Of a stretch of DNA of 64,000 nt, positions 1 to 64,000 are shown in pieces. The notes beneath the pieces are model-generated. The model did not search any database. It had not been told where the DNA came from and worked only from the letters and a program-made list of their open reading frames with translations. The translations under genes were made by a program, and so were the position numbers. Numbering within the stretch: the first letter of the stretch is position 1; the number at the start of each line of letters is the position of its first letter. Source of the stretch: Marivirga arenosa (GTDB lineage: Bacteria; Bacteroidota; Bacteroidia; Cytophagales; Cyclobacteriaceae); assembly GCF_030503895.2 (NCBI RefSeq), contig NZ_CP129970.2, positions 3,705,001-3,769,000 on the forward strand, read 5' to 3'.

Positions 1-1
1 T

Positions 2-1522
2 GAGCTAAAAGATTTTGAAACTTTTGATGGAAAACCAATTACCATAACGCAACAAGCTGATGAAGAAAAAGAGTTAATTTTTAATACGGCTACTGGTCCT
101 GTAAACTTGTACGATCTTTATTTTGAATTAGTAGATGCACCTAAAAGACAAATTACTGATGGTGATACTATTCAATTTAAATATGTTGCTCAGATTGACG
201 CTAATAAAAGCATAGAGCAAATCTATACACTTTCAGGAAATCAATATGAAGTAGGCTATGCTGTTGCCTTCAATGGCTTTACTAATGAAATTTTAGGCGA
301 TCAACTTACGCTAAGATGGAATAAAAAAATGCGCAAGTTTGAAAAAGACCTTGAGCAAAGTAGAGTTAAAGCCACTGTAAACTATTATTCTGAAACTGAA
401 GGAATGGATGGTTTAAGTGAGAGATCTGAAGATGATAGTGAACAATTGACTGAAGCTGTAAAATGGTTCTCATTCAAGCAAAACTTCTTCATGGAGGCTA
501 TCATCACTGACATTCCGATGAACAGAGCTGAATTTAGCACTAACATTGAAGATCTTTCAGATGATTATGTTAAAAGAGGTACTGCAAAAGTTGAGATCGC
601 ATATAGCGAGTTTCAGAATAAAGCTGCTGAATTCAAATATTATTTTGGTCCTAATAATTACAAGGCCTTACAAAAGGTGGCTCCTGATTTTGAGGAAAAC
701 GTTTACTTAGGATGGTTCCCAATTAGTTTAGTTAATAAGTACGTTATCATTAACGTATTTTATGTTTTAGAGAAATACATCAGTAATTATGGTGTAATTA
801 TTATTATACTAGTTTTATTAATCAAACTAGCATTATCGCCACTTTCTTATAAATCATATGTTTCAATGGCCAAAACCAAGGTATTGAAACCTCAATTAGA
901 TGAGATTAAGGAAAAGCATGGAGGTGACATGCAAAAAGCTCAGGCAGATCAGATGGAGCTCTATAGAAAAGTAGGGGTAAATCCACTTTCAGGTTGTATA
1001 CCTCTCCTATTACAGATGCCTATTTTATTTGCCATGTTCTACTTCTTCCCGAGTTCAATTGAATTGAGACAAGAAGCATTCTTATGGGCGAGCGATTTAT
1101 CAACTTATGATAGTATAGTAAACTTACCCTTTGAAATACCATTCTATGGAGATCACGTGAGTTTATTCACTATTTTAATGACTGCATCTACCCTACTGAT
1201 TACTTGGTCGCAAGGTCAAGTGAGCTCAGTACAAGGACCAATGAAAAACATTCAATATTTAATGCCAATCATTTTTATGTTCGTATTAAATAGTTTCCCT
1301 GCAGCATTAAGTTTCTATTATTTAATCGCAAACCTTATCACATTTGGTCAGCAAACTTTAATCAGAAGAATGATTGATGAGGATAAAATCATTAAGATTT
1401 TAGAAGAGAACAAGAAAAAGAATGCTAACAAAAAGACTTCTAAATTTCAGCAAAGATTACAAGAGGCAATGAAGGCAAGTGAGGAAGCGAAAAAAGGAAA
1501 ATCAAAAGGTAAAAAGAAATAA
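2..1522 (+). CDS. yidC: Membrane protein insertase YidC (5' end outside the window)
   Basis: YidC inserts and folds inner-membrane proteins, alone or with SecYEG. The frame is open from base 2, so about 506 C-terminal residues are visible and the N-terminal membrane anchor is missing. The first part is the large periplasmic beta domain. The conserved insertase core follows, starting near GWFPISLVNKY, with hydrophobic segments around IIIILVLLIKLAL, IPLLLQMPILFAMFYFF and LMPIIFMFVLN. A lysine-rich cytosolic tail (KKKNANKKTSK to KSKGKKK) ends the protein, as in other YidC proteins, where it contacts ribosomes. The TTG at 107 lies inside the reading frame and is not the real start. A hairpin terminator follows at 1548. 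Identification is firm. Confidence 0.95.
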   Translation, partial: ELKDFETFDGKPITITQQADEEKELIFNTATGPVNLYDLYFELVDAPKRQITDGDTIQFKYVAQIDANKSIEQIYTLSGNQYEVGYAVAFNGFTNEILGDQLTLRWNKKMRKFEKDLEQSRVKATVNYYSETEGMDGLSERSEDDSEQLTEAVKWFSFKQNFFMEAIITDIPMNRAEFSTNIEDLSDDYVKRGTAKVEIAYSEFQNKAAEFKYYFGPNNYKALQKVAPDFEENVYLGWFPISLVNKYVIINVFYVLEKYISNYGVIIIILVLLIKLALSPLSYKSYVSMAKTKVLKPQLDEIKEKHGGDMQKAQADQMELYRKVGVNPLSGCIPLLLQMPILFAMFYFFPSSIELRQEAFLWASDLSTYDSIVNLPFEIPFYGDHVSLFTILMTASTLLITWSQGQVSSVQGPMKNIQYLMPIIFMFVLNSFPAALSFYYLIANLITFGQQTLIRRMIDEDKIIKILEENKKKNANKKTSKFQQRLQEAMKASEEAKKGKSKGKKK

Positions 1523-1547
1523 CATTCTTTGATTCCTGTAAATATTG

Positions 1548-1577
1548 AAAGGTGAGTGAAAAGCTCACCTTTTTTTA
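1548..1577 (+). terminator. Rho-independent terminator after yidC
   Basis: Stem AAAGGTGAG (1548-1556) pairs with CTCACCTTT (1564-1572) over a 7-base loop and is followed by a run of T. It lies 25 bases after the yidC stop and separates yidC from the sensor kinase. Confidence 0.85.
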
Positions 1578-1709
1578 TATTCATCTACTTCTAATATTTT
1601 CTACAAATTCTTTTTTAGAACTTCATATCATAATAATAGATTAATTCTATCCGAAAAATACAGATTTATAGGTATTGTTTTATAATTTAATTATTCAAAT
1701 TATTGTTAT

Positions 1710-4700
1710 ATGATTAAGTACCTTTTTACTGCTCTTTTTATATTTATGCAGTTTATACTTCTGGCTCAGGATGTTTCCATAGAATTCAGACATCATGATA
1801 AAGCTTCAGGTTTGGATCAACCTTTTCCTTACAGCATTATTCAAGACAATAGTGGTTTCATCTGGATTGGAGGAGAAAATGGACTTTGGAGATACAGCGG
1901 AAGTGAATATAAACATTACCATCATATAATATCTGATCCAAACTCATTGGTGTATGATTTTGTATGGAAATTGTTCGAGGATAGTAAGGGTAATATTTGG
2001 GCTTGTACTTACGGTGGTGGTCTATCAAAATATAATCCTAAACTGGATCAATTTTCAAACTACGCTCATATTACTGGAGATTCCAATTCTTTAAGTGACA
2101 ACAAAGTTAGAGGGATAGCTGAAGATTCGGATGGAAATATATGGATTGGAACTAATGAAGGACTTGACAAACTGAATCCCGAAACTGGGAAATTTCAACA
2201 CTTCGGACTTCAAGATGGACTGGCTGATTTAACAGTAAGGACTATCAAGCTCTCAAAGGATAACTCACAACTATTTATTGCAACTGGAAATGGTGTAAAC
2301 ATACTTGATCTCCAAACTGAAAAATTTAAAACCATAGGAAAGGAAAACGATAGTATACCTGGTCTGAGGTATACCTATGTTTACGATTTACTTGAATATG
2401 ATGGTCAACTATGGGTTGGTACTGGTGGAGGATTAGAAATAATTGATCTACGATCATTCAAAGTAAAACATATTTCAGCTAATCCTGAAAATGGTAAAGG
2501 CCTGAGTCATAATGTATGCTTTTCAATATATAAAAGTCCCAAAAACTCTGATATCATATGGTTTGGAACCATGAATGGAATAAACTATTACAATAAAAAG
2601 AAAGAACGATTTTTTTGGGTAGAAGCGCATCAAAAGGATGTGGACAATATAGGTGGAAATAGCATTTATAATGTTTTTGAAGATAATTTGGGTGGGGTTT
2701 GGGCCGCTGTAAATAATGGAGGAGTATATCAATCGCATCCTTCATTCAATAAATTTAAGTATCATAATTTTCTTCCCGCTAATACTGATAAATACCTTAA
2801 CAGATATACTAGCTACATCCAACATAGTAATGACGAATTACTCATAACTTCTTATTCTGGCCTAATCGTATGGAATCAAAAAGACAATTCTCATCAAATC
2901 TTTAAAATGAATAATGGTGACCAAGGTAGTGTAAATAGAATGTCTCAAATCACTCGATATAATGAAAATGAGTATCTAATATCCGTTTGGGGTAATTTCA
3001 TTTACCATTGGGATCATCATAAAAGGAAACTTACTAAGCTTAGAAACGATTCTGGAGACTCAAATTTAAATTTCAATTTAAGAATTTATGTAGATCATAA
3101 TAATACCATTTGGTTGGGTAATAGCCTCAAAGGATTATATCAATACGATCTAGAAAAGCAAAAATTAAACCCTTACTTCGTAAGCGATTTATCAAATCTT
3201 GAAAATAGTGGTGATGAATATATTAAATATATAACAGAAGATAATAATAAAAGGTTATGGGTTGGCACTGCTGATGGTCTTCACTTATTAAAGGATGGCG
3301 TGTTTGAGAAATTTTCACCTTCCAGAAAAAAAGGAGATTTAAGCAATGGAAATATTAACCATATTGCTAATAGTTCAAAAAATGGCTTATGGATCAGCAC
3401 TGAATTAGGATTAAATTTTTTCAGTTTTACAACTAATACTTTTACCAGCTACTATAAAAAAGATGGTCTCCCATCCAATGTTATTAGTGGAACATTAGAA
3501 GATGATAATGGAAATCTTTGGGTAGCAACAGCCTCTGGACTTGCTAAAATGAATGATGAAAAGCAATTTTCAATATATGATGGTAGTGATGGTTTAAGAG
3601 AAGAATATTTCATTTTTGGTTCTGCATTTAAAAGTGAGGATAATCATTTATACTTCGGAACTTCAAGAGAGATTGTGCATTTTAATCCTGATGAATTAGA
3701 ATATAATAAAATGCCACCCAAGCCATATTTTGATCAATTATCTATTAATAATTCAGTTGTGAACATGGCAAGTAGACCTGATTTATTGAATTCTACTTTA
3801 TCAGAATCTAGTTTATTAAGCTTTCAGCCCACCGATCTCTTACTAAATTTCAACTTCGATGCCCTAAACCTCATAAACGGCCAAAAAAATAAATATTCTC
3901 TAAAAATGGAAGGCTTAGACACTGAATGGCGGTCTCCATCTCTTAAAAAAAATGTAAGTTTCAGTAATTTACCAGCTGGTGATTATAAGTTAAGATTAAT
4001 TGCTGTAAATGATGAAAATATCTGGAGCAAAGAGGAGGCCTCCTTAGCCATTACTGTATTACCCTATTGGTATGAATCCTGGTGGTTTAGAACAATTCTT
4101 GCATTTTCATTAATCCTAATTATAGGTTTAATCATTCAGTGGCGCTTTAATATTATTAAGAGCACAAATAGAAAACTTGAAGGTTTGGTTAAGAACAGAA
4201 CTGAAGAAGTATTGGCTCAAAAGGAAGAAATTGAAAGCCAAAATGATAAATTACTTTCCAGAAATAACCGAATTGAACTTCTATTAAGAGAATTAAATCA
4301 TAGAATTAAAAATAATCTTCAATTGGTATCAAGCATTCTTAATCTTCATAGTAGAAGTACGGATAATATTGATGCAAAAATGGCTCTAACTGAAGGTAAG
4401 TTAAGAATGCAAGCTCTATCATTATTACACCAAAAGTTATACATGACCGAAAAGTATACCGAGGTAAACTGTAAGGATTATATTAAAGAACTTCTAGACT
4501 ATTTATCCATCGCCTTTAAAAGCAACTATTCTAATGTGGAGTTTATCCTTGATATAGACGATTTTAAACTCAATCTAGATCAAGCTGTTCCGCTTGGATT
4601 AATTTTGAATGAACTTGTCACTAATTCACTCAAGCACAGCGGAAAAGAAGAATTGAAAATTGAACTCCTTGCAAAAACAAACGCTGATAAAATAATGATC

Positions 4701-4871
4701 AATTTAAAAGATAATGGAGACGGTATAACTCAAGAACATTTTGAGCAAAGTAGCTCTTTTGGTATCAGTATGATAAAGTCATTAGTTGATCAAATTGATG
4801 GTAGGTTAAGTGTGGGCTGTAAAGATGGACCTCATTTTAAATTAGAATTTATTAGTAAGGAAAACGATTAA
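1710..4871 (+). CDS. Membrane sensor histidine kinase: two-component beta-propeller, Y_Y_Y and HisKA_2 domains
   Basis: The 1053-residue protein begins with a signal peptide (about 1-19, ending LLAQ). Many two-component propeller (Reg_prop) repeats of the form D..GNIWIGT..GL follow to about residue 680, so the propeller should lie in the periplasm. A Y_Y_Y domain precedes one membrane helix (about 792-812, WWFRTILAF onward) and a short coiled coil. The cytosolic kinase is of the HisKA_2 type: LNHRIKNNLQ carries the phospho-acceptor His864, followed by an ATPase domain with N-box ILNELVTNSLKHS and G-box DNGDGI. There is no receiver or HTH domain fused at the C-terminus, unlike classical hybrid systems. 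The response regulator starts 3 bases after the stop, so the two form an operon. The ligand is unknown. Confidence 0.9.
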   Translation: MIKYLFTALFIFMQFILLAQDVSIEFRHHDKASGLDQPFPYSIIQDNSGFIWIGGENGLWRYSGSEYKHYHHIISDPNSLVYDFVWKLFEDSKGNIWACTYGGGLSKYNPKLDQFSNYAHITGDSNSLSDNKVRGIAEDSDGNIWIGTNEGLDKLNPETGKFQHFGLQDGLADLTVRTIKLSKDNSQLFIATGNGVNILDLQTEKFKTIGKENDSIPGLRYTYVYDLLEYDGQLWVGTGGGLEIIDLRSFKVKHISANPENGKGLSHNVCFSIYKSPKNSDIIWFGTMNGINYYNKKKERFFWVEAHQKDVDNIGGNSIYNVFEDNLGGVWAAVNNGGVYQSHPSFNKFKYHNFLPANTDKYLNRYTSYIQHSNDELLITSYSGLIVWNQKDNSHQIFKMNNGDQGSVNRMSQITRYNENEYLISVWGNFIYHWDHHKRKLTKLRNDSGDSNLNFNLRIYVDHNNTIWLGNSLKGLYQYDLEKQKLNPYFVSDLSNLENSGDEYIKYITEDNNKRLWVGTADGLHLLKDGVFEKFSPSRKKGDLSNGNINHIANSSKNGLWISTELGLNFFSFTTNTFTSYYKKDGLPSNVISGTLEDDNGNLWVATASGLAKMNDEKQFSIYDGSDGLREEYFIFGSAFKSEDNHLYFGTSREIVHFNPDELEYNKMPPKPYFDQLSINNSVVNMASRPDLLNSTLSESSLLSFQPTDLLLNFNFDALNLINGQKNKYSLKMEGLDTEWRSPSLKKNVSFSNLPAGDYKLRLIAVNDENIWSKEEASLAITVLPYWYESWWFRTILAFSLILIIGLIIQWRFNIIKSTNRKLEGLVKNRTEEVLAQKEEIESQNDKLLSRNNRIELLLRELNHRIKNNLQLVSSILNLHSRSTDNIDAKMALTEGKLRMQALSLLHQKLYMTEKYTEVNCKDYIKELLDYLSIAFKSNYSNVEFILDIDDFKLNLDQAVPLGLILNELVTNSLKHSGKEELKIELLAKTNADKIMINLKDNGDGITQEHFEQSSSFGISMIKSLVDQIDGRLSVGCKDGPHFKLEFISKEND

Positions 4872-4874
4872 GAA

Positions 4875-5465
4875 ATGAATGATTATAAAAATATCTTAGT
4901 CATTGAGGATGAATCATTAATCGCGCAGGATCTCTCCTATTTGCTACAAGATTTGGGCTATAATTGTATTGGCATTGCAAAGAATTATGAAAGAGCAATG
5001 CTATTATTCAATACTAATGATGTCCATCTGATTTTATGTGACATCAATATCGAAGGAGAAAAAGACGGTATTGAAACAGTATTAGAATTAAATAATATCA
5101 AAAAGACCCCTACCATATATCTTTCAGCCTATTCTGATCATAACTTAGTTAGCAGAACAGCAGATACGGAATCTTATGGATACTTGGTAAAGCCCTATAA
5201 TGAAAGAAGTTTAGATGTTGCCATTAATGTAGCTCTTCAAAAGTTTTATAAAGAAAATCATACTGAAGTAAATAAAGACTTCTTAAATAATTTTACGACT
5301 CGTGAAGTTGAAATCATCAAATTATTGGCGGCTGGTAAAACAAGTTCAGAAATAGCGAATATCTTATTTATAAGTACTCAAACGGTCTCAAAACACCGAA
5401 GTAATATCCTTAAAAAATCAGGCTGTAAAAGTTCTACTGAATTGATACATCAGTACTATCAATAA
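4875..5465 (+). CDS. Response regulator, receiver plus LuxR/NarL-type HTH
   Basis: The 196-residue protein is the likely partner of the preceding kinase. The receiver domain (1-125) shows acidic residues E11-D12-E13, phospho-acceptor Asp56 in LILCDINIEG, Ser84 and Lys106 in YLVKPYN. The C-terminal helix-turn-helix (about 138-196) has TTREVEIIKLLAAGKTSSEIA and VSKHRSNILKK, the LuxR/NarL signature. HisKA_2 kinases often pair with other receiver types, but the 3-base gap argues strongly for a cognate pair. Target genes cannot be read from the sequence. The next gene begins 73 bases on and may be co-transcribed. Confidence 0.92.
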   Translation: MNDYKNILVIEDESLIAQDLSYLLQDLGYNCIGIAKNYERAMLLFNTNDVHLILCDINIEGEKDGIETVLELNNIKKTPTIYLSAYSDHNLVSRTADTESYGYLVKPYNERSLDVAINVALQKFYKENHTEVNKDFLNNFTTREVEIIKLLAAGKTSSEIANILFISTQTVSKHRSNILKKSGCKSSTELIHQYYQ

Positions 5466-5538
5466 GAAAAACTAATTTTAGAAAAAATTATTTATTTCAA
5501 ATAATTGCTTAAATTAAGTTCTGAACAAACACAGTTTT

Positions 5539-5970
5539 ATGAGATTATTTACTCATCCCAAATTGAGAATTACAGTAGAGGAAATTAATAATATCCCGTA
5601 CATAAAAGAGGTTTGGAGAGGAGTTTTTAACCCAGAAGTTTTTCGAGATTTAATCGATACTTCCCTGTCTATTTATGCAGAAGAAATAAAGAAACATAAA
5701 GTAACTGGTCAATCTAAATTTTTACTTTTTGCAGATGTGACTGAATTAGAAATCATTAGAGCGGAGGAAATTAATTGGTTGGAAAGTGATATAAATCCAC
5801 AATATGAACAACTTGGTTTTACTCATCAAGCTGTAATAGCTCCAGCAACCAAAGTAGCCTCTAATAAAGTGGAAGAATATGAGTCAGATGACGATGAAGC
5901 TGCTTTTGTAACAAAAGTTTTTAAAAATCATAAAGAAGGATTAAAGTGGTTTATTCATTTAAATCAATAA
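5539..5970 (+). CDS. Unknown small cytosolic protein, possibly SpoIIAA/STAS-like
   Basis: The 143-residue protein has no signal peptide or membrane helix. It opens MRLFTHPKLRI and has the alternating strand and helix rhythm of SpoIIAA-like proteins found in Bacteroidota (for example FLLFADVTELEII in the middle), plus an acidic stretch EEYESDDDEAAF. I cannot assign a motif with certainty, so the STAS link is only a suggestion. It follows the response regulator on the same strand and ends 2 bases before the converging MuiA-family gene, with no terminator hairpin visible between them. Confidence 0.7.
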   Translation: MRLFTHPKLRITVEEINNIPYIKEVWRGVFNPEVFRDLIDTSLSIYAEEIKKHKVTGQSKFLLFADVTELEIIRAEEINWLESDINPQYEQLGFTHQAVIAPATKVASNKVEEYESDDDEAAFVTKVFKNHKEGLKWFIHLNQ

Positions 5971-5972
5971 TT

Positions 5973-7862
5973 TTATTCCAATATAACCTTCTCCCCTTTT
6001 GGGTATTTTACTTCATAAATAAATTTCTTGCTAACTGACTCATTACTATTTAGATTCAATTCCCATTTTAACTCTCCCGTTTTCTCAATATACTTCGCTT
6101 TAGATTTTTCCTCTAAGTTCACCTCTATCTGTTCTCTTAATGACACCGGTATTTGATCATATAAATTCAGTTTTATAGGCTGAGATTTAGTATTTCTTAA
6201 CTTTATTTCAAAGCCTACTTTCTTACTTTGATTAAGTCCTATAAAATTTCGGGTACTAAAATCATCAATTTTATCTCTCTCAATTACTATACCTTTATCA
6301 TTGCCTAATGATAATTGTAAAGTATCAATTGTAGCATTCGCATTTAATATAGTGGTTCCAACAAAAGCACCTTCAAAAAATAATTTAGCCTCTCCTTCCA
6401 TTAAATTATATTGGTCCCAATTAGAAATAGCGGCTACTAAATAAGCATTTTTATCAAGTTTTGGTATAGCTACATAATGATAATCTGCCTTTACCTCGTA
6501 TTCCTTCAAATCAATAAACATTTGAGGACTACCCGATTTTATAGTATATGCATCTTCAACCTCAAACTCAATATTGGTTTGTTTTTTAACAACTGTTGAG
6601 GTCATTTTTTCAGCACTATTTATATTCACTCCTGCTACTTTATCTTGCACTCTTTTTGATTTGGATAATCTTTCACCTCTTGAAGCATAACCGTAAGCTG
6701 TTACAACAACTTCTGATAATTCCTGAACATCTGTTTCTAATCCAACATTAATAATAGAAGAATTAATACCAACTGTTTTATTTTTCATACCGATATAACT
6801 GAAAACAAGTTGATTAGATCCTCTTGGAACGGTTACTGAATAGTTACCTTGTAAATCTGTAGTAGTTCCAATTGAAGTTCCTTGAACAATTACATTAACT
6901 CCAGGTAGAGGTTCTCCTGTTTCAGCATCTACTACACTACCTTTAACTGAATTGCGATTCACCCCTAAGTTAGAGATATCATTTTCTTTAAATTGAGTGA
7001 AACGAGCATAATCTAAATACCAAGTTTCCAATTCTGGTACATCTTTATTTTGATTCGGTTCAGCATTTGAAAATCGCAGTTTAACATTATTCCAATCTTC
7101 ACCAGTTTGCTGAAAAACTTCAGCCTGATATTCTAATGCAATCGGTTGAGTGATATCTTTTACATTTAATCTATACTTTGGATACCAGCCCGCCCCTTCT
7201 ACAAAATAGCTTACTTCAAAATTTGCATTGGTAGTTTTCAGAACCTCAACCTTTACTAAAATATTGCTTTTTGTTTCTTTTCCTAATCTTGCAATTCCTG
7301 ATAATTGATTATTTAGTCTTGATAATCTGTTTCTTAAATCACTTAATTCAATATTTACGGTAGATTGTTCTTCTTTGATTGAAGTTAACTCCTTTTCATA
7401 TAAACTTAGCATTTGTAATAGCTGAGTAGAAGATATATTCTCCGATCCTAAATTCTTATTTGCAGCTATTAAAGCTTCTTTTTGATTTAAGACATTAGAT
7501 CTATTTGACTTTATTCTTATGTCATCTTCAACTTTGTCAATCAAATTTTGTAATGAATCAACCTTCTTAGAATTTGTATTCTCTTCTAAATAGTCATATT
7601 GATGTTGAACTGAAATGATTTTTAAATCACCGGCAGCTTTTACATTAATACTATTGGGATCCATATTAGGAGAAAGTGATTTCATTACTAAATCATAATT
7701 CCCTTTTTGTAAATTGATTGATCCCGTTCTGAATAACTGAGCACCTTTTAAAAACACGGTGACTTGATCTGTTTTAGTCGTTAATGTTTTTTCCTGATAG
7801 TCTTTTTGGCCTAATACATTAATTGATAATCCTAATAATAAAATGGTGATCAGCTGCTTCAT
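5973..7862 (-). CDS. MuiA-family (DUF4139) envelope protein with inserted carboxypeptidase-like domain
   Basis: The 629-residue protein has a signal peptide (about 1-19, ending VLGQ) and is probably periplasmic or surface-exposed. Residues 25-90 fit the DUF4140 N-terminal domain, 95-190 form a coiled coil, and 200-290 plus about 410-625 fit DUF4139, the core of the mucoidy-inhibitor MuiA family. Between them, about 305-378 is a carboxypeptidase-regulatory-like domain (GSVVDAETGEPLPGVNVIVQG). It ends in LSEVVVTAYG (382-391), the sequence that usually opens a SusC/TonB-dependent receptor plug. No barrel follows. The function of the family is not established. The gene lies 30 bases downstream of ppk1 and may be co-transcribed with it. 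Confidence 0.85.
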   Translation of the reverse strand: MKQLITILLLGLSINVLGQKDYQEKTLTTKTDQVTVFLKGAQLFRTGSINLQKGNYDLVMKSLSPNMDPNSINVKAAGDLKIISVQHQYDYLEENTNSKKVDSLQNLIDKVEDDIRIKSNRSNVLNQKEALIAANKNLGSENISSTQLLQMLSLYEKELTSIKEEQSTVNIELSDLRNRLSRLNNQLSGIARLGKETKSNILVKVEVLKTTNANFEVSYFVEGAGWYPKYRLNVKDITQPIALEYQAEVFQQTGEDWNNVKLRFSNAEPNQNKDVPELETWYLDYARFTQFKENDISNLGVNRNSVKGSVVDAETGEPLPGVNVIVQGTSIGTTTDLQGNYSVTVPRGSNQLVFSYIGMKNKTVGINSSIINVGLETDVQELSEVVVTAYGYASRGERLSKSKRVQDKVAGVNINSAEKMTSTVVKKQTNIEFEVEDAYTIKSGSPQMFIDLKEYEVKADYHYVAIPKLDKNAYLVAAISNWDQYNLMEGEAKLFFEGAFVGTTILNANATIDTLQLSLGNDKGIVIERDKIDDFSTRNFIGLNQSKKVGFEIKLRNTKSQPIKLNLYDQIPVSLREQIEVNLEEKSKAKYIEKTGELKWELNLNSNESVSKKFIYEVKYPKGEKVILE

Positions 7863-7892
7863 ATAAATGTTTGGTTAAAACTTAAAACGTAA

Positions 7893-10010
7893 TTATTCGA
7901 ATAATCGTACATCCTCAATTGATTCAGGTGTAACATTAAAAAATTCTTCGTGAATATTAAATGAAGCTTCATCTCCAGCTTCTACTTCTTTATAAAAACT
8001 ATCCTCATTCATTTCATAAGCATTCACATTATCTTGTAAATTATATCTTAAGATATTCATGACTTGCTTTTTCAAGGTTTCATCTACTATGAGGAATAAT
8101 GACTCTAATCTCCTTTCAAATGATCGAACCATCATATCGGCACTTCCTCCATACACCTTAGGGTCACCATTATTATGGAAATAATAAATTCTTGAATGCT
8201 CCAAGTAATTACCTACTATAGAACGAACTGTAATATTCTCACTCAATCCTTTTCTACCTGGACGCAAACAACAGATCCCTCTAACAATTAATTTAATTCT
8301 AACTCCTGCTTGAGAAGCAGCATATAATTCCTCAATAGTCTCTTTATCTTCAAGTGAATTTATTTTAATACAAATACCGGATGGAAGCCCAGCCTTTGCA
8401 TTCTCTGCCTCCTGCTGAATTAGTCCGATTAAACGAGTTCTCATATCTTTAGGAGCCGTAATTAAACGCTCATATTCATGTGGAAGACTGTGCCCTGTAA
8501 TTACGTTAAAGAACTCTGATATATCCTGAGCATAAACTTCATCTGTACTCATTAAACCAATATCAGTATATAACCTTGCAGTATCCTCATTATAATTTCC
8601 ACTCGCCATGTGTAAATAACGCGTTACTTTTTCTTTCTCTTTCCTAACGATCATCAATAGCTTCGTATGAGTTTTATATCTGCTAATACCATAAATCACA
8701 AAACAGCCTGCTTTCTGAAGTCTTTTTGCTTCTCTTATATTATTTTCCTCATCAAAACGAGCTTTTACCTCAAATAAAACCGAAACATGAATACCATTTT
8801 CAGCTGCTTTTAATAAGGCATTTGTAATTCTTGAATCTTCGGCTAAACGGTATATGGTTAGCTTAATAGAAAGCACTTTTGGATCTTCAGCAGCTTTCTC
8901 TAGCATATCGATTACAGGTTCTATATTATTGTAAGGATGATGCAAGAGAATATCACGATCCTTCAAGATTTCAAAAATATTGTCTGAATCTGATTTATGT
9001 TCTGGAAATGCTAAAGGAGGAACTGGATCAGGTGTCGAAGGAATTTTATCCTTGAACTCGGTATGTTTTATAATTTGCCAAAGTGCGCTATAGTCAACTA
9101 AATCCCCTTTCTTAAACTTAAAAATATTGTCTTTGTCAATCTCCCATCTATCACAAAGAATTTTCATCATCCATTTGTCATAGTCTTTATCAATTTCGAT
9201 TCGCACTACCCTACCAGTTTTTCGGGTCTTGAGCTTTTTACGCATTTCCTCTAGAAAATTAGCCTCAATATCATCACTTTCCTCGAGTGTGAAATCACCA
9301 TTACGAGTAATTCTGAATAGGTTTACAGATAGAATTTCAATATTTCGGAATAGCTTATCAATATTAGCTTTAACTAATTCCTCTATAGGAATAAATAACA
9401 TTTTATCATCACGCTCAACTTCATAAAACCTTTGAATATTTTGAGGAATCTGAATAAATGAAAGCTTTTTATTATCCTTTTTTTCACCGAAAGTCCTGGT
9501 AACTACAGAAAAAATAAGAAGCTTATTCATCAAAATTGGAAAGGTATGATAATTATCATACACCATAGGTGTGAGCATTGGGAAGATGATCTTATCAAAA
9601 AATCCATTTGCCTTCTTCAACTCACTATCATTTAAATCAGTCAACTTTGCAATTTTAAAGTTGTTCTCCTCAAAAATAGGTTCGAGCTCATTTTCAAAAA
9701 GCTTATTTTGCTCTTTTACAAAATTCTGGCATTCCGTTAATAGTTTTTTCCTGAAAGGCAACTCTCTTAAGCCCGAATAGTCAACACGCTCTCTACCATA
9801 ATCTATATAATTATAGAGCGATCCCACTCTAATCATGAAGAACTCATCTAAATTTGAGGCAGTGATGGCTAAAAACTTCAAGCGTTCAAAAATTGTTCTA
9901 CTCGGTTTTCTTGCTAAATCTAGCACACGATAATTAAATCGTAACCAACTTAAATCTCTACTTACTAAGTTACTCTTATTAATTAATGAACTTATTCTAT
10001 CTATTGCCAT
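7893..10010 (-). CDS. ppk1: Polyphosphate kinase 1
   Basis: PPK1 reversibly polymerises the gamma-phosphate of ATP into inorganic polyphosphate. The 705 residues match the usual length. The N-terminal domain opens with RDLSWLRFNYRVLDLA. The two phospholipase-D-like catalytic domains follow: His448 in RYKTHTKLLMI corresponds to the autophosphorylated histidine, and His605 in YLEHSRIYYF to the second conserved one. Other family blocks include HHPYNN, IKLTIYRLA and GGSADMM. The start ATG at 10010 is clear. A 9-bp inverted repeat lies 65 bases upstream. Identification is firm. Confidence 0.96.
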   Translation of the reverse strand: MAIDRISSLINKSNLVSRDLSWLRFNYRVLDLARKPSRTIFERLKFLAITASNLDEFFMIRVGSLYNYIDYGRERVDYSGLRELPFRKKLLTECQNFVKEQNKLFENELEPIFEENNFKIAKLTDLNDSELKKANGFFDKIIFPMLTPMVYDNYHTFPILMNKLLIFSVVTRTFGEKKDNKKLSFIQIPQNIQRFYEVERDDKMLFIPIEELVKANIDKLFRNIEILSVNLFRITRNGDFTLEESDDIEANFLEEMRKKLKTRKTGRVVRIEIDKDYDKWMMKILCDRWEIDKDNIFKFKKGDLVDYSALWQIIKHTEFKDKIPSTPDPVPPLAFPEHKSDSDNIFEILKDRDILLHHPYNNIEPVIDMLEKAAEDPKVLSIKLTIYRLAEDSRITNALLKAAENGIHVSVLFEVKARFDEENNIREAKRLQKAGCFVIYGISRYKTHTKLLMIVRKEKEKVTRYLHMASGNYNEDTARLYTDIGLMSTDEVYAQDISEFFNVITGHSLPHEYERLITAPKDMRTRLIGLIQQEAENAKAGLPSGICIKINSLEDKETIEELYAASQAGVRIKLIVRGICCLRPGRKGLSENITVRSIVGNYLEHSRIYYFHNNGDPKVYGGSADMMVRSFERRLESLFLIVDETLKKQVMNILRYNLQDNVNAYEMNEDSFYKEVEAGDEASFNIHEEFFNVTPESIEDVRLFE

Positions 10011-10074
10011 GGAAAGTAATTCAAATTTTTATCTCAAAAAATTTCTTCTATGAAATAATTGAATGGTAAAATTA

Positions 10075-10096
10075 GCTTAAATAGGTTTATTTAAGC
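10075..10096. promoter_or_regulatory. 9-bp inverted repeat upstream of ppk1
   Basis: GCTTAAATA (10075-10083), a 4-base spacer, then TATTTAAGC (10088-10096) form a perfect inverted repeat. It lies 65 bases upstream of the ppk1 start codon, a reasonable place for a dimeric regulator site. No regulator is known for it, and AT-rich palindromes occur by chance. Confidence 0.35.
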
Positions 10097-10388
10097 AACA
10101 ATACAAATTAACAAAAAAGTGATCTATTCTAAGAATATTTTAGATTAATCTGCATTCATTTCTGATAATTGGCGGTAGTCGCTTTTATAAGGAGTGGGAA
10201 TAATTTTTATAAAACTAATTCAGTGTATAAGGATTTAATAATCCCCATATGGCATAATAACTTAGTTCCAGAACTAGCTGTATTAAAATAAGAATGCCTA
10301 ATAGTTTTATTTTTTAAACTCTATTTTTTATTGGGTTCCATATTATAAATATATCATATAAAGTAAAATTTTTAAACATTATATTTTG

Positions 10389-10409
10389 ATACATCATATT
10401 TTGATGTAT
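10389..10409. promoter_or_regulatory. Palindromic operator in front of padR (probable autoregulation site)
   Basis: ATACATCA (10389-10396) and TGATGTAT (10402-10409) form a perfect 8-bp inverted repeat with a 5-base spacer, ending 9 bases before the ATG of padR. PadR-family repressors bind palindromes with ATGT/ACAT half-sites in their own promoters, and TGATGTAT contains such a half-site. The decamer ATATTTTGAT also occurs twice in direct order here, 15 bases apart. Autorepression is inferred. Confidence 0.6.
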
Positions 10410-10418
10410 ATTTACTCT

Positions 10419-10766
10419 ATGTATTCAAAAGAACTATTAAAAGGCACACTTGGAGTTATAATATTAAAGCTCTTGGAAGAAAACGGAAAAATGTATGGTT
10501 ATGAAATTTGCCAGAAGGTAAAAGAGATATCGGATGGTAAAATCCTGATCAAAGACGGTAGTCTCTATCCTACTTTACATAAGCTTTTAAAAGATGGTAT
10601 TCTAACCACAGAAGAAGTGAATATTGGCAAAAGAGTAAGAAAATATTATACCTTAACTCATAAAGGAAAAGGAGAAAAAAAATTAGTTGTGAAGGAATTG
10701 GAAGATTTTATTGAAACCTTAAATAAAATAGTTTTTACAGATAACAAAACCTCTCCTGCACTATGA
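10419..10766 (+). CDS. PadR-family transcriptional regulator
   Basis: The 115-residue winged-helix protein begins MYSKELLKGTLG, the usual start of PadR proteins, so I chose the ATG at 10419 rather than the one at 10386, which would run through the palindrome. It shows the family blocks VIILKLLEENGKMYGYEI, SLYPTLHKLLKDG and RKYYTLTHKGK. Small PadR proteins of this type commonly sit in front of membrane-protein genes and repress the operon until an inducer binds. Its stop overlaps the next start by 4 bases (ATGA), so translation is probably coupled and the downstream membrane genes are its likely targets. Confidence 0.92.
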   Translation: MYSKELLKGTLGVIILKLLEENGKMYGYEICQKVKEISDGKILIKDGSLYPTLHKLLKDGILTTEEVNIGKRVRKYYTLTHKGKGEKKLVVKELEDFIETLNKIVFTDNKTSPAL

Positions 10767-11386
10767 TAACGGATGAACAACTCGCTTATATAGCTAATCA
10801 AATTAATGATAGCAATATTTCATCATTAGAGATGCGAGATGATCTAATTGATCATTTTTGTTGCCTGATAGAAATTGAAATGCAAAGAGGTCGTGACTTC
10901 GAAGATGCTTATCAGAAAGCGTATGAGCAAACCACTCCAAATGGTTTTGAAGAAATACAATATGAAACACTTTTTTTATTAAACCACAAAAAAATAATAC
11001 TCATGAAACAATTCACTTACATTTCAGGCTTTATTTTTAGTTTTTCATTTACAGTAGGCTTATTTTTTAAATTAATGCATTTTCCAGGAGCAAACATTAT
11101 GATGTTTTCGGGTTTATTGGGCGTATCCTTTATTTTCCTACCCTTATTATTGATCATTAAATTTAAAGATAAGGTTCTAACTTTAATTTCTGAGCGACTA
11201 AAATGGATTTTCGGTACTTTTAGCTTAATGCTGATCTTTTTAGGAAGCTTCTTTAAGCTATTACATTTACAAGGGGCTGGTGTGTTATTTGGCCTTGGAT
11301 TTTTAATCTTCGGTTTTCTTTTTCTACCCTTCTATTTTTTCAGAATGTATAAGTCTAGTCAAGAAGAATCTGTATCGCACTCATAA
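10763..11386 (+). CDS. Four-helix membrane protein with two GldL-like FFKLxHxxGA motifs
   Basis: The 207-residue protein has a soluble N-terminal part (1-80) rich in acidic residues and with MRDDLIDHFCCLIE. This resembles the short domain that often precedes membrane segments in PadR-linked proteins. Four hydrophobic segments then lie at about 85-101, 112-133, 148-163 and 174-193. The motifs FFKLMHFPGA (101-110) and FFKLLHLQGA (163-172) recall FKIMHWPGA in the gliding and T9SS motor protein GldL, but the protein lacks the rest of GldL. It is encoded directly behind padR with a 4-base overlap. The function is unknown. Confidence 0.8.
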   Translation: MITDEQLAYIANQINDSNISSLEMRDDLIDHFCCLIEIEMQRGRDFEDAYQKAYEQTTPNGFEEIQYETLFLLNHKKIILMKQFTYISGFIFSFSFTVGLFFKLMHFPGANIMMFSGLLGVSFIFLPLLLIIKFKDKVLTLISERLKWIFGTFSLMLIFLGSFFKLLHLQGAGVLFGLGFLIFGFLFLPFYFFRMYKSSQEESVSHS

Positions 11387-11395
11387 TTTAACTTC

Positions 11396-11767
11396 ATGAA
11401 AAAAATAATTTACACCTTAACGTATTTTGCCTGTTTCATCTTTCTTGCTGGAATTTTCTTCAAAATAATGAAGTTACCTTATACATATTATTTATTATTT
11501 GGAGGAGAGAGTTTAGCGGGCTTAATATGTTTTCCTATGATCTTTTTTATGAAATGGAAAGAGGGTGAATTAAATGACTTGAAAATTAGGTTTCAATGGA
11601 TTTCTGGTCTATTTGCCTTTATAGTTTTTATATTTTCTACCTGGATAAGATTTTACGATAACCAAATTGGAGATTTTAGTTTAGCTTTTTCGTTTTTCCT
11701 TTTATCCTTTACTTTTCTGCCTTTTTTCTTCTACAATATGTATCAGAAATCAATTAGAAAAATTTAA
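11396..11767 (+). CDS. Small four-helix membrane protein, relative of the preceding gene
   Basis: The 123-residue protein is almost entirely hydrophobic, with four likely helices. The motif FFKIMKLPYT (21-30) matches the FFKLMHFPGA motifs of its neighbour in position after the first helix. It therefore looks like a diverged relative without the soluble N-terminal part. It begins 9 bases after the upstream stop, on the same strand, so it should belong to the PadR operon. No enzymatic or transport motif is visible. Confidence 0.75.
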   Translation: MKKIIYTLTYFACFIFLAGIFFKIMKLPYTYYLLFGGESLAGLICFPMIFFMKWKEGELNDLKIRFQWISGLFAFIVFIFSTWIRFYDNQIGDFSLAFSFFLLSFTFLPFFFYNMYQKSIRKI

Positions 11768-11846
11768 ATATTATTCCCAAAAAAAAACATGCGATATGCC
11801 AGAGTGAATTAATTTTTACATAATTATTAATAACAATTAATTAATA

Positions 11847-11854
11847 TAAATTTG
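11847..11854 (+). promoter_or_regulatory. Bacteroidota -7 box upstream of the GTG-started outer-membrane gene
   Basis: TAAATTTG matches the TAnnTTTG consensus exactly and lies 34 bases before the GTG at 11889. I see no good -33 TTTG at the expected distance, so the call rests on the -7 box alone. Confidence 0.4.
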
Positions 11855-11888
11855 CTTTCGGTTCAAATAATTAATAACAAAATAAATT

Positions 11889-13079
11889 GTGAAAAGACAT
11901 ATAAAGCTTAGTTTACTATTCTTATTTATATCATTTGCCTCTGTCAAATATTCAAATGCTCAATCGAATTATATAGAGGGTTTTTATATCAATAATCAAG
12001 GTGACACAATAAATTCAAAAATTTACTATTCTTCCGGTCAAAGTGCATTTCGTAATTGCCAGGTTTTAGTGAATGAGAATAAATCAAAAACATTTACTCC
12101 AGAAGATATTCTGGGATATGGATATTTAAATGACGCATCATATTCCTCAAATATTATTGAAAGTTTTTTTCTTCGTGACGTAATTAATGGTAAGGTATCC
12201 TTATATGAAAAAGAAAATGAATACTTCATAAGTGTTGATGATAGCGTTTATCATATTAAAAATTCAGCAGAAATTGCAAATAGAAATGGTAAGAGATATG
12301 TTATAAACCAAAATGTATGGAAAGGAAAATTATATTATTTAACTAAAGATTATCCTAATTTAAAAAGACAAATTGATAAAATGTCTTTTAGAAAAAATGA
12401 CATTAAAGCATTTGTTATTCAATTAAATAAAATGAAAAATGAAAAATATATCGATTACGATATTAAACTTCAAACAGATAAAATTAAATGGGGAATTCGA
12501 ATAGGGCATCAATTTAACAGAATCAATAAAACTAGTTCTGTAAATTTTCCACATTTGAACGAAACTTACAAAAGCCAATCTCAGACATTTGCGCTAATAT
12601 TTGATTATAAAATTCCAGAATTCTCCAAATCTTTGAGTATAACTTCAGAAATTTCAATAAGTAAAATTAGCTTTTCTGGAAATAGAGACGACCAATCTAC
12701 TTTCCCTAGAACTTTATACATAAGTACATTTAATTATACTCAATTAAGTATACCTATTGCACTATCCTACAGATTTAATCAAGATAAGTTATTTGTAAAA
12801 ACTTATACCGGCTTTAATTCGCAGTTTACGATAAATGAAAGCTATCTTTTCGAAAGGATCACTATTTTTACGGATGAAAGATTTTCAACTACAGATCAAG
12901 CTTTTACACCTACATTATTTCAACCTGGCTTAATATTTGGGTTTTCTGTAGGATATGAATTCAAAAATTTTGAAGCTGGATTGGATAATCAATTGAGAAT
13001 ATCCACAAAATTAAATAAAGAAATAAATCTTTATATGGGTCAACAGTTTATAAACTCTGGACTTTATATAAAATTCTAA
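11889..13079 (+). CDS. Unknown exported protein with probable C-terminal beta-barrel
   Basis: The 396-residue protein starts with GTG and a signal peptide (KRHIKLSLLFLFISFASVKYSNAQ). Residues about 25-190 are a soluble region with short repeating strands. From about residue 200 the sequence alternates polar and aromatic residues (for example IKWGIRIGHQFN, YTQLSIPIALSYRF, FGFSVGYEF) and ends in LYIKF, as expected of a small outer-membrane barrel. This layout is common among uncharacterised outer-membrane proteins of Bacteroidota. Its own -7 box lies upstream, so it is probably separate from the PadR operon. Confidence 0.7.
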   Translation: MKRHIKLSLLFLFISFASVKYSNAQSNYIEGFYINNQGDTINSKIYYSSGQSAFRNCQVLVNENKSKTFTPEDILGYGYLNDASYSSNIIESFFLRDVINGKVSLYEKENEYFISVDDSVYHIKNSAEIANRNGKRYVINQNVWKGKLYYLTKDYPNLKRQIDKMSFRKNDIKAFVIQLNKMKNEKYIDYDIKLQTDKIKWGIRIGHQFNRINKTSSVNFPHLNETYKSQSQTFALIFDYKIPEFSKSLSITSEISISKISFSGNRDDQSTFPRTLYISTFNYTQLSIPIALSYRFNQDKLFVKTYTGFNSQFTINESYLFERITIFTDERFSTTDQAFTPTLFQPGLIFGFSVGYEFKNFEAGLDNQLRISTKLNKEINLYMGQQFINSGLYIKF

Positions 13080-13114
13080 AAATGAATATCATATTTAAAT
13101 CATTGCAGTAATCA

Positions 13115-13819
13115 CTATTCCATAATAAAAACCATACAATGCTGCCAGGGAAGGTTATCAATGTTTTCTTTCAATTTAAAACCGGCAGCATTCATTTCTT
13201 TTACAGCCTGCGCTTCACTCATTTTGTGTAATTCTTTAATAGGCACTGTTTTGTCTTCTGCCCGATATTCAATCAAATAAATTTCGCCCTGAGGTTTTAG
13301 CGCATCTTTTATAGAAGCTATCATTTCAATAGGATAACTAAATTCATGATATACATCTACCATAAGTACTTTATCTATTTTATTTTCAGGTAAATTGACA
13401 CTTCGCTCTGATCCTTTAACCAATTGAATATTTAAAACACCTAATTCCTCTTTTTTATCTTGAATAGCCTGAAGCATTTCTGCTTGAATATCTACAGCAT
13501 AAACCTCTTTTGCTTTTGGTGCCATTTTAAAAACATGATAGCCAGAACCTGCACCTATGTCGGCAATTACATCATCGCCCTGAATATTCATGTTTTTTAA
13601 AAGTCTATTGGTATTTTCTTCTTTTTCCCGTTCTGGTCTTTCCAACCAATTTATACCCTGATAACCCATTACATGAGCTATTTCTCTATCCATATACCAT
13701 TTCCCAGTTCCAAAGCGATCACCGGCTTTAAAGCTGTAAGCTTGATTATCATTGTCATTTTGTGAATGACAAGAAAAACTTAAGAAGAAAAATATTAACA
13801 ATAGCAATAACCTTCTCAT
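13115..13819 (-). CDS. Class I SAM-dependent methyltransferase with a lipoprotein signal
   Basis: I place the start at the ATG at 13819. The longer frame to 13906 would run through the terminator hairpin of the upstream gene. From 13819 the 234-residue protein begins MRRLLLLLIFFFLSFSC, with lipobox Cys17. The mature part has the family block DREIAHVMGYQGINWLERPE and then a Rossmann methyltransferase fold: motif I ADIGAGSGYHVF, acidic motif II VYAVDIQ, and VLMVDVYHEF. Similar exported or lipid-anchored methyltransferases occur in Bacteroidota and Planctomycetota. The substrate is unknown, and SAM supply outside the cytosol is unexplained. Confidence 0.82.
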   Translation of the reverse strand: MRRLLLLLIFFFLSFSCHSQNDNDNQAYSFKAGDRFGTGKWYMDREIAHVMGYQGINWLERPEREKEENTNRLLKNMNIQGDDVIADIGAGSGYHVFKMAPKAKEVYAVDIQAEMLQAIQDKKEELGVLNIQLVKGSERSVNLPENKIDKVLMVDVYHEFSYPIEMIASIKDALKPQGEIYLIEYRAEDKTVPIKELHKMSEAQAVKEMNAAGFKLKENIDNLPWQHCMVFIME

Positions 13820-13870
13820 AACTGAATATTTGTTTCTTAAAACTACGCAGTGAGCAAATAGTTTGCATAA

Positions 13871-13898
13871 AAAAAGGGTTGCTTTCACAACCCTTTCA
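13871..13898 (-). terminator. Terminator after the E2 gene (minus strand)
   Basis: AAAGGGTTG (13873-13881) and CAACCCTTT (13888-13896) form a 9-bp stem with a 6-base loop. On the minus strand the stem is followed by a T-run, so it ends transcription of the dehydrogenase E2 gene that stops at 13923. Confidence 0.85.
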
Positions 13899-13922
13899 TC
13901 TATCAAATAACCAAATAATCAA

Positions 13923-15260
13923 TTATAGATCTTTTTTAACATCCCATTTTTCGAGGTAATCAGCTACTCTTCTCACTACCATTCCTCCTAATGAACCGTC
14001 TACTACTCTATGGTCATATGAGTGAGATAAGAACATCTTATGTCTAATTGCGATTACATCTCCCTGAGGGGTTTCTAATACAGAAGGCTTTTTAACAATA
14101 GCTCCTAAAGCTAGAATACCTACTTGAGGTTGCATAATAATTGGAGTACCCATTACATTACCAAATGATCCAACATTAGAAATAGTAAAAGTACCTCCTT
14201 CTAATTCCTCAGCTTTTAATTTATTATCTCTAGCTCTCTTAGCTAAGTCATTTACTTTATTGGCTAACCCGCGTATGTTCAATTGGTCAGCATCTTTTAT
14301 AACAGGCACGATTAAATTACCACTTGGTAAAGCAACTGCCATTCCTATATTAATGTGTTTCTTCTTGATGATTCTATCACCGTCAACTTGCACATTAATC
14401 ATTGGATAATCTTTTATTGCTTTTACAACCGCCTCAATAAAAATTGGTGTAAAGGTTAGATTTCCATTTTCCTGTTCCTTGAAAGTATTTTTATGTTTAT
14501 TTCTCCACTGAACTACGCTGGTCATATCAGCCTCAACGAAAGAAGTAACATGTGGAGAAATTCTTTTAGAATCCACCATTCTTCCTGCAATCATCTTACG
14601 CATTCTATCCATTTCGATGATCTCATCATCTGCAGAAATGCTAACTGGAACACCCTGTGGTGCTGGTTGTGCGGCAGCTGGTTGAGATGCTGGAGCAGAC
14701 TGCTGAACAGATTGAGCTGGCTGACTTTGAGCAGGAGCTTCTCCTCTATTATCTAAATAGGATAAAATATCTTTTTTAGTTACTCGTCCATCTTTACCAG
14801 TACCAGAAATAGACTCTAATTCAGCCATTCCAATATTTTCTTCTTTAGCGATGTTTCTAACTAAAGGAGAATAAAATCTTCCTGAATCTGAACGAGCTGC
14901 AATATCATGACCATTATTTCCTGAATAAGAGCTTTCCGTTGAAGCAGCAGGTGCAGCTGAGGCTTCTTGTTTTTCAGGCTTAGAAGTTGATCCATTATCT
15001 GATGATGCTGAGGTTCCTCCTTCAGTTTCAATTATTGCTATAGGTTTTCCTACAGCTACAATATCACCTTCCTGAACTAAAATTTCTTTCAAAACTCCAG
15101 CCTCAAGAGCGGGTACCTCAGTATCTACTTTATCAGTAGCTACTTCTAATACAGATTCATCTTCTTCAATAGTGTCACCTTCCTTTTTTAACCAGGTAAG
15201 CACTGTTGCTTCCATAATACTTTCACCCATTTTGGGCATTACCATTTCTACAGTTGCCAT
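13923..15260 (-). CDS. 2-oxoacid dehydrogenase E2 component (dihydrolipoamide acyltransferase)
   Basis: E2 carries acyl groups on lipoyl-lysine and transfers them to CoA in the pyruvate, 2-oxoglutarate or branched-chain complexes. The 445 residues show one lipoyl domain (1-80, Lys44 in ATDKVDTEVP), an Ala/Pro/Gln linker and an E3/E1-binding domain (about 130-170, PLVRNIAKEENI). A second Pro/Gln/Ala linker follows, then the catalytic domain with YDHRVVDG (His417). The single lipoyl domain and linker type leave the substrate open between 2-oxoglutarate and branched-chain acids. I do not give a symbol. No E1 or E3 gene is adjacent, and a terminator follows. Confidence 0.9.
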   Translation of the reverse strand: MATVEMVMPKMGESIMEATVLTWLKKEGDTIEEDESVLEVATDKVDTEVPALEAGVLKEILVQEGDIVAVGKPIAIIETEGGTSASSDNGSTSKPEKQEASAAPAASTESSYSGNNGHDIAARSDSGRFYSPLVRNIAKEENIGMAELESISGTGKDGRVTKKDILSYLDNRGEAPAQSQPAQSVQQSAPASQPAAAQPAPQGVPVSISADDEIIEMDRMRKMIAGRMVDSKRISPHVTSFVEADMTSVVQWRNKHKNTFKEQENGNLTFTPIFIEAVVKAIKDYPMINVQVDGDRIIKKKHINIGMAVALPSGNLIVPVIKDADQLNIRGLANKVNDLAKRARDNKLKAEELEGGTFTISNVGSFGNVMGTPIIMQPQVGILALGAIVKKPSVLETPQGDVIAIRHKMFLSHSYDHRVVDGSLGGMVVRRVADYLEKWDVKKDL

Positions 15261-15415
15261 GAAATAATTAGTCGTTTATTGAAATGAAAAACTCTTATAA
15301 AAAAATATATTTTAATTAAAAGGACTATTTCCTTCTATTATAAGCTAGAAACGTTTTAAATGTTTCAAACCAAATCAAATTTGTACAAAATTAACATTTA
15401 TAAACTTTTTCTCAA

Positions 15416-16666
15416 TTAATTTGAGCTTAAAGTTTGCCGAACCAAATTTAATAATGAATTAGTTGTGATTTCAATATTACCATGTCTATCAAATTGAAAA
15501 TGATATAATTTAGTTTGGGTTTTAGTACCATCAGCCAAAGCTACCCACACTGTACCCACTCGTTTGTCCTTAGTTCCTCCTCCAGGACCTGCCACACCAC
15601 TGGTTGAAACTCCAATATCAGCATTGAATAATTCACGAACTCGTTCCGCCATTTCAATTACCGTTTGCTCACTAACCGCTCCGTATTTTTCAATAGTTTC
15701 TTTTCTAACTCCTAATACATTGATCTTTAAATCATTATGATAAGGATTTATACCTCCTCTATAATATTCTGAACTTCCAGCATTTGAAGTAATTAAATGA
15801 GCTAAATAACCACCTGTACAGCTTTCAGCACATGCGATAGTTTTGTTTTGCTTTAACAATAAATCCCCTATTTTTTGAGCTAAATTGCCTTCATCGGTTC
15901 CATAAATATACTTTCCTACTAATTTATAAAGCTTGTCTACCTCTTGATCAATTAAGGCATTCAAATGCTTTTCATCTTTCCCAGAAGCTGTTAACCTTAA
16001 CTTCACCTGTTTTAAACCTGGAAGATAGGCTAACTTGATTTCCTTTGATAATCCATTTTCCCAATCTTCAAGTTTTTCAGCCAAAATGCTTTCCGGAACT
16101 CCTACGGTATGAATCATCTTATGAATTAAAACAGGAGTATCAAAAATCTCTTTGAACTTTGGAAGAATGGAATCCTGCATCATTTGTTGCATTTCTCTTG
16201 GAACACCTGGCATAGAGATAAATATTTTGTTATCCTTTTCAAACCACATACCTGGAGCGGTTCCAAATTTATTTTCAACAGGCTTACATTTTTCTGGTAA
16301 TTCAGCTTGTCCTTTATTCAAATCATTTAACTCTCTTCCACGCTTTGCATAACGTTCCTTTAAATCTTCCAATATATCTTCATGAAGCTTCATCCCAGAA
16401 TCAAAATATTCTGCTAAAAGTGGCTTGGTTAAATCATCTTTCGTTGGGCCAAGGCCTCCGGTAATCAAGATAATATCAGCGTTTTTCTCAGCTTCACGAA
16501 AAGCATTCATAATGCTATCGCGAGAATCTGAAACTGTAACCTTACGAGAAACTCGGATTCCAATCTTATCTAATTCTCCACAGATAAAATGAGAATTCGT
16601 ATCTAAAGTCTGACCGTATAAAATCTCATCTCCTATTGAAATTAGTTCGGCATAAATATTTTTCAT
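15416..16666 (-). CDS. cinA: CinA-family nicotinamide-nucleotide amidase
   Basis: The 416-residue protein has the two-domain CinA layout. The N-terminal molybdopterin-binding-like (COG1058) domain has AELISIGDEILYGQTLDTNS and ITGGLGPTKDDLT. The C-terminal PncC-type domain carries ACAESCTGGYLAHLITSNAGSS, with the conserved serine and the phosphate-binding segment, and TSGVAGPGGGTKDKRVGTVW. Such proteins hydrolyse nicotinamide mononucleotide in NAD recycling, and the N-terminal domain can act on ADP-ribose. It begins 12 bases downstream of the subtilase stop, on the same strand. Confidence 0.95.
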   Translation of the reverse strand: MKNIYAELISIGDEILYGQTLDTNSHFICGELDKIGIRVSRKVTVSDSRDSIMNAFREAEKNADIILITGGLGPTKDDLTKPLLAEYFDSGMKLHEDILEDLKERYAKRGRELNDLNKGQAELPEKCKPVENKFGTAPGMWFEKDNKIFISMPGVPREMQQMMQDSILPKFKEIFDTPVLIHKMIHTVGVPESILAEKLEDWENGLSKEIKLAYLPGLKQVKLRLTASGKDEKHLNALIDQEVDKLYKLVGKYIYGTDEGNLAQKIGDLLLKQNKTIACAESCTGGYLAHLITSNAGSSEYYRGGINPYHNDLKINVLGVRKETIEKYGAVSEQTVIEMAERVRELFNADIGVSTSGVAGPGGGTKDKRVGTVWVALADGTKTQTKLYHFQFDRHGNIEITTNSLLNLVRQTLSSN

Positions 16667-16678
16667 TGAATTGTTTTC

Positions 16679-19600
16679 TTAACGTTTTATTACAAATAAA
16701 AAGGAAGCCTCAAGCTTTCCTCTTCTAATTATTAAATAATAAGCTCCTTGTTCTAATTCTGATACATCAATAATCTCAGTTTGAAGAAAAGGTTTTGTAT
16801 TATTCGATTTTAAAACCTCTTTCCCGCTTTGATCAATTATACTGTATTCATCAAATTCAAATTGATCTCTTCCAGTAAGGTGAACGAATTTATTAGCAGG
16901 ATTCGGATAAATTGAAAAGTAGGATTTTAATTCATTTTTATTGCCTAAAAGAGGATCATCAAAAACAACCAATTGCTTTCTTCTAAGATCACTGCAACCC
17001 AATGTGTCTTTAACAGAAAGCTCTAAAATGAAAACTCCAGGTTCAGTTAAAGTGTGTATTAACTCTTGTGTACTTCCTATAGAATTTCCATCCAATTTCC
17101 ATTGCCATTCTGAAGCTTGATCAAATTCAGAAATCAGGTTGATTTCTTGATCAAATGCTAAATTAATGGTATCACGAGATACAGAAAATTCTGCACTTAA
17201 ATCACTTACAAAAACAGGTACTTCAACTGGTTCAGAAGGTTTATAGTTTGAAACATTCACAGCATAAATACTCATGTTGTCAGAAATGCTGTCAAGGCTA
17301 ACATTAGCACCTCTTCCTATTATTTCAGTCATAGTACTGTCTCTGAAGTAATATACTTCATTTGAATTATTGGAATTAATGACTACGGCCTCACTCTGAC
17401 ATAAATAATAATCATCAAAAGTAGGTACAGGACTTTGATCTGGATTAAAAACTACTGAATCAATACAATTAGATTGACTAACCGTAATAAGTTTCAAAGG
17501 AAAATTTTTAAGTGCCAGTAAATCAAAATATAACTCTTCTTCTGTGCTAACTGTATCAGCTCCAATCAACCAATAATAATTCGTTGCTAAGGGAGAATTC
17601 TGAACAGCATATCCTTGCATGTTAACAGTTTCAGCTTGAAGATTTAAACTTACATTCATTTTAGCATTTAGTGGAACAATCTGAACTTCAACTTCTTCAA
17701 CAGTAGAAAAATAATCACCCTTTTCATTTCTAATATAGAAAAGAGTATCCTTTTGAATTGATTCTATAATGAATTCAGAGCCTTTAAATATTTGATTCTG
17801 TAATAAACTATCTGAGTATATTGTAATTTCTGTTAAATCAGGATCACTTATAAGCAAGTCTGAATTTTCACAGACTTCAAGCTTTCCAATATTGGGTTTA
17901 GGAAGTCTTTCAAAAACTTCAAAAGTTTTACTTAGAGTATCTTTACAACCTATCTGGCTTGTTATGATAAGTTGAGCTGAATAGCTTCCCTCCGAATCGA
18001 ATATAATAGAAGGATTTCTACGGCTAGAAGTTATTCCATTGCTAAATTCCCAGTTCCAGCTCGTTGCTAATTCACTGCTGTCACTAAAAATTACACTATT
18101 TGCTTTATCAGGATCAATTAATATGGGTTCGGAAGGTAATGTAAAATTAGCAATGGGTCTTTGTATACTTATAACCAATCTTTTTCTAATACTTTCTATC
18201 CCCATCGAGTCGAGTTCTACATAATAGAAAGTAGTATCCTGATTGATTTGTCCTGGCGCAAAGTTATCACCTGAATAAATTGGACTTGAACTACTCGAAC
18301 TTGTATAAATATTATACTGTGATTGATCAGGAGCACTAATTACTGGGCTATCTCCTTCACATATTAAAACCTGTCTACCAAATGGTGGGTTTGTATAGCT
18401 AATTGAATCTTTTTCTTTGGCAGTTGAAACTAATGCTTTTAACTTATCAAGGTTATCAGCTCTAAGTATAGCAAAAGACAAATTAATTGAACTAGAGTCC
18501 TTAAATTGTGGATATAAAGCGCCATGTAGTGCTCCTACATTATTTCCTCCTGAATTTTGACCAGCCGCTAGCTTTGAAAATGAATTTACCAAAGCATATT
18601 GAATGGTGGATTGTTTTAATGAATCATTTTCTAGATCAGTTGTATGACCATTAAAATTATCCATATCAAACGCATAAAAAACTGAATCATATTTAGACAA
18701 CATAGTTAAACCCACATATTCACTTTGAGCCTCATCATAGGCATATGATAATTGCAAATCACTATCATAAGCTACTGAATTATTTGTCTTTTCATCAATG
18801 GCATAATCTGTAAATAATGTGAAGTACAACGAATCATAAATATTAACACTTCTATTTTCAATTTTGAATTGATTAATTAAAATATCAGGAGCGTCATTCC
18901 ATGCCAAAAATCTTTGTCTGATATAAATACCTAATGGATTAGAAACATCGTCCCTTTCATTAAAAACACTTCTTACGTCAAGGTCAGCAGTTTGATCATT
19001 ATACCTTTTTAATGACTGAAAACTTTCAAAATCCTCAGCATAAATAAAATTTGTTGGGCTTATCACAGAATTCCTTCTCAAGCTATCCAATCCGGCATAA
19101 AGAATAACTCCTGCATTATCAATTACTCTTTTATTATTGTAATAGACTGCAAACTCATTAAACGGATTTTCCTGGCTTCTCCCAAAATTACCTGTTGCAT
19201 TCAACCCAAATTTCCAATTATTGAAAGTAAACAATTGAATTTTAGGACTACTCTGAATTTGAAAAGATTGATAGTCATTATAAAATTCGCCCTCAAAAAG
19301 TATTCTAAAATTTAACGCTTCATCTTCAGGCAAGTCTTCAGATAGAATCACTTTAAAGGGCTGATTTGTATTTATTACTGACTGATTATTTCCTAAAGAA
19401 TCAATCCTATATTCTCCTTGTAATATTTCAACATAAGGACTGGAAGTAGTTAAGCTTACGTTTATATTCTCAGTTGATTCTAAATAGTTTGTGAATTCAA
19501 CTTGTATAGAAAGTGTATCGCCAAAATATGCGGCTTCTTCCAATCCGTTTGTGTAACTCACATCACTAATTCTAATTGATGGGCTAGAAAAATCTGCTAG

Positions 19601-20905
19601 AGCTTTAAATACATTCAGTCTTCCCTTGCCAAATTGATAGAGATAATCACGATTACTTGCTACATCATAGATATCATCAGAAGTTACTCGAAGTTGTTCC
19701 ATAACTTGCAATGCATTCCATTCAGGGAAAACAGAGCGAAGTAATGCTGCTGCTCCAGCTACCATAGGTGCCGCATAGGATGATCCACTATCAGTTCCGT
19801 AAGTATCTCCATTTTCCGTAGTATAAATCCCAACACCAGGTGCTACGATGTCAATGAAATCACTAAAAGTAGCATTTGCATTTCTGCTGTCATCAGAATT
19901 GACATAACCTACAGATAATACATTATCATAAGAAGCTGGAAAAAAGTCTAATTCCGCATTGGTATTTCCCGCAGCAGCCACCACAACTACATCCTTTTCC
20001 AATACCGCATAATTTATAATATCCTGAGCAAATTGTGAATATCTACCAGAACTACCCCATGATAGATTGATTACATCACACCCTTGGTCAGCAGCATATA
20101 TAATGGCCTCAAAACTGTTTCTTGAAAAGTTATTTTGAGTTTGAAAAATTTTAATAGGCATAAACTTTGTCTTAAATCCTACTCCTGCAATACCTGTATT
20201 ATTATCTGTTGCAGCTGCTGCTATACCTGTCACTCCTGTACCGTGAGTGCTACCATCTGATTCGGGGGAATTATCCTCATCTGCAAAATCCCATCCATAA
20301 TAATTATCAATATATCCATCACCATCATTATCAACCCCATCAATAGGATCTGCAGCATTTAAATATAAGTTAGCATTTAAATCCTCATGATCTAGATCCG
20401 CACCTGTGTCAATAATACCTATCACTACATCTTCATTTCCCTGAGAAGTATTCCATGCATCATAAATATTAATTTGTGCCAAATGAAACTGTGCCTGACC
20501 GAACTGTGCTTCAGGGTCGTTGGGAACATATAAAGGCTTTACATTTGGGTATTTTTCAACATACTTGACATTATCAAAGGATTTTAGATAGTTGATGTAC
20601 TGCTTTTCATCAATAGCATCATTGATTTCTATTTTGAAAAGATTATCCAAACTACTTTTTCCATTAGATCTATTCCTTCGAGAATTAGATTTACTTGAAA
20701 AGCTTTTTAAATTTTTTACTGATTTATTTTCTTCTAAATCATCAATGTTAAGCGCATTTGAAAAGGGTTTTCTAGATTTACTATCCTCTTTCAATTTCAC
20801 AACTAAAACACCTGGAACATATTCTTGAGCTACTCCCTGCTGAATAATAAATATGGACAGCAATAGAGGTAAAATGTAATTCATAGGTTGATTCTTTTTC
20901 TTCAC
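16679..20905 (-). CDS. Secreted S8 subtilisin-like protease with PKD-type domains and a T9SS sorting domain
   Basis: The 1408-residue protein is a type IX secretion cargo. With the GTG start at 20905 the signal peptide has a charged MKKKNQP head. An ATG at 20884 is the alternative. A propeptide (about 25-125) precedes the catalytic domain, with Asp166 (IIDTGAD), His221 (STHGTGVTG), Asn314 (AAGNTN) and Ser376 (GSSYAAPMVAGAA). An Asp-rich loop (DGVDNDGDGYID) resembles a calcium site. Repeated PKD-like modules follow (WNWEFSNG, WQWKLDGN). The last about 80 residues are the sorting domain (FSIYPNPANKFVHL to YYLIIRRGK). It probably degrades extracellular protein. Confidence 0.93.
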   Translation of the reverse strand: MKKKNQPMNYILPLLLSIFIIQQGVAQEYVPGVLVVKLKEDSKSRKPFSNALNIDDLEENKSVKNLKSFSSKSNSRRNRSNGKSSLDNLFKIEINDAIDEKQYINYLKSFDNVKYVEKYPNVKPLYVPNDPEAQFGQAQFHLAQINIYDAWNTSQGNEDVVIGIIDTGADLDHEDLNANLYLNAADPIDGVDNDGDGYIDNYYGWDFADEDNSPESDGSTHGTGVTGIAAAATDNNTGIAGVGFKTKFMPIKIFQTQNNFSRNSFEAIIYAADQGCDVINLSWGSSGRYSQFAQDIINYAVLEKDVVVVAAAGNTNAELDFFPASYDNVLSVGYVNSDDSRNANATFSDFIDIVAPGVGIYTTENGDTYGTDSGSSYAAPMVAGAAALLRSVFPEWNALQVMEQLRVTSDDIYDVASNRDYLYQFGKGRLNVFKALADFSSPSIRISDVSYTNGLEEAAYFGDTLSIQVEFTNYLESTENINVSLTTSSPYVEILQGEYRIDSLGNNQSVINTNQPFKVILSEDLPEDEALNFRILFEGEFYNDYQSFQIQSSPKIQLFTFNNWKFGLNATGNFGRSQENPFNEFAVYYNNKRVIDNAGVILYAGLDSLRRNSVISPTNFIYAEDFESFQSLKRYNDQTADLDVRSVFNERDDVSNPLGIYIRQRFLAWNDAPDILINQFKIENRSVNIYDSLYFTLFTDYAIDEKTNNSVAYDSDLQLSYAYDEAQSEYVGLTMLSKYDSVFYAFDMDNFNGHTTDLENDSLKQSTIQYALVNSFSKLAAGQNSGGNNVGALHGALYPQFKDSSSINLSFAILRADNLDKLKALVSTAKEKDSISYTNPPFGRQVLICEGDSPVISAPDQSQYNIYTSSSSSSPIYSGDNFAPGQINQDTTFYYVELDSMGIESIRKRLVISIQRPIANFTLPSEPILIDPDKANSVIFSDSSELATSWNWEFSNGITSSRRNPSIIFDSEGSYSAQLIITSQIGCKDTLSKTFEVFERLPKPNIGKLEVCENSDLLISDPDLTEITIYSDSLLQNQIFKGSEFIIESIQKDTLFYIRNEKGDYFSTVEEVEVQIVPLNAKMNVSLNLQAETVNMQGYAVQNSPLATNYYWLIGADTVSTEEELYFDLLALKNFPLKLITVSQSNCIDSVVFNPDQSPVPTFDDYYLCQSEAVVINSNNSNEVYYFRDSTMTEIIGRGANVSLDSISDNMSIYAVNVSNYKPSEPVEVPVFVSDLSAEFSVSRDTINLAFDQEINLISEFDQASEWQWKLDGNSIGSTQELIHTLTEPGVFILELSVKDTLGCSDLRRKQLVVFDDPLLGNKNELKSYFSIYPNPANKFVHLTGRDQFEFDEYSIIDQSGKEVLKSNNTKPFLQTEIIDVSELEQGAYYLIIRRGKLEASFLFVIKR

Positions 20906-21010
20906 TTCCTTGTAAAATATTATCCGTCTAAGGAATTCTATTTTCTTGCTTCAAATCTTAAATGTATATTTATGCTTTTAGAAATAAACACAAATTTAAA
21001 AATATTATCC

Positions 21011-22678
21011 ATGAGTTTATACGAAAAGCATAAAGACACTTTAAAAAAGGCAATTGATGCTGTTCACGAACGATCTTTTTATGCTCAATACCCAGAGCAT
21101 CCATCACCAAAGATTTACGGTGAAACTGCAGATAAAGATGGTCAGGAAAAGTTTAAAGCGAGTTTAGATAAGAAATTTGAGGACTTATTGCAAACAGATC
21201 CTGAAGCATGGGTTGGCCAAGAAGAATCTCCTTATTTAGGTAAACCATTAGGAATATTATATCCTTCTTTTAGTTCAGAAACATTAATTGATAAAGCTAA
21301 TAAAGCCTGGACGCAATGGAGAAATACTTCAATTGATGATAGAGCTGCAATTTTAGTAGAAAGCTTAGATCGATTTAAGGACAGATTTTTTGAAAATGCA
21401 TATGCGACCATGCACACGACTGGGCAAGGATATATGATGGCATTTCAAGCCTCTGGACCTCATGCAGCGGATAGAGCTATGGAAGCTATAGCTTTTGGGT
21501 ATGACGAACTAAAAAGATTCCCTGAAAGTAAATTCTGGGATAAGCCAATGGGTAAATTCAATGTGCAACTCAATAAAAGCTGGAAACCAATGCCAAAAGG
21601 TATCAGCTTAGTAATTGGTTGTAGCACCTTCCCTACTTGGAATTCAGTTCCCGGTCTTTACGCTTCACTAATGACTGGTAATCCTTGTATTGTAAAACCA
21701 CATCCGGGTGCAATTTTACCAATGGCTATTGTAGTATCTGAAATTCAAAAAGTATTAAAGGAAAATGGAATTGACCCAAATGTTTGCCAGCTAGCTCCTG
21801 ATACTTATGATAAGATGATCACTAAAGATTTAGCTGAACATAAAGAAATTAAGCTAATCGATTATACAGGTAGCTCTGCATTTGGTAGCTATTTGGAAGG
21901 TTTAGATAATAAAATTGTATTCACTGAAAAAACTGGAGTTAACTCAGTAATCATAGACTCTGCAAAAAACATTGATAAAGTAGCTCAAAACTTAGCTTTC
22001 TCTGTTTGTTTATATTCTGGTCAGATGTGTACTTGCCCTCAGAATTTCTTCGTCCCTGAAGGAGGAATTGATACACCCGATGGAAATGTAAGTTTCGATG
22101 AATTTGCTCAAAAGCTTGTTGATAACATCAACGGATTGGTTGACAATCCTAAAGCTGGGCCATTTGTTCTAGGAGCTATTCAAAACCCTAAAACGGTAGG
22201 ACATACTGAAGAAGCAAAGAAAATGGGCGGTAAAGTTTGGCTTGAAAGCAGATCAATTGAAAACCCAATGTTTGAAAAAGCTAGAACTGCAACTCCTATA
22301 GTTATTGAAATGGATGCCAAGGATGAAGATAAATTCACTCAAGAGCTATTCGGGCCAGTTGTATTATTGATTAAAACTAAAGATACTAATCAATCTGTAG
22401 AATTAGCTTCATCATTGGCTGCAAATCATGGTGCAATTTCATGTGCTGCTTATACAACAGATGAAAATATGAAGAATTTAATCATGGATAAAATGGGTAT
22501 GGCAGCAACCTCAGTTAGCTTTAACTTAACTGGTGCTATACATGTTAATCAAAATGCAGGATTCTCTGATTTCCACGTAACGGGAGGTAATCCTTCTGGA
22601 AATGCTTCATTAACCAACCCAGAATATGTAATAAAAAGATTTACATGGGTAGGATTTAGAGAGCCAGCTGAATCGTAA
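21011..22678 (+). CDS. paaN: PaaN-type aldehyde dehydrogenase of phenylacetate degradation
   Basis: I choose the ATG at 21011 (MSLYEKHKDTLKKA). The frame upstream of it is hydrophobic noise. The 555-residue protein fits the bacteroidotal PaaN family, which takes the aldehyde dehydrogenase role of PaaZ in the phenylacetyl-CoA pathway. The N-terminal part (FYAQYPEHPSPKIYG) is characteristic. The dehydrogenase core shows the cofactor and catalytic region LIDYTGSSAFG, FTEKTGVNSVII and LYSGQMCTCPQNF with the nucleophilic Cys. It lacks the enoyl-CoA hydratase domain of E. coli PaaZ. The other paa genes lie 23 kb away. A terminator follows. Confidence 0.85.
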   Translation: MSLYEKHKDTLKKAIDAVHERSFYAQYPEHPSPKIYGETADKDGQEKFKASLDKKFEDLLQTDPEAWVGQEESPYLGKPLGILYPSFSSETLIDKANKAWTQWRNTSIDDRAAILVESLDRFKDRFFENAYATMHTTGQGYMMAFQASGPHAADRAMEAIAFGYDELKRFPESKFWDKPMGKFNVQLNKSWKPMPKGISLVIGCSTFPTWNSVPGLYASLMTGNPCIVKPHPGAILPMAIVVSEIQKVLKENGIDPNVCQLAPDTYDKMITKDLAEHKEIKLIDYTGSSAFGSYLEGLDNKIVFTEKTGVNSVIIDSAKNIDKVAQNLAFSVCLYSGQMCTCPQNFFVPEGGIDTPDGNVSFDEFAQKLVDNINGLVDNPKAGPFVLGAIQNPKTVGHTEEAKKMGGKVWLESRSIENPMFEKARTATPIVIEMDAKDEDKFTQELFGPVVLLIKTKDTNQSVELASSLAANHGAISCAAYTTDENMKNLIMDKMGMAATSVSFNLTGAIHVNQNAGFSDFHVTGGNPSGNASLTNPEYVIKRFTWVGFREPAES

Positions 22679-22698
22679 AGAGATTATATTTAATAGTG

Positions 22699-22733
22699 AA
22701 AAGCCTGGTTTTAATAAAATCCAGGCTTTTTTA
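22699..22733 (+). terminator. Rho-independent terminator after paaN
   Basis: AAAAGCCTGG (22699-22708) pairs with CCAGGCTTTT (22721-22730) and continues into a T-run. It lies 20 bases after the paaN stop. Confidence 0.88.
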
Positions 22734-22780
22734 TTTTAGGTGTTGTCTAGTCCTGAAATAAGTTACCAACTAGACCATTA

Positions 22781-23716
22781 TTATTTAGAACCTAGGCTAT
22801 TATTAGGACCAATGTTCATTTCGGAAAGTTTTTCTCCTCCTTTTATTCCAAAATCCAAAGTTCTGATTGGGAATGGAATGGTAATATCATTATGATCGAA
22901 TGCTTCTTTTATAGCAATTATTGCATTTGACCTCATTTCTAAATAGCTAGGTTCGATAGGGTACTTAATCCAAAACTTTATCTCAAAGTTTACAGAGCTA
23001 TCTCCATAACCCGTGTAGGTGAAAATCATATCCTCTTTTCTAACTACATAATCAAGATTATTAAGAGTTTCTAAAACTAATGACTTTACTGTCTTTAAAT
23101 CATCACCATAGGAAACTCCTACAGCTAAATCAATTCTTCTAGTTCCTAAAACAGAAAAATTTTCGATAGGGTTAGATAACACATCTTTATTAGGAATATA
23201 CACTTCTTGACCTTGAAAAGTCTCAATAACGGATACTCTCAAGTTAGTTCTAGTCACTTCTCCCATATAACCTCCAACCTTAATAATATCACCCACTAAA
23301 AAAGGCTTCCTAAATGCTAAAATCACACCTGAAACGAAATTGGCTGCTATATCTTGAAAAGCAAACCCAAGGGCTAAACCTACTACTCCCACCCCAGCTA
23401 AGAGGGAGGTCACAGCTTTATCTAAATTAAGAATATCTAGAATGATGAAAATCCCTATCCCCATCATCGAATAGTAAATGATAGTAGCGAATAGATTTTC
23501 TAAAGCTTTATTGTCAGAAGATTTCTGGAATATCTTAATAAATACCTTTCTACTTAATTTCGATACAACCACAAAAAGGATGAAAAGAATCACGGAAAGC
23601 AACATATTAGGAATCATATCCACGAAAGTATCAAACCATACTGTAAATTTATTTGCGATTACTTCTAATGGTTCTTTAATTTCCTTTCCTACTGAATTAA
23701 GTTTTCCCTCTTGCAT
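22781..23716 (-). CDS. Small-conductance mechanosensitive channel (MscS family)
   Basis: The 311-residue protein has about three membrane segments. The pore-lining helix has the glycine/alanine pattern of MscS (LLAGVGVVGLALGFAFQD), then VSGVILAFRKPFLVGDIIKV, the strongly conserved entry to the beta domain. IPNKDVLSNPIENFS follows, before a cytosolic cage with an alpha-beta C-terminal domain. It opens on membrane tension and releases solutes in hypo-osmotic shock. The gene stands alone, divergent from the SRAP gene. Confidence 0.93.
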   Translation of the reverse strand: MQEGKLNSVGKEIKEPLEVIANKFTVWFDTFVDMIPNMLLSVILFILFVVVSKLSRKVFIKIFQKSSDNKALENLFATIIYYSMMGIGIFIILDILNLDKAVTSLLAGVGVVGLALGFAFQDIAANFVSGVILAFRKPFLVGDIIKVGGYMGEVTRTNLRVSVIETFQGQEVYIPNKDVLSNPIENFSVLGTRRIDLAVGVSYGDDLKTVKSLVLETLNNLDYVVRKEDMIFTYTGYGDSSVNFEIKFWIKYPIEPSYLEMRSNAIIAIKEAFDHNDITIPFPIRTLDFGIKGGEKLSEMNIGPNNSLGSK

Positions 23717-23802
23717 AAAAATTTGGTTTGCTAATAGTATAAATGCTAAGATAAGCCCTTCATCATAAAAGAAAAATCAAAATAATTTTCTATTATTAAT
23801 CT

Positions 23803-24576
23803 ATGTGTTACGATGTTGCTTATTTAACTCAGAAAAAGAAAAAATACGCTGAACGCCATCCTGATAAGGACCTAGAGGCTATTGAAAGTTATTTTGATGA
23901 AAAAGGAAACCCCATAAAACCGGTTTTCCATACTACAGGATTCGACCACCCTAAGCTAGCTGTAATTACATTAGAAAAACCAGATGAATTTCAATTGATG
24001 GAATGGGGATTGATTCCATCATGGGTGAAAGACAATGATCAAGCCCACCAGATGCATAACAAAACGATTAATGCCAGAAGTGAAAGCATGTTTGAGAAAC
24101 CGGCTTTTAGAAAAGCTGCAGCAGACAAAAGATGCATAGTGATGGTAGATGGTTTCTTTGAACACCAACATAGAAAAAAAGAACAGGTCCCTCATTACAT
24201 CAGCTTGAAAGATAATCAACCTATGAGTTTAGCTGGGATTTACGAAGAATGGGTTAATCCTGAAAACGGACTGAAAAAGCAAACCATTAGTATTGTGACT
24301 ACTCAGGCGAATTCCATGATGGCTGAAATTCACAACAGCCCAAAATTGAAAGAGCCTCGGATGCCTTTGATTCTACCTAAAGAACTAGAAGAAGAATGGT
24401 TGATATCTATTCAAGATAAAGTGAGCAAAGAACAAGTGGAAGCTTTAATAAAACCCTTTGACGAAAAATTCATGCAAGCTTGGCCTGTAAAGGCTGTCAG
24501 AGGGAAGAAAAACAGACCACAAACTCATGATATAATTGAGCCTCAGGAATACGGTGAGCAACTGGGCTTATTTTAA
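23803..24576 (+). CDS. yedK: SRAP-domain protein, abasic-site DNA-protein crosslinker (YedK/HMCES family)
   Basis: The 257-residue protein begins MCYDVAY. After removal of Met, Cys2 becomes the N-terminal nucleophile that forms a thiazolidine crosslink with abasic sites in single-stranded DNA. Other family landmarks are present: TINARSES with the active Asn, VDGFFEHQ with the active Glu, and AEIHNSPKLKEPRMPLIL with the active His. Its insertion near MCYDVAY (a lysine-rich KKKKYAERH segment) is common in Bacteroidota. The gene converges with the OmpA-like gene over a shared terminator. Confidence 0.95.
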   Translation: MCYDVAYLTQKKKKYAERHPDKDLEAIESYFDEKGNPIKPVFHTTGFDHPKLAVITLEKPDEFQLMEWGLIPSWVKDNDQAHQMHNKTINARSESMFEKPAFRKAAADKRCIVMVDGFFEHQHRKKEQVPHYISLKDNQPMSLAGIYEEWVNPENGLKKQTISIVTTQANSMMAEIHNSPKLKEPRMPLILPKELEEEWLISIQDKVSKEQVEALIKPFDEKFMQAWPVKAVRGKKNRPQTHDIIEPQEYGEQLGLF

Positions 24577-24577
24577 A

Positions 24578-24607
24578 AAAAGCCAAGCTTGAAAAAACTT
24601 GGCTTTT
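24578..24607. terminator. Bidirectional terminator between SRAP and OmpA-like genes
   Basis: AAAAGCCAAG (24578-24587) and CTTGGCTTTT (24598-24607) form a 10-bp stem. It has an A-run on one side and a T-run on the other, so it can serve both converging genes. Confidence 0.85.
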
Positions 24608-24613
24608 AAAATC

Positions 24614-25561
24614 TTAATTTGATTCCAATATTTGGAATAGCTCATCCAGTTTAGGTGTGAGGATGATTTCAGTCCTTCTATTTTCTCTTCTTCCTTCTGC
24701 AGTATCATTTGTAGATTTAGGTGAAAATTCGCCTTTACCAGCAGCAGTAACTCTTTCGGGTGAAGCTCCATTTTGCGTTAATATTCTTACTATTGAAGTA
24801 GCTCTCAACACACTTAAATCCCAGTTATCTTTTAAATATCTATTGTTTCCCGAAATTGGAACATCATCAGTGTGGCCTTCTACTACTATATTAACATCTT
24901 GGTTTTCTTTTAATACCTGAGCCAATTTCTTTAAGGCCTCTACTCCTTTTGTATCTACTACTGTACTCCCGGAGTTAAATAATAATTGCTCCGCTAAAGA
25001 AACATATACTTTACCGTTTTTGACTTCTACTGTCAGGTCGTTTTCTTTAAAATTAAGTAAAGCCTCACTTACCTTTTGTTTTAGTGCATTTACTGCTGCT
25101 TCCTTATCCGCCAATATTTTTTCTAATTCAGCAACTCTTTCCTCACGCTCAGCTAAGTTAGCCGCTAATTCATCATTTCTTTCTTTTGAAATTTCTAAAT
25201 CAGCTTCCATTTGTAATAATTGCTTTTCTTTATTGGCTAAATCTTTATTAAGCTTTCCACTACTGCTCATTAATTTATCATAATAGTCGTTTAGCGTTTC
25301 ATATTGTTGCTGTAAGGAATCTAGGCTGCTCTGGGATGCTTGATACGCTTCTTTGGATTTCTCTAAAGACTCTTTTTCTTCTGCCAGTTGAGCTTCTAAT
25401 GATTCAATTGTATTCTTTTTCATCTTCAACTCATCTTCCAACTCCATTTTATCTGCATCCAGTTTTACCTTCTCAGCTAAAAGCTGGTCATATTTCTTCT
25501 GGGTTACACATGCAGCACTACTAAAAATTACTAAGGCAATAAATATTGTTCTTACTATCAT
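24614..25561 (-). CDS. OmpA-family lipoprotein with long coiled coil
   Basis: The 315-residue protein starts at the ATG at 25561 (MIVRTIFIAL). The longer frame to 25627 lacks a proper signal peptide. The lipobox is SSAAC with Cys18. Residues about 22-170 are a charged coiled coil (KMELEDELKMKKNTIE and similar heptads). The C-terminal OmpA domain (about 195-310) has NIVVEGHTDDVPISG and ENRRTEIILTP, the peptidoglycan-binding signature. It should sit in the outer membrane and hold the peptidoglycan layer, with the coiled coil spanning the periplasm. It diverges from the sirtuin gene. Confidence 0.9.
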   Translation of the reverse strand: MIVRTIFIALVIFSSAACVTQKKYDQLLAEKVKLDADKMELEDELKMKKNTIESLEAQLAEEKESLEKSKEAYQASQSSLDSLQQQYETLNDYYDKLMSSSGKLNKDLANKEKQLLQMEADLEISKERNDELAANLAEREERVAELEKILADKEAAVNALKQKVSEALLNFKENDLTVEVKNGKVYVSLAEQLLFNSGSTVVDTKGVEALKKLAQVLKENQDVNIVVEGHTDDVPISGNNRYLKDNWDLSVLRATSIVRILTQNGASPERVTAAGKGEFSPKSTNDTAEGRRENRRTEIILTPKLDELFQILESN

Positions 25562-25638
25562 TTTTTTAGATTTAATTATATTAAAGTCTGTAACGAAACT
25601 AATGAAATATTGATTGTATTGATACAAAATTTAAATTT

Positions 25639-26334
25639 ATGAAAAAGAAATTAGTCGTCTTAACCGGAGCGGGAATAAGTGCTGAAAGTGGGATTCCAAC
25701 TTTTAGAGGAGAAGATGGATTATGGGAAGGTCATGATGTTACTGAAGTGGCCTCCCCACAAGGCTGGGCTAAAGATCGAGCTTTGGTTTTAGACTTTTAC
25801 AATCAAAGGAGAAAAGCAATTTTTGAAGCGCAAGCTAATGAAGCGCACAAAATTCTAGCTGATTTAGAAGATCATTTTAATGTAGAAATTATCACTCAGA
25901 ATATTGATGATCTACACGAAAGAGGAGGTTCAAGCAATGTGTTACACTTACATGGTGAAATCAAAAAAGCAAGAAGTACGGCCGATGAAACTTTAATTTA
26001 TGAGCTTGACAATTGGGAATTAAAAGAAGGAGATCAATGTGAAAAAGGTTCGCAATTAAGACCTCATATTGTTTGGTTTGGTGAAATGGTGCCTCTGATT
26101 GAGCCAGCAGCTCAAATTGCATCAGAAGCTGATATTTTCTTAGTTGTCGGTACTTCGCTAAAAGTTTATCCTGCCGCAGGCTTGATCCACCAAGTAGGAC
26201 CTCATGTACCCATTTATGTGGTAGATCCGAGCACACCAGAATATTATGGCAACAATCAAATAACTGCTATTGCAAAAGGAGCGGTTGAGGGGATGAGAGA
26301 ATTGTATAAAGAATTAGTAAATAAAAAAGCCTGA
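25639..26334 (+). CDS. cobB: NAD-dependent protein deacylase (sirtuin, CobB type)
   Basis: The 231-residue enzyme removes acyl groups from lysines at the cost of NAD. NAD-binding motifs are GAGISAESGIPTFRG (10-24) and ITQNIDDLHERGG. The catalytic His is His105 in HLHGE. Tyr54 and Arg57 in FYNQRR match the Y..R pair that gives class III sirtuins activity on succinyl and malonyl groups. In the stretch between HLHG and RPHIVWFGE only Cys134 remains, so the usual zinc ribbon with four cysteines is absent. The stop codon lies inside the terminator stem. Confidence 0.93.
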   Translation: MKKKLVVLTGAGISAESGIPTFRGEDGLWEGHDVTEVASPQGWAKDRALVLDFYNQRRKAIFEAQANEAHKILADLEDHFNVEIITQNIDDLHERGGSSNVLHLHGEIKKARSTADETLIYELDNWELKEGDQCEKGSQLRPHIVWFGEMVPLIEPAAQIASEADIFLVVGTSLKVYPAAGLIHQVGPHVPIYVVDPSTPEYYGNNQITAIAKGAVEGMRELYKELVNKKA

Positions 26335-26354
26335 ACTATATGCTCAGGCTTTAA
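26326..26354 (+). terminator. Terminator overlapping the cobB stop codon
   Basis: AAAGCCTGA (26326-26334) pairs with TCAGGCTTT (26344-26352). The left arm includes the TGA stop of cobB. An A-run on the left allows it to act for gyrB on the minus strand as well. Confidence 0.7.
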
Positions 26355-26374
26355 TATTAAATTAGGCAAATTGT

Positions 26375-28354
<1,980 letters not shown>

Positions 28355-28505
28355 TCAAAAATAGGTTAATTTAATGGATTTTGATAGCTTTATTAAGTGT
28401 TTTTTCAGCATTTTAATGATAATGTTCTCTAACATAATTTAAAATTTATATTGCCAAAACAATAAATTAACTATATATTTAGTTTTTAATTGACTGAAAT
28501 TTCCT

Positions 28506-29945
28506 ATGTATAGAATTATCCTTCTACTTATATCCGCTCAGTTAATATTGACTTTCAATACTTTAAGCCAGCATAAGTTTTATTCTAAACAAGATTCACT
28601 TGACTATAATCACTACAGCTTAATACTGAGTAAAGGTTACTCATTTTCGGTTGAAAATGGAGCGGTAAAAAGAGTTTTGGTAGATAGTAGCTATCTAGAG
28701 TCCGATAAATATATCCCTTATGACTCTGCTTTAAAAATAATAAGGTCTATCCCTAAATTTTCATATTCAACCCATACACCCAATAAAGAATTTACTTCTC
28801 TTAACGAGCTTGAAGAAACGAATCAATACGATTCTATAACGCAGCTTTCAATATCTGGAAAATCCAACACTAAACTTCCTTTACTAAAAATTATAAAATG
28901 TAAAAACCTAAAAGAAATTGAACTTGTAGGGACAAATATTAGGAAAATCCCATGGATGCTTAACTGGAAAGTTTTTGGTTTAGACAGTCTAAAAACAATA
29001 AGAGTATACAATCATGCACCTGGTGTAAAACTCAAATTTGCTAAGAATGATAATATTGAGAAATTTGTATTTCGCGACAGTCCCTACTCTCCTGCACCTC
29101 ATTTTTATAAATTAAAAAATTTAATAGAAGTTGATTTAGTCCAAAATGACTTTGCCCCTGATACAAAATTCAATTTTGAAAAGTTTAAAAAATTAGACCA
29201 TTTAAATCTGTCTAAGAACTCAATTTCTATTAAAAATTTAGCAAAAGATACGGTTCACAGCTTAGGGCATCTGATATTATCTTTTAACAACCTTCAATCT
29301 GTTGATCAGGAAATTGGCTATTTTAAAGACCTAACGGACCTTCAGCTAGCTGAAAATGATATAGTAAGTGAAAATATTGATCTTGCTTTAGGTACTTTAA
29401 CTAATCTGGAAATATTATCATTTTACAAAAATGAATTAGACAGCATCCCTCCTTTCATTTTCAACCTTAATAATTTAATTGAATTGGATTTATACTACAA
29501 TGAAATTGAAAAGCTTCCATCTGAATTAGGTGAATTAACTAAATTAGAAAGGCTATATATTGCACACAATAAATTTTATAGCATCCCTGAAAGTGTTGGG
29601 AAATTAAGATCTTTAAAGGAATTCTACATTCACCATAATCGAGTCTCTTACTTACCTCAATCTATTGGAAATTTGGAACATATTACTGATTTCCATATTC
29701 AGAATAATTACTTTCAAGGTTTTCCTGAATTCGTTCTAAATTATCGAAAACTAGAAGATTTAGATGTTTCGAATAATAAAATTGAAAAATTACCTAAAGA
29801 AATATTACAACTTGAAAATTTGAAATATTTATGGATGAAGGGCATAAACTTTTTAGCCACTGACAAAGCTGAGGCTAATGATATTAAAAACACATTAGAA
29901 TCACTTCAAAAAAAAGGGGTGAAAGTCAGCATCGACCTTGAATAA
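28506..29945 (+). CDS. Exported leucine-rich-repeat protein
   Basis: The 479-residue protein has a signal peptide (MYRIILLLISAQLILTF) and a unique N-terminal region. From about residue 200 to 460 it carries bacterial-type leucine-rich repeats of about 23 residues (LIELDLYYNEIEKLPSELGELTKLERLYIAHN is the pattern). The repeats end near ILQLENLKYLWMKG. Such proteins usually bind proteins or surfaces, and the ligand is unknown. There is no sorting domain, no lipobox and no membrane anchor, so it is probably periplasmic. It stands alone, divergent from gyrB and convergent with ung. Confidence 0.85.
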   Translation: MYRIILLLISAQLILTFNTLSQHKFYSKQDSLDYNHYSLILSKGYSFSVENGAVKRVLVDSSYLESDKYIPYDSALKIIRSIPKFSYSTHTPNKEFTSLNELEETNQYDSITQLSISGKSNTKLPLLKIIKCKNLKEIELVGTNIRKIPWMLNWKVFGLDSLKTIRVYNHAPGVKLKFAKNDNIEKFVFRDSPYSPAPHFYKLKNLIEVDLVQNDFAPDTKFNFEKFKKLDHLNLSKNSISIKNLAKDTVHSLGHLILSFNNLQSVDQEIGYFKDLTDLQLAENDIVSENIDLALGTLTNLEILSFYKNELDSIPPFIFNLNNLIELDLYYNEIEKLPSELGELTKLERLYIAHNKFYSIPESVGKLRSLKEFYIHHNRVSYLPQSIGNLEHITDFHIQNNYFQGFPEFVLNYRKLEDLDVSNNKIEKLPKEILQLENLKYLWMKGINFLATDKAEANDIKNTLESLQKKGVKVSIDLE

Positions 29946-29947
29946 AA

Positions 29948-30610
29948 TCACCAATCGATAGTAGAAAGATTTTGTGATTTTAGATATTCATTAGCTTTGC
30001 TGAATGGTTTTGAACCAAAAAAACCTCTGTGGGCAGCAAATGGAGAAGGATGCGGGGATTCAATCACAAAGTGCTTCTGTCGGTCGATAACAGCTCCTTT
30101 TTTCTGAGCATAAGCACCCCACAATATGAACACTATGTTTTCTTTTTCATCTGAAAGCTTTTGTATTACTGCATCTGTAAATTCTTCCCAGCCTTTTTTC
30201 TGATGTGAACCTGGAGATTTTGCAGCAACTGTTAAAGTAGCATTTAAAAGCAAAACGCCTTGCTCTGCCCAATTGGTTAAATCACCATTTGGAGGCATTG
30301 CCTTTCCCAAATCAGATTTTCGTTCCTTAAAAATATTGACTAATGATGGTGGCATAGGTACTCCAGTACGAACCGAGAAACATAATCCATTTGCCTGACC
30401 AGGTCCATGATAAGGGTCTTGACCTATTATAACTACTTTAATATCATCGAATGAACAACTATCAAATGCTTTAAAGATTTCTTTCGCTGGTGGATAGATA
30501 GTTTTATTAGCATATTCAGCTTTTACAAATTCTACCAATTGATGAAAATATGGTTTTTCAAATTCCTCCAATAATCTTTTCTTCCAACTTTCTTCTAGTT
30601 TTACGTTCAT
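29948..30610 (-). CDS. ung: Uracil-DNA glycosylase
   Basis: The enzyme removes uracil from DNA and starts base-excision repair. I take the ATG at 30610 (MNVKLEESWKKRL), the usual family start, giving 220 residues. An in-frame ATG at 30628 adds six. The water-activating motif GQDPYHGPGQANGLCFSV (catalytic Asp65) and the DNA-minor-groove motif ESPHPSPFAAHRGFFG with its active His are both intact. It ends 2 bases from the converging LRR gene. Confidence 0.97.
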   Translation of the reverse strand: MNVKLEESWKKRLLEEFEKPYFHQLVEFVKAEYANKTIYPPAKEIFKAFDSCSFDDIKVVIIGQDPYHGPGQANGLCFSVRTGVPMPPSLVNIFKERKSDLGKAMPPNGDLTNWAEQGVLLLNATLTVAAKSPGSHQKKGWEEFTDAVIQKLSDEKENIVFILWGAYAQKKGAVIDRQKHFVIESPHPSPFAAHRGFFGSKPFSKANEYLKSQNLSTIDW

Positions 30611-30727
30611 GGATTTAAGTTTTTTCAAATTTAAAAAAAGATGTAAAAAGGCAACAGTTTTATTAATATGTAATAAATCCTTAAACTATTAATACATTAG
30701 ATTCGTTGATTTAATTATATTTACAAT

Positions 30728-31114
30728 ATGGTTCAGTCAATCACAAAAGGCATACATGTTAGTGTGGAAACAGAATTCCAGCCAGAATATAGCAGTCCGG
30801 TGCAGTTCCATTATGTATTCACATACAAGGTAATAATTGAAAATAAAGGGGATCAGACAGTACAATTACTAAGAAGACAATGGTATATCCATGATGCTGC
30901 AAATGCTATTAAGGAAGTTGAAGGAGAAGGCGTAATTGGACAACAACCTATACTAGAACCTGGTCAAAAACACACCTACGTATCCGGATGCAATTTAAAA
31001 TCACCATTCGGTAAAATGCATGGCTATTATCAAATGGAAAGAATGCTTGATGGGCAACTAATCGAAGTAAGAATTCCTGAATTTGTAATGATAGCACCTT
31101 ATAAATTGAACTAA
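30728..31114 (+). CDS. apaG: ApaG domain protein
   Basis: The 128-residue protein matches the length of ApaG, a fibronectin-III-like fold seen in bacteria. Family blocks are FHYVFTYKVIIENKGDQTVQLLRRQW and ILEPGQKHTYVSGCNLKSPFGKMHGYYQM. ApaG has been linked to cobalt resistance and magnesium efflux, but its molecular role is unresolved. The next gene starts 1 base after its stop, so the two are co-transcribed. Confidence 0.93.
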   Translation: MVQSITKGIHVSVETEFQPEYSSPVQFHYVFTYKVIIENKGDQTVQLLRRQWYIHDAANAIKEVEGEGVIGQQPILEPGQKHTYVSGCNLKSPFGKMHGYYQMERMLDGQLIEVRIPEFVMIAPYKLN

Positions 31115-31115
31115 G

Positions 31116-31892
31116 TTGAATTTCTTTCTATTCAAAGAATACATCAAGTATTTTCATTTACAAACTGACGAACACTCTTTACATTCACCTTTCTTCTATA
31201 ATTTTTATTTAAAACTGATCAAATCAAACCAAAAACACCTTGATTGGTCATCAATTGAAGTTAAAAGACAGGAACTATTAAATAATTCTCAGGAAATAGA
31301 AATATTTGATTTAGGAGCAGGATCAAAAGTTCAAAATAGCTCAAAGCGTAGAATTAGTTCAATTGCAAAGCATAGTTTAAGCAGCTCTAAATTTTCACAG
31401 TTTTTATTTCAACTTATTCAATTTTTTGATTTTCAGCAGATCATTGAACTTGGTACAAGTCTGGGCATTAATACTTCTTATTTGGCTTCTGCTAATAATC
31501 AGTCTATAGTAGATAGTTTTGAAGCTGATCCAAATGCTTTAAAAATAGCAAAGTATGTGAATCAAAACTTTGAAAACATCAATTTTCATGAAGGTAATAT
31601 AGACAATACACTTCCTGAATTGTTAAATAATCTAACTGAAATTGACTTAGTTTATGCTGATGCCAATCATACTTATGAAGCTACTACACGGTATTTTAAC
31701 CTAATTGCTCCTAAATTATATGCTGCTTCAATATATATATTAGATGATATACATTGGTCTTCTGGAATGAACAAAGCATGGAATGAGTTAAAGAAGCATG
31801 ATATGGTATCAGCATCTATAGATTTATTTGATGCAGGACTACTCTTCTTCAACCCTGAATTAAACCAACAGCATTACATTTTAAAATTTTAG
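31116..31892 (+). CDS. Class I SAM-dependent methyltransferase, O-methyltransferase-like
   Basis: The 258-residue protein starts with TTG immediately after apaG. Its N-terminal segment YFHLQTDEHSLHSPFFYNFY is shared by many bacteroidotal methyltransferases (the HSPF block). The Rossmann part shows IIELGTSLGINTSYLA as motif I, DSFEADPNALKIA as motif II and IDLVYADANHTYEATTRYF as the acidic motif of catechol-type O-methyltransferases. The substrate is unknown. Its last 4 bases overlap the last codon of the converging TPMT-type gene. Confidence 0.82.
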   Translation: MNFFLFKEYIKYFHLQTDEHSLHSPFFYNFYLKLIKSNQKHLDWSSIEVKRQELLNNSQEIEIFDLGAGSKVQNSSKRRISSIAKHSLSSSKFSQFLFQLIQFFDFQQIIELGTSLGINTSYLASANNQSIVDSFEADPNALKIAKYVNQNFENINFHEGNIDNTLPELLNNLTEIDLVYADANHTYEATTRYFNLIAPKLYAASIYILDDIHWSSGMNKAWNELKKHDMVSASIDLFDAGLLFFNPELNQQHYILKF

Positions 31893-32473
31893 CTCCTTAG
31901 ACTCACTTTAAAAAAAAGTTCATTTCCTGCTCTTTCAGGAATTGAGTTTTTACACTTCTCCATAATTTCAATTTGAAATTCCTTTTCGAAAAGTTTTTCA
32001 TATTCACTTTTCTCACCACCAAAAGGTGGACGATCATCAAACAACGGAATATTAAATAGCAATCCAAATAAAATACCATTCGGCCTTAACAGCGCTTTCA
32101 TTTTTTGAACATATTGAGGTCTTAATTCTGGATTCAATGCACAAAAAAATGTCTGTTCAATAATAATATCAAAAGATTTAGTAAGGTTGAAAAAGTTAAA
32201 ATTTAAAAGCTGCTCTTTCGGGAATTCAGGATTTTCTTCCGCAAACTTTTTTAATGGAATAGGCGAAAAATCAAGTAAATACACATTTTTAAATCCATTT
32301 TCCCACAAGTATTTTGCTTCATATGCATTTCCACAACCCGGAATCAAAATTTTTGAATCTTTATTCTCAATCTGATTCATAAAATTCGTTATCGCAGGGG
32401 ATGCATATCCAATGTCCCAGCCTGTCTGATCATTCTGGTATCTCGATGTCCAATAAGATTCATTTAACTCCAT
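31889..32473 (-). CDS. TPMT-family class I methyltransferase
   Basis: The 194-residue protein fits the thiopurine S-methyltransferase family as found in bacteria. It begins ESYWTSRYQNDQTGWDIGYASP, followed by motif I ILIPGCGNAYEAKYLWENGF and motif II VYLLDFSPIPLKKFAEENP. The central block IIEQTFFCALNPELRPQYV and the PFGGEKSEYEKLF segment are also typical. Bacterial members methylate sulphur, selenium or tellurium compounds, or halide ions. Which applies here is not visible. Confidence 0.88.
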   Translation of the reverse strand: MELNESYWTSRYQNDQTGWDIGYASPAITNFMNQIENKDSKILIPGCGNAYEAKYLWENGFKNVYLLDFSPIPLKKFAEENPEFPKEQLLNFNFFNLTKSFDIIIEQTFFCALNPELRPQYVQKMKALLRPNGILFGLLFNIPLFDDRPPFGGEKSEYEKLFEKEFQIEIMEKCKNSIPERAGNELFFKVSLRS

Positions 32474-32495
32474 TCGGTAAACTATAATATTTGTT

Positions 32496-32503
32496 TAAAT
32501 TTG
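32496..32503 (+). promoter_or_regulatory. -7 promoter box TAAATTTG upstream of the coiled-coil gene
   Basis: TAAATTTG matches TAnnTTTG exactly and lies 86 bases before the ATG at 32590. A leader of about 75 bases would follow. No convincing -33 element is seen. Confidence 0.35.
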
Positions 32504-32589
32504 CAGTTTGTATTTAACGAAGAAAATATACTATTTGTAGTATATTTAGTAAAATTCATCAGCAAACTTATTAAAAACTTCTATCTAAG

Positions 32590-33522
32590 ATGTCAGAAGA
32601 ACAAAAAAAGTCAGATTACAATGAGATTGTAAATCAGAATAAAAGCTCGAACAGAAACATCATTATCATCGCATTGGTCGTGTTAATAGCAGTTGTTGTG
32701 GGTGTAAAGTTTTATCTTGATTCAGAAAAAGAAAATGAAGAATTAAGAGAGAATCTGGAAAGAACCTATTCTGATCTTGATAGTATCAGCAGTCAATTAG
32801 ATCAAAAAATTGCTGAAATTGAAACATTAGGTGGTGATATTTCTGAATTACAATTAATCAGAAAAAATCTTGAAGCTGAAAAAGAAGAATTAAAGCAATC
32901 CAATAACTGGGCAGCTAACCAAATTCAAAGATATAGAGACAAGGTTAGTGGTTATGAAGAATTATTAAATCTTCAAGACGAGAAAATAAAAAAGCTTGAA
33001 GCTATTAATGAGCAACTACTTTCCGAGAATACTGATTTAAAGACTGAAAAGAATGTTTTAAACGATAGCATCTCCAGACTTAAAAACAACAGAGAGGAAT
33101 TACAAGATAAAGTTGAGCTTGCTTCACGATTAAAAGCTGAAAATATTAAGGTTATAGCCATCAATAGCAGAGGTAAAGAACGAGCAGATTTGGAGTATAA
33201 ACCTCGTCATATTGAGAAGCTTAGAATAAAATTTAATCTGGCGGAGAATAATGTAGCGCAGCCGGAAGGAAAAGATATTATCTTAAGAGTTATCAATCCT
33301 ATTGGAAATGCTTTGTTTGATGTAGCTACCGGATCTGGCTCGTTCATGATCGATGGTAAGGAAATGTTTTATACGGCTAAGCAGGAAATTTTATTTGATA
33401 ATACTCAGCAGGAGCTTTCATTTATTTATGACAGAGGCGAAGAATATGAAGAAGGAGCTTATCAAGTTGAGTTATACGCTGATGATTATTTAATTGGTAA
33501 AGAAAAATTTATAGTAAATTAA
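32590..33522 (+). CDS. Membrane-anchored coiled-coil protein of unknown function
   Basis: The 310-residue protein has a short cytosolic head, one membrane helix (about 23-43, NIIIIALVVLIAVVVGVKFYL), a charged coiled coil (about 45-195) and a C-terminal beta-rich domain (about 198-310). That domain has blocks such as KVIAINSRGKERADLEYKPRHI and DIILRVINPIGNALFDVATGSG. The arrangement suggests a periplasmic C-terminus held away from the membrane. I recognise the type as a conserved unknown of Cytophagales but cannot name a function. The lipid A deacylase gene follows after 49 bases on the same strand. Confidence 0.75.
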   Translation: MSEEQKKSDYNEIVNQNKSSNRNIIIIALVVLIAVVVGVKFYLDSEKENEELRENLERTYSDLDSISSQLDQKIAEIETLGGDISELQLIRKNLEAEKEELKQSNNWAANQIQRYRDKVSGYEELLNLQDEKIKKLEAINEQLLSENTDLKTEKNVLNDSISRLKNNREELQDKVELASRLKAENIKVIAINSRGKERADLEYKPRHIEKLRIKFNLAENNVAQPEGKDIILRVINPIGNALFDVATGSGSFMIDGKEMFYTAKQEILFDNTQQELSFIYDRGEEYEEGAYQVELYADDYLIGKEKFIVN

Positions 33523-33571
33523 AACCTATTTTAATCTAGTTATCCACTTCTGCTTTTGTTTCCATTTTTCA

Positions 33572-34711
33572 ATGAGATTTAAATCCTTAACTCTAATAAT
33601 AGCACTAACGATCTGTTTTAGTTCCTATGCCCAAGAAGACAAACATTTTATTGTCCCAGAACTTATGGTTGGATCGATAGTTCCTAATTATCTTAAAGCA
33701 CCTTCATTTGGTATCAAAGTCGGTGGAGCTGTAACTTATTACAAAAGTGCAGAATCGAATACACCAACAAATCGGTATTTTAACAAACCATTATTGGGTC
33801 TGCAAGCAGGTGTCTACCGTCTTGGTAATCCACAGGTATATGGAAATGAATTCAATTTGATGCCTGTGCTAGGATTAAGAATGAAAAAGGGTATGTTTCA
33901 ATGGGGCATTGGTACATCCTACTTCACTAAGACTTACAGGCAAGATGAAAGAAATCAATCTATTGGAAGCCACTTTAATTGGGCTTTTAATTGGATGTAT
34001 TATCGGTCATTTAAATTATTTGAGGAAAATGATTTGAGAATTGGCTTTGGTTACCGCCATTCTTCTAACGGACATACACAACTGCCCAATTATGGACTAA
34101 ATTCAGCTATTCTTTCCATTACTGTTATTCCATCCGAATTAAAAACCTCAATGCCAGGGAAGCAAAAAACAGACAGAAGCAGATCAGCATTTATAAAATC
34201 AAGAAGCGGAATTGGGATACATGAATTTGGAGGTACCACGAAACCGGTTGGTGGGGAAAAAAAATTAGTCTTTAGTCAAAGCATTGGAGTCGGTTTCACT
34301 TTCAAAGAACATTTCAGATGGTACGCAGGTTTTGGTACTAGACACTATCAGCATTATGCGGATTCAATTAAAAATAGCCCAGAGTTACAAGCTTTAAATG
34401 TTCATCCTAACAATCATTTTTTTATGATGGGAGTCGAATATTTGATTTACCATATTGGGCTTTCAATTGAAGGAGGAATTAACCTCTCAAAACCTTTTTA
34501 CTATCATTTCTCAAAGGAATTTGAAAATACTGAAAGTATTAAATACACGCTAAAGAAAATATTCCCTAGTAGAATGGGACTGAAATTATATTTAATAAAC
34601 ACTGCAAAAAAGCCGAAACATAATGTGTACTTCTCGGCTCATATTAATGCGAATTTCGGGCAAGCTGACTTTTCAGAAGCAAGCCTGGGATATGTATATA
34701 GTTTTAAGTAG
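33572..34711 (+). CDS. Acyloxyacyl hydrolase / PagL-like lipid A deacylase
   Basis: The 379-residue protein has a signal peptide (MRFKSLTLIIALTICFSSYAQ) and the strand pattern of an outer-membrane barrel. The segment LRIGFGYRHSSNGHTQLPNYGLNS contains the His-Ser motif of the PagL family, in which the pair acts with a downstream Glu to remove the 3-O acyl chain of lipid A. It is about twice as long as enterobacterial PagL, as is usual in Bacteroidota, because of long loops. The change would soften the lipid A signature and membrane packing. It ends 6 bases from the converging sensor gene. Confidence 0.82.
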   Translation: MRFKSLTLIIALTICFSSYAQEDKHFIVPELMVGSIVPNYLKAPSFGIKVGGAVTYYKSAESNTPTNRYFNKPLLGLQAGVYRLGNPQVYGNEFNLMPVLGLRMKKGMFQWGIGTSYFTKTYRQDERNQSIGSHFNWAFNWMYYRSFKLFEENDLRIGFGYRHSSNGHTQLPNYGLNSAILSITVIPSELKTSMPGKQKTDRSRSAFIKSRSGIGIHEFGGTTKPVGGEKKLVFSQSIGVGFTFKEHFRWYAGFGTRHYQHYADSIKNSPELQALNVHPNNHFFMMGVEYLIYHIGLSIEGGINLSKPFYYHFSKEFENTESIKYTLKKIFPSRMGLKLYLINTAKKPKHNVYFSAHINANFGQADFSEASLGYVYSFK

Positions 34712-34717
34712 ATGTTG

Positions 34718-36568
34718 TTATTTCAACCCTAATTTTTTGAGTTGTTCATCAAATAGTTTTTGAGCTATTTCTTCTTGTTCAATCACATATCGAACCCCTA
34801 CGTATTTTTTGGGCTTACCTTCAGCATCAAGTACTGGAGAGATAACCGCATCTACCCAATAAACTGAACCATCCTTTGCTTTATTCTTTACGATCCCTCT
34901 GAATACATTACCTGACTGAATTGTATCCCATAATAGTTTAAAGACTTCTGATGGCATATCAGGATGTCTAAATATACTATGCGGTTTCCCGATCATTTCT
35001 TCTCTGCTGTATTTGGCAGTATCAATAAGCTTTTGATTCACATAAGTAATAGTACCAAATAAATCAGCTTCTGAAACAATAGTAGATTCATTTAGTATCT
35101 GCTCTCGAGCTTGCATTTCAGCTTGCATTTTCTCCATCTCATGCATTTGCTTCTCCATCTCATCGGACTGAGCACTCAATTCTTCCATATTTTGTCTCAG
35201 TTCTTCTTCTTGTTGCTGTAATTGCTGATTTTGCTCCTCAGTTTCTTTATTTTTTCTTTCCATCTCTTCCTGAGTTGCTTGTAATTCCTCCATATTTTGA
35301 TGAAGTTCCTCAGCTTGAGATCTCATCTGCTCCTCTTGTTCTTGTGAAAGCTCTAAAAGACGTTTAGTATTTGCATTAATTTTATTTAAGCTAAAAGAAG
35401 TAGCCAAGCTTTCCCCTAGCTTCTTCAAGTAGTCAACTTTATAATCTTCCAAAATTTCAAATGAAGCAATTTCTAAAATCCCCTCTATTTTCTCATTAGT
35501 CATCATGGGCATAATGACGATATTTTTTGGAGGGGCATCTCCAAGACCACTTTTTATTCTCACAAAATCATCTGGAACTTCTGTTAGAAAAATCATATCC
35601 TTCTCCAAATAGCATTGCCCAATCAATCCTTCCCCTACTTTTACCTTATCTTTTATTTTCTTTCTTCTACCAAATGCAAAAGCCGATTTCATTTCAAGAT
35701 AAGGTTCTGAATCTTCCTCTTCCTTTTCAACTAAATATAATGCACCTTGATTCGCACCACTGTATTTAACAATCTCACTTATCACCTCCTTAGATAATAC
35801 CTCAGGATCATCGTGTTGACGTGTTAAATTATTTATCCGTCCCAATCCTTCCGTAACCCAAGCTCTATTCTTTTCCTCTTCTTGTGACTTTCTAACTTCT
35901 TCTAAATTCTGTTTTAATTCATTTTCAGAATCATGAAGCTCTTTTGTTTGCTTTTCATTGTCTTCAATCAGTTGCTGACTCTTCAATTCAGCTCGATAAT
36001 TGATATAAGCCATCATAAATACAATAAGAAAAGCTAATAAGATAGAGACTGTAAAATTTATAGAATATAAAAAACCTTCCGTAATGAATGAATCATCAAA
36101 ACCTTCCGTGAAGAAGGCCAATGAACTTTCAATTGTTACAAAAACTAAAAAGTTAAAACTTGCTGAAAAGATCAAATATGACTTTTCCCTAATATCAAAA
36201 ACTAAAAACGGAACAAGGGAAAAGACTAACATAAAAAGAGCCAAAACCAAAGGTATATTTTCTCCTTCATCTACCAGATAAATTGTGAAAAGGGCTGTTA
36301 AAAATAAAGGGGAGATTGCAGAAATAATCCTGGCAAGATAAATAGCTTTACTATAATTTAATACCCAAGTTAATGCAACAGCAACTATTCCTAATAATGG
36401 TATAAAGGCTAAATTTGGAACATGAATAAAAGAAATAAAAGAAAATGGAATTGCTACTAATAGTAAATTGAAAAGAGCAACCACATTACTCAATTTTATT
36501 TTACTGTTTACATACTCAGTATATGCTTCATCAACACCAATATGCTGCAATCGGGAAAAAATGTTCAT
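34718..36568 (-). CDS. Membrane sensor with GAF, long coiled coil and PAS domain, without a kinase
   Basis: The 616-residue protein starts with about six membrane helices (30-195). A GAF domain (about 240-400, VKYSGANQGALYLVE) follows. Then comes a Gln/Glu-rich coiled coil (about 400-490, with EEMERKNKETEEQNQQLQQQ) and a C-terminal PAS domain (about 505-600). The PAS domain has TITYVNQKLIDTAKYSREEM and FRHPDMPSEVF, as in aerotaxis-type PAS domains. There is no histidine kinase, cyclase, phosphodiesterase or methyl-accepting region, so the output must go through a partner protein. Neighbours give no hint. Confidence 0.8.
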   Translation of the reverse strand: MNIFSRLQHIGVDEAYTEYVNSKIKLSNVVALFNLLLVAIPFSFISFIHVPNLAFIPLLGIVAVALTWVLNYSKAIYLARIISAISPLFLTALFTIYLVDEGENIPLVLALFMLVFSLVPFLVFDIREKSYLIFSASFNFLVFVTIESSLAFFTEGFDDSFITEGFLYSINFTVSILLAFLIVFMMAYINYRAELKSQQLIEDNEKQTKELHDSENELKQNLEEVRKSQEEEKNRAWVTEGLGRINNLTRQHDDPEVLSKEVISEIVKYSGANQGALYLVEKEEEDSEPYLEMKSAFAFGRRKKIKDKVKVGEGLIGQCYLEKDMIFLTEVPDDFVRIKSGLGDAPPKNIVIMPMMTNEKIEGILEIASFEILEDYKVDYLKKLGESLATSFSLNKINANTKRLLELSQEQEEQMRSQAEELHQNMEELQATQEEMERKNKETEEQNQQLQQQEEELRQNMEELSAQSDEMEKQMHEMEKMQAEMQAREQILNESTIVSEADLFGTITYVNQKLIDTAKYSREEMIGKPHSIFRHPDMPSEVFKLLWDTIQSGNVFRGIVKNKAKDGSVYWVDAVISPVLDAEGKPKKYVGVRYVIEQEEIAQKLFDEQLKKLGLK

Positions 36569-36650
36569 ATTTTCTTTAAAATATAGTTTTAAAACATAAA
36601 ACTATGGAAAATATACTTGCTGTAAAAAGACGATGTAACATATACAGTCA

Positions 36651-36953
36651 TTATACTGTAAATGTGGGCTTTTTTGAAGCAACTGTCTTAGAATTCTTAA
36701 AGATAATTATGTTTAAGAAACCAAAATACGAAACCGAAATATTACCAAATTGATATTCAAATTCACTGTAAAGAAACCAGTTTTGATATTTAAAATCACC
36801 CATTTCTTTAATCATTTCAGAAGTGATGGAAGAATTATTATGGATACTTCCATAATCATGAGCAACTCTATCAAAATAGGCTTTTTGATTAGGAACTGTT
36901 GCTATAATAATGATCAATAAAAGAATGAATAGAATAATCAGTTTTCTTATCAT
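36651..36953 (-). CDS. Small membrane-anchored protein of unknown function
   Basis: The 100-residue protein has one N-terminal hydrophobic segment (LIILFILLLIIIIATV) followed by NQKAYFDRVAHDYG and a short soluble domain ending in a second weak hydrophobic stretch (YFGFLNIIIF). It resembles small periplasmic proteins such as DUF4359, but I am not sure. It is transcribed on the minus strand after the small lipoprotein gene, with a 44-base gap, and might form a pair with it. Confidence 0.55.
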   Translation of the reverse strand: MIRKLIILFILLLIIIIATVPNQKAYFDRVAHDYGSIHNNSSITSEMIKEMGDFKYQNWFLYSEFEYQFGNISVSYFGFLNIIIFKNSKTVASKKPTFTV

Positions 36954-36997
36954 ACCATAAAAAACTGGAATACATAAGAAAATGTTATTAACAAAAG

Positions 36998-37435
36998 TTA
37001 CAAGTCTTTACATTCTCCTTGATAATCATCTTCAAATTGAAATTCTAGTTTGTTAGATGATTCAACTTTGTAAATCTCTAAAACAAAGGTACCGCTAGTA
37101 TATGCTCTGGCATTTTCTTGCATCCATAAGGTGTCTGAAGTATAATCTTGATTGTTTATCTTCCCTTTTGCAACAAAATAGGATGTATTTAGAGTATCTG
37201 CATTCACCCAGCAAGTATATTGATCCAAAGGAAAGAAATCTATGGAATCGTTATAACCACCGATATCATAATAAAAGGAATCAAAATCTATGTCAGTGTC
37301 ATTATACAAAGCAAAGTTCGCTTTATTATTTTGAATTTCCCCACAAACAACTGGTACACAAAGACTTTGATCCATATTTTCTAAGTCCATACAAGAAAAC
37401 ATAGTCAAGCTGATAAATAATAATATATATTTCAT
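36998..37435 (-). CDS. Small lipoprotein of unknown function
   Basis: From the ATG at 37435 the protein has 145 residues and begins MKYILLFISLTMFSC. The Cys is a good lipobox residue, so I prefer this start to the ATG at 37444. The mature part has two further cysteines (CVPVVC) and alternating acidic and aromatic residues with no recognised domain. It is probably exposed in the periplasm or on the surface. Its stop is 44 bases from the next small gene on the same strand. Confidence 0.6.
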   Translation of the reverse strand: MKYILLFISLTMFSCMDLENMDQSLCVPVVCGEIQNNKANFALYNDTDIDFDSFYYDIGGYNDSIDFFPLDQYTCWVNADTLNTSYFVAKGKINNQDYTSDTLWMQENARAYTSGTFVLEIYKVESSNKLEFQFEDDYQGECKDL

Positions 37436-37521
37436 TCGAATCATCTCTCATTACATGACAGCTGGATGACCATAAAGGTTGCAATGCACTAACAAAATAA
37501 TAAATAAACTTTATGTTAATA

Positions 37522-37553
37522 TTTGTGCCATTTAAAGTTTATCACTATTTTTG
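37522..37553 (+). promoter_or_regulatory. Promoter of rpsF-rpsR-rplI
   Basis: TTTG (37522-37525), 20 bases, then TATTTTTG (37546-37553) matches the bacteroidotal sigma-A promoter (TTTG around -33, TAnnTTTG around -7). The ATG of rpsF lies 24 bases further on, leaving a short leader. Confidence 0.75.
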
Positions 37554-37577
37554 CGCTTCAAAATAAACAAATACAAA

Positions 37578-37949
37578 ATGCAATTGAAAAATTACGAGAC
37601 GGTATTCATACTTACTCCCGTTTTATCTGATGCTCAGATGAAGGATGCTGTCGACAAGTTCAGAAAAGTCTTAGAAGACAAAAAGGCAGAAATCATTAAT
37701 GTTGAACAATGGGGCTTAAAAAAATTAGCTTACCCTATTCAGCACAAAAGTACTGGTTTCTACAACCTAATTGAATTTAAGGCAACACCTGAAGTTGTTG
37801 CTGCACTGGAGTTGGAGTATAGAAGAGACGAAAAAATCATGAGATTCTTAACAGTAGCTTTAGATAAGCATGCTATAGAATACGGAGAAAGACGCAGAAA
37901 AGGCGCATTTAACAAGTCTAAAGAACAAAAAGAGGAGGTAGCGAAATGA
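37578..37949 (+). CDS. rpsF: 30S ribosomal protein S6
   Basis: The 123-residue protein binds 16S rRNA together with S18. I use the ATG at 37578 ([14 protein letters not shown]), the family start. The longer frame adds nine residues that overlap the promoter. Blocks [24 protein letters not shown] and [10 protein letters not shown] are typical. It overlaps rpsR by 4 bases, as is common for S6/S18 operons, where translation is coupled. Confidence 0.97.
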
Positions 37950-38203
37950 CACTTCATAACGAGCCAATAAACCAGAAAAAGCAAGATAATCAGAAGAAAT
38001 ATTGCCGTTTCAAAAGATACGGTATCAAATATATTGATTATAAAGATCCTAACTTCTTATTGAAGTTTGTGAATGAGCAAGGTAAATTATTACCAAGCAG
38101 AATCACGGGTACTAGTGCTAAATATCAAAAGAAAGTGGCACAAGCTGTAAAAAGAGCAAGACATATTGCCCTTTTACCTTATGTTACTGATTCATTAAAA
38201 TAA
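37946..38203 (+). CDS. rpsR: 30S ribosomal protein S18
   Basis: The 85-residue protein assembles with S6 on the platform of the small subunit. It shows [19 protein letters not shown] and the arginine/lysine-rich [28 protein letters not shown] block that is diagnostic of S18. The N-terminal CxxC zinc pair of some S18 proteins is not present. Only YCRF with a single Cys is seen. It starts inside the last codon of rpsF (ATGA). Confidence 0.97.
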
Positions 38204-38228
38204 TTAACCCAAAAAAATTTATCAGAAA

Positions 38229-38672
38229 ATGGAAGTAATCTTAACACAAGATATAAATGGATTGGGCTATAAAAATGATACAGTAACTGTAAAGCCCGGC
38301 TATGGCAGAAATTACTTAATCCCTCAGGGTTATGCAATTATTGCTAATAATTCAAATCAAAAGAAAATTGCTGAGAACATTCGTCAAGCAGCTCACAAAG
38401 CAGCAAAATTGAAAAAAGATGCTGAAGAGATAGCTCAAAAAATTGGCGACTTAACATTGAATATCAAAACAAAAGCTGGTGAAAGCGGTAAGATATTTGG
38501 AGCCGTTACTACGCTACAAATTGCTGATGCTTTGAAAGAAAAAGGTTTTGATATCGATAGAAAGAAAATTGCAATTTCAGGAGATATCAAGCAATTAGGT
38601 GAGTATTCAGCTAATATCGATTTACACAAAGAAGTGAAGAAAGAAATCTCTTTAGTAGTAGAATCAGAGTAA
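38229..38672 (+). CDS. rplI: 50S ribosomal protein L9
   Basis: The 147-residue protein has the two globular ends and long central helix of L9. The N-terminal domain opens MEVILTQDINGLGYKNDTV and includes VKPGYGRNYLIPQGYA. The helix is rich in Lys and Ala, and the C-terminal domain has TIKAGESGKIFGAVT-like residues (here KTKAGESGKIFGAVT). L9 supports translational fidelity. It closes the rpsF operon, 25 bases behind rpsR, before a strong terminator. Confidence 0.97.
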   Translation: MEVILTQDINGLGYKNDTVTVKPGYGRNYLIPQGYAIIANNSNQKKIAENIRQAAHKAAKLKKDAEEIAQKIGDLTLNIKTKAGESGKIFGAVTTLQIADALKEKGFDIDRKKIAISGDIKQLGEYSANIDLHKEVKKEISLVVESE

Positions 38673-38692
38673 GCTAATTAAAATAACAATTG

Positions 38693-38725
38693 AAAGCCTT
38701 TTGTTTACCCAAAAGGCTTTTTTTG
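38693..38725 (+). terminator. Terminator of the rpsF operon
   Basis: AAAGCCTTTTG (38693-38703) pairs with CAAAAGGCTTT (38710-38720) over a 6-base loop and runs into T. It lies 20 bases after rplI and just before the converging CHAT gene stop at 38731. Confidence 0.9.
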
Positions 38726-38730
38726 TGTCT

Positions 38731-41280
38731 TCACTTTTTCCATAGAACAAAAGGAGCCCAATAGTACGGAGCACTATAATCTGAATTAATCATATTTATT
38801 TTTGCTAACTGTAATGATTTTGAAAATGAAGGCTTTGATTGCTTTAAATCTTCCTGATAGAAATTTTGCATTAATAGAGAAGTAGATTTATCCGCCACTT
38901 TCCATAATGAAAGAATTAAGTTACTAGCACCTGAATAAGCAAAGGCTTGCCCCAAACCCATCACCCCTTCTCCCCTATTTATTTGTCCTAATCCGGTTTC
39001 ACAAGCTGATAGTACAACCAGTTCTGCATTAATGTCTAATCCGTAAATTTCACCCACATATAATATGTTCTGTTCTGACTTCAACTCAGTTGGCTTAAAA
39101 TATACTCCTGACAAATCCGGTGTTTCCAAATCTACTGTGCCATGAGTAGCCAAATGAATATATCTATAATCATTTAAGTCCGCAGATTTGAAATTTTCTT
39201 TAGTAGCATTATTACGTAACAATGAATTAACTGGTATTGATTTTTGATCACACCATTGCGTAAAATATTGACTTTCAGCCTCAGTACCTGGTAAATTTGC
39301 TATTTGATCACCAAACTCAACCGGAGAAATTAACAATGCATTATCAGAATATGAATCACTTATTTTGTTCATATACAATGCTGCTGTATATGAATATTCT
39401 AGCTCATACTTATTTATTAAATACTCTTGAGCGTAATAATCATCACTGTTTGATATTTTCGAGATTAATGCTTCAAATGGAATAGTTGATAATTCTCCAT
39501 CAGGAATAACTATAAGCTTATTTAAATTTTTATCCAGTTTTGAGGGAAATAAGTGATCATATAATATATGAGAAATCTTACAGAAACTAGATTTAAGATT
39601 ATAATTTAAAGTATTTCTATAGGCTCTTAAATACTTTAAAAGCTCATCATTATTATAAACCCTATTAAAAGTAATTGAATTTGGTGTGAGAATGTATTGA
39701 ATCGTTTGATCAGTACTATTCAAGTTAGAATATTCAATAATAGCAGTATTTTCAGGCATAGAACTTTGAATCTGCTCTACGCTATTCTTCTTATTTTTAT
39801 GTTTTAGTTGAAAATATTTAGGATAATTTACTTCTAATTCACTAATAAAGCTCTCATATTCCTGATTTAGATTAAAATATTTCCCCTTCAATTGTTCTAA
39901 TTCAGATATATTGGTTTCCAGTGATATTTGAGTACTTAAATAAGCCATATCAGCTGTAAGATCAGCCTCTTTTTGAATCATGGCGTCTGGAATACCAGAA
40001 AAGCTTTTGGCTTCCGATTCTATTACAGATAACCTCAACAATGACGATTTTGACTGCTCTGAAAATTGAAAAGCTTTCTTCAAATATTCATTACCAAAAA
40101 GGCTTACTTCATGAAGTTGTAAAGTTATTCTCTGACCTAATTCATACACGCCTGCGGCATCATTACTCAATTGAATTTGATCCTTTTTATTTTGTGTACT
40201 AACTCTTAGGTTCTCAATTAATTGATTAGCTAACTCAATTGTATTCAAAGCAATAATCAGATGATCATTATTTAATGAAAAACCATAATAATAAGATTCT
40301 AAAATATTAGCTTTTTGAGTTAATAAGGATAATTGTACATTCATCCTTATGGCATCGTTCTTTTCAGGATTTAACTTATAGTTCTTTGATGAAAAACTAA
40401 AACTATTCGCTTCCAATCCTTTTTGAATATTGAAAATGGCATTTTCATAATCCTGATTTTGTAATCCTAAGGAGGCTAATGCTGAATATACATTTGCTAA
40501 TTCAGAATTTCTACCCCCATAATTTGAGATGTAAATCTCTTTCGCCTCATTTAAATAGTCTCCCGCTAGTACAAATTGTTGATCCGCTAGATAAATATTA
40601 CCGATATTTAAATTTATAAAGGCTTCAGTTGGCAACCCTTTTTCATGTATTTCAGACCAGTCACTTAAAGCTGAATTCAGAACTTTTAAAGCCTTAATAC
40701 TATTTCCCAACCTAGATTCTGCCAAACTTATATTAACCGATATTTGAATGATTTTATCAATATTCTCTGTTATATTCTCCTCATAAATTATTAAAGCTTG
40801 ATGGTAATAATTAATTGCTTTCTCAGGATCATCATCTACATAAACTAACCCCATATTATTTAATAAATCAGCAATATTAACTTTGCCTATACCATTAATA
40901 CCTTTATAAGTATTTAAAGATTGTTGAAAATATTCTATTGCCTGCTGGTTCTTTCCCTGATTCCATAGAATTAATCCATAGTTCTTCAGCCACCTGGCAT
41001 ACACTTCAGGTTCTGAGTGCTTCACTATCATTTTATTTTTAGAAAAGAATTGGTCGTGAAATGATTGAGATTTATCATTTAATCCTTTCAAAAAAAACAA
41101 TTCAGCCAATAATAATTCAGTTTCAATTGAAATAGAATCCTTTGATATATTAGTAATAAGCGAATCAATATTCTTTACACGGCTTTCCCGAATTACCTCA
41201 ATATAAAAATTAGATAATCGCTGAGCATTACTACTAAATGAAATCATAATCAATAAGAGTATTGCTAACAGCTTTTTCAT
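38731..41280 (-). CDS. Exported TPR protein with C-terminal CHAT (caspase-like) protease domain
   Basis: The 849-residue protein has a signal peptide (MKKLLAILLLIMISFSSNAQ). Residues about 60-400 hold tetratricopeptide repeats (for example YFQQSLNTYKGINGIGKVN, ADLLNNMGLVYVDDDPEKAI). A helical linker follows, then the CHAT domain (about 590-849). The catalytic pair is His713 in YIHLATHGTVD and Cys760 in VVLSACETGLGQ, both intact. CHAT domains are caspase/separase-type cysteine proteases. Cytosolic ones act in defence, but this one is directed to the periplasm or surface. It follows an outer-membrane-type gene by 1 base, so the two form an operon. The substrate is unknown. Confidence 0.88.
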   Translation of the reverse strand: MKKLLAILLLIMISFSSNAQRLSNFYIEVIRESRVKNIDSLITNISKDSISIETELLLAELFFLKGLNDKSQSFHDQFFSKNKMIVKHSEPEVYARWLKNYGLILWNQGKNQQAIEYFQQSLNTYKGINGIGKVNIADLLNNMGLVYVDDDPEKAINYYHQALIIYEENITENIDKIIQISVNISLAESRLGNSIKALKVLNSALSDWSEIHEKGLPTEAFINLNIGNIYLADQQFVLAGDYLNEAKEIYISNYGGRNSELANVYSALASLGLQNQDYENAIFNIQKGLEANSFSFSSKNYKLNPEKNDAIRMNVQLSLLTQKANILESYYYGFSLNNDHLIIALNTIELANQLIENLRVSTQNKKDQIQLSNDAAGVYELGQRITLQLHEVSLFGNEYLKKAFQFSEQSKSSLLRLSVIESEAKSFSGIPDAMIQKEADLTADMAYLSTQISLETNISELEQLKGKYFNLNQEYESFISELEVNYPKYFQLKHKNKKNSVEQIQSSMPENTAIIEYSNLNSTDQTIQYILTPNSITFNRVYNNDELLKYLRAYRNTLNYNLKSSFCKISHILYDHLFPSKLDKNLNKLIVIPDGELSTIPFEALISKISNSDDYYAQEYLINKYELEYSYTAALYMNKISDSYSDNALLISPVEFGDQIANLPGTEAESQYFTQWCDQKSIPVNSLLRNNATKENFKSADLNDYRYIHLATHGTVDLETPDLSGVYFKPTELKSEQNILYVGEIYGLDINAELVVLSACETGLGQINRGEGVMGLGQAFAYSGASNLILSLWKVADKSTSLLMQNFYQEDLKQSKPSFSKSLQLAKINMINSDYSAPYYWAPFVLWKK

Positions 41281-41281
41281 T

Positions 41282-42235
41282 TCAAAAATTATAGGTGTAA
41301 TTAAGGTTTAGGACATATTGCCTTGTTAAGCCATCAGGATTTTGCTCTCTCTGCACAATACTTTTACCGTAAATCAAATCTAACCCTGATAATACGTTAA
41401 ACTTATAGCTGATACCAACTAAACCAGATAAAGCCAAGCCGGTAGTTCCATCAATTATTTGATACTCATCTTGCTCATTCAAAGCTTTATCATGTGTGAT
41501 TCTGTAAATGGGTAGTAATCCAAGGTTAAAATTCAAGCGCGACATCCTAAAATTCCTTTCAAATCTCATCATGATATCTGCGCCTCTTTTTAAAGATAGA
41601 CCTTCATCATGTCTTCTAACATAATCCATTCCGCCTTCATACCATCCCCACAGTTCTTCTGAAGCAATAAAATTATTTTTATTTTTATGGATAAGCGGCT
41701 GTTGATAACCGAACGAAAAAAGCCATTTGCGATTTAAAAAAGAAGCGCCTGCTACAAAATCATAAGTTCCTAAAGAGGTTTGGTAATACATAGGCAATAC
41801 CATTGATCTTTCAGCAACAGTCTTAGTCGCATTATTGGTTGGAATTTTAGTACCAACTGTAGCCAATATATTATACTGGGGTTTAGAAATAATATTTCTT
41901 GTCAGACTAAGTGAAATATCGCCAATGCCCTGAGTAGAACCAAAATTACCATTTACAAACATATAAGGTGCCTTTACTTGTAAATCATAACGGTCACCAA
42001 TCATGATTCCAAAATCAAGTATTACAGCCCGAATATTTGCCGATGTATTACTTTGTCCTTCATATAAACCTAATGAGATTGATCTTAATTTAATAGGAAC
42101 ATTATTTTTAAAATCTTGACTAGGTTTCATAGCCCCCATTGTACAAAAACCTGCATCACTACAACCTTGACTTTGACCTAAGAATGCCTGAAATAAAAAT
42201 AGAATTAGCAAAATAACCTTACATTCCTTAATCAT
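41282..42235 (-). CDS. Outer-membrane-type beta-barrel protein paired with the CHAT-TPR protein
   Basis: The 317-residue protein has a signal peptide (MIKECKVILLILFLFQAFLGQSQ) and a Cys-containing segment GCSDAGFCTMGAMKP just after it. The rest alternates aromatic and polar residues in strand-like blocks (SFGYQQPLIHK, LALSGLVGISYKF) and ends YVLNLNYTYNF, with the C-terminal aromatic residue expected of a barrel. Its stop is 1 base from the start of the CHAT gene, which strongly suggests co-expression. I do not recognise the family. A transporter or anchor for the CHAT protein is possible. Confidence 0.72.
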   Translation of the reverse strand: MIKECKVILLILFLFQAFLGQSQGCSDAGFCTMGAMKPSQDFKNNVPIKLRSISLGLYEGQSNTSANIRAVILDFGIMIGDRYDLQVKAPYMFVNGNFGSTQGIGDISLSLTRNIISKPQYNILATVGTKIPTNNATKTVAERSMVLPMYYQTSLGTYDFVAGASFLNRKWLFSFGYQQPLIHKNKNNFIASEELWGWYEGGMDYVRRHDEGLSLKRGADIMMRFERNFRMSRLNFNLGLLPIYRITHDKALNEQDEYQIIDGTTGLALSGLVGISYKFNVLSGLDLIYGKSIVQREQNPDGLTRQYVLNLNYTYNF

Positions 42236-42449
42236 TGTTCATTGTTAGTGAATTATTAAAAATCAAATTACTTAAATTGTAAATAAGATTCATGAAAAAA
42301 ATCTATAATTATTTCAATCAAACCTTACAATAATAAAATGACTGTTAAACATAAAAAACTATTGTCTTTTATTACTTAATATAACTTAATAGCTATATTA
42401 AAAACTAGTAATCAGATAGTTAACCTTGATTACTCATGTTTGATTGTAA

Positions 42450-43802
42450 ATGAATATTTGGAATAATTTAAAAATAAAGCTCGCGAAATCCATTTCTGCT
42501 CATCAGAATGAGGGTGTAGATTTATCTAATTATAGAAATCTATTATTCTACTATATACTGCTTTTTCTTTTAATTTTATCTCCAATATCTATTATTCCAG
42601 GCTTTATCTATTCAATTGAATTACCTGAAATAAAAAACCTAATTTATGTATGTGTAGGTCTATTCATTATTTTAGTTGCTATCGGCTTTTTAAGAAAGTT
42701 AAGCATTAATACAAGAAAGCTAATATTCATTTTGAGCATATTTATAGTTACCTGGTATACTTTTTTTGCCTTAAAAATTGAAGGCCCAGGCATAATTTAC
42801 ATCTTCGTTTTGGTAATTGTATCCAGCCTAATTCACTCTGCACGTTGTGCATATTATTTGTTAGCAGCAGACACAATTATCATACTTCTAATTGGATTGA
42901 ACCTCGAATTAAATTATATAAGTATAGACATAGGCAACATTGAAAGTTCAGCTGCTTGGTTGAGCTTAGCCTCAAATCCAATCTTTTTGGGAGTTACCAT
43001 TGTAGTTTGTATTGATCTTATTTTCAGAAAACTTGAGAAGATAATTCAACAATTAAAAAATTTAAATGAACAAGTTAAATCAGATAACCAACAATTAAAA
43101 ACTACACAAATAACACTCAGAGATAAAAATGAAGAGCTGAATAAATTTGCACATACTATCGCACATGATTTAAAGGAACCATTGAGATCTATGCAATCTT
43201 TTGCTCATCTAACGATATCTAAATACTCTGATACTTTACCAGATCAGGCACAGGAATTCTTATCACATATTAAAACCTCATCGGTAAGAATGGCTACCTT
43301 GTTAGATTCCTTATTAGAATATGCTCAGATAGGGTCAGAAAAGAAAACCTCATCTTTTCATGTTAAGGAAATAATAGAAGAATTAAAGAAAGATTTAAAT
43401 ATTTTGATTAAGGAGAATAATGCTATTATCAAGCATGTGGATAATCTACCTGAAATCATTGGATACGAAATTGAGTTTAAGCAATTAATGCAGAATTTGA
43501 TTTCAAATGCTATAAAATTTAAAGATATCAATACCAAAGTTGAAGTCAATATCTCTGTTGAGGAGGACGCAAAAAACTGGAAGTTTAAAATTTGTGACAA
43601 CGGAATTGGTATTGATGAAAAACACCAAGAGAAAATATTCTCAATATTCCATAGATTACATAAAGACAAATTCCCAGGGACTGGATTAGGCCTTGCAAAT
43701 TGTAAAAAGATTGTGGAGATGCACAATGGAAATATATGGGTTGAGTCACAATTAGGAAAAGGCAGCTGCTTTAATTTCACAATAAGTAAAGATTACACAT
43801 AA
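42450..43802 (+). CDS. Membrane histidine kinase with multi-helix N-terminal sensor
   Basis: The 450-residue protein has about six membrane helices (31-52, 62-81, 90-107, 114-128, 136-150, 174-192) without a large periplasmic domain. A coiled coil (195-230) leads to a HisKA domain with His239 in TIAHDLKEPLRS and an ATPase domain with N-box LMQNLISNAIKF, G1 CDNGIGIDEKHQEKIF and G2 GTGLGLANCKKIVEMH. It belongs to the class with a phytochrome-like kinase core. No response regulator is adjacent. The DUF4256 gene follows after 35 bases. Confidence 0.9.
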   Translation: MNIWNNLKIKLAKSISAHQNEGVDLSNYRNLLFYYILLFLLILSPISIIPGFIYSIELPEIKNLIYVCVGLFIILVAIGFLRKLSINTRKLIFILSIFIVTWYTFFALKIEGPGIIYIFVLVIVSSLIHSARCAYYLLAADTIIILLIGLNLELNYISIDIGNIESSAAWLSLASNPIFLGVTIVVCIDLIFRKLEKIIQQLKNLNEQVKSDNQQLKTTQITLRDKNEELNKFAHTIAHDLKEPLRSMQSFAHLTISKYSDTLPDQAQEFLSHIKTSSVRMATLLDSLLEYAQIGSEKKTSSFHVKEIIEELKKDLNILIKENNAIIKHVDNLPEIIGYEIEFKQLMQNLISNAIKFKDINTKVEVNISVEEDAKNWKFKICDNGIGIDEKHQEKIFSIFHRLHKDKFPGTGLGLANCKKIVEMHNGNIWVESQLGKGSCFNFTISKDYT

Positions 43803-43837
43803 AATTGTATGTTTATTACATTTATAATTATTGAACA

Positions 43838-44392
43838 TTGAATCAAATAACTGAAGCCGAAAAAGAGCAGTTTATAAGCACATTAAAAACTCGCTTTCAG
43901 CAAAATATGCATAGGCACAAAGAAATGAATTGGAGTACTATTTCAGACTTTCTTAATGCAAACGAATCCATTTTGAATACCATTTATAAGATGGAAAAAA
44001 CTGGTGGTGAACCAGACCTCTTAAAATTTCCTGATGGCAGAATATTGTATCTTGATTTTAGTAAGGAAAGCCCCTCAGGTAGAAGAAGCTTGTGTTATGA
44101 TCATGAAGCTTTAATAAATAGAAAAAAGAATCCACCCAAAAATAGCGCAGAAGATATCTCTAACGAACTGGGAATAAAAATATTAAATGAAAAGGATTAC
44201 AAATACCTTCAATCTACAGAGAACTTTGATACCAAAACCTCTAGTTGGATTGAAACTCCCGAAGAAATCCGTAAATTAGGTGGTGCACTATTTGCCGATT
44301 TTAGATACAAGCATGTTTTTATTTATCATAATGGAGCAGATTCATATTACAGCGCCAGAGGTTTCAGAGGTTCTGTTGAAATCTCTATATAA
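43838..44392 (+). CDS. DUF4256-family protein
   Basis: The 184-residue cytosolic protein starts with TTG at 43838. It matches the DUF4256 family throughout: FISTLKTRFQQNMHRHKEMNW, GGEPDLLKFPDGRILYLDFSKESP, RRSLCYDHEAL, KTSSWIETPEEIRKLGGALFADFRY and the end VFIYHNGADSYYSARGFRG. The function is unknown, although some members have been noted as small enzymes. It lies between a histidine kinase gene and the phenylacetate regulator, on the same strand. Confidence 0.9.
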   Translation: MNQITEAEKEQFISTLKTRFQQNMHRHKEMNWSTISDFLNANESILNTIYKMEKTGGEPDLLKFPDGRILYLDFSKESPSGRRSLCYDHEALINRKKNPPKNSAEDISNELGIKILNEKDYKYLQSTENFDTKTSSWIETPEEIRKLGGALFADFRYKHVFIYHNGADSYYSARGFRGSVEISI

Positions 44393-44422
44393 TAATTTAA
44401 AATTTCTTTGAACTTTATTTCC

Positions 44423-44436
44423 CTAACGAACGTTAG
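44423..44436. promoter_or_regulatory. PaaR-like operator in front of the TetR gene
   Basis: CTAACGAACGTTAG has perfect inverted 6-base arms around AA. It fits the pseudopalindrome CNAACGNNCGTTNG reported for PaaR, the TetR repressor of phenylacetate genes in Thermus and relatives. It lies 5 bases before a TATCTTTG -7 box and 18 bases before the ATG, so binding would block transcription. The match is seen in the sequence; the repressor role is inferred. Confidence 0.75.
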
Positions 44437-44441
44437 TTTAT

Positions 44442-44449
44442 TATCTTTG
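44442..44449 (+). promoter_or_regulatory. -7 promoter box of the tetR-paaABCD block
   Basis: TATCTTTG matches TAnnTTTG exactly and ends 5 bases before the ATG at 44455. The transcript would therefore begin at or just inside the start codon, giving an almost leaderless mRNA, unless a better upstream promoter exists. No convincing -33 box is seen. Confidence 0.5.
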
Positions 44450-44454
44450 ACCAA

Positions 44455-45042
44455 ATGATTACAAAAATAAAAGGAAATAGAAAGCAGCAAATAATTGATA
44501 AGGCTACTTCACTTTTTCAAAAACAAGGTTATGCCGCCACAAGCATGCGTGACCTAGCCAGTTACATAGGTATTGAAGCTGCTAGTTTGTACTCTCATAT
44601 TAAATCGAAGGAAGAGATTCTACAGACTATTTGTTTTCAAATGGCAAACGATTTTTTCAACTCTTTAGAAAAAGTAGAATCTGAAAATTTAAGTGCTGAT
44701 ATCAGACTTAAAAACGCAGTAGCGTCCCATGTGAAAGTATTAACTAAAGATAGTGCTGCAAGTGCAGTGTTCTTTTCGGAATGGAGACATTTGAGTGATA
44801 AATACTTAAAAGAATTTCTCGATATGAGAAATTCTTATGAAAATAAATTTATTCAAATATTAATTGATGGATATAAAGAAGGGGTATTCAAAAAGATGGA
44901 TGCGAAATTCACCGTTTTAGCATTACTATCATCGATAAATTGGATGCCATCTTGGTATAAACCTGAAGGGCAATTAAGCCCAGAAGAAATTGCTGAGAAT
45001 GTAACCGATGTATTCATTAATGGATTAAAAATTAGATCTTAA
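44455..45042 (+). CDS. paaR: TetR-family repressor, probable PaaR of the phenylacetate genes
   Basis: The 195-residue protein has a TetR-type DNA-binding domain (about 8-55: IIDKATSLFQKQGYAATSMRD, then IGIEAASLYSHIKSKEEIL) and a helical ligand-binding domain. Known PaaR proteins bind phenylacetyl-CoA and release DNA when it is present. The evidence that this is PaaR is its place 18 bases before paaA, in the same direction, and the matching operator in front of it. FadR-type regulators of acyl-CoA metabolism are close relatives, so the symbol is tentative. Confidence 0.82.
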   Translation: MITKIKGNRKQQIIDKATSLFQKQGYAATSMRDLASYIGIEAASLYSHIKSKEEILQTICFQMANDFFNSLEKVESENLSADIRLKNAVASHVKVLTKDSAASAVFFSEWRHLSDKYLKEFLDMRNSYENKFIQILIDGYKEGVFKKMDAKFTVLALLSSINWMPSWYKPEGQLSPEEIAENVTDVFINGLKIRS

Positions 45043-45060
45043 ACTTAAAACACAATAATT

Positions 45061-46059
45061 ATGTACGGAGGCGGACAAGTATTTGAACCTTCATCAGTAA
45101 ACAATGAATTACTGAAAGATGAAGACCCACAAAAATTAGCTGAATTTGAAGCACGTATAGCAAGAGGTGAGAAAATTGAACCTAATGATTGGATGCCTAA
45201 GCTATATAGAAAGCAATTAATAAGAATGATTGAGCAACACGCTCACTCTGAAATTATTGGGGCTCTTCCTGAAGGAACTTGGATTACAAGAGCACCTGGT
45301 TTCAAAAGAAAATTAGCTTTAATGGCGAAAGTACAAGATGAGGTAGGTCACGCTCAATTATTATACGGTGCTGCTGAAACCTTAGGAAAAAGCCGTGAGC
45401 AAATGATTGAAGACCTCATCACAGGGAAATCAAAATACTCTAACATTTTCAACTACCCTACTTTTACGTGGGCAGATTCATGTTTTATTTCATGGTTAGT
45501 AGATGCTGGTGCAATTGTTAACCAATTAGCGAATGCTAGAGGTAGTTATGGACCATATTGCAGAGCTTTAGATAGAATATGTGCTGAAGAATCTTTCCAC
45601 TTAAAATATGGACATCATTGTGTAATTCACCTTGCTACAGGTACTCCTAAGCAAAGGCAAATGATGCAAGAAGCGGTAAATAGATGGTGGGCACCAATGA
45701 TGCACTTCTTTGGTCCTTCTGATAAAATGTCAACACACACTCAAATTTTAACGAAATGGAAAGTGAAGATGGCTACTAATGATGAGTGTCGTCAGCAGTT
45801 TTTAGACATGTATGTACCTAAAATCTGGGAATTAGGATTAACTATTCCTGATGAGAACTTAAAGAAAAATGAGGAAACAGGTGAATGGGAATTCACTGAG
45901 CCAGATTGGGAAGAGTTTAAAAGGGTTATTAACGGTGATGGACCTTGTAACAAAGAGCGTTTAGCAGTAAGAAGAACAGCTGAAGAAAGAGGTGCTTGGG
46001 TAAGAAGAGCCTTAACTGCCAAAACAAAAGGTGAAGAATACGTTGCTCCATTAGCTTAA
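45061..46059 (+). CDS. paaA: Phenylacetyl-CoA epoxidase subunit A (catalytic)
   Basis: PaaA is the di-iron subunit that epoxidises the ring of phenylacetyl-CoA. The 332 residues contain the ferritin-like iron ligands [15 protein letters not shown] and [17 protein letters not shown], plus [19 protein letters not shown] and [13 protein letters not shown]-like blocks ([13 protein letters not shown] at the C-terminus). It is slightly longer than the E. coli enzyme. It starts the paaABCD run. Confidence 0.97.
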
Positions 46060-46076
46060 TTTTTAAATAAATTACT

Positions 46077-46718
46077 ATGTCAGATTTTTTAAACTCACTT
46101 GACCCTAGAATAAATAGGTTGAATATTCCAGCAGAGTTTGGTACTACTTTTCCTTCAAAGGAAAACAAAGATCAATTTGTAACTTTTGAGGTATTTGTTC
46201 AGCCTAAAGAAAGTAAACCTTATCAACATGAGGGCATAGTTCATGCCCCAACGATTGATATGGCATTTTTATTTGCTAAAGAACAGTTCAGCCGAAGAGG
46301 GATGAGCTGTTCAGGCGTTTGGGTAATCAAAACAGACAATATTCAGGTCTCTCCCATCACCGAAAATGATGAAGATATTTATGATTTCATTCATGAAGAA
46401 ATTATGGAGGGGGCTGAAAAAGGTAAAAATGAAGCTTATAAAGTTTTTCATTTGAAGAAAAGAGGAAAGCAACACGTGCATGTGGGTGAATTGGAAGCTA
46501 CCTCTTTCGAAGAAGCTTTGTTTAATGCGAAAAGTAAATTTCAGGAAGAGAAAGCCATCCTTAATATTTGGGTAGCAAAAGAAGAAGACTTCTTGAAGAT
46601 TGAGGGTAAAGAATTCACTGATATTTGGGAGACTCTTCCTGAGAAGAAATACAGAGATGCAATGGATTACAGAGCCACTGAGAAGATTAAAAAATTTAAA
46701 GCAGAACAAAACGCATAA
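46077..46718 (+). CDS. paaB: Phenylacetyl-CoA epoxidase subunit B, double-length (two PaaB modules)
   Basis: PaaB from Proteobacteria has about 95 residues. This one has 213 and contains the module twice. Copy one covers about 34-91 (TFEVFVQPKESKPYQHEGIVHAP, FSRRGMSCSGVWVIK). Copy two covers about 119-176 (EAYKVFHLKKRGKQHVHVGELEA, LFNAKSKFQEEKAILNIWVAK). Both carry the xVFxxxx...H-x-G-x-x-x-A pattern of PaaB. PaaB bridges the PaaAC pairs into the large complex. The gap to paaA is 17 bases and to paaC 3 bases. Confidence 0.9.
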   Translation: MSDFLNSLDPRINRLNIPAEFGTTFPSKENKDQFVTFEVFVQPKESKPYQHEGIVHAPTIDMAFLFAKEQFSRRGMSCSGVWVIKTDNIQVSPITENDEDIYDFIHEEIMEGAEKGKNEAYKVFHLKKRGKQHVHVGELEATSFEEALFNAKSKFQEEKAILNIWVAKEEDFLKIEGKEFTDIWETLPEKKYRDAMDYRATEKIKKFKAEQNA

Positions 46719-46721
46719 GCC

Positions 46722-47477
46722 ATGACTGAAGAAGCACTAAAAGATTTGTTATATAAAATTGCGGATGATCTATTGATTTTAGGTCATAGAAATTCCGAGT
46801 GGACGGGAGTTGGCCCATTATTAGAAGAAGACATTGCTTTTTCTTCAATGGCACAAGATAAAGTAGGGCAAAGCTTAGCGTTTTACCAACTACTTCATCA
46901 ACTAGGAGAGCAAGATCCTGATACGGTGGCATTCACCCGAAATGCTGAACAATTTCATAATAGTCAATTTGTAGAATTGCCAATTGGTGAATATGATTTC
47001 AGCTTAATCCGTCATTTCTTATTTGATCATGCGGATTATATTAGGTTTAGCATGTTAGCTGAGTGTCCTATTGAAGAAGTCGCAAAAGTAGCTAGAAAAT
47101 TAAAAGGTGAAATTAAATATCATGTGATGCATGCTAATACTTGGATTAAGCAATTAGCTACTGCAAATGAAGAAGCTCATGATAGACTTCAAAAAAGCTT
47201 AGAAGAAGCCTTACCTTATGCTTTAGGAATGTTTGAACCTTCTAAATTTGAAAAAGAAATAGTAGAAGCAGGTGTTTACCCTGGAGAAGCTGAAATTGAG
47301 AAGCAGTGGAAAGAAAATATTGCCATTGTTTTGGAGGAAGCAGGTTTGAAATTACCAGATTGGAATTCAATTGAAGCTGTTTATGGTGGTAGATATGGAA
47401 AGCATACTGAGCATCTTCAACCATTAGTTGAGGAAATGAGTGAAGTATTCAGAGTTGACCCAACTGCTGATTGGTAA
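46722..47477 (+). CDS. paaC: Phenylacetyl-CoA epoxidase subunit C (structural)
   Basis: The 251-residue ferritin-like protein pairs with PaaA and stabilises it without a full iron site. Typical blocks are LLYKIADDLLILGHRNSEWTG, LLEEDIAFSSMAQDKVGQSLAFYQ, EIKYHVMHANTWIKQLA and GRYGKHTEHLQPLVEEMSEVFR. It follows paaB after 3 bases. Confidence 0.96.
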   Translation: MTEEALKDLLYKIADDLLILGHRNSEWTGVGPLLEEDIAFSSMAQDKVGQSLAFYQLLHQLGEQDPDTVAFTRNAEQFHNSQFVELPIGEYDFSLIRHFLFDHADYIRFSMLAECPIEEVAKVARKLKGEIKYHVMHANTWIKQLATANEEAHDRLQKSLEEALPYALGMFEPSKFEKEIVEAGVYPGEAEIEKQWKENIAIVLEEAGLKLPDWNSIEAVYGGRYGKHTEHLQPLVEEMSEVFRVDPTADW

Positions 47478-47505
47478 TTAAAATAGAAAATTAAAAAAAC
47501 TTGTG

Positions 47506-47991
47506 ATGACTATAACTGAGGATAAAATATTAGAGTTACTGAAAGAGGTGAAGGATCCAGAAATCCCTGTTATTTCATTAGTTGATTTAGGCGTAATTAC
47601 AGGAATAAAGATTGATGGAGATCATATAACCGTAAATATGACTCCCACTTTTATTGGATGTCCTGCTATGGATTATATGAAAAATGATGTGATTGAGGTA
47701 TTAAATAAGCACGATATCACAAATCATACGGTTAATCTTAATTTGGATACCACTTGGAGTTCGGATATGATTTCGGATGAAGGCAAAAGAGCTCTTAAAA
47801 AGTTTGGTTTAGCGCCACCTCCAGTACACAATAATGTAATTGAGGATTTAGATATTATCGAACATGCTGAGTGTCCTAATTGTGATAGTACTAATACTAC
47901 TTTAAAATCACCTTTTGGCCCAACTTTGTGTCGATCTCTACATCATTGTAACAATTGTGGAGAAGCATTTGAAAGTTTCAAACCCATATAA
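47506..47991 (+). CDS. paaD: Phenylacetate pathway metal-cluster assembly protein PaaD
   Basis: I use the ATG at 47506. A GTG lies one codon earlier. The 161-residue protein has the MIP18/DUF59 domain (VKDPEIPVISLVDLGVITG, TPTFIGCPAMDYM with the reactive Cys) and a C-terminal zinc-ribbon with the pairs CPNC and CNNC. PaaD is needed for an active epoxidase, probably by helping metal-centre assembly. paaE, the reductase, usually comes next but is absent here. Confidence 0.95.
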   Translation: MTITEDKILELLKEVKDPEIPVISLVDLGVITGIKIDGDHITVNMTPTFIGCPAMDYMKNDVIEVLNKHDITNHTVNLNLDTTWSSDMISDEGKRALKKFGLAPPPVHNNVIEDLDIIEHAECPNCDSTNTTLKSPFGPTLCRSLHHCNNCGEAFESFKPI

Positions 47992-48007
47992 TAACCATTA
48001 TATAAGT

Positions 48008-48057
48008 TTAAGAAATAAGAAAGCCTGCTATTTCTAGCAGGCTTTCTTATTTCTTAA
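48008..48057. terminator. Very long bidirectional terminator hairpin after paaD
   Basis: The arms 48008-48030 and 48035-48057 form a perfect 23-bp stem with a 4-base loop (TTTC). The GC-rich part is AAAGCCTGCTA paired with TAGCAGGCTTT. It sits between the converging paaD and MFS genes and can end transcription from both sides. Confidence 0.85.
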
Positions 48058-48070
48058 CATTAATAAACCA

Positions 48071-49162
48071 CTAAATAAGTAAAACATCTATTACACTATT
48101 TGGAATCTCAAAACCACAAAAGAATACTCCTACTCCAAAAACTTTTTCTTTAACACTAGTATTTTGCAATGCCAAGGGTAAAGCTGTTACATTAACCATT
48201 GCATAAAATAGTGCAAATATTATAAGCACTGCCAATATTAATTGATTATTAGATATAGTAAATATTCCGATAGTGCTTAAACCTGCGAATACTAAACCTA
48301 TCGCTAATAGCTTTACAATATTATGGTCTGTAATCTTTCTACTAATGATGACTGAAAATATGGCTGTTAATACTAATACTAAACTTGAAATCCACTGACC
48401 ACTAATTCCTACTACTGATTCAAGCTTATCTAAATAATTTGGAAAAACTTCAATTATAAAACCAGAAAATAAGCCCATCCCTACACCTAGTAAAATCACT
48501 TTCCACATTTGAGTCTTAGGTTTAAGCTCATCTGGCCTTTTTTCTTCTCCTTTATCTGTTATTTCTAAAGAATATTTCCTCAGTAGATAACCCGAAATGG
48601 ATACAATGATACCTCCCACTGCAAAAGTGGCTGCTCCACCTAAGAAATCAATTATATCGACAATAACAGGTTCAAGTGAATATAGTAAATCAGAGGTAAT
48701 CGTTAAAGCAGCAACCGTAATGGGTAACTTTGTAGTAGGTGTAAACATTTCAATAGTAGAAATTGCTGGGCTTGTAAATAAGCTCATGGCAAATAACCAT
48801 AAGATCACTAAAACAGGCAAAGCATATAAAACAAATGATCTTGGTGGATTTACAATTAAGGTAAAAGCTACGGTCATAAAAATCATAGCTGCGAAACTTA
48901 CACCTAATGTTACAATCCTCAACCTATTGCCTAATTTATGTCTGTATTTATCTCCTAAATAACCTGCTAATGGTGGGGTTAATATTAGAATAATAGCTTG
49001 TCCCCATATTAAAATAGGTTCAAAATCATTCATATTAAATGTATCTAATAAAGCAGGCTGATATCTGTGATAGGCTATCCAACCTATAATAACGGAAGCA
49101 TAAAGACCTAAAAGAGATATCATTTGCTTCCATTGGATAGATGATGTAGTTTGTTTTTCCAT
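48071..49162 (-). CDS. MFS-type transporter
   Basis: The 363-residue protein is highly hydrophobic, with about ten to eleven predicted helices. After the first helices it has the loop GYLGDKYRHKLGNRLR, similar to the conserved GxLxDRxGRR loop of the major facilitator family in its SLC45/sugar-cation branch. It is somewhat shorter than the usual 400-450 residues and ends early after VDVLLI-like residues (NSVIDVLLI), so a late helix may be lost. The substrate is unknown. The start codon follows a large inverted repeat. Confidence 0.7.
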   Translation of the reverse strand: MEKQTTSSIQWKQMISLLGLYASVIIGWIAYHRYQPALLDTFNMNDFEPILIWGQAIILILTPPLAGYLGDKYRHKLGNRLRIVTLGVSFAAMIFMTVAFTLIVNPPRSFVLYALPVLVILWLFAMSLFTSPAISTIEMFTPTTKLPITVAALTITSDLLYSLEPVIVDIIDFLGGAATFAVGGIIVSISGYLLRKYSLEITDKGEEKRPDELKPKTQMWKVILLGVGMGLFSGFIIEVFPNYLDKLESVVGISGQWISSLVLVLTAIFSVIISRKITDHNIVKLLAIGLVFAGLSTIGIFTISNNQLILAVLIIFALFYAMVNVTALPLALQNTSVKEKVFGVGVFFCGFEIPNSVIDVLLI

Positions 49163-49164
49163 AA

Positions 49165-49233
49165 AAAAAGTCTTTACATTTTATCCAATCTACGAAATGC
49201 AGATCATATACGGATTTCATGTAAAGACTTTTT
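49165..49233 (-). promoter_or_regulatory. Large inverted repeat between the M1 peptidase gene and the MFS start codon
   Basis: Arms AAAAAGTCTTTACAT (49165-49179) and ATGTAAAGACTTTTT (49219-49233) are perfect over 15 bp and enclose 39 bases. Inside lies a smaller pair, GAAAT/ATTTC. On the minus strand the structure ends in a T-run 2 bases before the MFS ATG. It can be a terminator for the M1 gene, or a leader structure that controls MFS expression. Confidence 0.6.
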
Positions 49234-49253
49234 ATTTAAAATATGCTTAATTA

Positions 49254-51116
49254 CTACTCAAAAGTAGCCTTCAAGTGCTTCTCAGCATCAAAAACATTAT
49301 TTGATCTGTCAACATCTGCCATGCCTTCATTCTCATCAATTACCATTGATTTGATTTCAGAAGCAGGCTTGTTTAATTCAAATGTATAAGTTGGATAAAC
49401 CCATGGCCAATCAGCTTTGATATTTACATTAACATCATCTCCAAATGATTTTTCACCTCTCATAATTCTTAATGGAATATAAATTACTTCACTACTTCCA
49501 TCATTATAAGAAACTGAAACCTCTAAAGGCATTGGCATATTCCCTACTTTCTTTAAAGTAACAAAAGATTTACCCTCTTTTTCCATTACTGACTCAATGC
49601 CATAATCAATTTGCTTAGTTGAATAAACCCAATATTCCTTATACCAATCTAATTCTAAACCTGAAGCTTTTTCCATGATTCTGATGAAATCATTATCATT
49701 AGGATGCTTGAATTTCCAAGTATTAAAATAAGTTCTCATAGCAGGATAAAAGGTCTCCTCTCCTATTATATATCTTAACTGACCTAAGAATGTAGCCCCT
49801 TTAGAATAGGCAGCTCTACCATAGGCAAAGTTTGTCATATAATGATCAGCATGCGTACTCATTGGTTCTTCAATTCCACTTTCAGCTAAAGCTAAATAAC
49901 CTCTATAATTTCCAGCTTGAGGATTTTCTTGTCCCTGCTCCATGATCACATTCATAGTTTCCGCAGAACCAAATGAAGTAAATCCTTCATCCATCCATTC
50001 ATATAATGACTCGTTAGTTGCTAAAACTCCTTGGTACCAACTGTGGAACATCTCATGAACCGTTACACCAACAAGACTTCCTAAACTTCTTTCACCTGTG
50101 ATTAAAGTAGACATTGGGTATTCCATACCACCATCACCCCCTTGGATAACAGAGAACTGATCATACGGATATTTACCAAATGTTTTATTCATATATTCAA
50201 AAGCCTTAACAGTATACTCAGGTAACTTTTCCCAGTTTTCTTTAGTCTTGTCATTCTCTTGATATAAGAAATGTAATTCAGGACCGTTAGGAACCTGAGC
50301 TTTAGTATGTTTAAAATCAGGATCAGCAGCCCACATAAAATCAATTACTTTAGGTGCTTTGAAGTGCCATGTTAATTTCCCTTTCTTTCCTTTACCTCCT
50401 TCAGTTCCATTTTTTTGGTAACCATGACCTACTTCTTCTGGGTTTTGAATATAACCAGTTCCACCTAAAACATAATCTTCATCAATAGTGATTTTCACAT
50501 CAAAATCACCCCAAATACCATGAAATTCTCTTCCTATATAAGGATTAGAATGCCATCCCTGATAGTCATATTCAGACATTCTGGGATACCATTGCGCCAT
50601 AGAATAGCTTACGCCTTCAGCATTATCTCTACCTGATCTTCTGATTTGAACTGGAACCTGACCTTCAAACTCCATATCAAATTCAACTGTTTCACCTGGC
50701 TCGATAGGTTCATTTAAATCCACTTCAAGAATGGTTCCTACTACTTCATACTTCACATCTTTGCCATCTTGCTTTAAGCTTTTGATTTTTTGATAACCAA
50801 TCTCATCTTCACTTAACTTACTAATTCTATCCATTACCCTTCTATCCGGATCTTTTATCGTTCTAGAACGAACATCCATCATGCTGTTAGGCTGGAATGC
50901 ATTGAAATATAAATGATAAAAAACTTTATTTAATTGATCTGGAGAATTGTTCGTATATGTCGCTTTTTGTTTTCCATCGAATTGATGTGACTCAACATCC
51001 ATGTCAATTTCCATCTCATAATTGATAGCCTGTTGCCATCTTTCACTTGTTTGTCCAAAAGCAAATAATGAAGTAAGCAACATAGCCATTACTAATCCTA
51101 AGAATTTTAATTTCAT
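49254..51116 (-). CDS. M1-family zinc metallopeptidase (aminopeptidase-like)
   Basis: The 620-residue protein has a signal peptide (MKLKFLGLVMAMLLTSLFAFGQ), an N-terminal beta domain and the gluzincin active site: His354, Glu355 and His358 in VHEMFHSWYQG, and Glu377 in YEWMDEGFTSF. The exopeptidase motif is GGMEYP. It is probably periplasmic or extracellular and trims peptides from their N-termini. The family is common in Bacteroidota. The C-terminal sorting domain of T9SS is not seen. Confidence 0.93.
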   Translation of the reverse strand: MKLKFLGLVMAMLLTSLFAFGQTSERWQQAINYEMEIDMDVESHQFDGKQKATYTNNSPDQLNKVFYHLYFNAFQPNSMMDVRSRTIKDPDRRVMDRISKLSEDEIGYQKIKSLKQDGKDVKYEVVGTILEVDLNEPIEPGETVEFDMEFEGQVPVQIRRSGRDNAEGVSYSMAQWYPRMSEYDYQGWHSNPYIGREFHGIWGDFDVKITIDEDYVLGGTGYIQNPEEVGHGYQKNGTEGGKGKKGKLTWHFKAPKVIDFMWAADPDFKHTKAQVPNGPELHFLYQENDKTKENWEKLPEYTVKAFEYMNKTFGKYPYDQFSVIQGGDGGMEYPMSTLITGERSLGSLVGVTVHEMFHSWYQGVLATNESLYEWMDEGFTSFGSAETMNVIMEQGQENPQAGNYRGYLALAESGIEEPMSTHADHYMTNFAYGRAAYSKGATFLGQLRYIIGEETFYPAMRTYFNTWKFKHPNDNDFIRIMEKASGLELDWYKEYWVYSTKQIDYGIESVMEKEGKSFVTLKKVGNMPMPLEVSVSYNDGSSEVIYIPLRIMRGEKSFGDDVNVNIKADWPWVYPTYTFELNKPASEIKSMVIDENEGMADVDRSNNVFDAEKHLKATFE

Positions 51117-51296
51117 AATGATTATATTTTGATTTTTTACAATCTCAAAAATGGTTATTTCTTATCAATATGCCAATGTATTTTTTATAAGCTTTAGATT
51201 TTAACTGATGAATTGAAGTTTAACCATAATTTTTTTAGCTAAAAGCTTATTTTCCCGATATAAAATTGTAATGCGCATATTTTATTTCTAATTTTC

Positions 51297-51304
51297 TAAC
51301 TTTG
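51297..51304 (+). promoter_or_regulatory. -7 promoter box of the DUF4290-murA genes
   Basis: TAACTTTG matches TAnnTTTG exactly and lies 19 bases before the ATG at 51324, a good distance. The -33 element is weak. Confidence 0.5.
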
Positions 51305-51323
51305 TGAATAATAAGCAAAGACT

Positions 51324-51962
51324 ATGTTAGAGTATAACACCCAAAGACCTGAAATGAAATTAAAAGAATATGGACGAAATGTCCAAATGTTGGTCAAGCA
51401 TTTAAGAACAGTTGAAGACAAGGAGACTCGTAATAAAATGGCTTATACTGTTGTTGATTTGATTAAACAACTAAGCAGTGGGCCAAAAGATCATAATAAT
51501 GAAAACATGCAGAAATACTGGGATGATTTATATATCATGTCAGATTTCAATTTAGATGTAGATAGCCCTTATCCAATGCCTGAGAAGGAAGTATTAGGGA
51601 AAAAACCACAAGCAGTTAAATATGCTACTGATGAAGTAAAGTTTAAACATTATGGACGTAATATTGAATTGTTAGTTGAGAAAGCAATCAGCATTGAAGA
51701 TCCTGAAGAAAAACAAGCTGCTGTTTATTATATCGGTAGATTGATGAAAACTTTCTATACTACTTGGAATAGAGATAATGTTACTGAAGAAGCTATTGTA
51801 GATAATATAAAGCAATTATCAGGTGGTAAACTTACTGTAGATATTGAGCATGTTAAGGCTACTAATGGTTTTGACACTATCTATAAAGACAACAGACCAA
51901 GAAATAACAACAAAGGAAAAAGAACAAGTAAAGGAAGTAACCAAAAAAGAAGAAGAAATTAA
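51324..51962 (+). CDS. DUF4290-family protein
   Basis: The 212-residue cytosolic protein matches DUF4290, a family confined to Bacteroidota: EYNTQRPEMKLKEYGRNVQMLV and VKFKHYGRNIELLVEKAI are two copies of one pattern about 105 residues apart, so the protein may have arisen by internal duplication. The C-terminus is basic (RPRNNNKGKRTSKG, then KRRRN), suggesting contact with nucleic acid or ribosomes. The gene lies 3 bases upstream of murA and is almost always next to it in this phylum. The function is unknown. Confidence 0.9.
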   Translation: MLEYNTQRPEMKLKEYGRNVQMLVKHLRTVEDKETRNKMAYTVVDLIKQLSSGPKDHNNENMQKYWDDLYIMSDFNLDVDSPYPMPEKEVLGKKPQAVKYATDEVKFKHYGRNIELLVEKAISIEDPEEKQAAVYYIGRLMKTFYTTWNRDNVTEEAIVDNIKQLSGGKLTVDIEHVKATNGFDTIYKDNRPRNNNKGKRTSKGSNQKRRRN

Positions 51963-51965
51963 TCA

Positions 51966-53273
51966 ATGGCATCATTTAAAATTACTGGAGGTCAAAAACT
52001 TTCCGGTGAAATTCATCCACAAGGTGCAAAAAATGAAGCTTTACAGATTCTTTGCGCAGTACTGTTAACACCTGAAACGGTCACTATTCATAAGGTACCT
52101 AATATAGTAGATGTCAATAAACTCATTGACTTGCTGAATGATTTAGGAGTTGAAATCAATAAAATTGGTGAAGAAAGCTATGAGTTTACGGCTAAGAACG
52201 TAAACCTTGACTTTTTCGGAACAGCTGAATACACAAAAAAGGCTGCATCCTTAAGAGGTTCTATTATGCTTTTAGGTCCTCTTTTAGCTAGATTTGGAAA
52301 AGCAATGATTCCTAAGCCTGGAGGTGATAAAATTGGTAGAAGAAGATTAGATACACACTTTATTGGTTTCCAAAAGCTTGGAGCTAAGTTTTTATTTGAA
52401 TCTGAAAAGAATTACTACCACATTGATGCTTCTCATCTTGAAGGGACTTACATTCATTTGGATGAAGCTTCGGTAACGGGAACTGCTAATATTATCATGG
52501 CAGCCTCTATGGCAAAAGGTAAAACCACCATATATAATGCTGCATGTGAACCTTATATTCAGCAACTATGTAAAATGCTGGAAAGAATGGGGGCTAAAAT
52601 TCAAGGTATTGGTTCTAATCTTCTTCATATTGAAGGAGTTGAAAGTTTAAAAGGTACTGAGCACACTATGCTTCCTGATATGATTGAAATCGGAAGTTTC
52701 ATTGGCTTAGCTGCTATGACTCAATCTGAAATTACGATCAAAAATGCCGGAATTGAGCATCTTGGTATTATACCTGATACTTTCAAAAGATTAGGGATTC
52801 AAATGGAATTCAGAGGTGATGATATATACATTCCTGCTCAGCAGCACTATGAAATAGAAACCTTCATTGATGGTTCAATTATGACCATAGCGGATGCGAT
52901 CTGGCCAGGTTTTACTCCTGATTTATTAAGTATTGTTTTAGTGGTAGCAACTCAAGCAAAAGGAACAGTTCTTGTGCATCAGAAAATGTTTGAAAGTAGA
53001 TTATTTTTTACTGATAAGCTTATTGATATGGGGGCGCAAATCATTTTGTGTGATCCACATAGAGCTACCGTTATAGGTTTAGATAGACAAATCAATTTAA
53101 GAGGTATATCTATGACTTCTCCTGACATCCGAGCTGGAGTATCCCTTTTAATTGCTGCATTATCAGCTGATGGTGAAAGCACTATCCATAATGTGGAACA
53201 AATCGATAGAGGCTATCAGAATATTGATGAAAGATTAAATGCATTAGGTGCTAAGATTGAAAGGGTAGAATAA
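51966..53273 (+). CDS. murA: UDP-N-acetylglucosamine 1-carboxyvinyltransferase (MurA), Asp at the fosfomycin Cys position
   Basis: MurA commits UDP-GlcNAc to peptidoglycan by adding enolpyruvate. The 435 residues show KLSGEIHPQGAKNEALQI, SLRGSIMLLGPLLARFG and MTSPDIRAGVSLLIAALSA. In the active-site loop the usual PGGCxIG reads PGGDKIG, so the Cys attacked by fosfomycin (Cys115 in E. coli) is Asp121. Cys-to-Asp forms are active and resist fosfomycin. The gene follows DUF4290 after 3 bases. Confidence 0.96.
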   Translation: MASFKITGGQKLSGEIHPQGAKNEALQILCAVLLTPETVTIHKVPNIVDVNKLIDLLNDLGVEINKIGEESYEFTAKNVNLDFFGTAEYTKKAASLRGSIMLLGPLLARFGKAMIPKPGGDKIGRRRLDTHFIGFQKLGAKFLFESEKNYYHIDASHLEGTYIHLDEASVTGTANIIMAASMAKGKTTIYNAACEPYIQQLCKMLERMGAKIQGIGSNLLHIEGVESLKGTEHTMLPDMIEIGSFIGLAAMTQSEITIKNAGIEHLGIIPDTFKRLGIQMEFRGDDIYIPAQQHYEIETFIDGSIMTIADAIWPGFTPDLLSIVLVVATQAKGTVLVHQKMFESRLFFTDKLIDMGAQIILCDPHRATVIGLDRQINLRGISMTSPDIRAGVSLLIAALSADGESTIHNVEQIDRGYQNIDERLNALGAKIERVE

Positions 53274-53328
53274 GTTATCATTGAATACTTAAAGTAACTT
53301 ATGATACATACTATTTCTTTGCATAGCA

Positions 53329-53336
53329 TATCTTTG
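53329..53336 (+). promoter_or_regulatory. -7 promoter box upstream of the rhodanese gene
   Basis: TATCTTTG matches TAnnTTTG and lies 23 bases before the ATG at 53360. The -33 element is not clear. Confidence 0.4.
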
Positions 53337-53359
53337 TAAATTGTAATAAATTATAAATA

Positions 53360-53749
53360 ATGAAAAATTTAATATACGCATTCGCTTCACTCCTATTTAT
53401 GGTGTCGTGTTCACAGGGAACAGCGCAGGAGAATATGACTGTATCTGAACTTAATAAAGTAGAGTTTAATAAGGATAATGATAAAGTAGTATTAGATGTT
53501 CGTACTCCTGAAGAATATGCAGAAGGGAATATCGAAGGAAGTCAAAATATTGACTTCTTAAAAACAGACTATTTTACTTCTTCAATTGAAGGGCTTGATA
53601 AAAACAAAACCTATTATGTGATTTGTAGATCAGGTGGAAGAAGTGCAAGAGCATCTGATCAAATGAGAGCTGCAGGATTTAAAAATGTAGTGAATGTTAC
53701 TGGAGGTATGTTAGCATGGCAAGCAGCTAATTTACCCGTTAAAAAATGA
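53360..53749 (+). CDS. Rhodanese-domain lipoprotein
   Basis: The 129-residue protein begins MKNLIYAFASLLFMVSC, with lipobox Cys17. The mature part is a single rhodanese domain with KVVLDVRTPEEYAEGNIEGS and the active loop YVICRSGGRSARA, where Cys89 would carry the persulfide. It therefore sits in the periplasm, anchored to a membrane. It may transfer sulphur or detoxify cyanide or sulphite. It overlaps the EI24 gene by 4 bases (ATGA). Confidence 0.92.
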   Translation: MKNLIYAFASLLFMVSCSQGTAQENMTVSELNKVEFNKDNDKVVLDVRTPEEYAEGNIEGSQNIDFLKTDYFTSSIEGLDKNKTYYVICRSGGRSARASDQMRAAGFKNVVNVTGGMLAWQAANLPVKK

Positions 53750-54501
53750 AAAGATTCTTCACGGAATTTAGTCAATCCACATTAGCCTATTATGAAGCCT
53801 TTCAGTTTGTGCGAAAGCATAAGTTGAAAGGCTTTATTTTTGGGTCTGCATTCTTCAATTTATTTGCCTTTATATTCGTTGGCGTAATTGCCTGGATATA
53901 CACAGGCAAACTCATTGATTTTATTTATCAGAGTTTAAATTTCCCTCCTGACTGGGAAGAATGGGCTAGTTTTATCTCAATTCTTATTGCAATATTCATC
54001 CGTTTATTGCTGATTTCCTTATATATCAATATTTACAAATATGTAATTCTGGTCATATTTGCTCCAGTTCTCGCAATACTTTCCGAAAGAACTCAAAATA
54101 TTCTCAATCAACAGAAAAAATCAATAAACCTTGTTCGTTTAGTATCTGAAATTGGCAGAGGTATGCTGATGGCAATGATACTTTTCAGTCTAAATATCAT
54201 TTTATACCTCGTTCTAATACTTTTAAGTATTTCAATTCCATTTTTATCACCTTTTATAGCTATCACAATATTTTTGGTTGAAAGTTATTTCTTTGGGGCT
54301 TCAATGCTCGATTACAGAAATGAATATTTTCAATTATCAGTGAAAGAAAGTCTAATTAAAATTTTTAAGCATAAAGGACTGGTTTTAGGTAACGGTTTAG
54401 CTTTAAATCTGTTTATACTAATACCTATTGTAGGTGTTTTATTTGCTCCATCCTTTGCACTAATAGCTGCTGGGATTCATTCAAATAAATGCATACAATA
54501 A
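53746..54501 (+). CDS. EI24/CysZ-like membrane protein
   Basis: The 251-residue protein has about six membrane segments (33-52, 75-95, 97-115, 135-157, 160-180, 218-240) and the EI24-type pattern of CysZ-related proteins (AYYEAFQFVRKHKLKGF; ISERTQNIL-like, here LSERTQNILNQ). CysZ brings sulphate into the cell. The 4-base overlap with a rhodanese gene, also of sulphur chemistry, makes a sulphur-transport role plausible. The family assignment is moderate and the substrate is inferred. Confidence 0.75.
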   Translation: MKRFFTEFSQSTLAYYEAFQFVRKHKLKGFIFGSAFFNLFAFIFVGVIAWIYTGKLIDFIYQSLNFPPDWEEWASFISILIAIFIRLLLISLYINIYKYVILVIFAPVLAILSERTQNILNQQKKSINLVRLVSEIGRGMLMAMILFSLNIILYLVLILLSISIPFLSPFIAITIFLVESYFFGASMLDYRNEYFQLSVKESLIKIFKHKGLVLGNGLALNLFILIPIVGVLFAPSFALIAAGIHSNKCIQ

Positions 54502-54527
54502 TTTTTTAACCTAAAGGAAAATATTTT

Positions 54528-55883
54528 ATGTCTATTGAAAGCAAGAACCCATTCAATAACGAAACATTAAAAACATTTGAAGAAGATTCTGAGCAACAGA
54601 TTAAAGAAAAAATAAGCAGAAGTCAAAAAGCTTATGAGTTTTGGAAAGAAGAAAACTTTACTCATAAAAAAGAATTGATGCTGAAAACCGCAGTATTGCT
54701 GCGTGACAGAAAAGAAAAATATGCCCAATTAATGACCTCTGAAATGGGTAAAGCTAAAAAGGAAGCCATTTCTGAAATTGAAAAATGTGCTTTAGCTTGT
54801 GAATATTATGCCAATAATGCAGAAGATTTTCTTGCAGACCAAGCACTTGAGGTTCCAAATGGACAAGCTTACGTTGCCCACGATCCAATCGGGATTGTTT
54901 TAGCAGTGATGCCATGGAATTTCCCATTTTGGCAGGTGTTCCGATTTGCAGCGCCTAATCTTATGGCAGGAAATGTAGGTTTGCTTAAGCATGCTTCAAA
55001 TGTACCACAATGTGCATTAGCCATTCAGGAAGTATTTGAAGATGCCGGCTTCCCAAAAGGCTGCTTTCAGACTCTAATGATTTCATCCTCAAAAGTTAAT
55101 ATGGTTTTAGATGATGACAGAGTGAAAGCCGCTACTTTAACAGGTAGTGAGTTGGCAGGAAGTAAAGTGGCTGAAAGAGCAGGGAAAAATCTTAAGAAGA
55201 CAGTTTTAGAACTAGGAGGAAGTGATCCTTTCATAGTTTTAAAAGATGCTGACATTGAAAATGCTGCCAAAACCGGAGCAAAAGCAAGGATGATTAATAA
55301 TGGTCAGAGTTGTATAGCGGCAAAGCGATTTATCTTGGAGGAAAGTATAGCGGATAAATTCTTAAAAATTTTTCAAGAAGAATTAGAAAAACTTAAGATT
55401 GGTAATCCAGAGGATGAGGATATTGATTATGGACCCATGGCTCGAGAAGATTTAGCAAAAGAGCTAGAAGAGCAAGTTCAAAAATCTGTAGAAAAAGGAG
55501 CTAAAATTTTAATAGGTGGAAAACGAGATAAAGCATTCTTTGAACCTACCATATTAACCAATGTGAAAGCAGGCATGCCTGCTTATGAAGAAGAACTTTT
55601 TGGACCAGTAGCTGTAATCTTAATTGCTAAAGATGAAAATGATGCAGTTAAATTAGCAAATGATTCTAGGTTTGGACTTGGCGGATCGCTATGGACTAAG
55701 GATATTGAAAAAGCTAAAAAGCTAGTTAGAAAAATAGATAGCGGAGCTGTTTACATCAATAAATTAATGGCTTCTCACCCTGCCGTTCCTTTCGGAGGTG
55801 TGAAAATGAGTGGCTACGGTAGAGAATTATCAGAAGCTGGGATAAAAGAATTCATAAATCAAAAAACCATTTGGATTGATTGA
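54528..55883 (+). CDS. gabD: NAD(P)-dependent succinate-semialdehyde dehydrogenase (aldehyde dehydrogenase)
   Basis: The 451-residue enzyme oxidises an aldehyde to an acid, most likely succinate semialdehyde. Typical blocks are [54 protein letters not shown] (with the general base Glu) and [12 protein letters not shown] (with the nucleophilic Cys). It is shorter than E. coli GabD (about 480) but within the SSADH subfamily. The exact substrate cannot be read from the sequence. A terminator follows. Confidence 0.82.
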
Positions 55884-55917
55884 AGTTATTATTGAAGCAT
55901 AGTAATTAATATAGATT

Positions 55918-55956
55918 AAAGCCCGTGGATTCTGCACATTTGACACGGGCTTTTCC
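55918..55956 (+). terminator. Terminator after the semialdehyde dehydrogenase gene
   Basis: AAAGCCCGTG (55918-55927) pairs with CACGGGCTTT (55944-55953) over a 16-base loop, with T-run and A-run on the two sides. It can serve the converging VWA gene as well. Confidence 0.82.
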
Positions 55957-55974
55957 TTTTTAAAGCCTCCGAAA

Positions 55975-57012
55975 TTAATCTATAAGAATATTTGAAATGT
56001 ATGTGGATTTAGTAAACATCCAAAGGAGGAAAAACACAATAGCCCATTTTAGATAGACATCATAATAATCTTTAGTGTCTTTATATCGAGTTTCTTTAAT
56101 CTCAGCTTTCTCATATTGATCGATAATATTGAAAACTTCTTCTAAAGCTTTGTTATCTGTTGCTCGATAGAACTTCCCTTCTCCTATTTCAGCGATATTC
56201 TTCAATCCTGTTACATCCATTGAATTTTCAATGTAGCGTGTTCTCCCAAAGAAATCTTTCCCGTAAGGTACTTTACCTTCTTTCCCTATAGCAATCGTAT
56301 AAATCTTAATACCATATGCATTGGCCAATTTAGCAGCTGTTTCTGGGTCAATATTCCCGGCATTATTATCCCCATCACTTAACAGTATTAAAACCTTCGA
56401 TTTGGAATCGGACTCACGCATTCTGTTTGTTCCAACTGCTAAAGCACTTCCAATTGCAGTTCCAGATGCTTCCATCATTTTGAAATTGATGTCTAAAATC
56501 TGATTTTTTAGCATTTTATAATCAGTGGTTAACGGGGATAATGAATAAGCCTCTCCACTAAAAATGGTTAAACCTATCCTATCTTGAAACCTCCCATCAA
56601 TAAAGTCATTGGCTACTTGTTTGGCTGCTTCGAGTCGGTTGGGCGTAAAGTCTTGGATTTTCATAGATTCTGAAATATCCATCACCAACATAATATCAAT
56701 ACCTTCTGTCCATTGCTCCACTCTTTCATTGGTTTGTTGAGGACGAGCCAGAGCCAACAGCATTAATAAAGCTGAAAAAAGAAGTAAGATAAATGGAATA
56801 AACCTTAGAATAGATGAAAATTGAAATCCTATCCCCTCACCTCTAAATGCAACAGGAACTTTCGGACTAAATCTAGCTTTTAGCCATTCCACTAGTAAAT
56901 AGACTAATGGCAAAGCGATCATTGCATAAAAAGCAATTGGAAACTCGTATTCAAAAGCCTTTAATCTCTCTGGAGAAAACCAATCTAAACTCAACCAACT
57001 ATTACTTTCCAT
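55975..57012 (-). CDS. BatA-type von Willebrand factor A domain membrane protein
   Basis: The 345-residue protein has two N-terminal membrane segments (about 28-44 and 70-88), a VWA domain and a C-terminal helix (about 320-340). The metal-ion site is DISES (Asp112, Ser114, Ser116), with SGTAIGSALAVG and LILLSDGDNN giving the other ligands. BatA works with the products of the neighbouring bat genes in envelope stress. It overlaps the BatD-like gene by 11 bases on the minus strand, so it is the last gene of the operon. Confidence 0.88.
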   Translation of the reverse strand: MESNSWLSLDWFSPERLKAFEYEFPIAFYAMIALPLVYLLVEWLKARFSPKVPVAFRGEGIGFQFSSILRFIPFILLLFSALLMLLALARPQQTNERVEQWTEGIDIMLVMDISESMKIQDFTPNRLEAAKQVANDFIDGRFQDRIGLTIFSGEAYSLSPLTTDYKMLKNQILDINFKMMEASGTAIGSALAVGTNRMRESDSKSKVLILLSDGDNNAGNIDPETAAKLANAYGIKIYTIAIGKEGKVPYGKDFFGRTRYIENSMDVTGLKNIAEIGEGKFYRATDNKALEEVFNIIDQYEKAEIKETRYKDTKDYYDVYLKWAIVFFLLWMFTKSTYISNILID

Positions 57013-57892
57013 CCTGAATTGCTTTAATTCTGTTTTCTAAAATGATATCAGCGTAGTTTATTAAAAATTTAAATGCCTCAGTAGCATCTGATTTCCCTTT
57101 AGAACTATAAATTGATTTATCGATTAACTTTAAATTCTCATAGAGATTCTCATCCTGCTGCATTTCAAAAATTTCCTTACTCGTTAACTTAGCATACGGA
57201 TGCTTTGATATAAATTCCACATGTCTCTTCCACTTGAATAATAATTTCTCAATTTCTGATACATTTGAATTTTCAACTTTTGAAATTTTTGAATCAAAAT
57301 CCTCTTTAAATTTCTTATGTCTTTTATTTAATCTCCAGATCAGCCATCTTTTTCTAATTTTCTTACCAAAGAAAACCAAAATCAATAGTGCAATAATTCC
57401 CAAGGCAATGAGAAAAGCAATAAAGTAAGGATAGTTAAAATCTTTATCCAGCTTCACTATTGTAGTTTCAGTTTGCATTTGTAGGCTATCTGCCACTACA
57501 TCGATCTGCTCAGCAAGGTAAATTGAGTCAACTGATGTGTATACTGGTGTACTATCTCCATCCTGAACGATAAAAACTGGAAGCTTTAATCTCTGTATTT
57601 TATCAATTTCAAAAGACGTGAGCGTATAAACTACACTATCAAAGCTTTTAATACTATCACTTTGAGTGGGAAAATACTCTTTGGCCACATATTCAAAAGG
57701 AGCATAACTGTACAAAGAGTCCGGCATTAGTAACTGAAAATCTGCCGGATAACTAACGCTCAAACTGTATTGAATTGGTTCACCTATAGCTAAACTATCT
57801 TGTAGAAACTCCCCTTCCGGCTCTATTTGTTGTCCGATTAAATTGGTGAAAATTGCAAGACTAAAAAATAAGCTCAACCCGTATTTCCTCAT
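57002..57892 (-). CDS. BatD-like membrane protein
   Basis: The 296-residue protein has a signal peptide (MRKYGLSLFFSLAIFTNLIGQ), a periplasmic beta region (about 22-150, EGEFLQDSLAIGEPIQYSLSVSYP), one membrane helix (about 153-172, FIAFLIALGIIALLILVFF) and a basic cytosolic tail. The layout and place between DUF58 and VWA genes fit the BatD group, although the protein is short for it. It overlaps both neighbours (4 and 11 bases), so the three are surely co-translated. Confidence 0.78.
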   Translation of the reverse strand: MRKYGLSLFFSLAIFTNLIGQQIEPEGEFLQDSLAIGEPIQYSLSVSYPADFQLLMPDSLYSYAPFEYVAKEYFPTQSDSIKSFDSVVYTLTSFEIDKIQRLKLPVFIVQDGDSTPVYTSVDSIYLAEQIDVVADSLQMQTETTIVKLDKDFNYPYFIAFLIALGIIALLILVFFGKKIRKRWLIWRLNKRHKKFKEDFDSKISKVENSNVSEIEKLLFKWKRHVEFISKHPYAKLTSKEIFEMQQDENLYENLKLIDKSIYSSKGKSDATEAFKFLINYADIILENRIKAIQDGK

Positions 57893-58767
57893 GCTTTTTT
57901 CTTGCTTAAATTTCTGATTTTAAATAATTTAATTAATTGTGAAGTATAATCTTCTTGAGTATCAATTAAGATATAATCGGCCTGATTTCTTTTACAAATA
58001 TCCTTCAACTCAGCCGAATGATCTTTATTTTTCTTTTGAAATTGCTTTTTGAATTCAGCACTTGAAGTATTCACCCATCTAGTCTTGCCAGTTTCTTTAT
58101 CTTTAATGGGTACTATACCCAACATAGGCAGATCAGTTTCTAATTTATCTTTTATGTGAATTACAACTAAATCATGCTTTCTAGCCAATGCCTTTAAATG
58201 ATGCTCGTATCCTTCATCCACAAAATCACTAATTAAAAAGATAACACTTCTTCTTTTTACTAAACCAAGCAAATAGGACAAACCTTTATCCAGACTTGTT
58301 TTTAGGGATTTAGGTTGAAGTTTGAACAATTTTGAAATGGCATAATACCCGTGCTTTTGTCCTTTACCTGGTTTTATATAAAGTTCACGTTGATCAGAAT
58401 AACCCACCATACCTACCTGGCTGCCTTCTTTTAAAGCAGAGATACACAATACTCCTGTTATCTCTTTCGCAATATCTGCCTTTTGCCTCCCTTCTAATCC
58501 TATTTCTTGAGACGCACTCACATCTATCAAGAAATATACATTCTGCTCTTTATCTTCTTTAAATGTCTTTACAAAGGTTCCATGTCCTTTTGCAGACACA
58601 TTCCAGTCGATAGTTCTTACATCATCACCATACTGATATGGGCGTACATCATCAAATTCTAATCCAGAGCCCTTAAATACAGAATGAAAATCACCCTGCA
58701 TCTGATTATTCACAGCTTTTCGGATTTTTATTTCATATTTACGAAGCTTTTTAAATAGCTCCCTCAT
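57889..58767 (-). CDS. DUF58-domain protein
   Basis: The 292-residue protein has the DUF58 signature GSGLEFDDVRPYQYGDDVRTIDWNVSA (about 33-59) and a VWA-like fold with SVIFLISDFVDEGYEHH. DUF58 proteins are partners of MoxR AAA ATPases in Bat and MoxR-type systems. Here the gene is the first of the operon and no moxR lies upstream. Instead a divergent lipoprotein gene starts 134 bases away. Confidence 0.92.
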   Translation of the reverse strand: MRELFKKLRKYEIKIRKAVNNQMQGDFHSVFKGSGLEFDDVRPYQYGDDVRTIDWNVSAKGHGTFVKTFKEDKEQNVYFLIDVSASQEIGLEGRQKADIAKEITGVLCISALKEGSQVGMVGYSDQRELYIKPGKGQKHGYYAISKLFKLQPKSLKTSLDKGLSYLLGLVKRRSVIFLISDFVDEGYEHHLKALARKHDLVVIHIKDKLETDLPMLGIVPIKDKETGKTRWVNTSSAEFKKQFQKKNKDHSAELKDICKRNQADYILIDTQEDYTSQLIKLFKIRNLSKKKA

Positions 58768-58901
58768 AATAGGTCTTTTTATTTATTAATTTTGCCATTC
58801 AGTTTATCAAACGAAAAAGATAACGATAATTGTTATCATCAGTTTCCAAAATTACATTTGGCAACGAATTTGATAAAGCAAATTGTAATAATACTATAAA
58901 A

Positions 58902-59246
58902 ATGAAAAATCTCATCTATATCCTCACAATATTAGCAATTGTTTCCTGTAGTGGAAAAGAAGAAAGGCCAAAAGGTATATTATCTGAAGAAAAAATGGCT
59001 TTAATTCTTTCAGACATCTACTACGCAGAATACAAAGCCAATAATATTAATGTCGGACCTGATTCAGCAGAAACAGTTTTAAGGCATTATGAGTTAAAAA
59101 TATTCGAAGATCATGGTACTAATGATTCTGTTTACAAAGAAAGTTTTAAATACTATTTAGAATATCCTCAAAAGCTTGAAAAAGTATATGATATAGTGAT
59201 TGATACCGTAAGTCTTCGAGAGCAAATACAAAACGCAAAAAAATAA
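58902..59246 (+). CDS. DUF4296 lipoprotein
   Basis: From the ATG at 58902 the protein has 114 residues and begins MKNLIYILTILAIVSC, with lipobox Cys16. The upstream ATG at 58830 would bury the signal peptide. The mature part matches DUF4296: GILSEEKMALILSDIYYAEYKAN and YKESFKYYLEYPQKLEKVYDIVID. The family is widespread and uncharacterised in Bacteroidota. It lies 22 bases upstream of mutS2, on the same strand. Confidence 0.85.
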   Translation: MKNLIYILTILAIVSCSGKEERPKGILSEEKMALILSDIYYAEYKANNINVGPDSAETVLRHYELKIFEDHGTNDSVYKESFKYYLEYPQKLEKVYDIVIDTVSLREQIQNAKK

Positions 59247-59268
59247 ATAAATAGCCCAAATTTTTCAT

Positions 59269-61665
59269 ATGATATTACCCCTCGATTTTGAGCAGAGAAT
59301 AGGATTTGATAAAATAAGAGATTTGATTGCTGCAGAATGCAGTAGCAATTTGGGAAAAGCCATAGTTGAAAAAATGGGCTTTATTCGAAAGTTTGAAAAG
59401 CTGGAACCTCTCCTACTTCAAACTGATGAATTCTTAAAAATCTTTCAATCGGGTGAATATTTTCCATCTAGCAATTATATAGATGTTAGCCATTTTATAA
59501 AAAGAGCTAAGGTAAATGGTGCATTCTTTAACGAAGAAGAATTTTTTGACCTTAAGCTTAGCTTGAAAACCATTTTAGATTGTATCTCTTTTTTTGATGA
59601 ATGGGAAGAAGAATATCCTAACCTTTTTGGACTAAGAAAAGCAGTAAATTTAGAACCTGATCTTTACAAAGCCATTGATGCCAAAATTGATGACAGAGGT
59701 GGCTTAAGGAATAATGCCAGCCCTGCCCTACAACAAATCAGAGGGGATATTTTTAAAGCACAGGCTCAATTAAGAAGACAGGTTGAAAAAATATACAAAC
59801 AAGCAGCTGCCAACAAGTATACCCCTGAAGATGCATCAATTACAGTAAGAGATGGTAGAATTGTAATTCCTGTTTTAGCGGAATACAAACGTAGAGTGAA
59901 AGGTTTTATACACGATCAATCCGGTACTGGACAAACTGTATATATAGAACCTACTGAGGCCTTAGAACTCAATAATGAGGTTAGAGAACTGCAATATGCT
60001 GAAAGAAGAGAAATAGTCAAAATCCTAACTCAGCTAACGGCACTGGTTAAACCTGAATTAGAAAATCTGGATAAAGCCTATCGTTTTTTAGGAATAGTTG
60101 ATTTTATAAGAGCTAAAGCAAGGTTTGCTCAAAAAATTGAGGCCGTTTTACCACAACTGTTCAATTCAAGATTGATTGAATATAGAAATGCCCAGCATCC
60201 CTTATTAAAGCTAAGTTTAGCCGAAAATGGTAAAAAAGTAGTCCCTTTATCGGTTGAATTAAAAGGTGATAAAAGAATTCTAATCATTTCAGGACCAAAT
60301 GCAGGTGGTAAATCTGTTGCTTTAAAAACTGTAGGCCTCTTACAATATATGTTGCAGTGCGGCTTATTAATCCCCGTTCATCCGGATAGCAAATGTGGCG
60401 TATTCTCTAATCTTTTTATTGACATAGGAGATCAGCAAAGTATCGAAAATGATTTAAGTACCTACAGTTCTCATCTTCAAAATATGAAGAACTTCCTAAT
60501 CAATTCTAATAAGCAAACCTTATTTCTAATTGATGAATTTGGTACAGGTACTGAACCCCGTTTTGGAGGTGCTATAGCGGAATCTATTTTAGAAGAATTA
60601 TATCAGCAAAAAGCTTTTGGAGTCATTACTACGCACTACGATAACATCAAAAATTTCGCGGTAAAAAACCAGAATGTCATCAATGGAGCAATGAAATTTG
60701 ATGAACGTAACCTAGAACCTTTATATGAATTAGAAATTGGTAAGCCAGGTAGTTCATTTGCTATTGAAGTAGCAGAAAAAATGGGGATCCCTCCTGCTAT
60801 CTTAAATAAAGCCAAAGATAAAATTGGTACTGAGAGAGTGAATTATGATAAGCTTTTAAATCAATTAGGAAAAGAGAAGCGTGAATTAGAAGCAAAAATC
60901 AAAGAAATTCAAAAGAAAGAAGGGCATCTTGAAAAAAGTGCTCATGATTATGAAGAGTTAAATGAATTCCTCAAAACTCAGAAAAAGCAAATTATTATTG
61001 AAGCCAAGCAAGAGGCTAAATCAATTATAAAAGAAGCCAATAAACGAGTTGAACAAGCTATTCGGGAAATTAAAGAATCTCAAGCGGATAAGGAACGCAC
61101 AAAGAAAGCCAGGAAACAAATCAGTGAATTTGATAAGAAAGTTTCTATAAAAGAGGAAGAGAAAGTAAATAAAACAAAGCAGCCTGAATTTAAGGCATCT
61201 GATGGTGAGATTAAGATTGGTGATTATGTCAGAATTAAAGGACAAGATACAATCGGTGAAGTGCTTTCTATCCATCAAAAAGAAGCCGAAATCATGTTGG
61301 GTGAATTAAAATCTAAAATTAAACTCAATAGATTAGAGCGAATGTCAAAAACCGCTATGAAGAAGGAAAAGAAAAAATCCTTTTCAGGCACTTCCACAGG
61401 TATGATTGAACGTAGCACTAATTTTAATCATCAAATTGATGTAAGAGGTATGCGTGCTGAAGAAGCGATTCAAGCGGTAGACCGCTTTATTGATGATGCC
61501 TTAGTGTTAGGTTTTAATGAAGTAAGCATACTGCATGGTCGCGGAGATGGAATATTACGAAAGTTCATTCGAGATTATTTAAGGCAGTACAATTATGTTA
61601 AATCCATGAAAAATGAACACGAAGAAAGAGGCGGAGATGGTATTACCCTAGTAAGTTTAAATTAA
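59269..61665 (+). CDS. mutS2: Endonuclease MutS2 with Smr domain
   Basis: The 798-residue protein has the MutS core without the mismatch-recognition domain. Walker A is SGPNAGGKSVALKT (341-354), Walker B FLIDEFGTGTEPRFGG, and the signature DQQSIENDLSTYSSHL. A coiled coil (about 520-630) and a KOW-like stretch lead to the C-terminal Smr nuclease (about 722-798, DVRGMRAEEAIQAVDRFIDDA and ILHGRGDGILRKF). MutS2 suppresses recombination and, in some bacteria, rescues collided ribosomes. Confidence 0.95.
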   Translation: MILPLDFEQRIGFDKIRDLIAAECSSNLGKAIVEKMGFIRKFEKLEPLLLQTDEFLKIFQSGEYFPSSNYIDVSHFIKRAKVNGAFFNEEEFFDLKLSLKTILDCISFFDEWEEEYPNLFGLRKAVNLEPDLYKAIDAKIDDRGGLRNNASPALQQIRGDIFKAQAQLRRQVEKIYKQAAANKYTPEDASITVRDGRIVIPVLAEYKRRVKGFIHDQSGTGQTVYIEPTEALELNNEVRELQYAERREIVKILTQLTALVKPELENLDKAYRFLGIVDFIRAKARFAQKIEAVLPQLFNSRLIEYRNAQHPLLKLSLAENGKKVVPLSVELKGDKRILIISGPNAGGKSVALKTVGLLQYMLQCGLLIPVHPDSKCGVFSNLFIDIGDQQSIENDLSTYSSHLQNMKNFLINSNKQTLFLIDEFGTGTEPRFGGAIAESILEELYQQKAFGVITTHYDNIKNFAVKNQNVINGAMKFDERNLEPLYELEIGKPGSSFAIEVAEKMGIPPAILNKAKDKIGTERVNYDKLLNQLGKEKRELEAKIKEIQKKEGHLEKSAHDYEELNEFLKTQKKQIIIEAKQEAKSIIKEANKRVEQAIREIKESQADKERTKKARKQISEFDKKVSIKEEEKVNKTKQPEFKASDGEIKIGDYVRIKGQDTIGEVLSIHQKEAEIMLGELKSKIKLNRLERMSKTAMKKEKKKSFSGTSTGMIERSTNFNHQIDVRGMRAEEAIQAVDRFIDDALVLGFNEVSILHGRGDGILRKFIRDYLRQYNYVKSMKNEHEERGGDGITLVSLN

Positions 61666-61743
61666 ATTGAAAACAATAAGTTATTCAAACACAGCACCTA
61701 AGAAAAAAGAGTGAAATTTTTTAAAAGAAATCCTTTAAAAAGC

Positions 61744-61775
61744 TTTGCATAAAAAAATAGAAATACGTTTCTTTG
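61744..61775 (+). promoter_or_regulatory. Promoter of the tRNA unit
   Basis: TTTG (61744-61747), 20 bases, then TTTCTTTG (61768-61775), a one-mismatch -7 box. The register TACGTTTC, 4 bases earlier, is also close to consensus. The spacing matches that of the rpsF promoter. Confidence 0.55.
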
Positions 61776-61779
61776 CACT

Positions 61780-61808
61780 CGCTTAAGGGAAAAGCGGTGA
61801 ATTTTCCC
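61780..61808 (+). other. Hairpins in the leader of the tRNA unit
   Basis: GGGAAAA (61787-61793) pairs with TTTTCCC (61802-61808) over an 8-base loop. A second, overlapping pairing is CGCTT (61780-61784) with AAGCG (61792-61796). The two cannot form together. They may be processing signals or chance. Confidence 0.4.
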
Positions 61809-61826
61809 AAACCAATATATAAAAAT

Positions 61827-61902
61827 GGTTCTTTAGCTTAATTAGATTGAGCATCCCGACTTTCTATATCGGGAAAGGCCCAGGTTCGAATCTCAAACCT
61901 GT
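61827..61902 (+). pseudogene. Degenerate tRNA (tRNA-like remnant, Arg-TCT type)
   Basis: The sequence begins GGTTCTTTAGCTTAATTAGA. It keeps a D-arm (GCTT/GAGC) and a T-loop GTTCGAATC. The anticodon arm pairs as TCCCGA/TCGGGA or, in normal register, as CCGAC/ATCGG with one mismatch, leaving TCT in the anticodon position. The loop guanines of the D-arm are lost. The T-arm runs into CTCAAACCTG instead of a proper stem, and the 3' acceptor strand that should match GGTTCTT is missing. It starts exactly 100 bases before the real tRNA-Arg. Confidence 0.7.
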
Positions 61903-61926
61903 AAAAAAATAAAGAGATAATTAAAT

Positions 61927-62000
61927 GGTCCGTTAGCTCAGCTGGATAGAGCAACTGCCTTCTAAGCAGTAGGTCCCAGGTTCGAATCCTGGACGGATCA
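61927..62000 (+). tRNA. tRNA-Arg (anticodon TCT)
   Basis: The 74-base cloverleaf has acceptor GGTCCGT/ACGGATC with one G-T pair and discriminator A. The D-arm is GCTC/GAGC. The anticodon stem is ACTGC/GCAGT with loop CTTCTAA (anticodon TCT), and the T-arm is CCAGG-TTCGAAT-CCTGG. CCA is not encoded. It reads AGA codons. An integrase gene starts 234 bases downstream, so its 3' end is a likely attachment site. Confidence 0.96.
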
Positions 62001-62022
62001 CTTCTCCAATTCAGAGAAAATC

Positions 62023-62062
62023 AAAAAGCCTTAAATCTTACGATTTAGGGCTTTTTTGTTTT
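62023..62062 (+). terminator. Terminator after tRNA-Arg
   Basis: AAAAAGCCTTAAATC (62023-62037) pairs with GATTTAGGGCTTTTT (62042-62056), with one T-G pair, and continues into T. It ends the tRNA transcript before the integrase region. Confidence 0.85.
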
Positions 62063-62100
62063 TTATGGTTCATTAAAAACCAATTCATATCAAATAAAAA

Positions 62101-62224
62101 GTGTCCATTTGGTGTCCATTTTAAAATTATATATTTTTAGACAGTTGGCCTTTTAAAGCACACAGAGGCCTATTTGTTGTCTGTTGTAATTATTTCTGCT
62201 CATGCTTTAGTGTCCATTTTAAAA
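62101..62224. repeat. Direct repeats GTGTCCATTTTAAAA in front of the integrase
   Basis: The 15-base unit occurs at 62112-62126 and 62210-62224, and a partial copy GTGTCCATTT lies at 62101-62110. The last copy ends 9 bases before the integrase ATG. The spacing and place fit arm-type binding sites or an operator of the integrase. Confidence 0.65.
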
Positions 62225-62233
62225 GTATGTAAC

Positions 62234-63487
62234 ATGAGCAATTCAAAAAATCATTCCTTAGCCACATTACTCTATGTGAAAAAGCATAGAATTAAGAATG
62301 GTGAAGTACCAGTGTACTTAAGAATATCCACAGGAAATTCAAAAGTAGAAAACTCATTAAGTAGAAAAGTAGAATTCGAAAAATGGAATTCAAAAAAACA
62401 AAGAGTAAGCGGATCAACTGCAGAAGTAAAGAAATTCAATCGCTTCCTTGATCAATTAATCAATAAAGCCTTTAAAATATTTGAAGAGCTAATTCTTAAA
62501 GATGAAATGATCTCTGCTGAAATAATTCGGAACAGACTATTCAACCTAGAGGAAGAACAGCAAATTACACTGCTATCAGCTTCGAAGTATCACTATGATC
62601 AAAACATTAATAACTTCTCAACAGGAACACTGAAACATTACAAAGTTACCGAGCGATACTTTGAAAGGTTTCTAAGAGCCAAAAAGAAATTATCAGATAT
62701 TTCCCTTGAGAAAATCGATTATAAATTTCTACTAGATTTTGAGGCTTTCTTAAGAGCATGGAAACCAACAGACCATCATAAGCCAATAGGTCATAATGGT
62801 ATCATGAAACATATGTGTAGATTCAGGAAAATTTTAAATTATGCTTACAAAATGGATTGGATTTCAGATTCGCCATTTAAAAAGTACAAGATTTCTTACA
62901 ATAAGTCAAATAGAACATATTTAAACAAAGAAGAGCTATTTAAGCTAGAAACAAAAGAATTTGATATTGAAAGGTTGGATCAAATTAGAGATCTATTCAT
63001 TTTCAGCTGCTATACAGGCTTATCTTATATTGATTTATACAACCTATCTGAGCAAGACATAACAGTAGGAATGGACGGAGAAAAATGGATACATTTCAAA
63101 AGGCAAAAAACAGCCACACCATTTTCAGTTCCCTTATTACCCAAGGCAATAGAATTAATTGAAAAGTATCAAAACCACCCCAGAGTAAAAGAAAATCAAT
63201 TACTGCCGGTAATATCCAATCAAAAAACCAATGCATACCTAAAAGAAATAGCTACTATTTGTAAGATCAAAAAGACGCTAACTTTTCATATAGCCAGACA
63301 CACCTTTGCCACTACCGTAACCCTTACCAATGGAGTTCCTATTGAAACTGTCAGCAAAATGTTAGGTCATACCAAACTAGCTACCACCCAGATCTATGCT
63401 AAAGTAGTAGAGAATAAAATTGGGGAAGACATGGCTGCGCTAAAGCAAAAGCTAAGTGCATCTCAACAACTCAGAAAGGCAGATTAA
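62234..63487 (+). CDS. Tyrosine recombinase (integrase) of a Bacteroidota mobile element
   Basis: I take the ATG at 62234 (MSNSKNHSLATLLYVKKHRIKNG), giving 417 residues. The start at 62174 would run through the repeats. The N-terminal arm-binding domain and the SAM-like core domain (SKYHYDQNINNFSTGTLKHY) precede the catalytic domain: His352-x-x-Arg355 (HIARHTFATT), His379 (LGHTKLATT) and nucleophile Tyr388 (QIYAKVVE). At the position of the first catalytic Arg there is Ser264 (CYTGLSYIDL), as in the IntDOT-type integrases of conjugative transposons. The gene lies directly behind tRNA-Arg, the likely insertion site. Confidence 0.92.
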   Translation: MSNSKNHSLATLLYVKKHRIKNGEVPVYLRISTGNSKVENSLSRKVEFEKWNSKKQRVSGSTAEVKKFNRFLDQLINKAFKIFEELILKDEMISAEIIRNRLFNLEEEQQITLLSASKYHYDQNINNFSTGTLKHYKVTERYFERFLRAKKKLSDISLEKIDYKFLLDFEAFLRAWKPTDHHKPIGHNGIMKHMCRFRKILNYAYKMDWISDSPFKKYKISYNKSNRTYLNKEELFKLETKEFDIERLDQIRDLFIFSCYTGLSYIDLYNLSEQDITVGMDGEKWIHFKRQKTATPFSVPLLPKAIELIEKYQNHPRVKENQLLPVISNQKTNAYLKEIATICKIKKTLTFHIARHTFATTVTLTNGVPIETVSKMLGHTKLATTQIYAKVVENKIGEDMAALKQKLSASQQLRKAD

Positions 63488-63495
63488 CTGCCTTT
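63475..63495 (+). terminator. Weak hairpin at the end of the integrase gene
   Basis: AAAGGCAG (63475-63482) pairs with CTGCCTTT (63488-63495) over a 5-base loop that carries the stop codon. No T-run follows, so termination may be weak. Confidence 0.4.
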
Positions 63496-63677
63496 CCCCC
63501 TCTAATTCACAATAAATCTCATTTTCAATAGTTCTATTTATTGCTATTTAAATACTAATGTATATTTCTAGAGTTTCATAAGGCATTATTTTTGTCAGTG
63601 AAAACATATTCAACCAAATAGAACCAAACTCCCCAATTATGAACCAAAAAACTTAAACTATTAAACCCTATTGAAAA

Positions 63678-64000
63678 GTGAGATATGAATTAGACCTATT
63701 TGACTATATCGTCTCTGAGTATTTTAAAAATGAAAAGCAACAACTATCAAAATTAGAATTTCATGAATGGAAACAAAATCTTTTAAAAGAAGAGGAACGA
63801 CTAAGGCAGAGCTTAATGAAAATGATCTTTGTCAACCAGGAAGACAAAGCAATTGAAAGGCAAATACAGTTCTACCAACACAAACTGATTTTAATTTCAA
63901 AAGAAGTCGTAAATAAAATTGAATACCTACCCATCCCCTATGAGCGTATCATTAAAAAAGATGATTATCGCTCTCAATTAGGACATGTATTTCTCAAAAT
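63678..64000 (+). CDS. Unknown ORF of the mobile element, running off the window
   Basis: A frame starts at the GTG at 63678 (an in-frame stop lies at 63672) and stays open to the end of the window, giving at least 107 residues. It begins VRYELDLFDYIVSEYF, has charged helical stretches (KQQLSKLEFHEWKQNLLKEE), then YQHKLILISKEVVNKIEYLP. There is no signal peptide, membrane helix or recognised domain. The even charge pattern suggests a coiled-coil cytosolic protein. It lies 190 bases behind the integrase and probably belongs to the same element. Confidence 0.6.
   Translation, partial: MRYELDLFDYIVSEYFKNEKQQLSKLEFHEWKQNLLKEEERLRQSLMKMIFVNQEDKAIERQIQFYQHKLILISKEVVNKIEYLPIPYERIIKKDDYRSQLGHVFLK

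Follow-up and report, generated by a model that had tools for sequence, protein, structure and literature searches.

The 64,000 nucleotides of Marivirga arenosa DNA analysed here (the window) contain a padR gene followed by two small membrane protein genes whose FFK motifs recall GldL, the proton-driven motor protein of type IX secretion (T9SS) and gliding. The question raised by this locus is whether the two genes encode a further motor of this kind, or whether the motor's membrane hairpin has been put to a different use beside a PadR regulator. The three genes form one tight operon, in which padR and gene 2 overlap by 4 nt (ATGA) and 9 nt separate gene 2 from gene 3. The features to which we refer are the following, with nucleotide positions given for the window:

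10384-10388, forward strand: TTTTG, candidate -33 box by sequence; its TTTG is kept in 8 aligned Marivirga upstreams
10389-10409, forward strand: ATACATCATATTTTGATGTAT, predicted PadR operator ATACAT-N9-ATGTAT (12/12 bases), at -30 relative to padR
10407-10414, forward strand: TATATTTA, candidate -7 box, TAnnTTTG-like with the last base differing; ends 5 nt before the ATG
10419-10766, forward strand: padR, short PadR winged-helix regulator, 115 aa (PF03551, 72.2 bits, above the cut-off of 27)
10763-11386, forward strand: gene 2, 207 aa, an N-terminal head followed by two hairpins of GldL_N type (Pfam, hhalign, AlphaFold2)
10763-10999, forward strand: head of gene 2, residues 1-79, three helices, presumably cytosolic (AlphaFold2)
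Gene 2 residues 30-37, forward strand: head motif DH-x-CC-x-x-E (conservation in 41 proteins)
11006-11170, forward strand: hairpin 1 of gene 2, residues 82-136 (hhalign against GldL, 97.1%; superposition on 7sax_G)
11063-11092, forward strand: FFKLMHFPGA, gene 2 residues 101-110, in hairpin 1
11186-11377, forward strand: hairpin 2 of gene 2, residues 142-205 (hhalign against GldL, 96.7%)
11249-11278, forward strand: FFKLLHLQGA, gene 2 residues 163-172, in hairpin 2
11396-11767, forward strand: gene 3, 123 aa, copy of the gene 2 hairpins without the head (hhalign against gene 2)
11456-11485, forward strand: FFKIMKLPYT, gene 3 residues 21-30, in its hairpin 1

Operon surroundings and gene 3

A polyphosphate kinase gene (7893-10010, reverse strand; Pfam) diverges from padR across a gap of 408 nt, and by eye the same neighbour is present in three other loci (L011, L012 and L014). 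Downstream, a forward-strand gene at 11889-13079 encodes a protein of 396 aa with a signal-peptide-like start and no Pfam match at E ≤ 10; in L008 and L010, by eye, a relative of this gene precedes the operon. A comparison with PHROGs gave no match. At the corresponding locus of Marivirga sericea (L037) the identity to gene 2 is 75%.

All three FFK motifs lie behind padR where the original prediction had placed them. Their supposed equivalence holds for the two motifs of gene 2, but the motif of gene 3 is degenerate and the second hairpin of gene 3 is without one. Using hhalign, hairpin 1 of gene 3 pairs best with hairpin 1 of gene 2 (98.1%) and hairpin 2 with hairpin 2 (98.5%), and because the hairpins match in order we regard gene 3 as a copy of both hairpins together, without the head. 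In comparison with GldL, gene 3 hairpin 1 reaches 66.1% and the equally hydrophobic hairpin 2 reaches 0.3%, and gene 3 has no match to Pfam GldL_N. The turn Lys is present in three of seven gene 3 orthologues and the turn His in none (0/7). In the 59 near relatives searched, gene 3 is present in 8/9 genomes of Marivirga, and 0/50 of the others have it as a gene of its own. The trio is therefore not a conserved unit; the gene order that had been expected to be conserved is so for the padR-gene 2 pair (41/41 loci), but gene 3 is confined to Marivirga among these 59 genomes.

Kinship of the hairpins to GldL and absence of the proton site

The two hairpins of gene 2 are copies of each other (99.3%, hhalign) and, as judged from sequence profiles, which carry the case for kinship to GldL, are of the GldL_N type. 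Gene 2 scores 30.6 bits with Pfam GldL_N (PF22827; cut-off 24), a score to which the two hairpins contribute jointly, since taken singly they give 22.2 and 18.9 bits, each below the cut-off. At E ≤ 1 this model matches 18/19 members of the family alignment. None of 14 control genomes has a match at E ≤ 0.01, and the six that do at E ≤ 10 have none above the cut-off. The NCBIfam GldL equivalog TIGR03513 gives gene 2 16 bits, below its cut-off of 68.3, and matches 15/19 family members at E ≤ 0.1 (best 1.3e-7). When the gene 2 family was used for a PDB-wide profile search, the top three matches were GldL chains (E 0.0013-0.0032). The GldL-like character read from the motif is thus upheld by Pfam, by hhalign at 97% and by the PDB profile search.

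The AlphaFold2 model of gene 2, built from 19 sequences (mean pLDDT 88.1, pTM 0.59), has helices at residues 4-15, 22-41, 46-57, 63-105, 110-135, 142-166 and 172-205, the long helix 63-105 joining the head to TM1. The modelled hairpin 83-133 superposes on GldL 7sax_G with an rmsd of 1.3 Å over 50 residues (Z 7.2), and also on the GldLM structures 7sat and 7sau; Foldseek gives a probability of 0.87 for the match to GldL at an E-value of 4.2 (4.2-7.3 over all GldL matches). The structure prediction called for originally therefore produced a close fit, but not a discriminating one: the same structure list holds the unrelated AhlB pore at Z 7.4-7.6 and a designed protein at Z 8.5. With equal scores reached by chains that have no relation to GldL, the model is consistent with the GldL fold but does not prove kinship. 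Lys-rich stretches precede TM1 and lie between TM2 and TM3, with the FFK turns on the opposite side, and on this reading of the sequence we place the head in the cytosol and, provisionally, the hairpins in the inner membrane.

Hairpins of this type are not restricted to headed proteins. In the 59 relatives, GldL_N matches at E ≤ 0.01 comprise strong GldL (at least 87 bits), 14 headed ORFs and 11 ORFs without a head, a split made by manual sorting in which one of the 11 (in G025) may be a decayed headed copy. The hairpin thus recurs as a module among these Bacteroidota, in headed and headless ORFs as well as in GldL, and the concern that the motif might be a general one is borne out in part by the 11 headless, non-GldL ORFs. 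The decayed-looking copy (L107:2524-2733) is a 70-aa frame that retains a single GldL-like hairpin; stops interrupt the similarity to gene 2, and no padR lies within its 6-kb stretch. Headless two-hairpin proteins at L093:1163-1489, L094:1088-1609, L099:1105-1611, L100:1083-1589 and L102:957-1502 match GldL at 97.8% by profile, and no padR was found near them in the fetched stretches; headless two-hairpin proteins with no padR in the fetched stretch also occur in G204, G219 and G405. GldL_N-like stretches also occur together with PF00144 serine hydrolases in two other arrangements: L095:1326-3056 is a fusion of HTH, TM and hydrolase parts, the TM part being DUF4870 according to Pfam, whereas in L098:2-1425 the hydrolase gene adjoins one for a hairpin protein of 67 aa.

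For GldL, E49 in TM2 is described as strictly conserved and needed for secretion, and E59 as needed only for gliding (PMC8986121). Among the GldL proteins of the relatives (n=29, from 30 fetched loci with L046, at a contig end, left out), the E49 position is Glu in 29/29, E59 is kept in 25/29, and the turn Lys and His in 29/29 and 27/29. We compared these with 41 headed two-hairpin proteins, namely 19 from our first alignment (A1) and 22 new ones, the window protein included; they come from fewer than 41 genomes, three of which supply two each. Outside this set are a locus with no head frame (L026), three headless proteins without padR (L164-L166) and a shortened protein (L167), which has padR directly upstream and an operator of 11/12 bases. 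No acidic residue occurs at the E49 or E59 equivalents of either hairpin in any of the 41, the E49 position of hairpin 1 being a gap in 2/41. The turn Lys is kept in hairpin 1 in 30/41 (with a further six Arg) and in hairpin 2 (K165) in 40/41, and the turn His in 31/41 and, as H168, 38/41. The proteins were chosen by similarity to gene 2, so that the conservation of Lys and His is partly built in, but the absence of Glu is not. Acidic residues are found 8-9 positions past the Lys, at the start of TM2, in 3 + 9 alignment cells for hairpin 1 and in three for hairpin 2, and at offset 13 from the Lys in one case among the 41 proteins.

With Lys and His mostly conserved and Glu absent, the turn motif has been kept and the known proton site is absent. 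We consequently reject the motor reading, based on the absence of both glutamates in 41/41. By eye, no GldM-like gene was recognised by the operon among the ORFs of 6500-16500 and no T9SS gene around it, and a T9SS-linked operon was dropped as a candidate on the latter ground. The genome has its own GldL elsewhere (G000:C1:1811476). The notion of a working motor did not survive these comparisons.

The PadR partner, its predicted operator and the head

A padR gene is present in the same operon for all 41 headed two-hairpin proteins, and directly upstream for 40; in L024 a PIG-L gene stands between padR and the headed gene. Matches to gene 2 at 1e-5 occur in 26/59 near relatives, weak partial matches included. 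A profile search of 241 genomes of the order gave matches in 36, with the full head and two hairpins in 26 genomes of eight families (rows sorted by reading); these counts are lower bounds, as the 12 best first-look candidates were scored per genome. A head search in a sample of the phylum was positive for 14/148 genomes, and the head is therefore not general in the phylum. Two enzyme types recur as same-strand neighbours. In 7/40 loci a serine hydrolase (PF00144) whose start resembles a signal peptide follows at 55-194 nt (L019, L020, L143, L159 and L160 by Pfam, L144 and L145 by eye); in 4/40 there is a PIG-L deacetylase (L021, L033 and L024 by Pfam, L155 by eye). Both enzymes may act on the envelope. 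They are absent in 29/40 loci, many of which have unrelated same-strand neighbours or none in view.

The repeat upstream of padR reaches 11-12/12 bases in 17/19 first-set and 15/22 further loci (32/41 in total), mostly at -30 or between -39 and -50, and is weak or missing (7-10/12) in 9/41. For the first set, at most 1.5% of resampled upstreams reach such scores. TTTTG and TATATTT(A/G) fit what we take to be the -33 and -7 boxes of Bacteroidota; a transcript read from these candidate boxes would start at or near the padR ATG. Because the repeat sits between the two boxes, we propose autorepression. No use was made of a sigma-70 scan of the interval 10000-12000, which gave 9 sites where shuffled sequence gave 13.2, or of one terminator-like site inside gene 2 (0.8 in shuffles).

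The genome has only one other perfect copy of the operator. It falls within the predicted frame of a CAAX-protease-like gene, close to where that gene starts (PF02517; L136:1501-1521, G000:C1:868713-868733), and is either a chance occurrence or another PadR target. A headed CAAX-protease-like gene behind padR in L029 recalls this gene type. With up to one mismatch the genome has 19 sites, against 11 for a reversed-pattern control, so that most weaker copies are likely due to chance. We also considered 12 padR genes beside proteins with the Pfam HAAS domain (PF22564): an operator of at least 11/12 bases was present at 0/11 with long proteins and at one with a short protein (L132, 12/12). The one long protein that was domain-scanned (L124) consists of PspC, LiaI-LiaF-TM, Toastrack and HAAS. 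At L132:1121-2028 (G145), padR precedes a 192-aa borderline HAAS protein, which scores 26.2 bits as a whole protein (cut-off 27) and 28.5 in another search. This locus is possibly a bridge between true HAAS systems and the family with the DH-x-CC-x-x-E head; because of it, the operator does not separate our operons cleanly from HAAS systems.

Among the 41 heads, D30 and F46 are constant in 41, H31 and C34 in 40, E37 in 38 and C33 in 37. Modelled alone, the head again forms helices 4-15, 22-41 and 46-57 (mean pLDDT 75.6), and its profile gives 0.1% against GldL (hhalign). No family model matches the head of the window protein. We rejected its assignment to Pfam HAAS, since 0/22 heads match PF22564 at E ≤ 1 and the head profile reaches 3.8% with HAAS in hhalign. 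The nearest model, a weak one, is NF038403, "permease prefix domain 1", which matches 17/22 heads at E ≤ 1 (best 4.1e-5) and 4/19 full-length members at E ≤ 0.1; profile comparison gives 73% with 22 heads, 25% with 12 core heads and 0.6% with a reversed control. This assignment was also set aside, as the window protein has no match to NF038403 (cut-off 30 bits) at E ≤ 10, and the model has none in the genome at E ≤ 0.001. Instead of the GxP groove on the kinked third helix of HAAS, the head shows a P-x-G run at residues 59-61. The best hit of a fold search with the head alone was 2apl (Z 7.0, rmsd 2.6 over 64), within the noise range for helical models, and DUF1048/HAAS structures are absent from that list, which excludes nothing; a PDB sequence search with the heads gave a phosphatase at E 0.093 as its best match and none that was convincing. 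With no HAAS match and a leaning to permease prefix domain 1, we call the head HAAS-like in arrangement alone.

Related heads are found behind padR on FtsX/MacB permeases (L032 and L104; Pfam), on the CAAX-protease-like protein of L029 (Pfam) and on longer multi-TM proteins (L025, L027 and L028). One head family sitting behind padR on differing membrane modules points to the head as a common adaptor. In a mirror-tree analysis, the partial correlation of PadR with the head was 0.50 (41 loci) and 0.41 (28 thinned loci), and with the TM part 0.35 and 0.26, the bootstrap 5-95% range of the difference spanning zero in both sets. Larger arrays were also observed. In G028, a single padR is followed by 11 same-strand genes with diverged heads and TM parts of their own (L108:377-10255), an array of about 10 kb with one gap of other sequence at 5003-6774, and L109 has padR with five headed genes. 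Elsewhere in the Marivirga genome, outside the window, another padR is accompanied by two headed membrane genes (L103:1320-3000, G000:C1 ~3285.8-3287.5 kb), whose TM parts are by eye without a GldL-like FFK motif.

Comparison with known systems, proposed function and alternatives

Gene 2 shares with GldL/PorL a TM hairpin with an F-K-x-x-H-x-P-G-A turn, but differs from them in its tandem hairpins, N-terminal head and padR operon as well as in the absence of E49 and E59. HAAS is described as an N-terminal helical domain of multi-TM proteins, fused to 4TM and 2TM domains and FtsX-like permeases, that is always coupled to a stand-alone PadR-like regulator, and PadR-HAAS has been proposed as an alternative to two-component systems (PMC11237479, mSystems 2024). 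Gene 2 resembles this dyad in its three consecutive head helices, its coupled PadR wHTH gene and its multi-TM part. The suggestion of an unnamed system therefore needs qualification: in kind, the operon resembles the published PadR-HAAS dyad, but its head is not recognised by Pfam HAAS. The FtsX/MacB carriers of NF038403 likewise have padR upstream, with operators of 11-12/12 bases in L112-L116, but they are permeases, whereas the window carrier is a two-hairpin protein.

Two Gram-positive operons also have a PadR gene followed by a membrane protein gene. BC4206-BC4207 of B. cereus encodes PadR and a 4-TM protein and is induced by a membrane-active bacteriocin, overexpression of BC4207 being protective (PMC2774856); LltR of Listeria represses its own operon with a DUF1700 membrane gene (lltR-lmo0600), which is about 100- to 150-fold derepressed in an lltR mutant (PMC6624303). 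The likeness drawn here is one of description, and no GldL-type hairpin is mentioned in the available portions of these papers. Among the open-access papers searched, none of those listed links GldL with PadR, the one that names both being unrelated; none deals with GldL and PF22827 or with the "permease prefix domain", and we saw no listed title that bears on an operator or operon of this type in Bacteroidota.

The operon looks like a sensor or protector of membrane condition and not a motor, and we consider it probable that it is an autoregulated membrane-stress operon using a GldL-type hairpin that lacks E49. PadR would bind the predicted ATACAT-N9-ATGTAT between the -33 and -7 boxes and repress its own operon, while gene 2 would serve as sensor and effector, with two inner-membrane hairpins bearing a small cytosolic head. 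Disturbance of the membrane would move the hairpins, and the head would act on PadR, turning the operon on; our confidence that the head acts on PadR directly is somewhat short of even. The additional membrane protein so produced, joined by gene 3 in Marivirga, might then steady or remodel the envelope, sometimes helped outside Marivirga by a serine hydrolase or PIG-L deacetylase. Support comes from the padR linkage, the conserved repeat, the shared head and the published PadR parallels, and we also count in its favour the three-helix head that is continuous with TM1 in the model and the envelope-enzyme neighbours (7/40 PF00144, 4/40 PIG-L). Against it we count the head's lack of a family match, the weak operator in 9/41 loci, the 29/40 loci without the enzymes, and an excess of PadR-head over PadR-TM correlation that spans zero.

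PadR proteins often bind drugs or phenolics directly. The regulator might thus itself sense a small molecule, with genes 2 and 3 protecting the cell or pumping and the head serving for assembly or stability, an explanation that would suit the non-significant co-variation of head and PadR and the protection conferred by BC4207 overexpression alone (PMC2774856). We think this unlikely, though worth keeping in mind, since the recurrence of the head family beside padR on unrelated membrane modules is hard to explain without a tie to PadR. A different objection is that FFK is generic to short hydrophobic hairpins and says nothing of GldL. The 11 headless GldL_N ORFs and a structure match that unrelated hairpins equal, with Foldseek E-values of 4.2-7.3, would allow for this, but gene 2 exceeds the Pfam cut-off, control genomes give 0/14 at E ≤ 0.01, GldL chains lead the PDB-wide profile search, and gene 3 hairpin 2 reaches 0.3% with GldL where both gene 2 hairpins reach 97%; we judge the objection improbable.

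More improbable still is a small proton-driven motor or channel, in which gene 2, with or without gene 3, would form a GldL-like ring using the proton gradient. Sequence kinship to GldL_N, superposition on 7sax, 7sat and 7sau, the retained K165 (40/41) and H168 (38/41), and some acidic residues at the TM2 start (12 cells in hairpin 1, three in hairpin 2) are in keeping with such a device. Set against these are the E49 and E59 equivalents, never acidic in 41 proteins compared with 29/29 and 25/29 for GldL, and the operon, in which no GldM-like gene was seen by inspection.

Returning to the membrane-stress operon, its wider significance lies in where the hairpin occurs. A membrane element known from a proton-driven motor is also present apart from that motor, lacking the proton site, as part of a padR operon that occurs in eight families of one order in the 241-genome sample. 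A doubtful extension is that, in Bacteroidota, the GldL hairpin serves as a mobile module for sensing the membrane, independent of the motor; in its E49-less form it would read tension, thickness or potential and drive PadR via the new DH-x-CC-x-x-E head family. If so, sensing or anchoring would fall to the Lys/His turn, and the gain of E49 would be the decisive step to a proton motor. The natural E49-less relatives offer a way to ask what the Lys/His turn does in GldL, and the predicted operator may provide a handle for finding the inducer of a little-studied envelope response.
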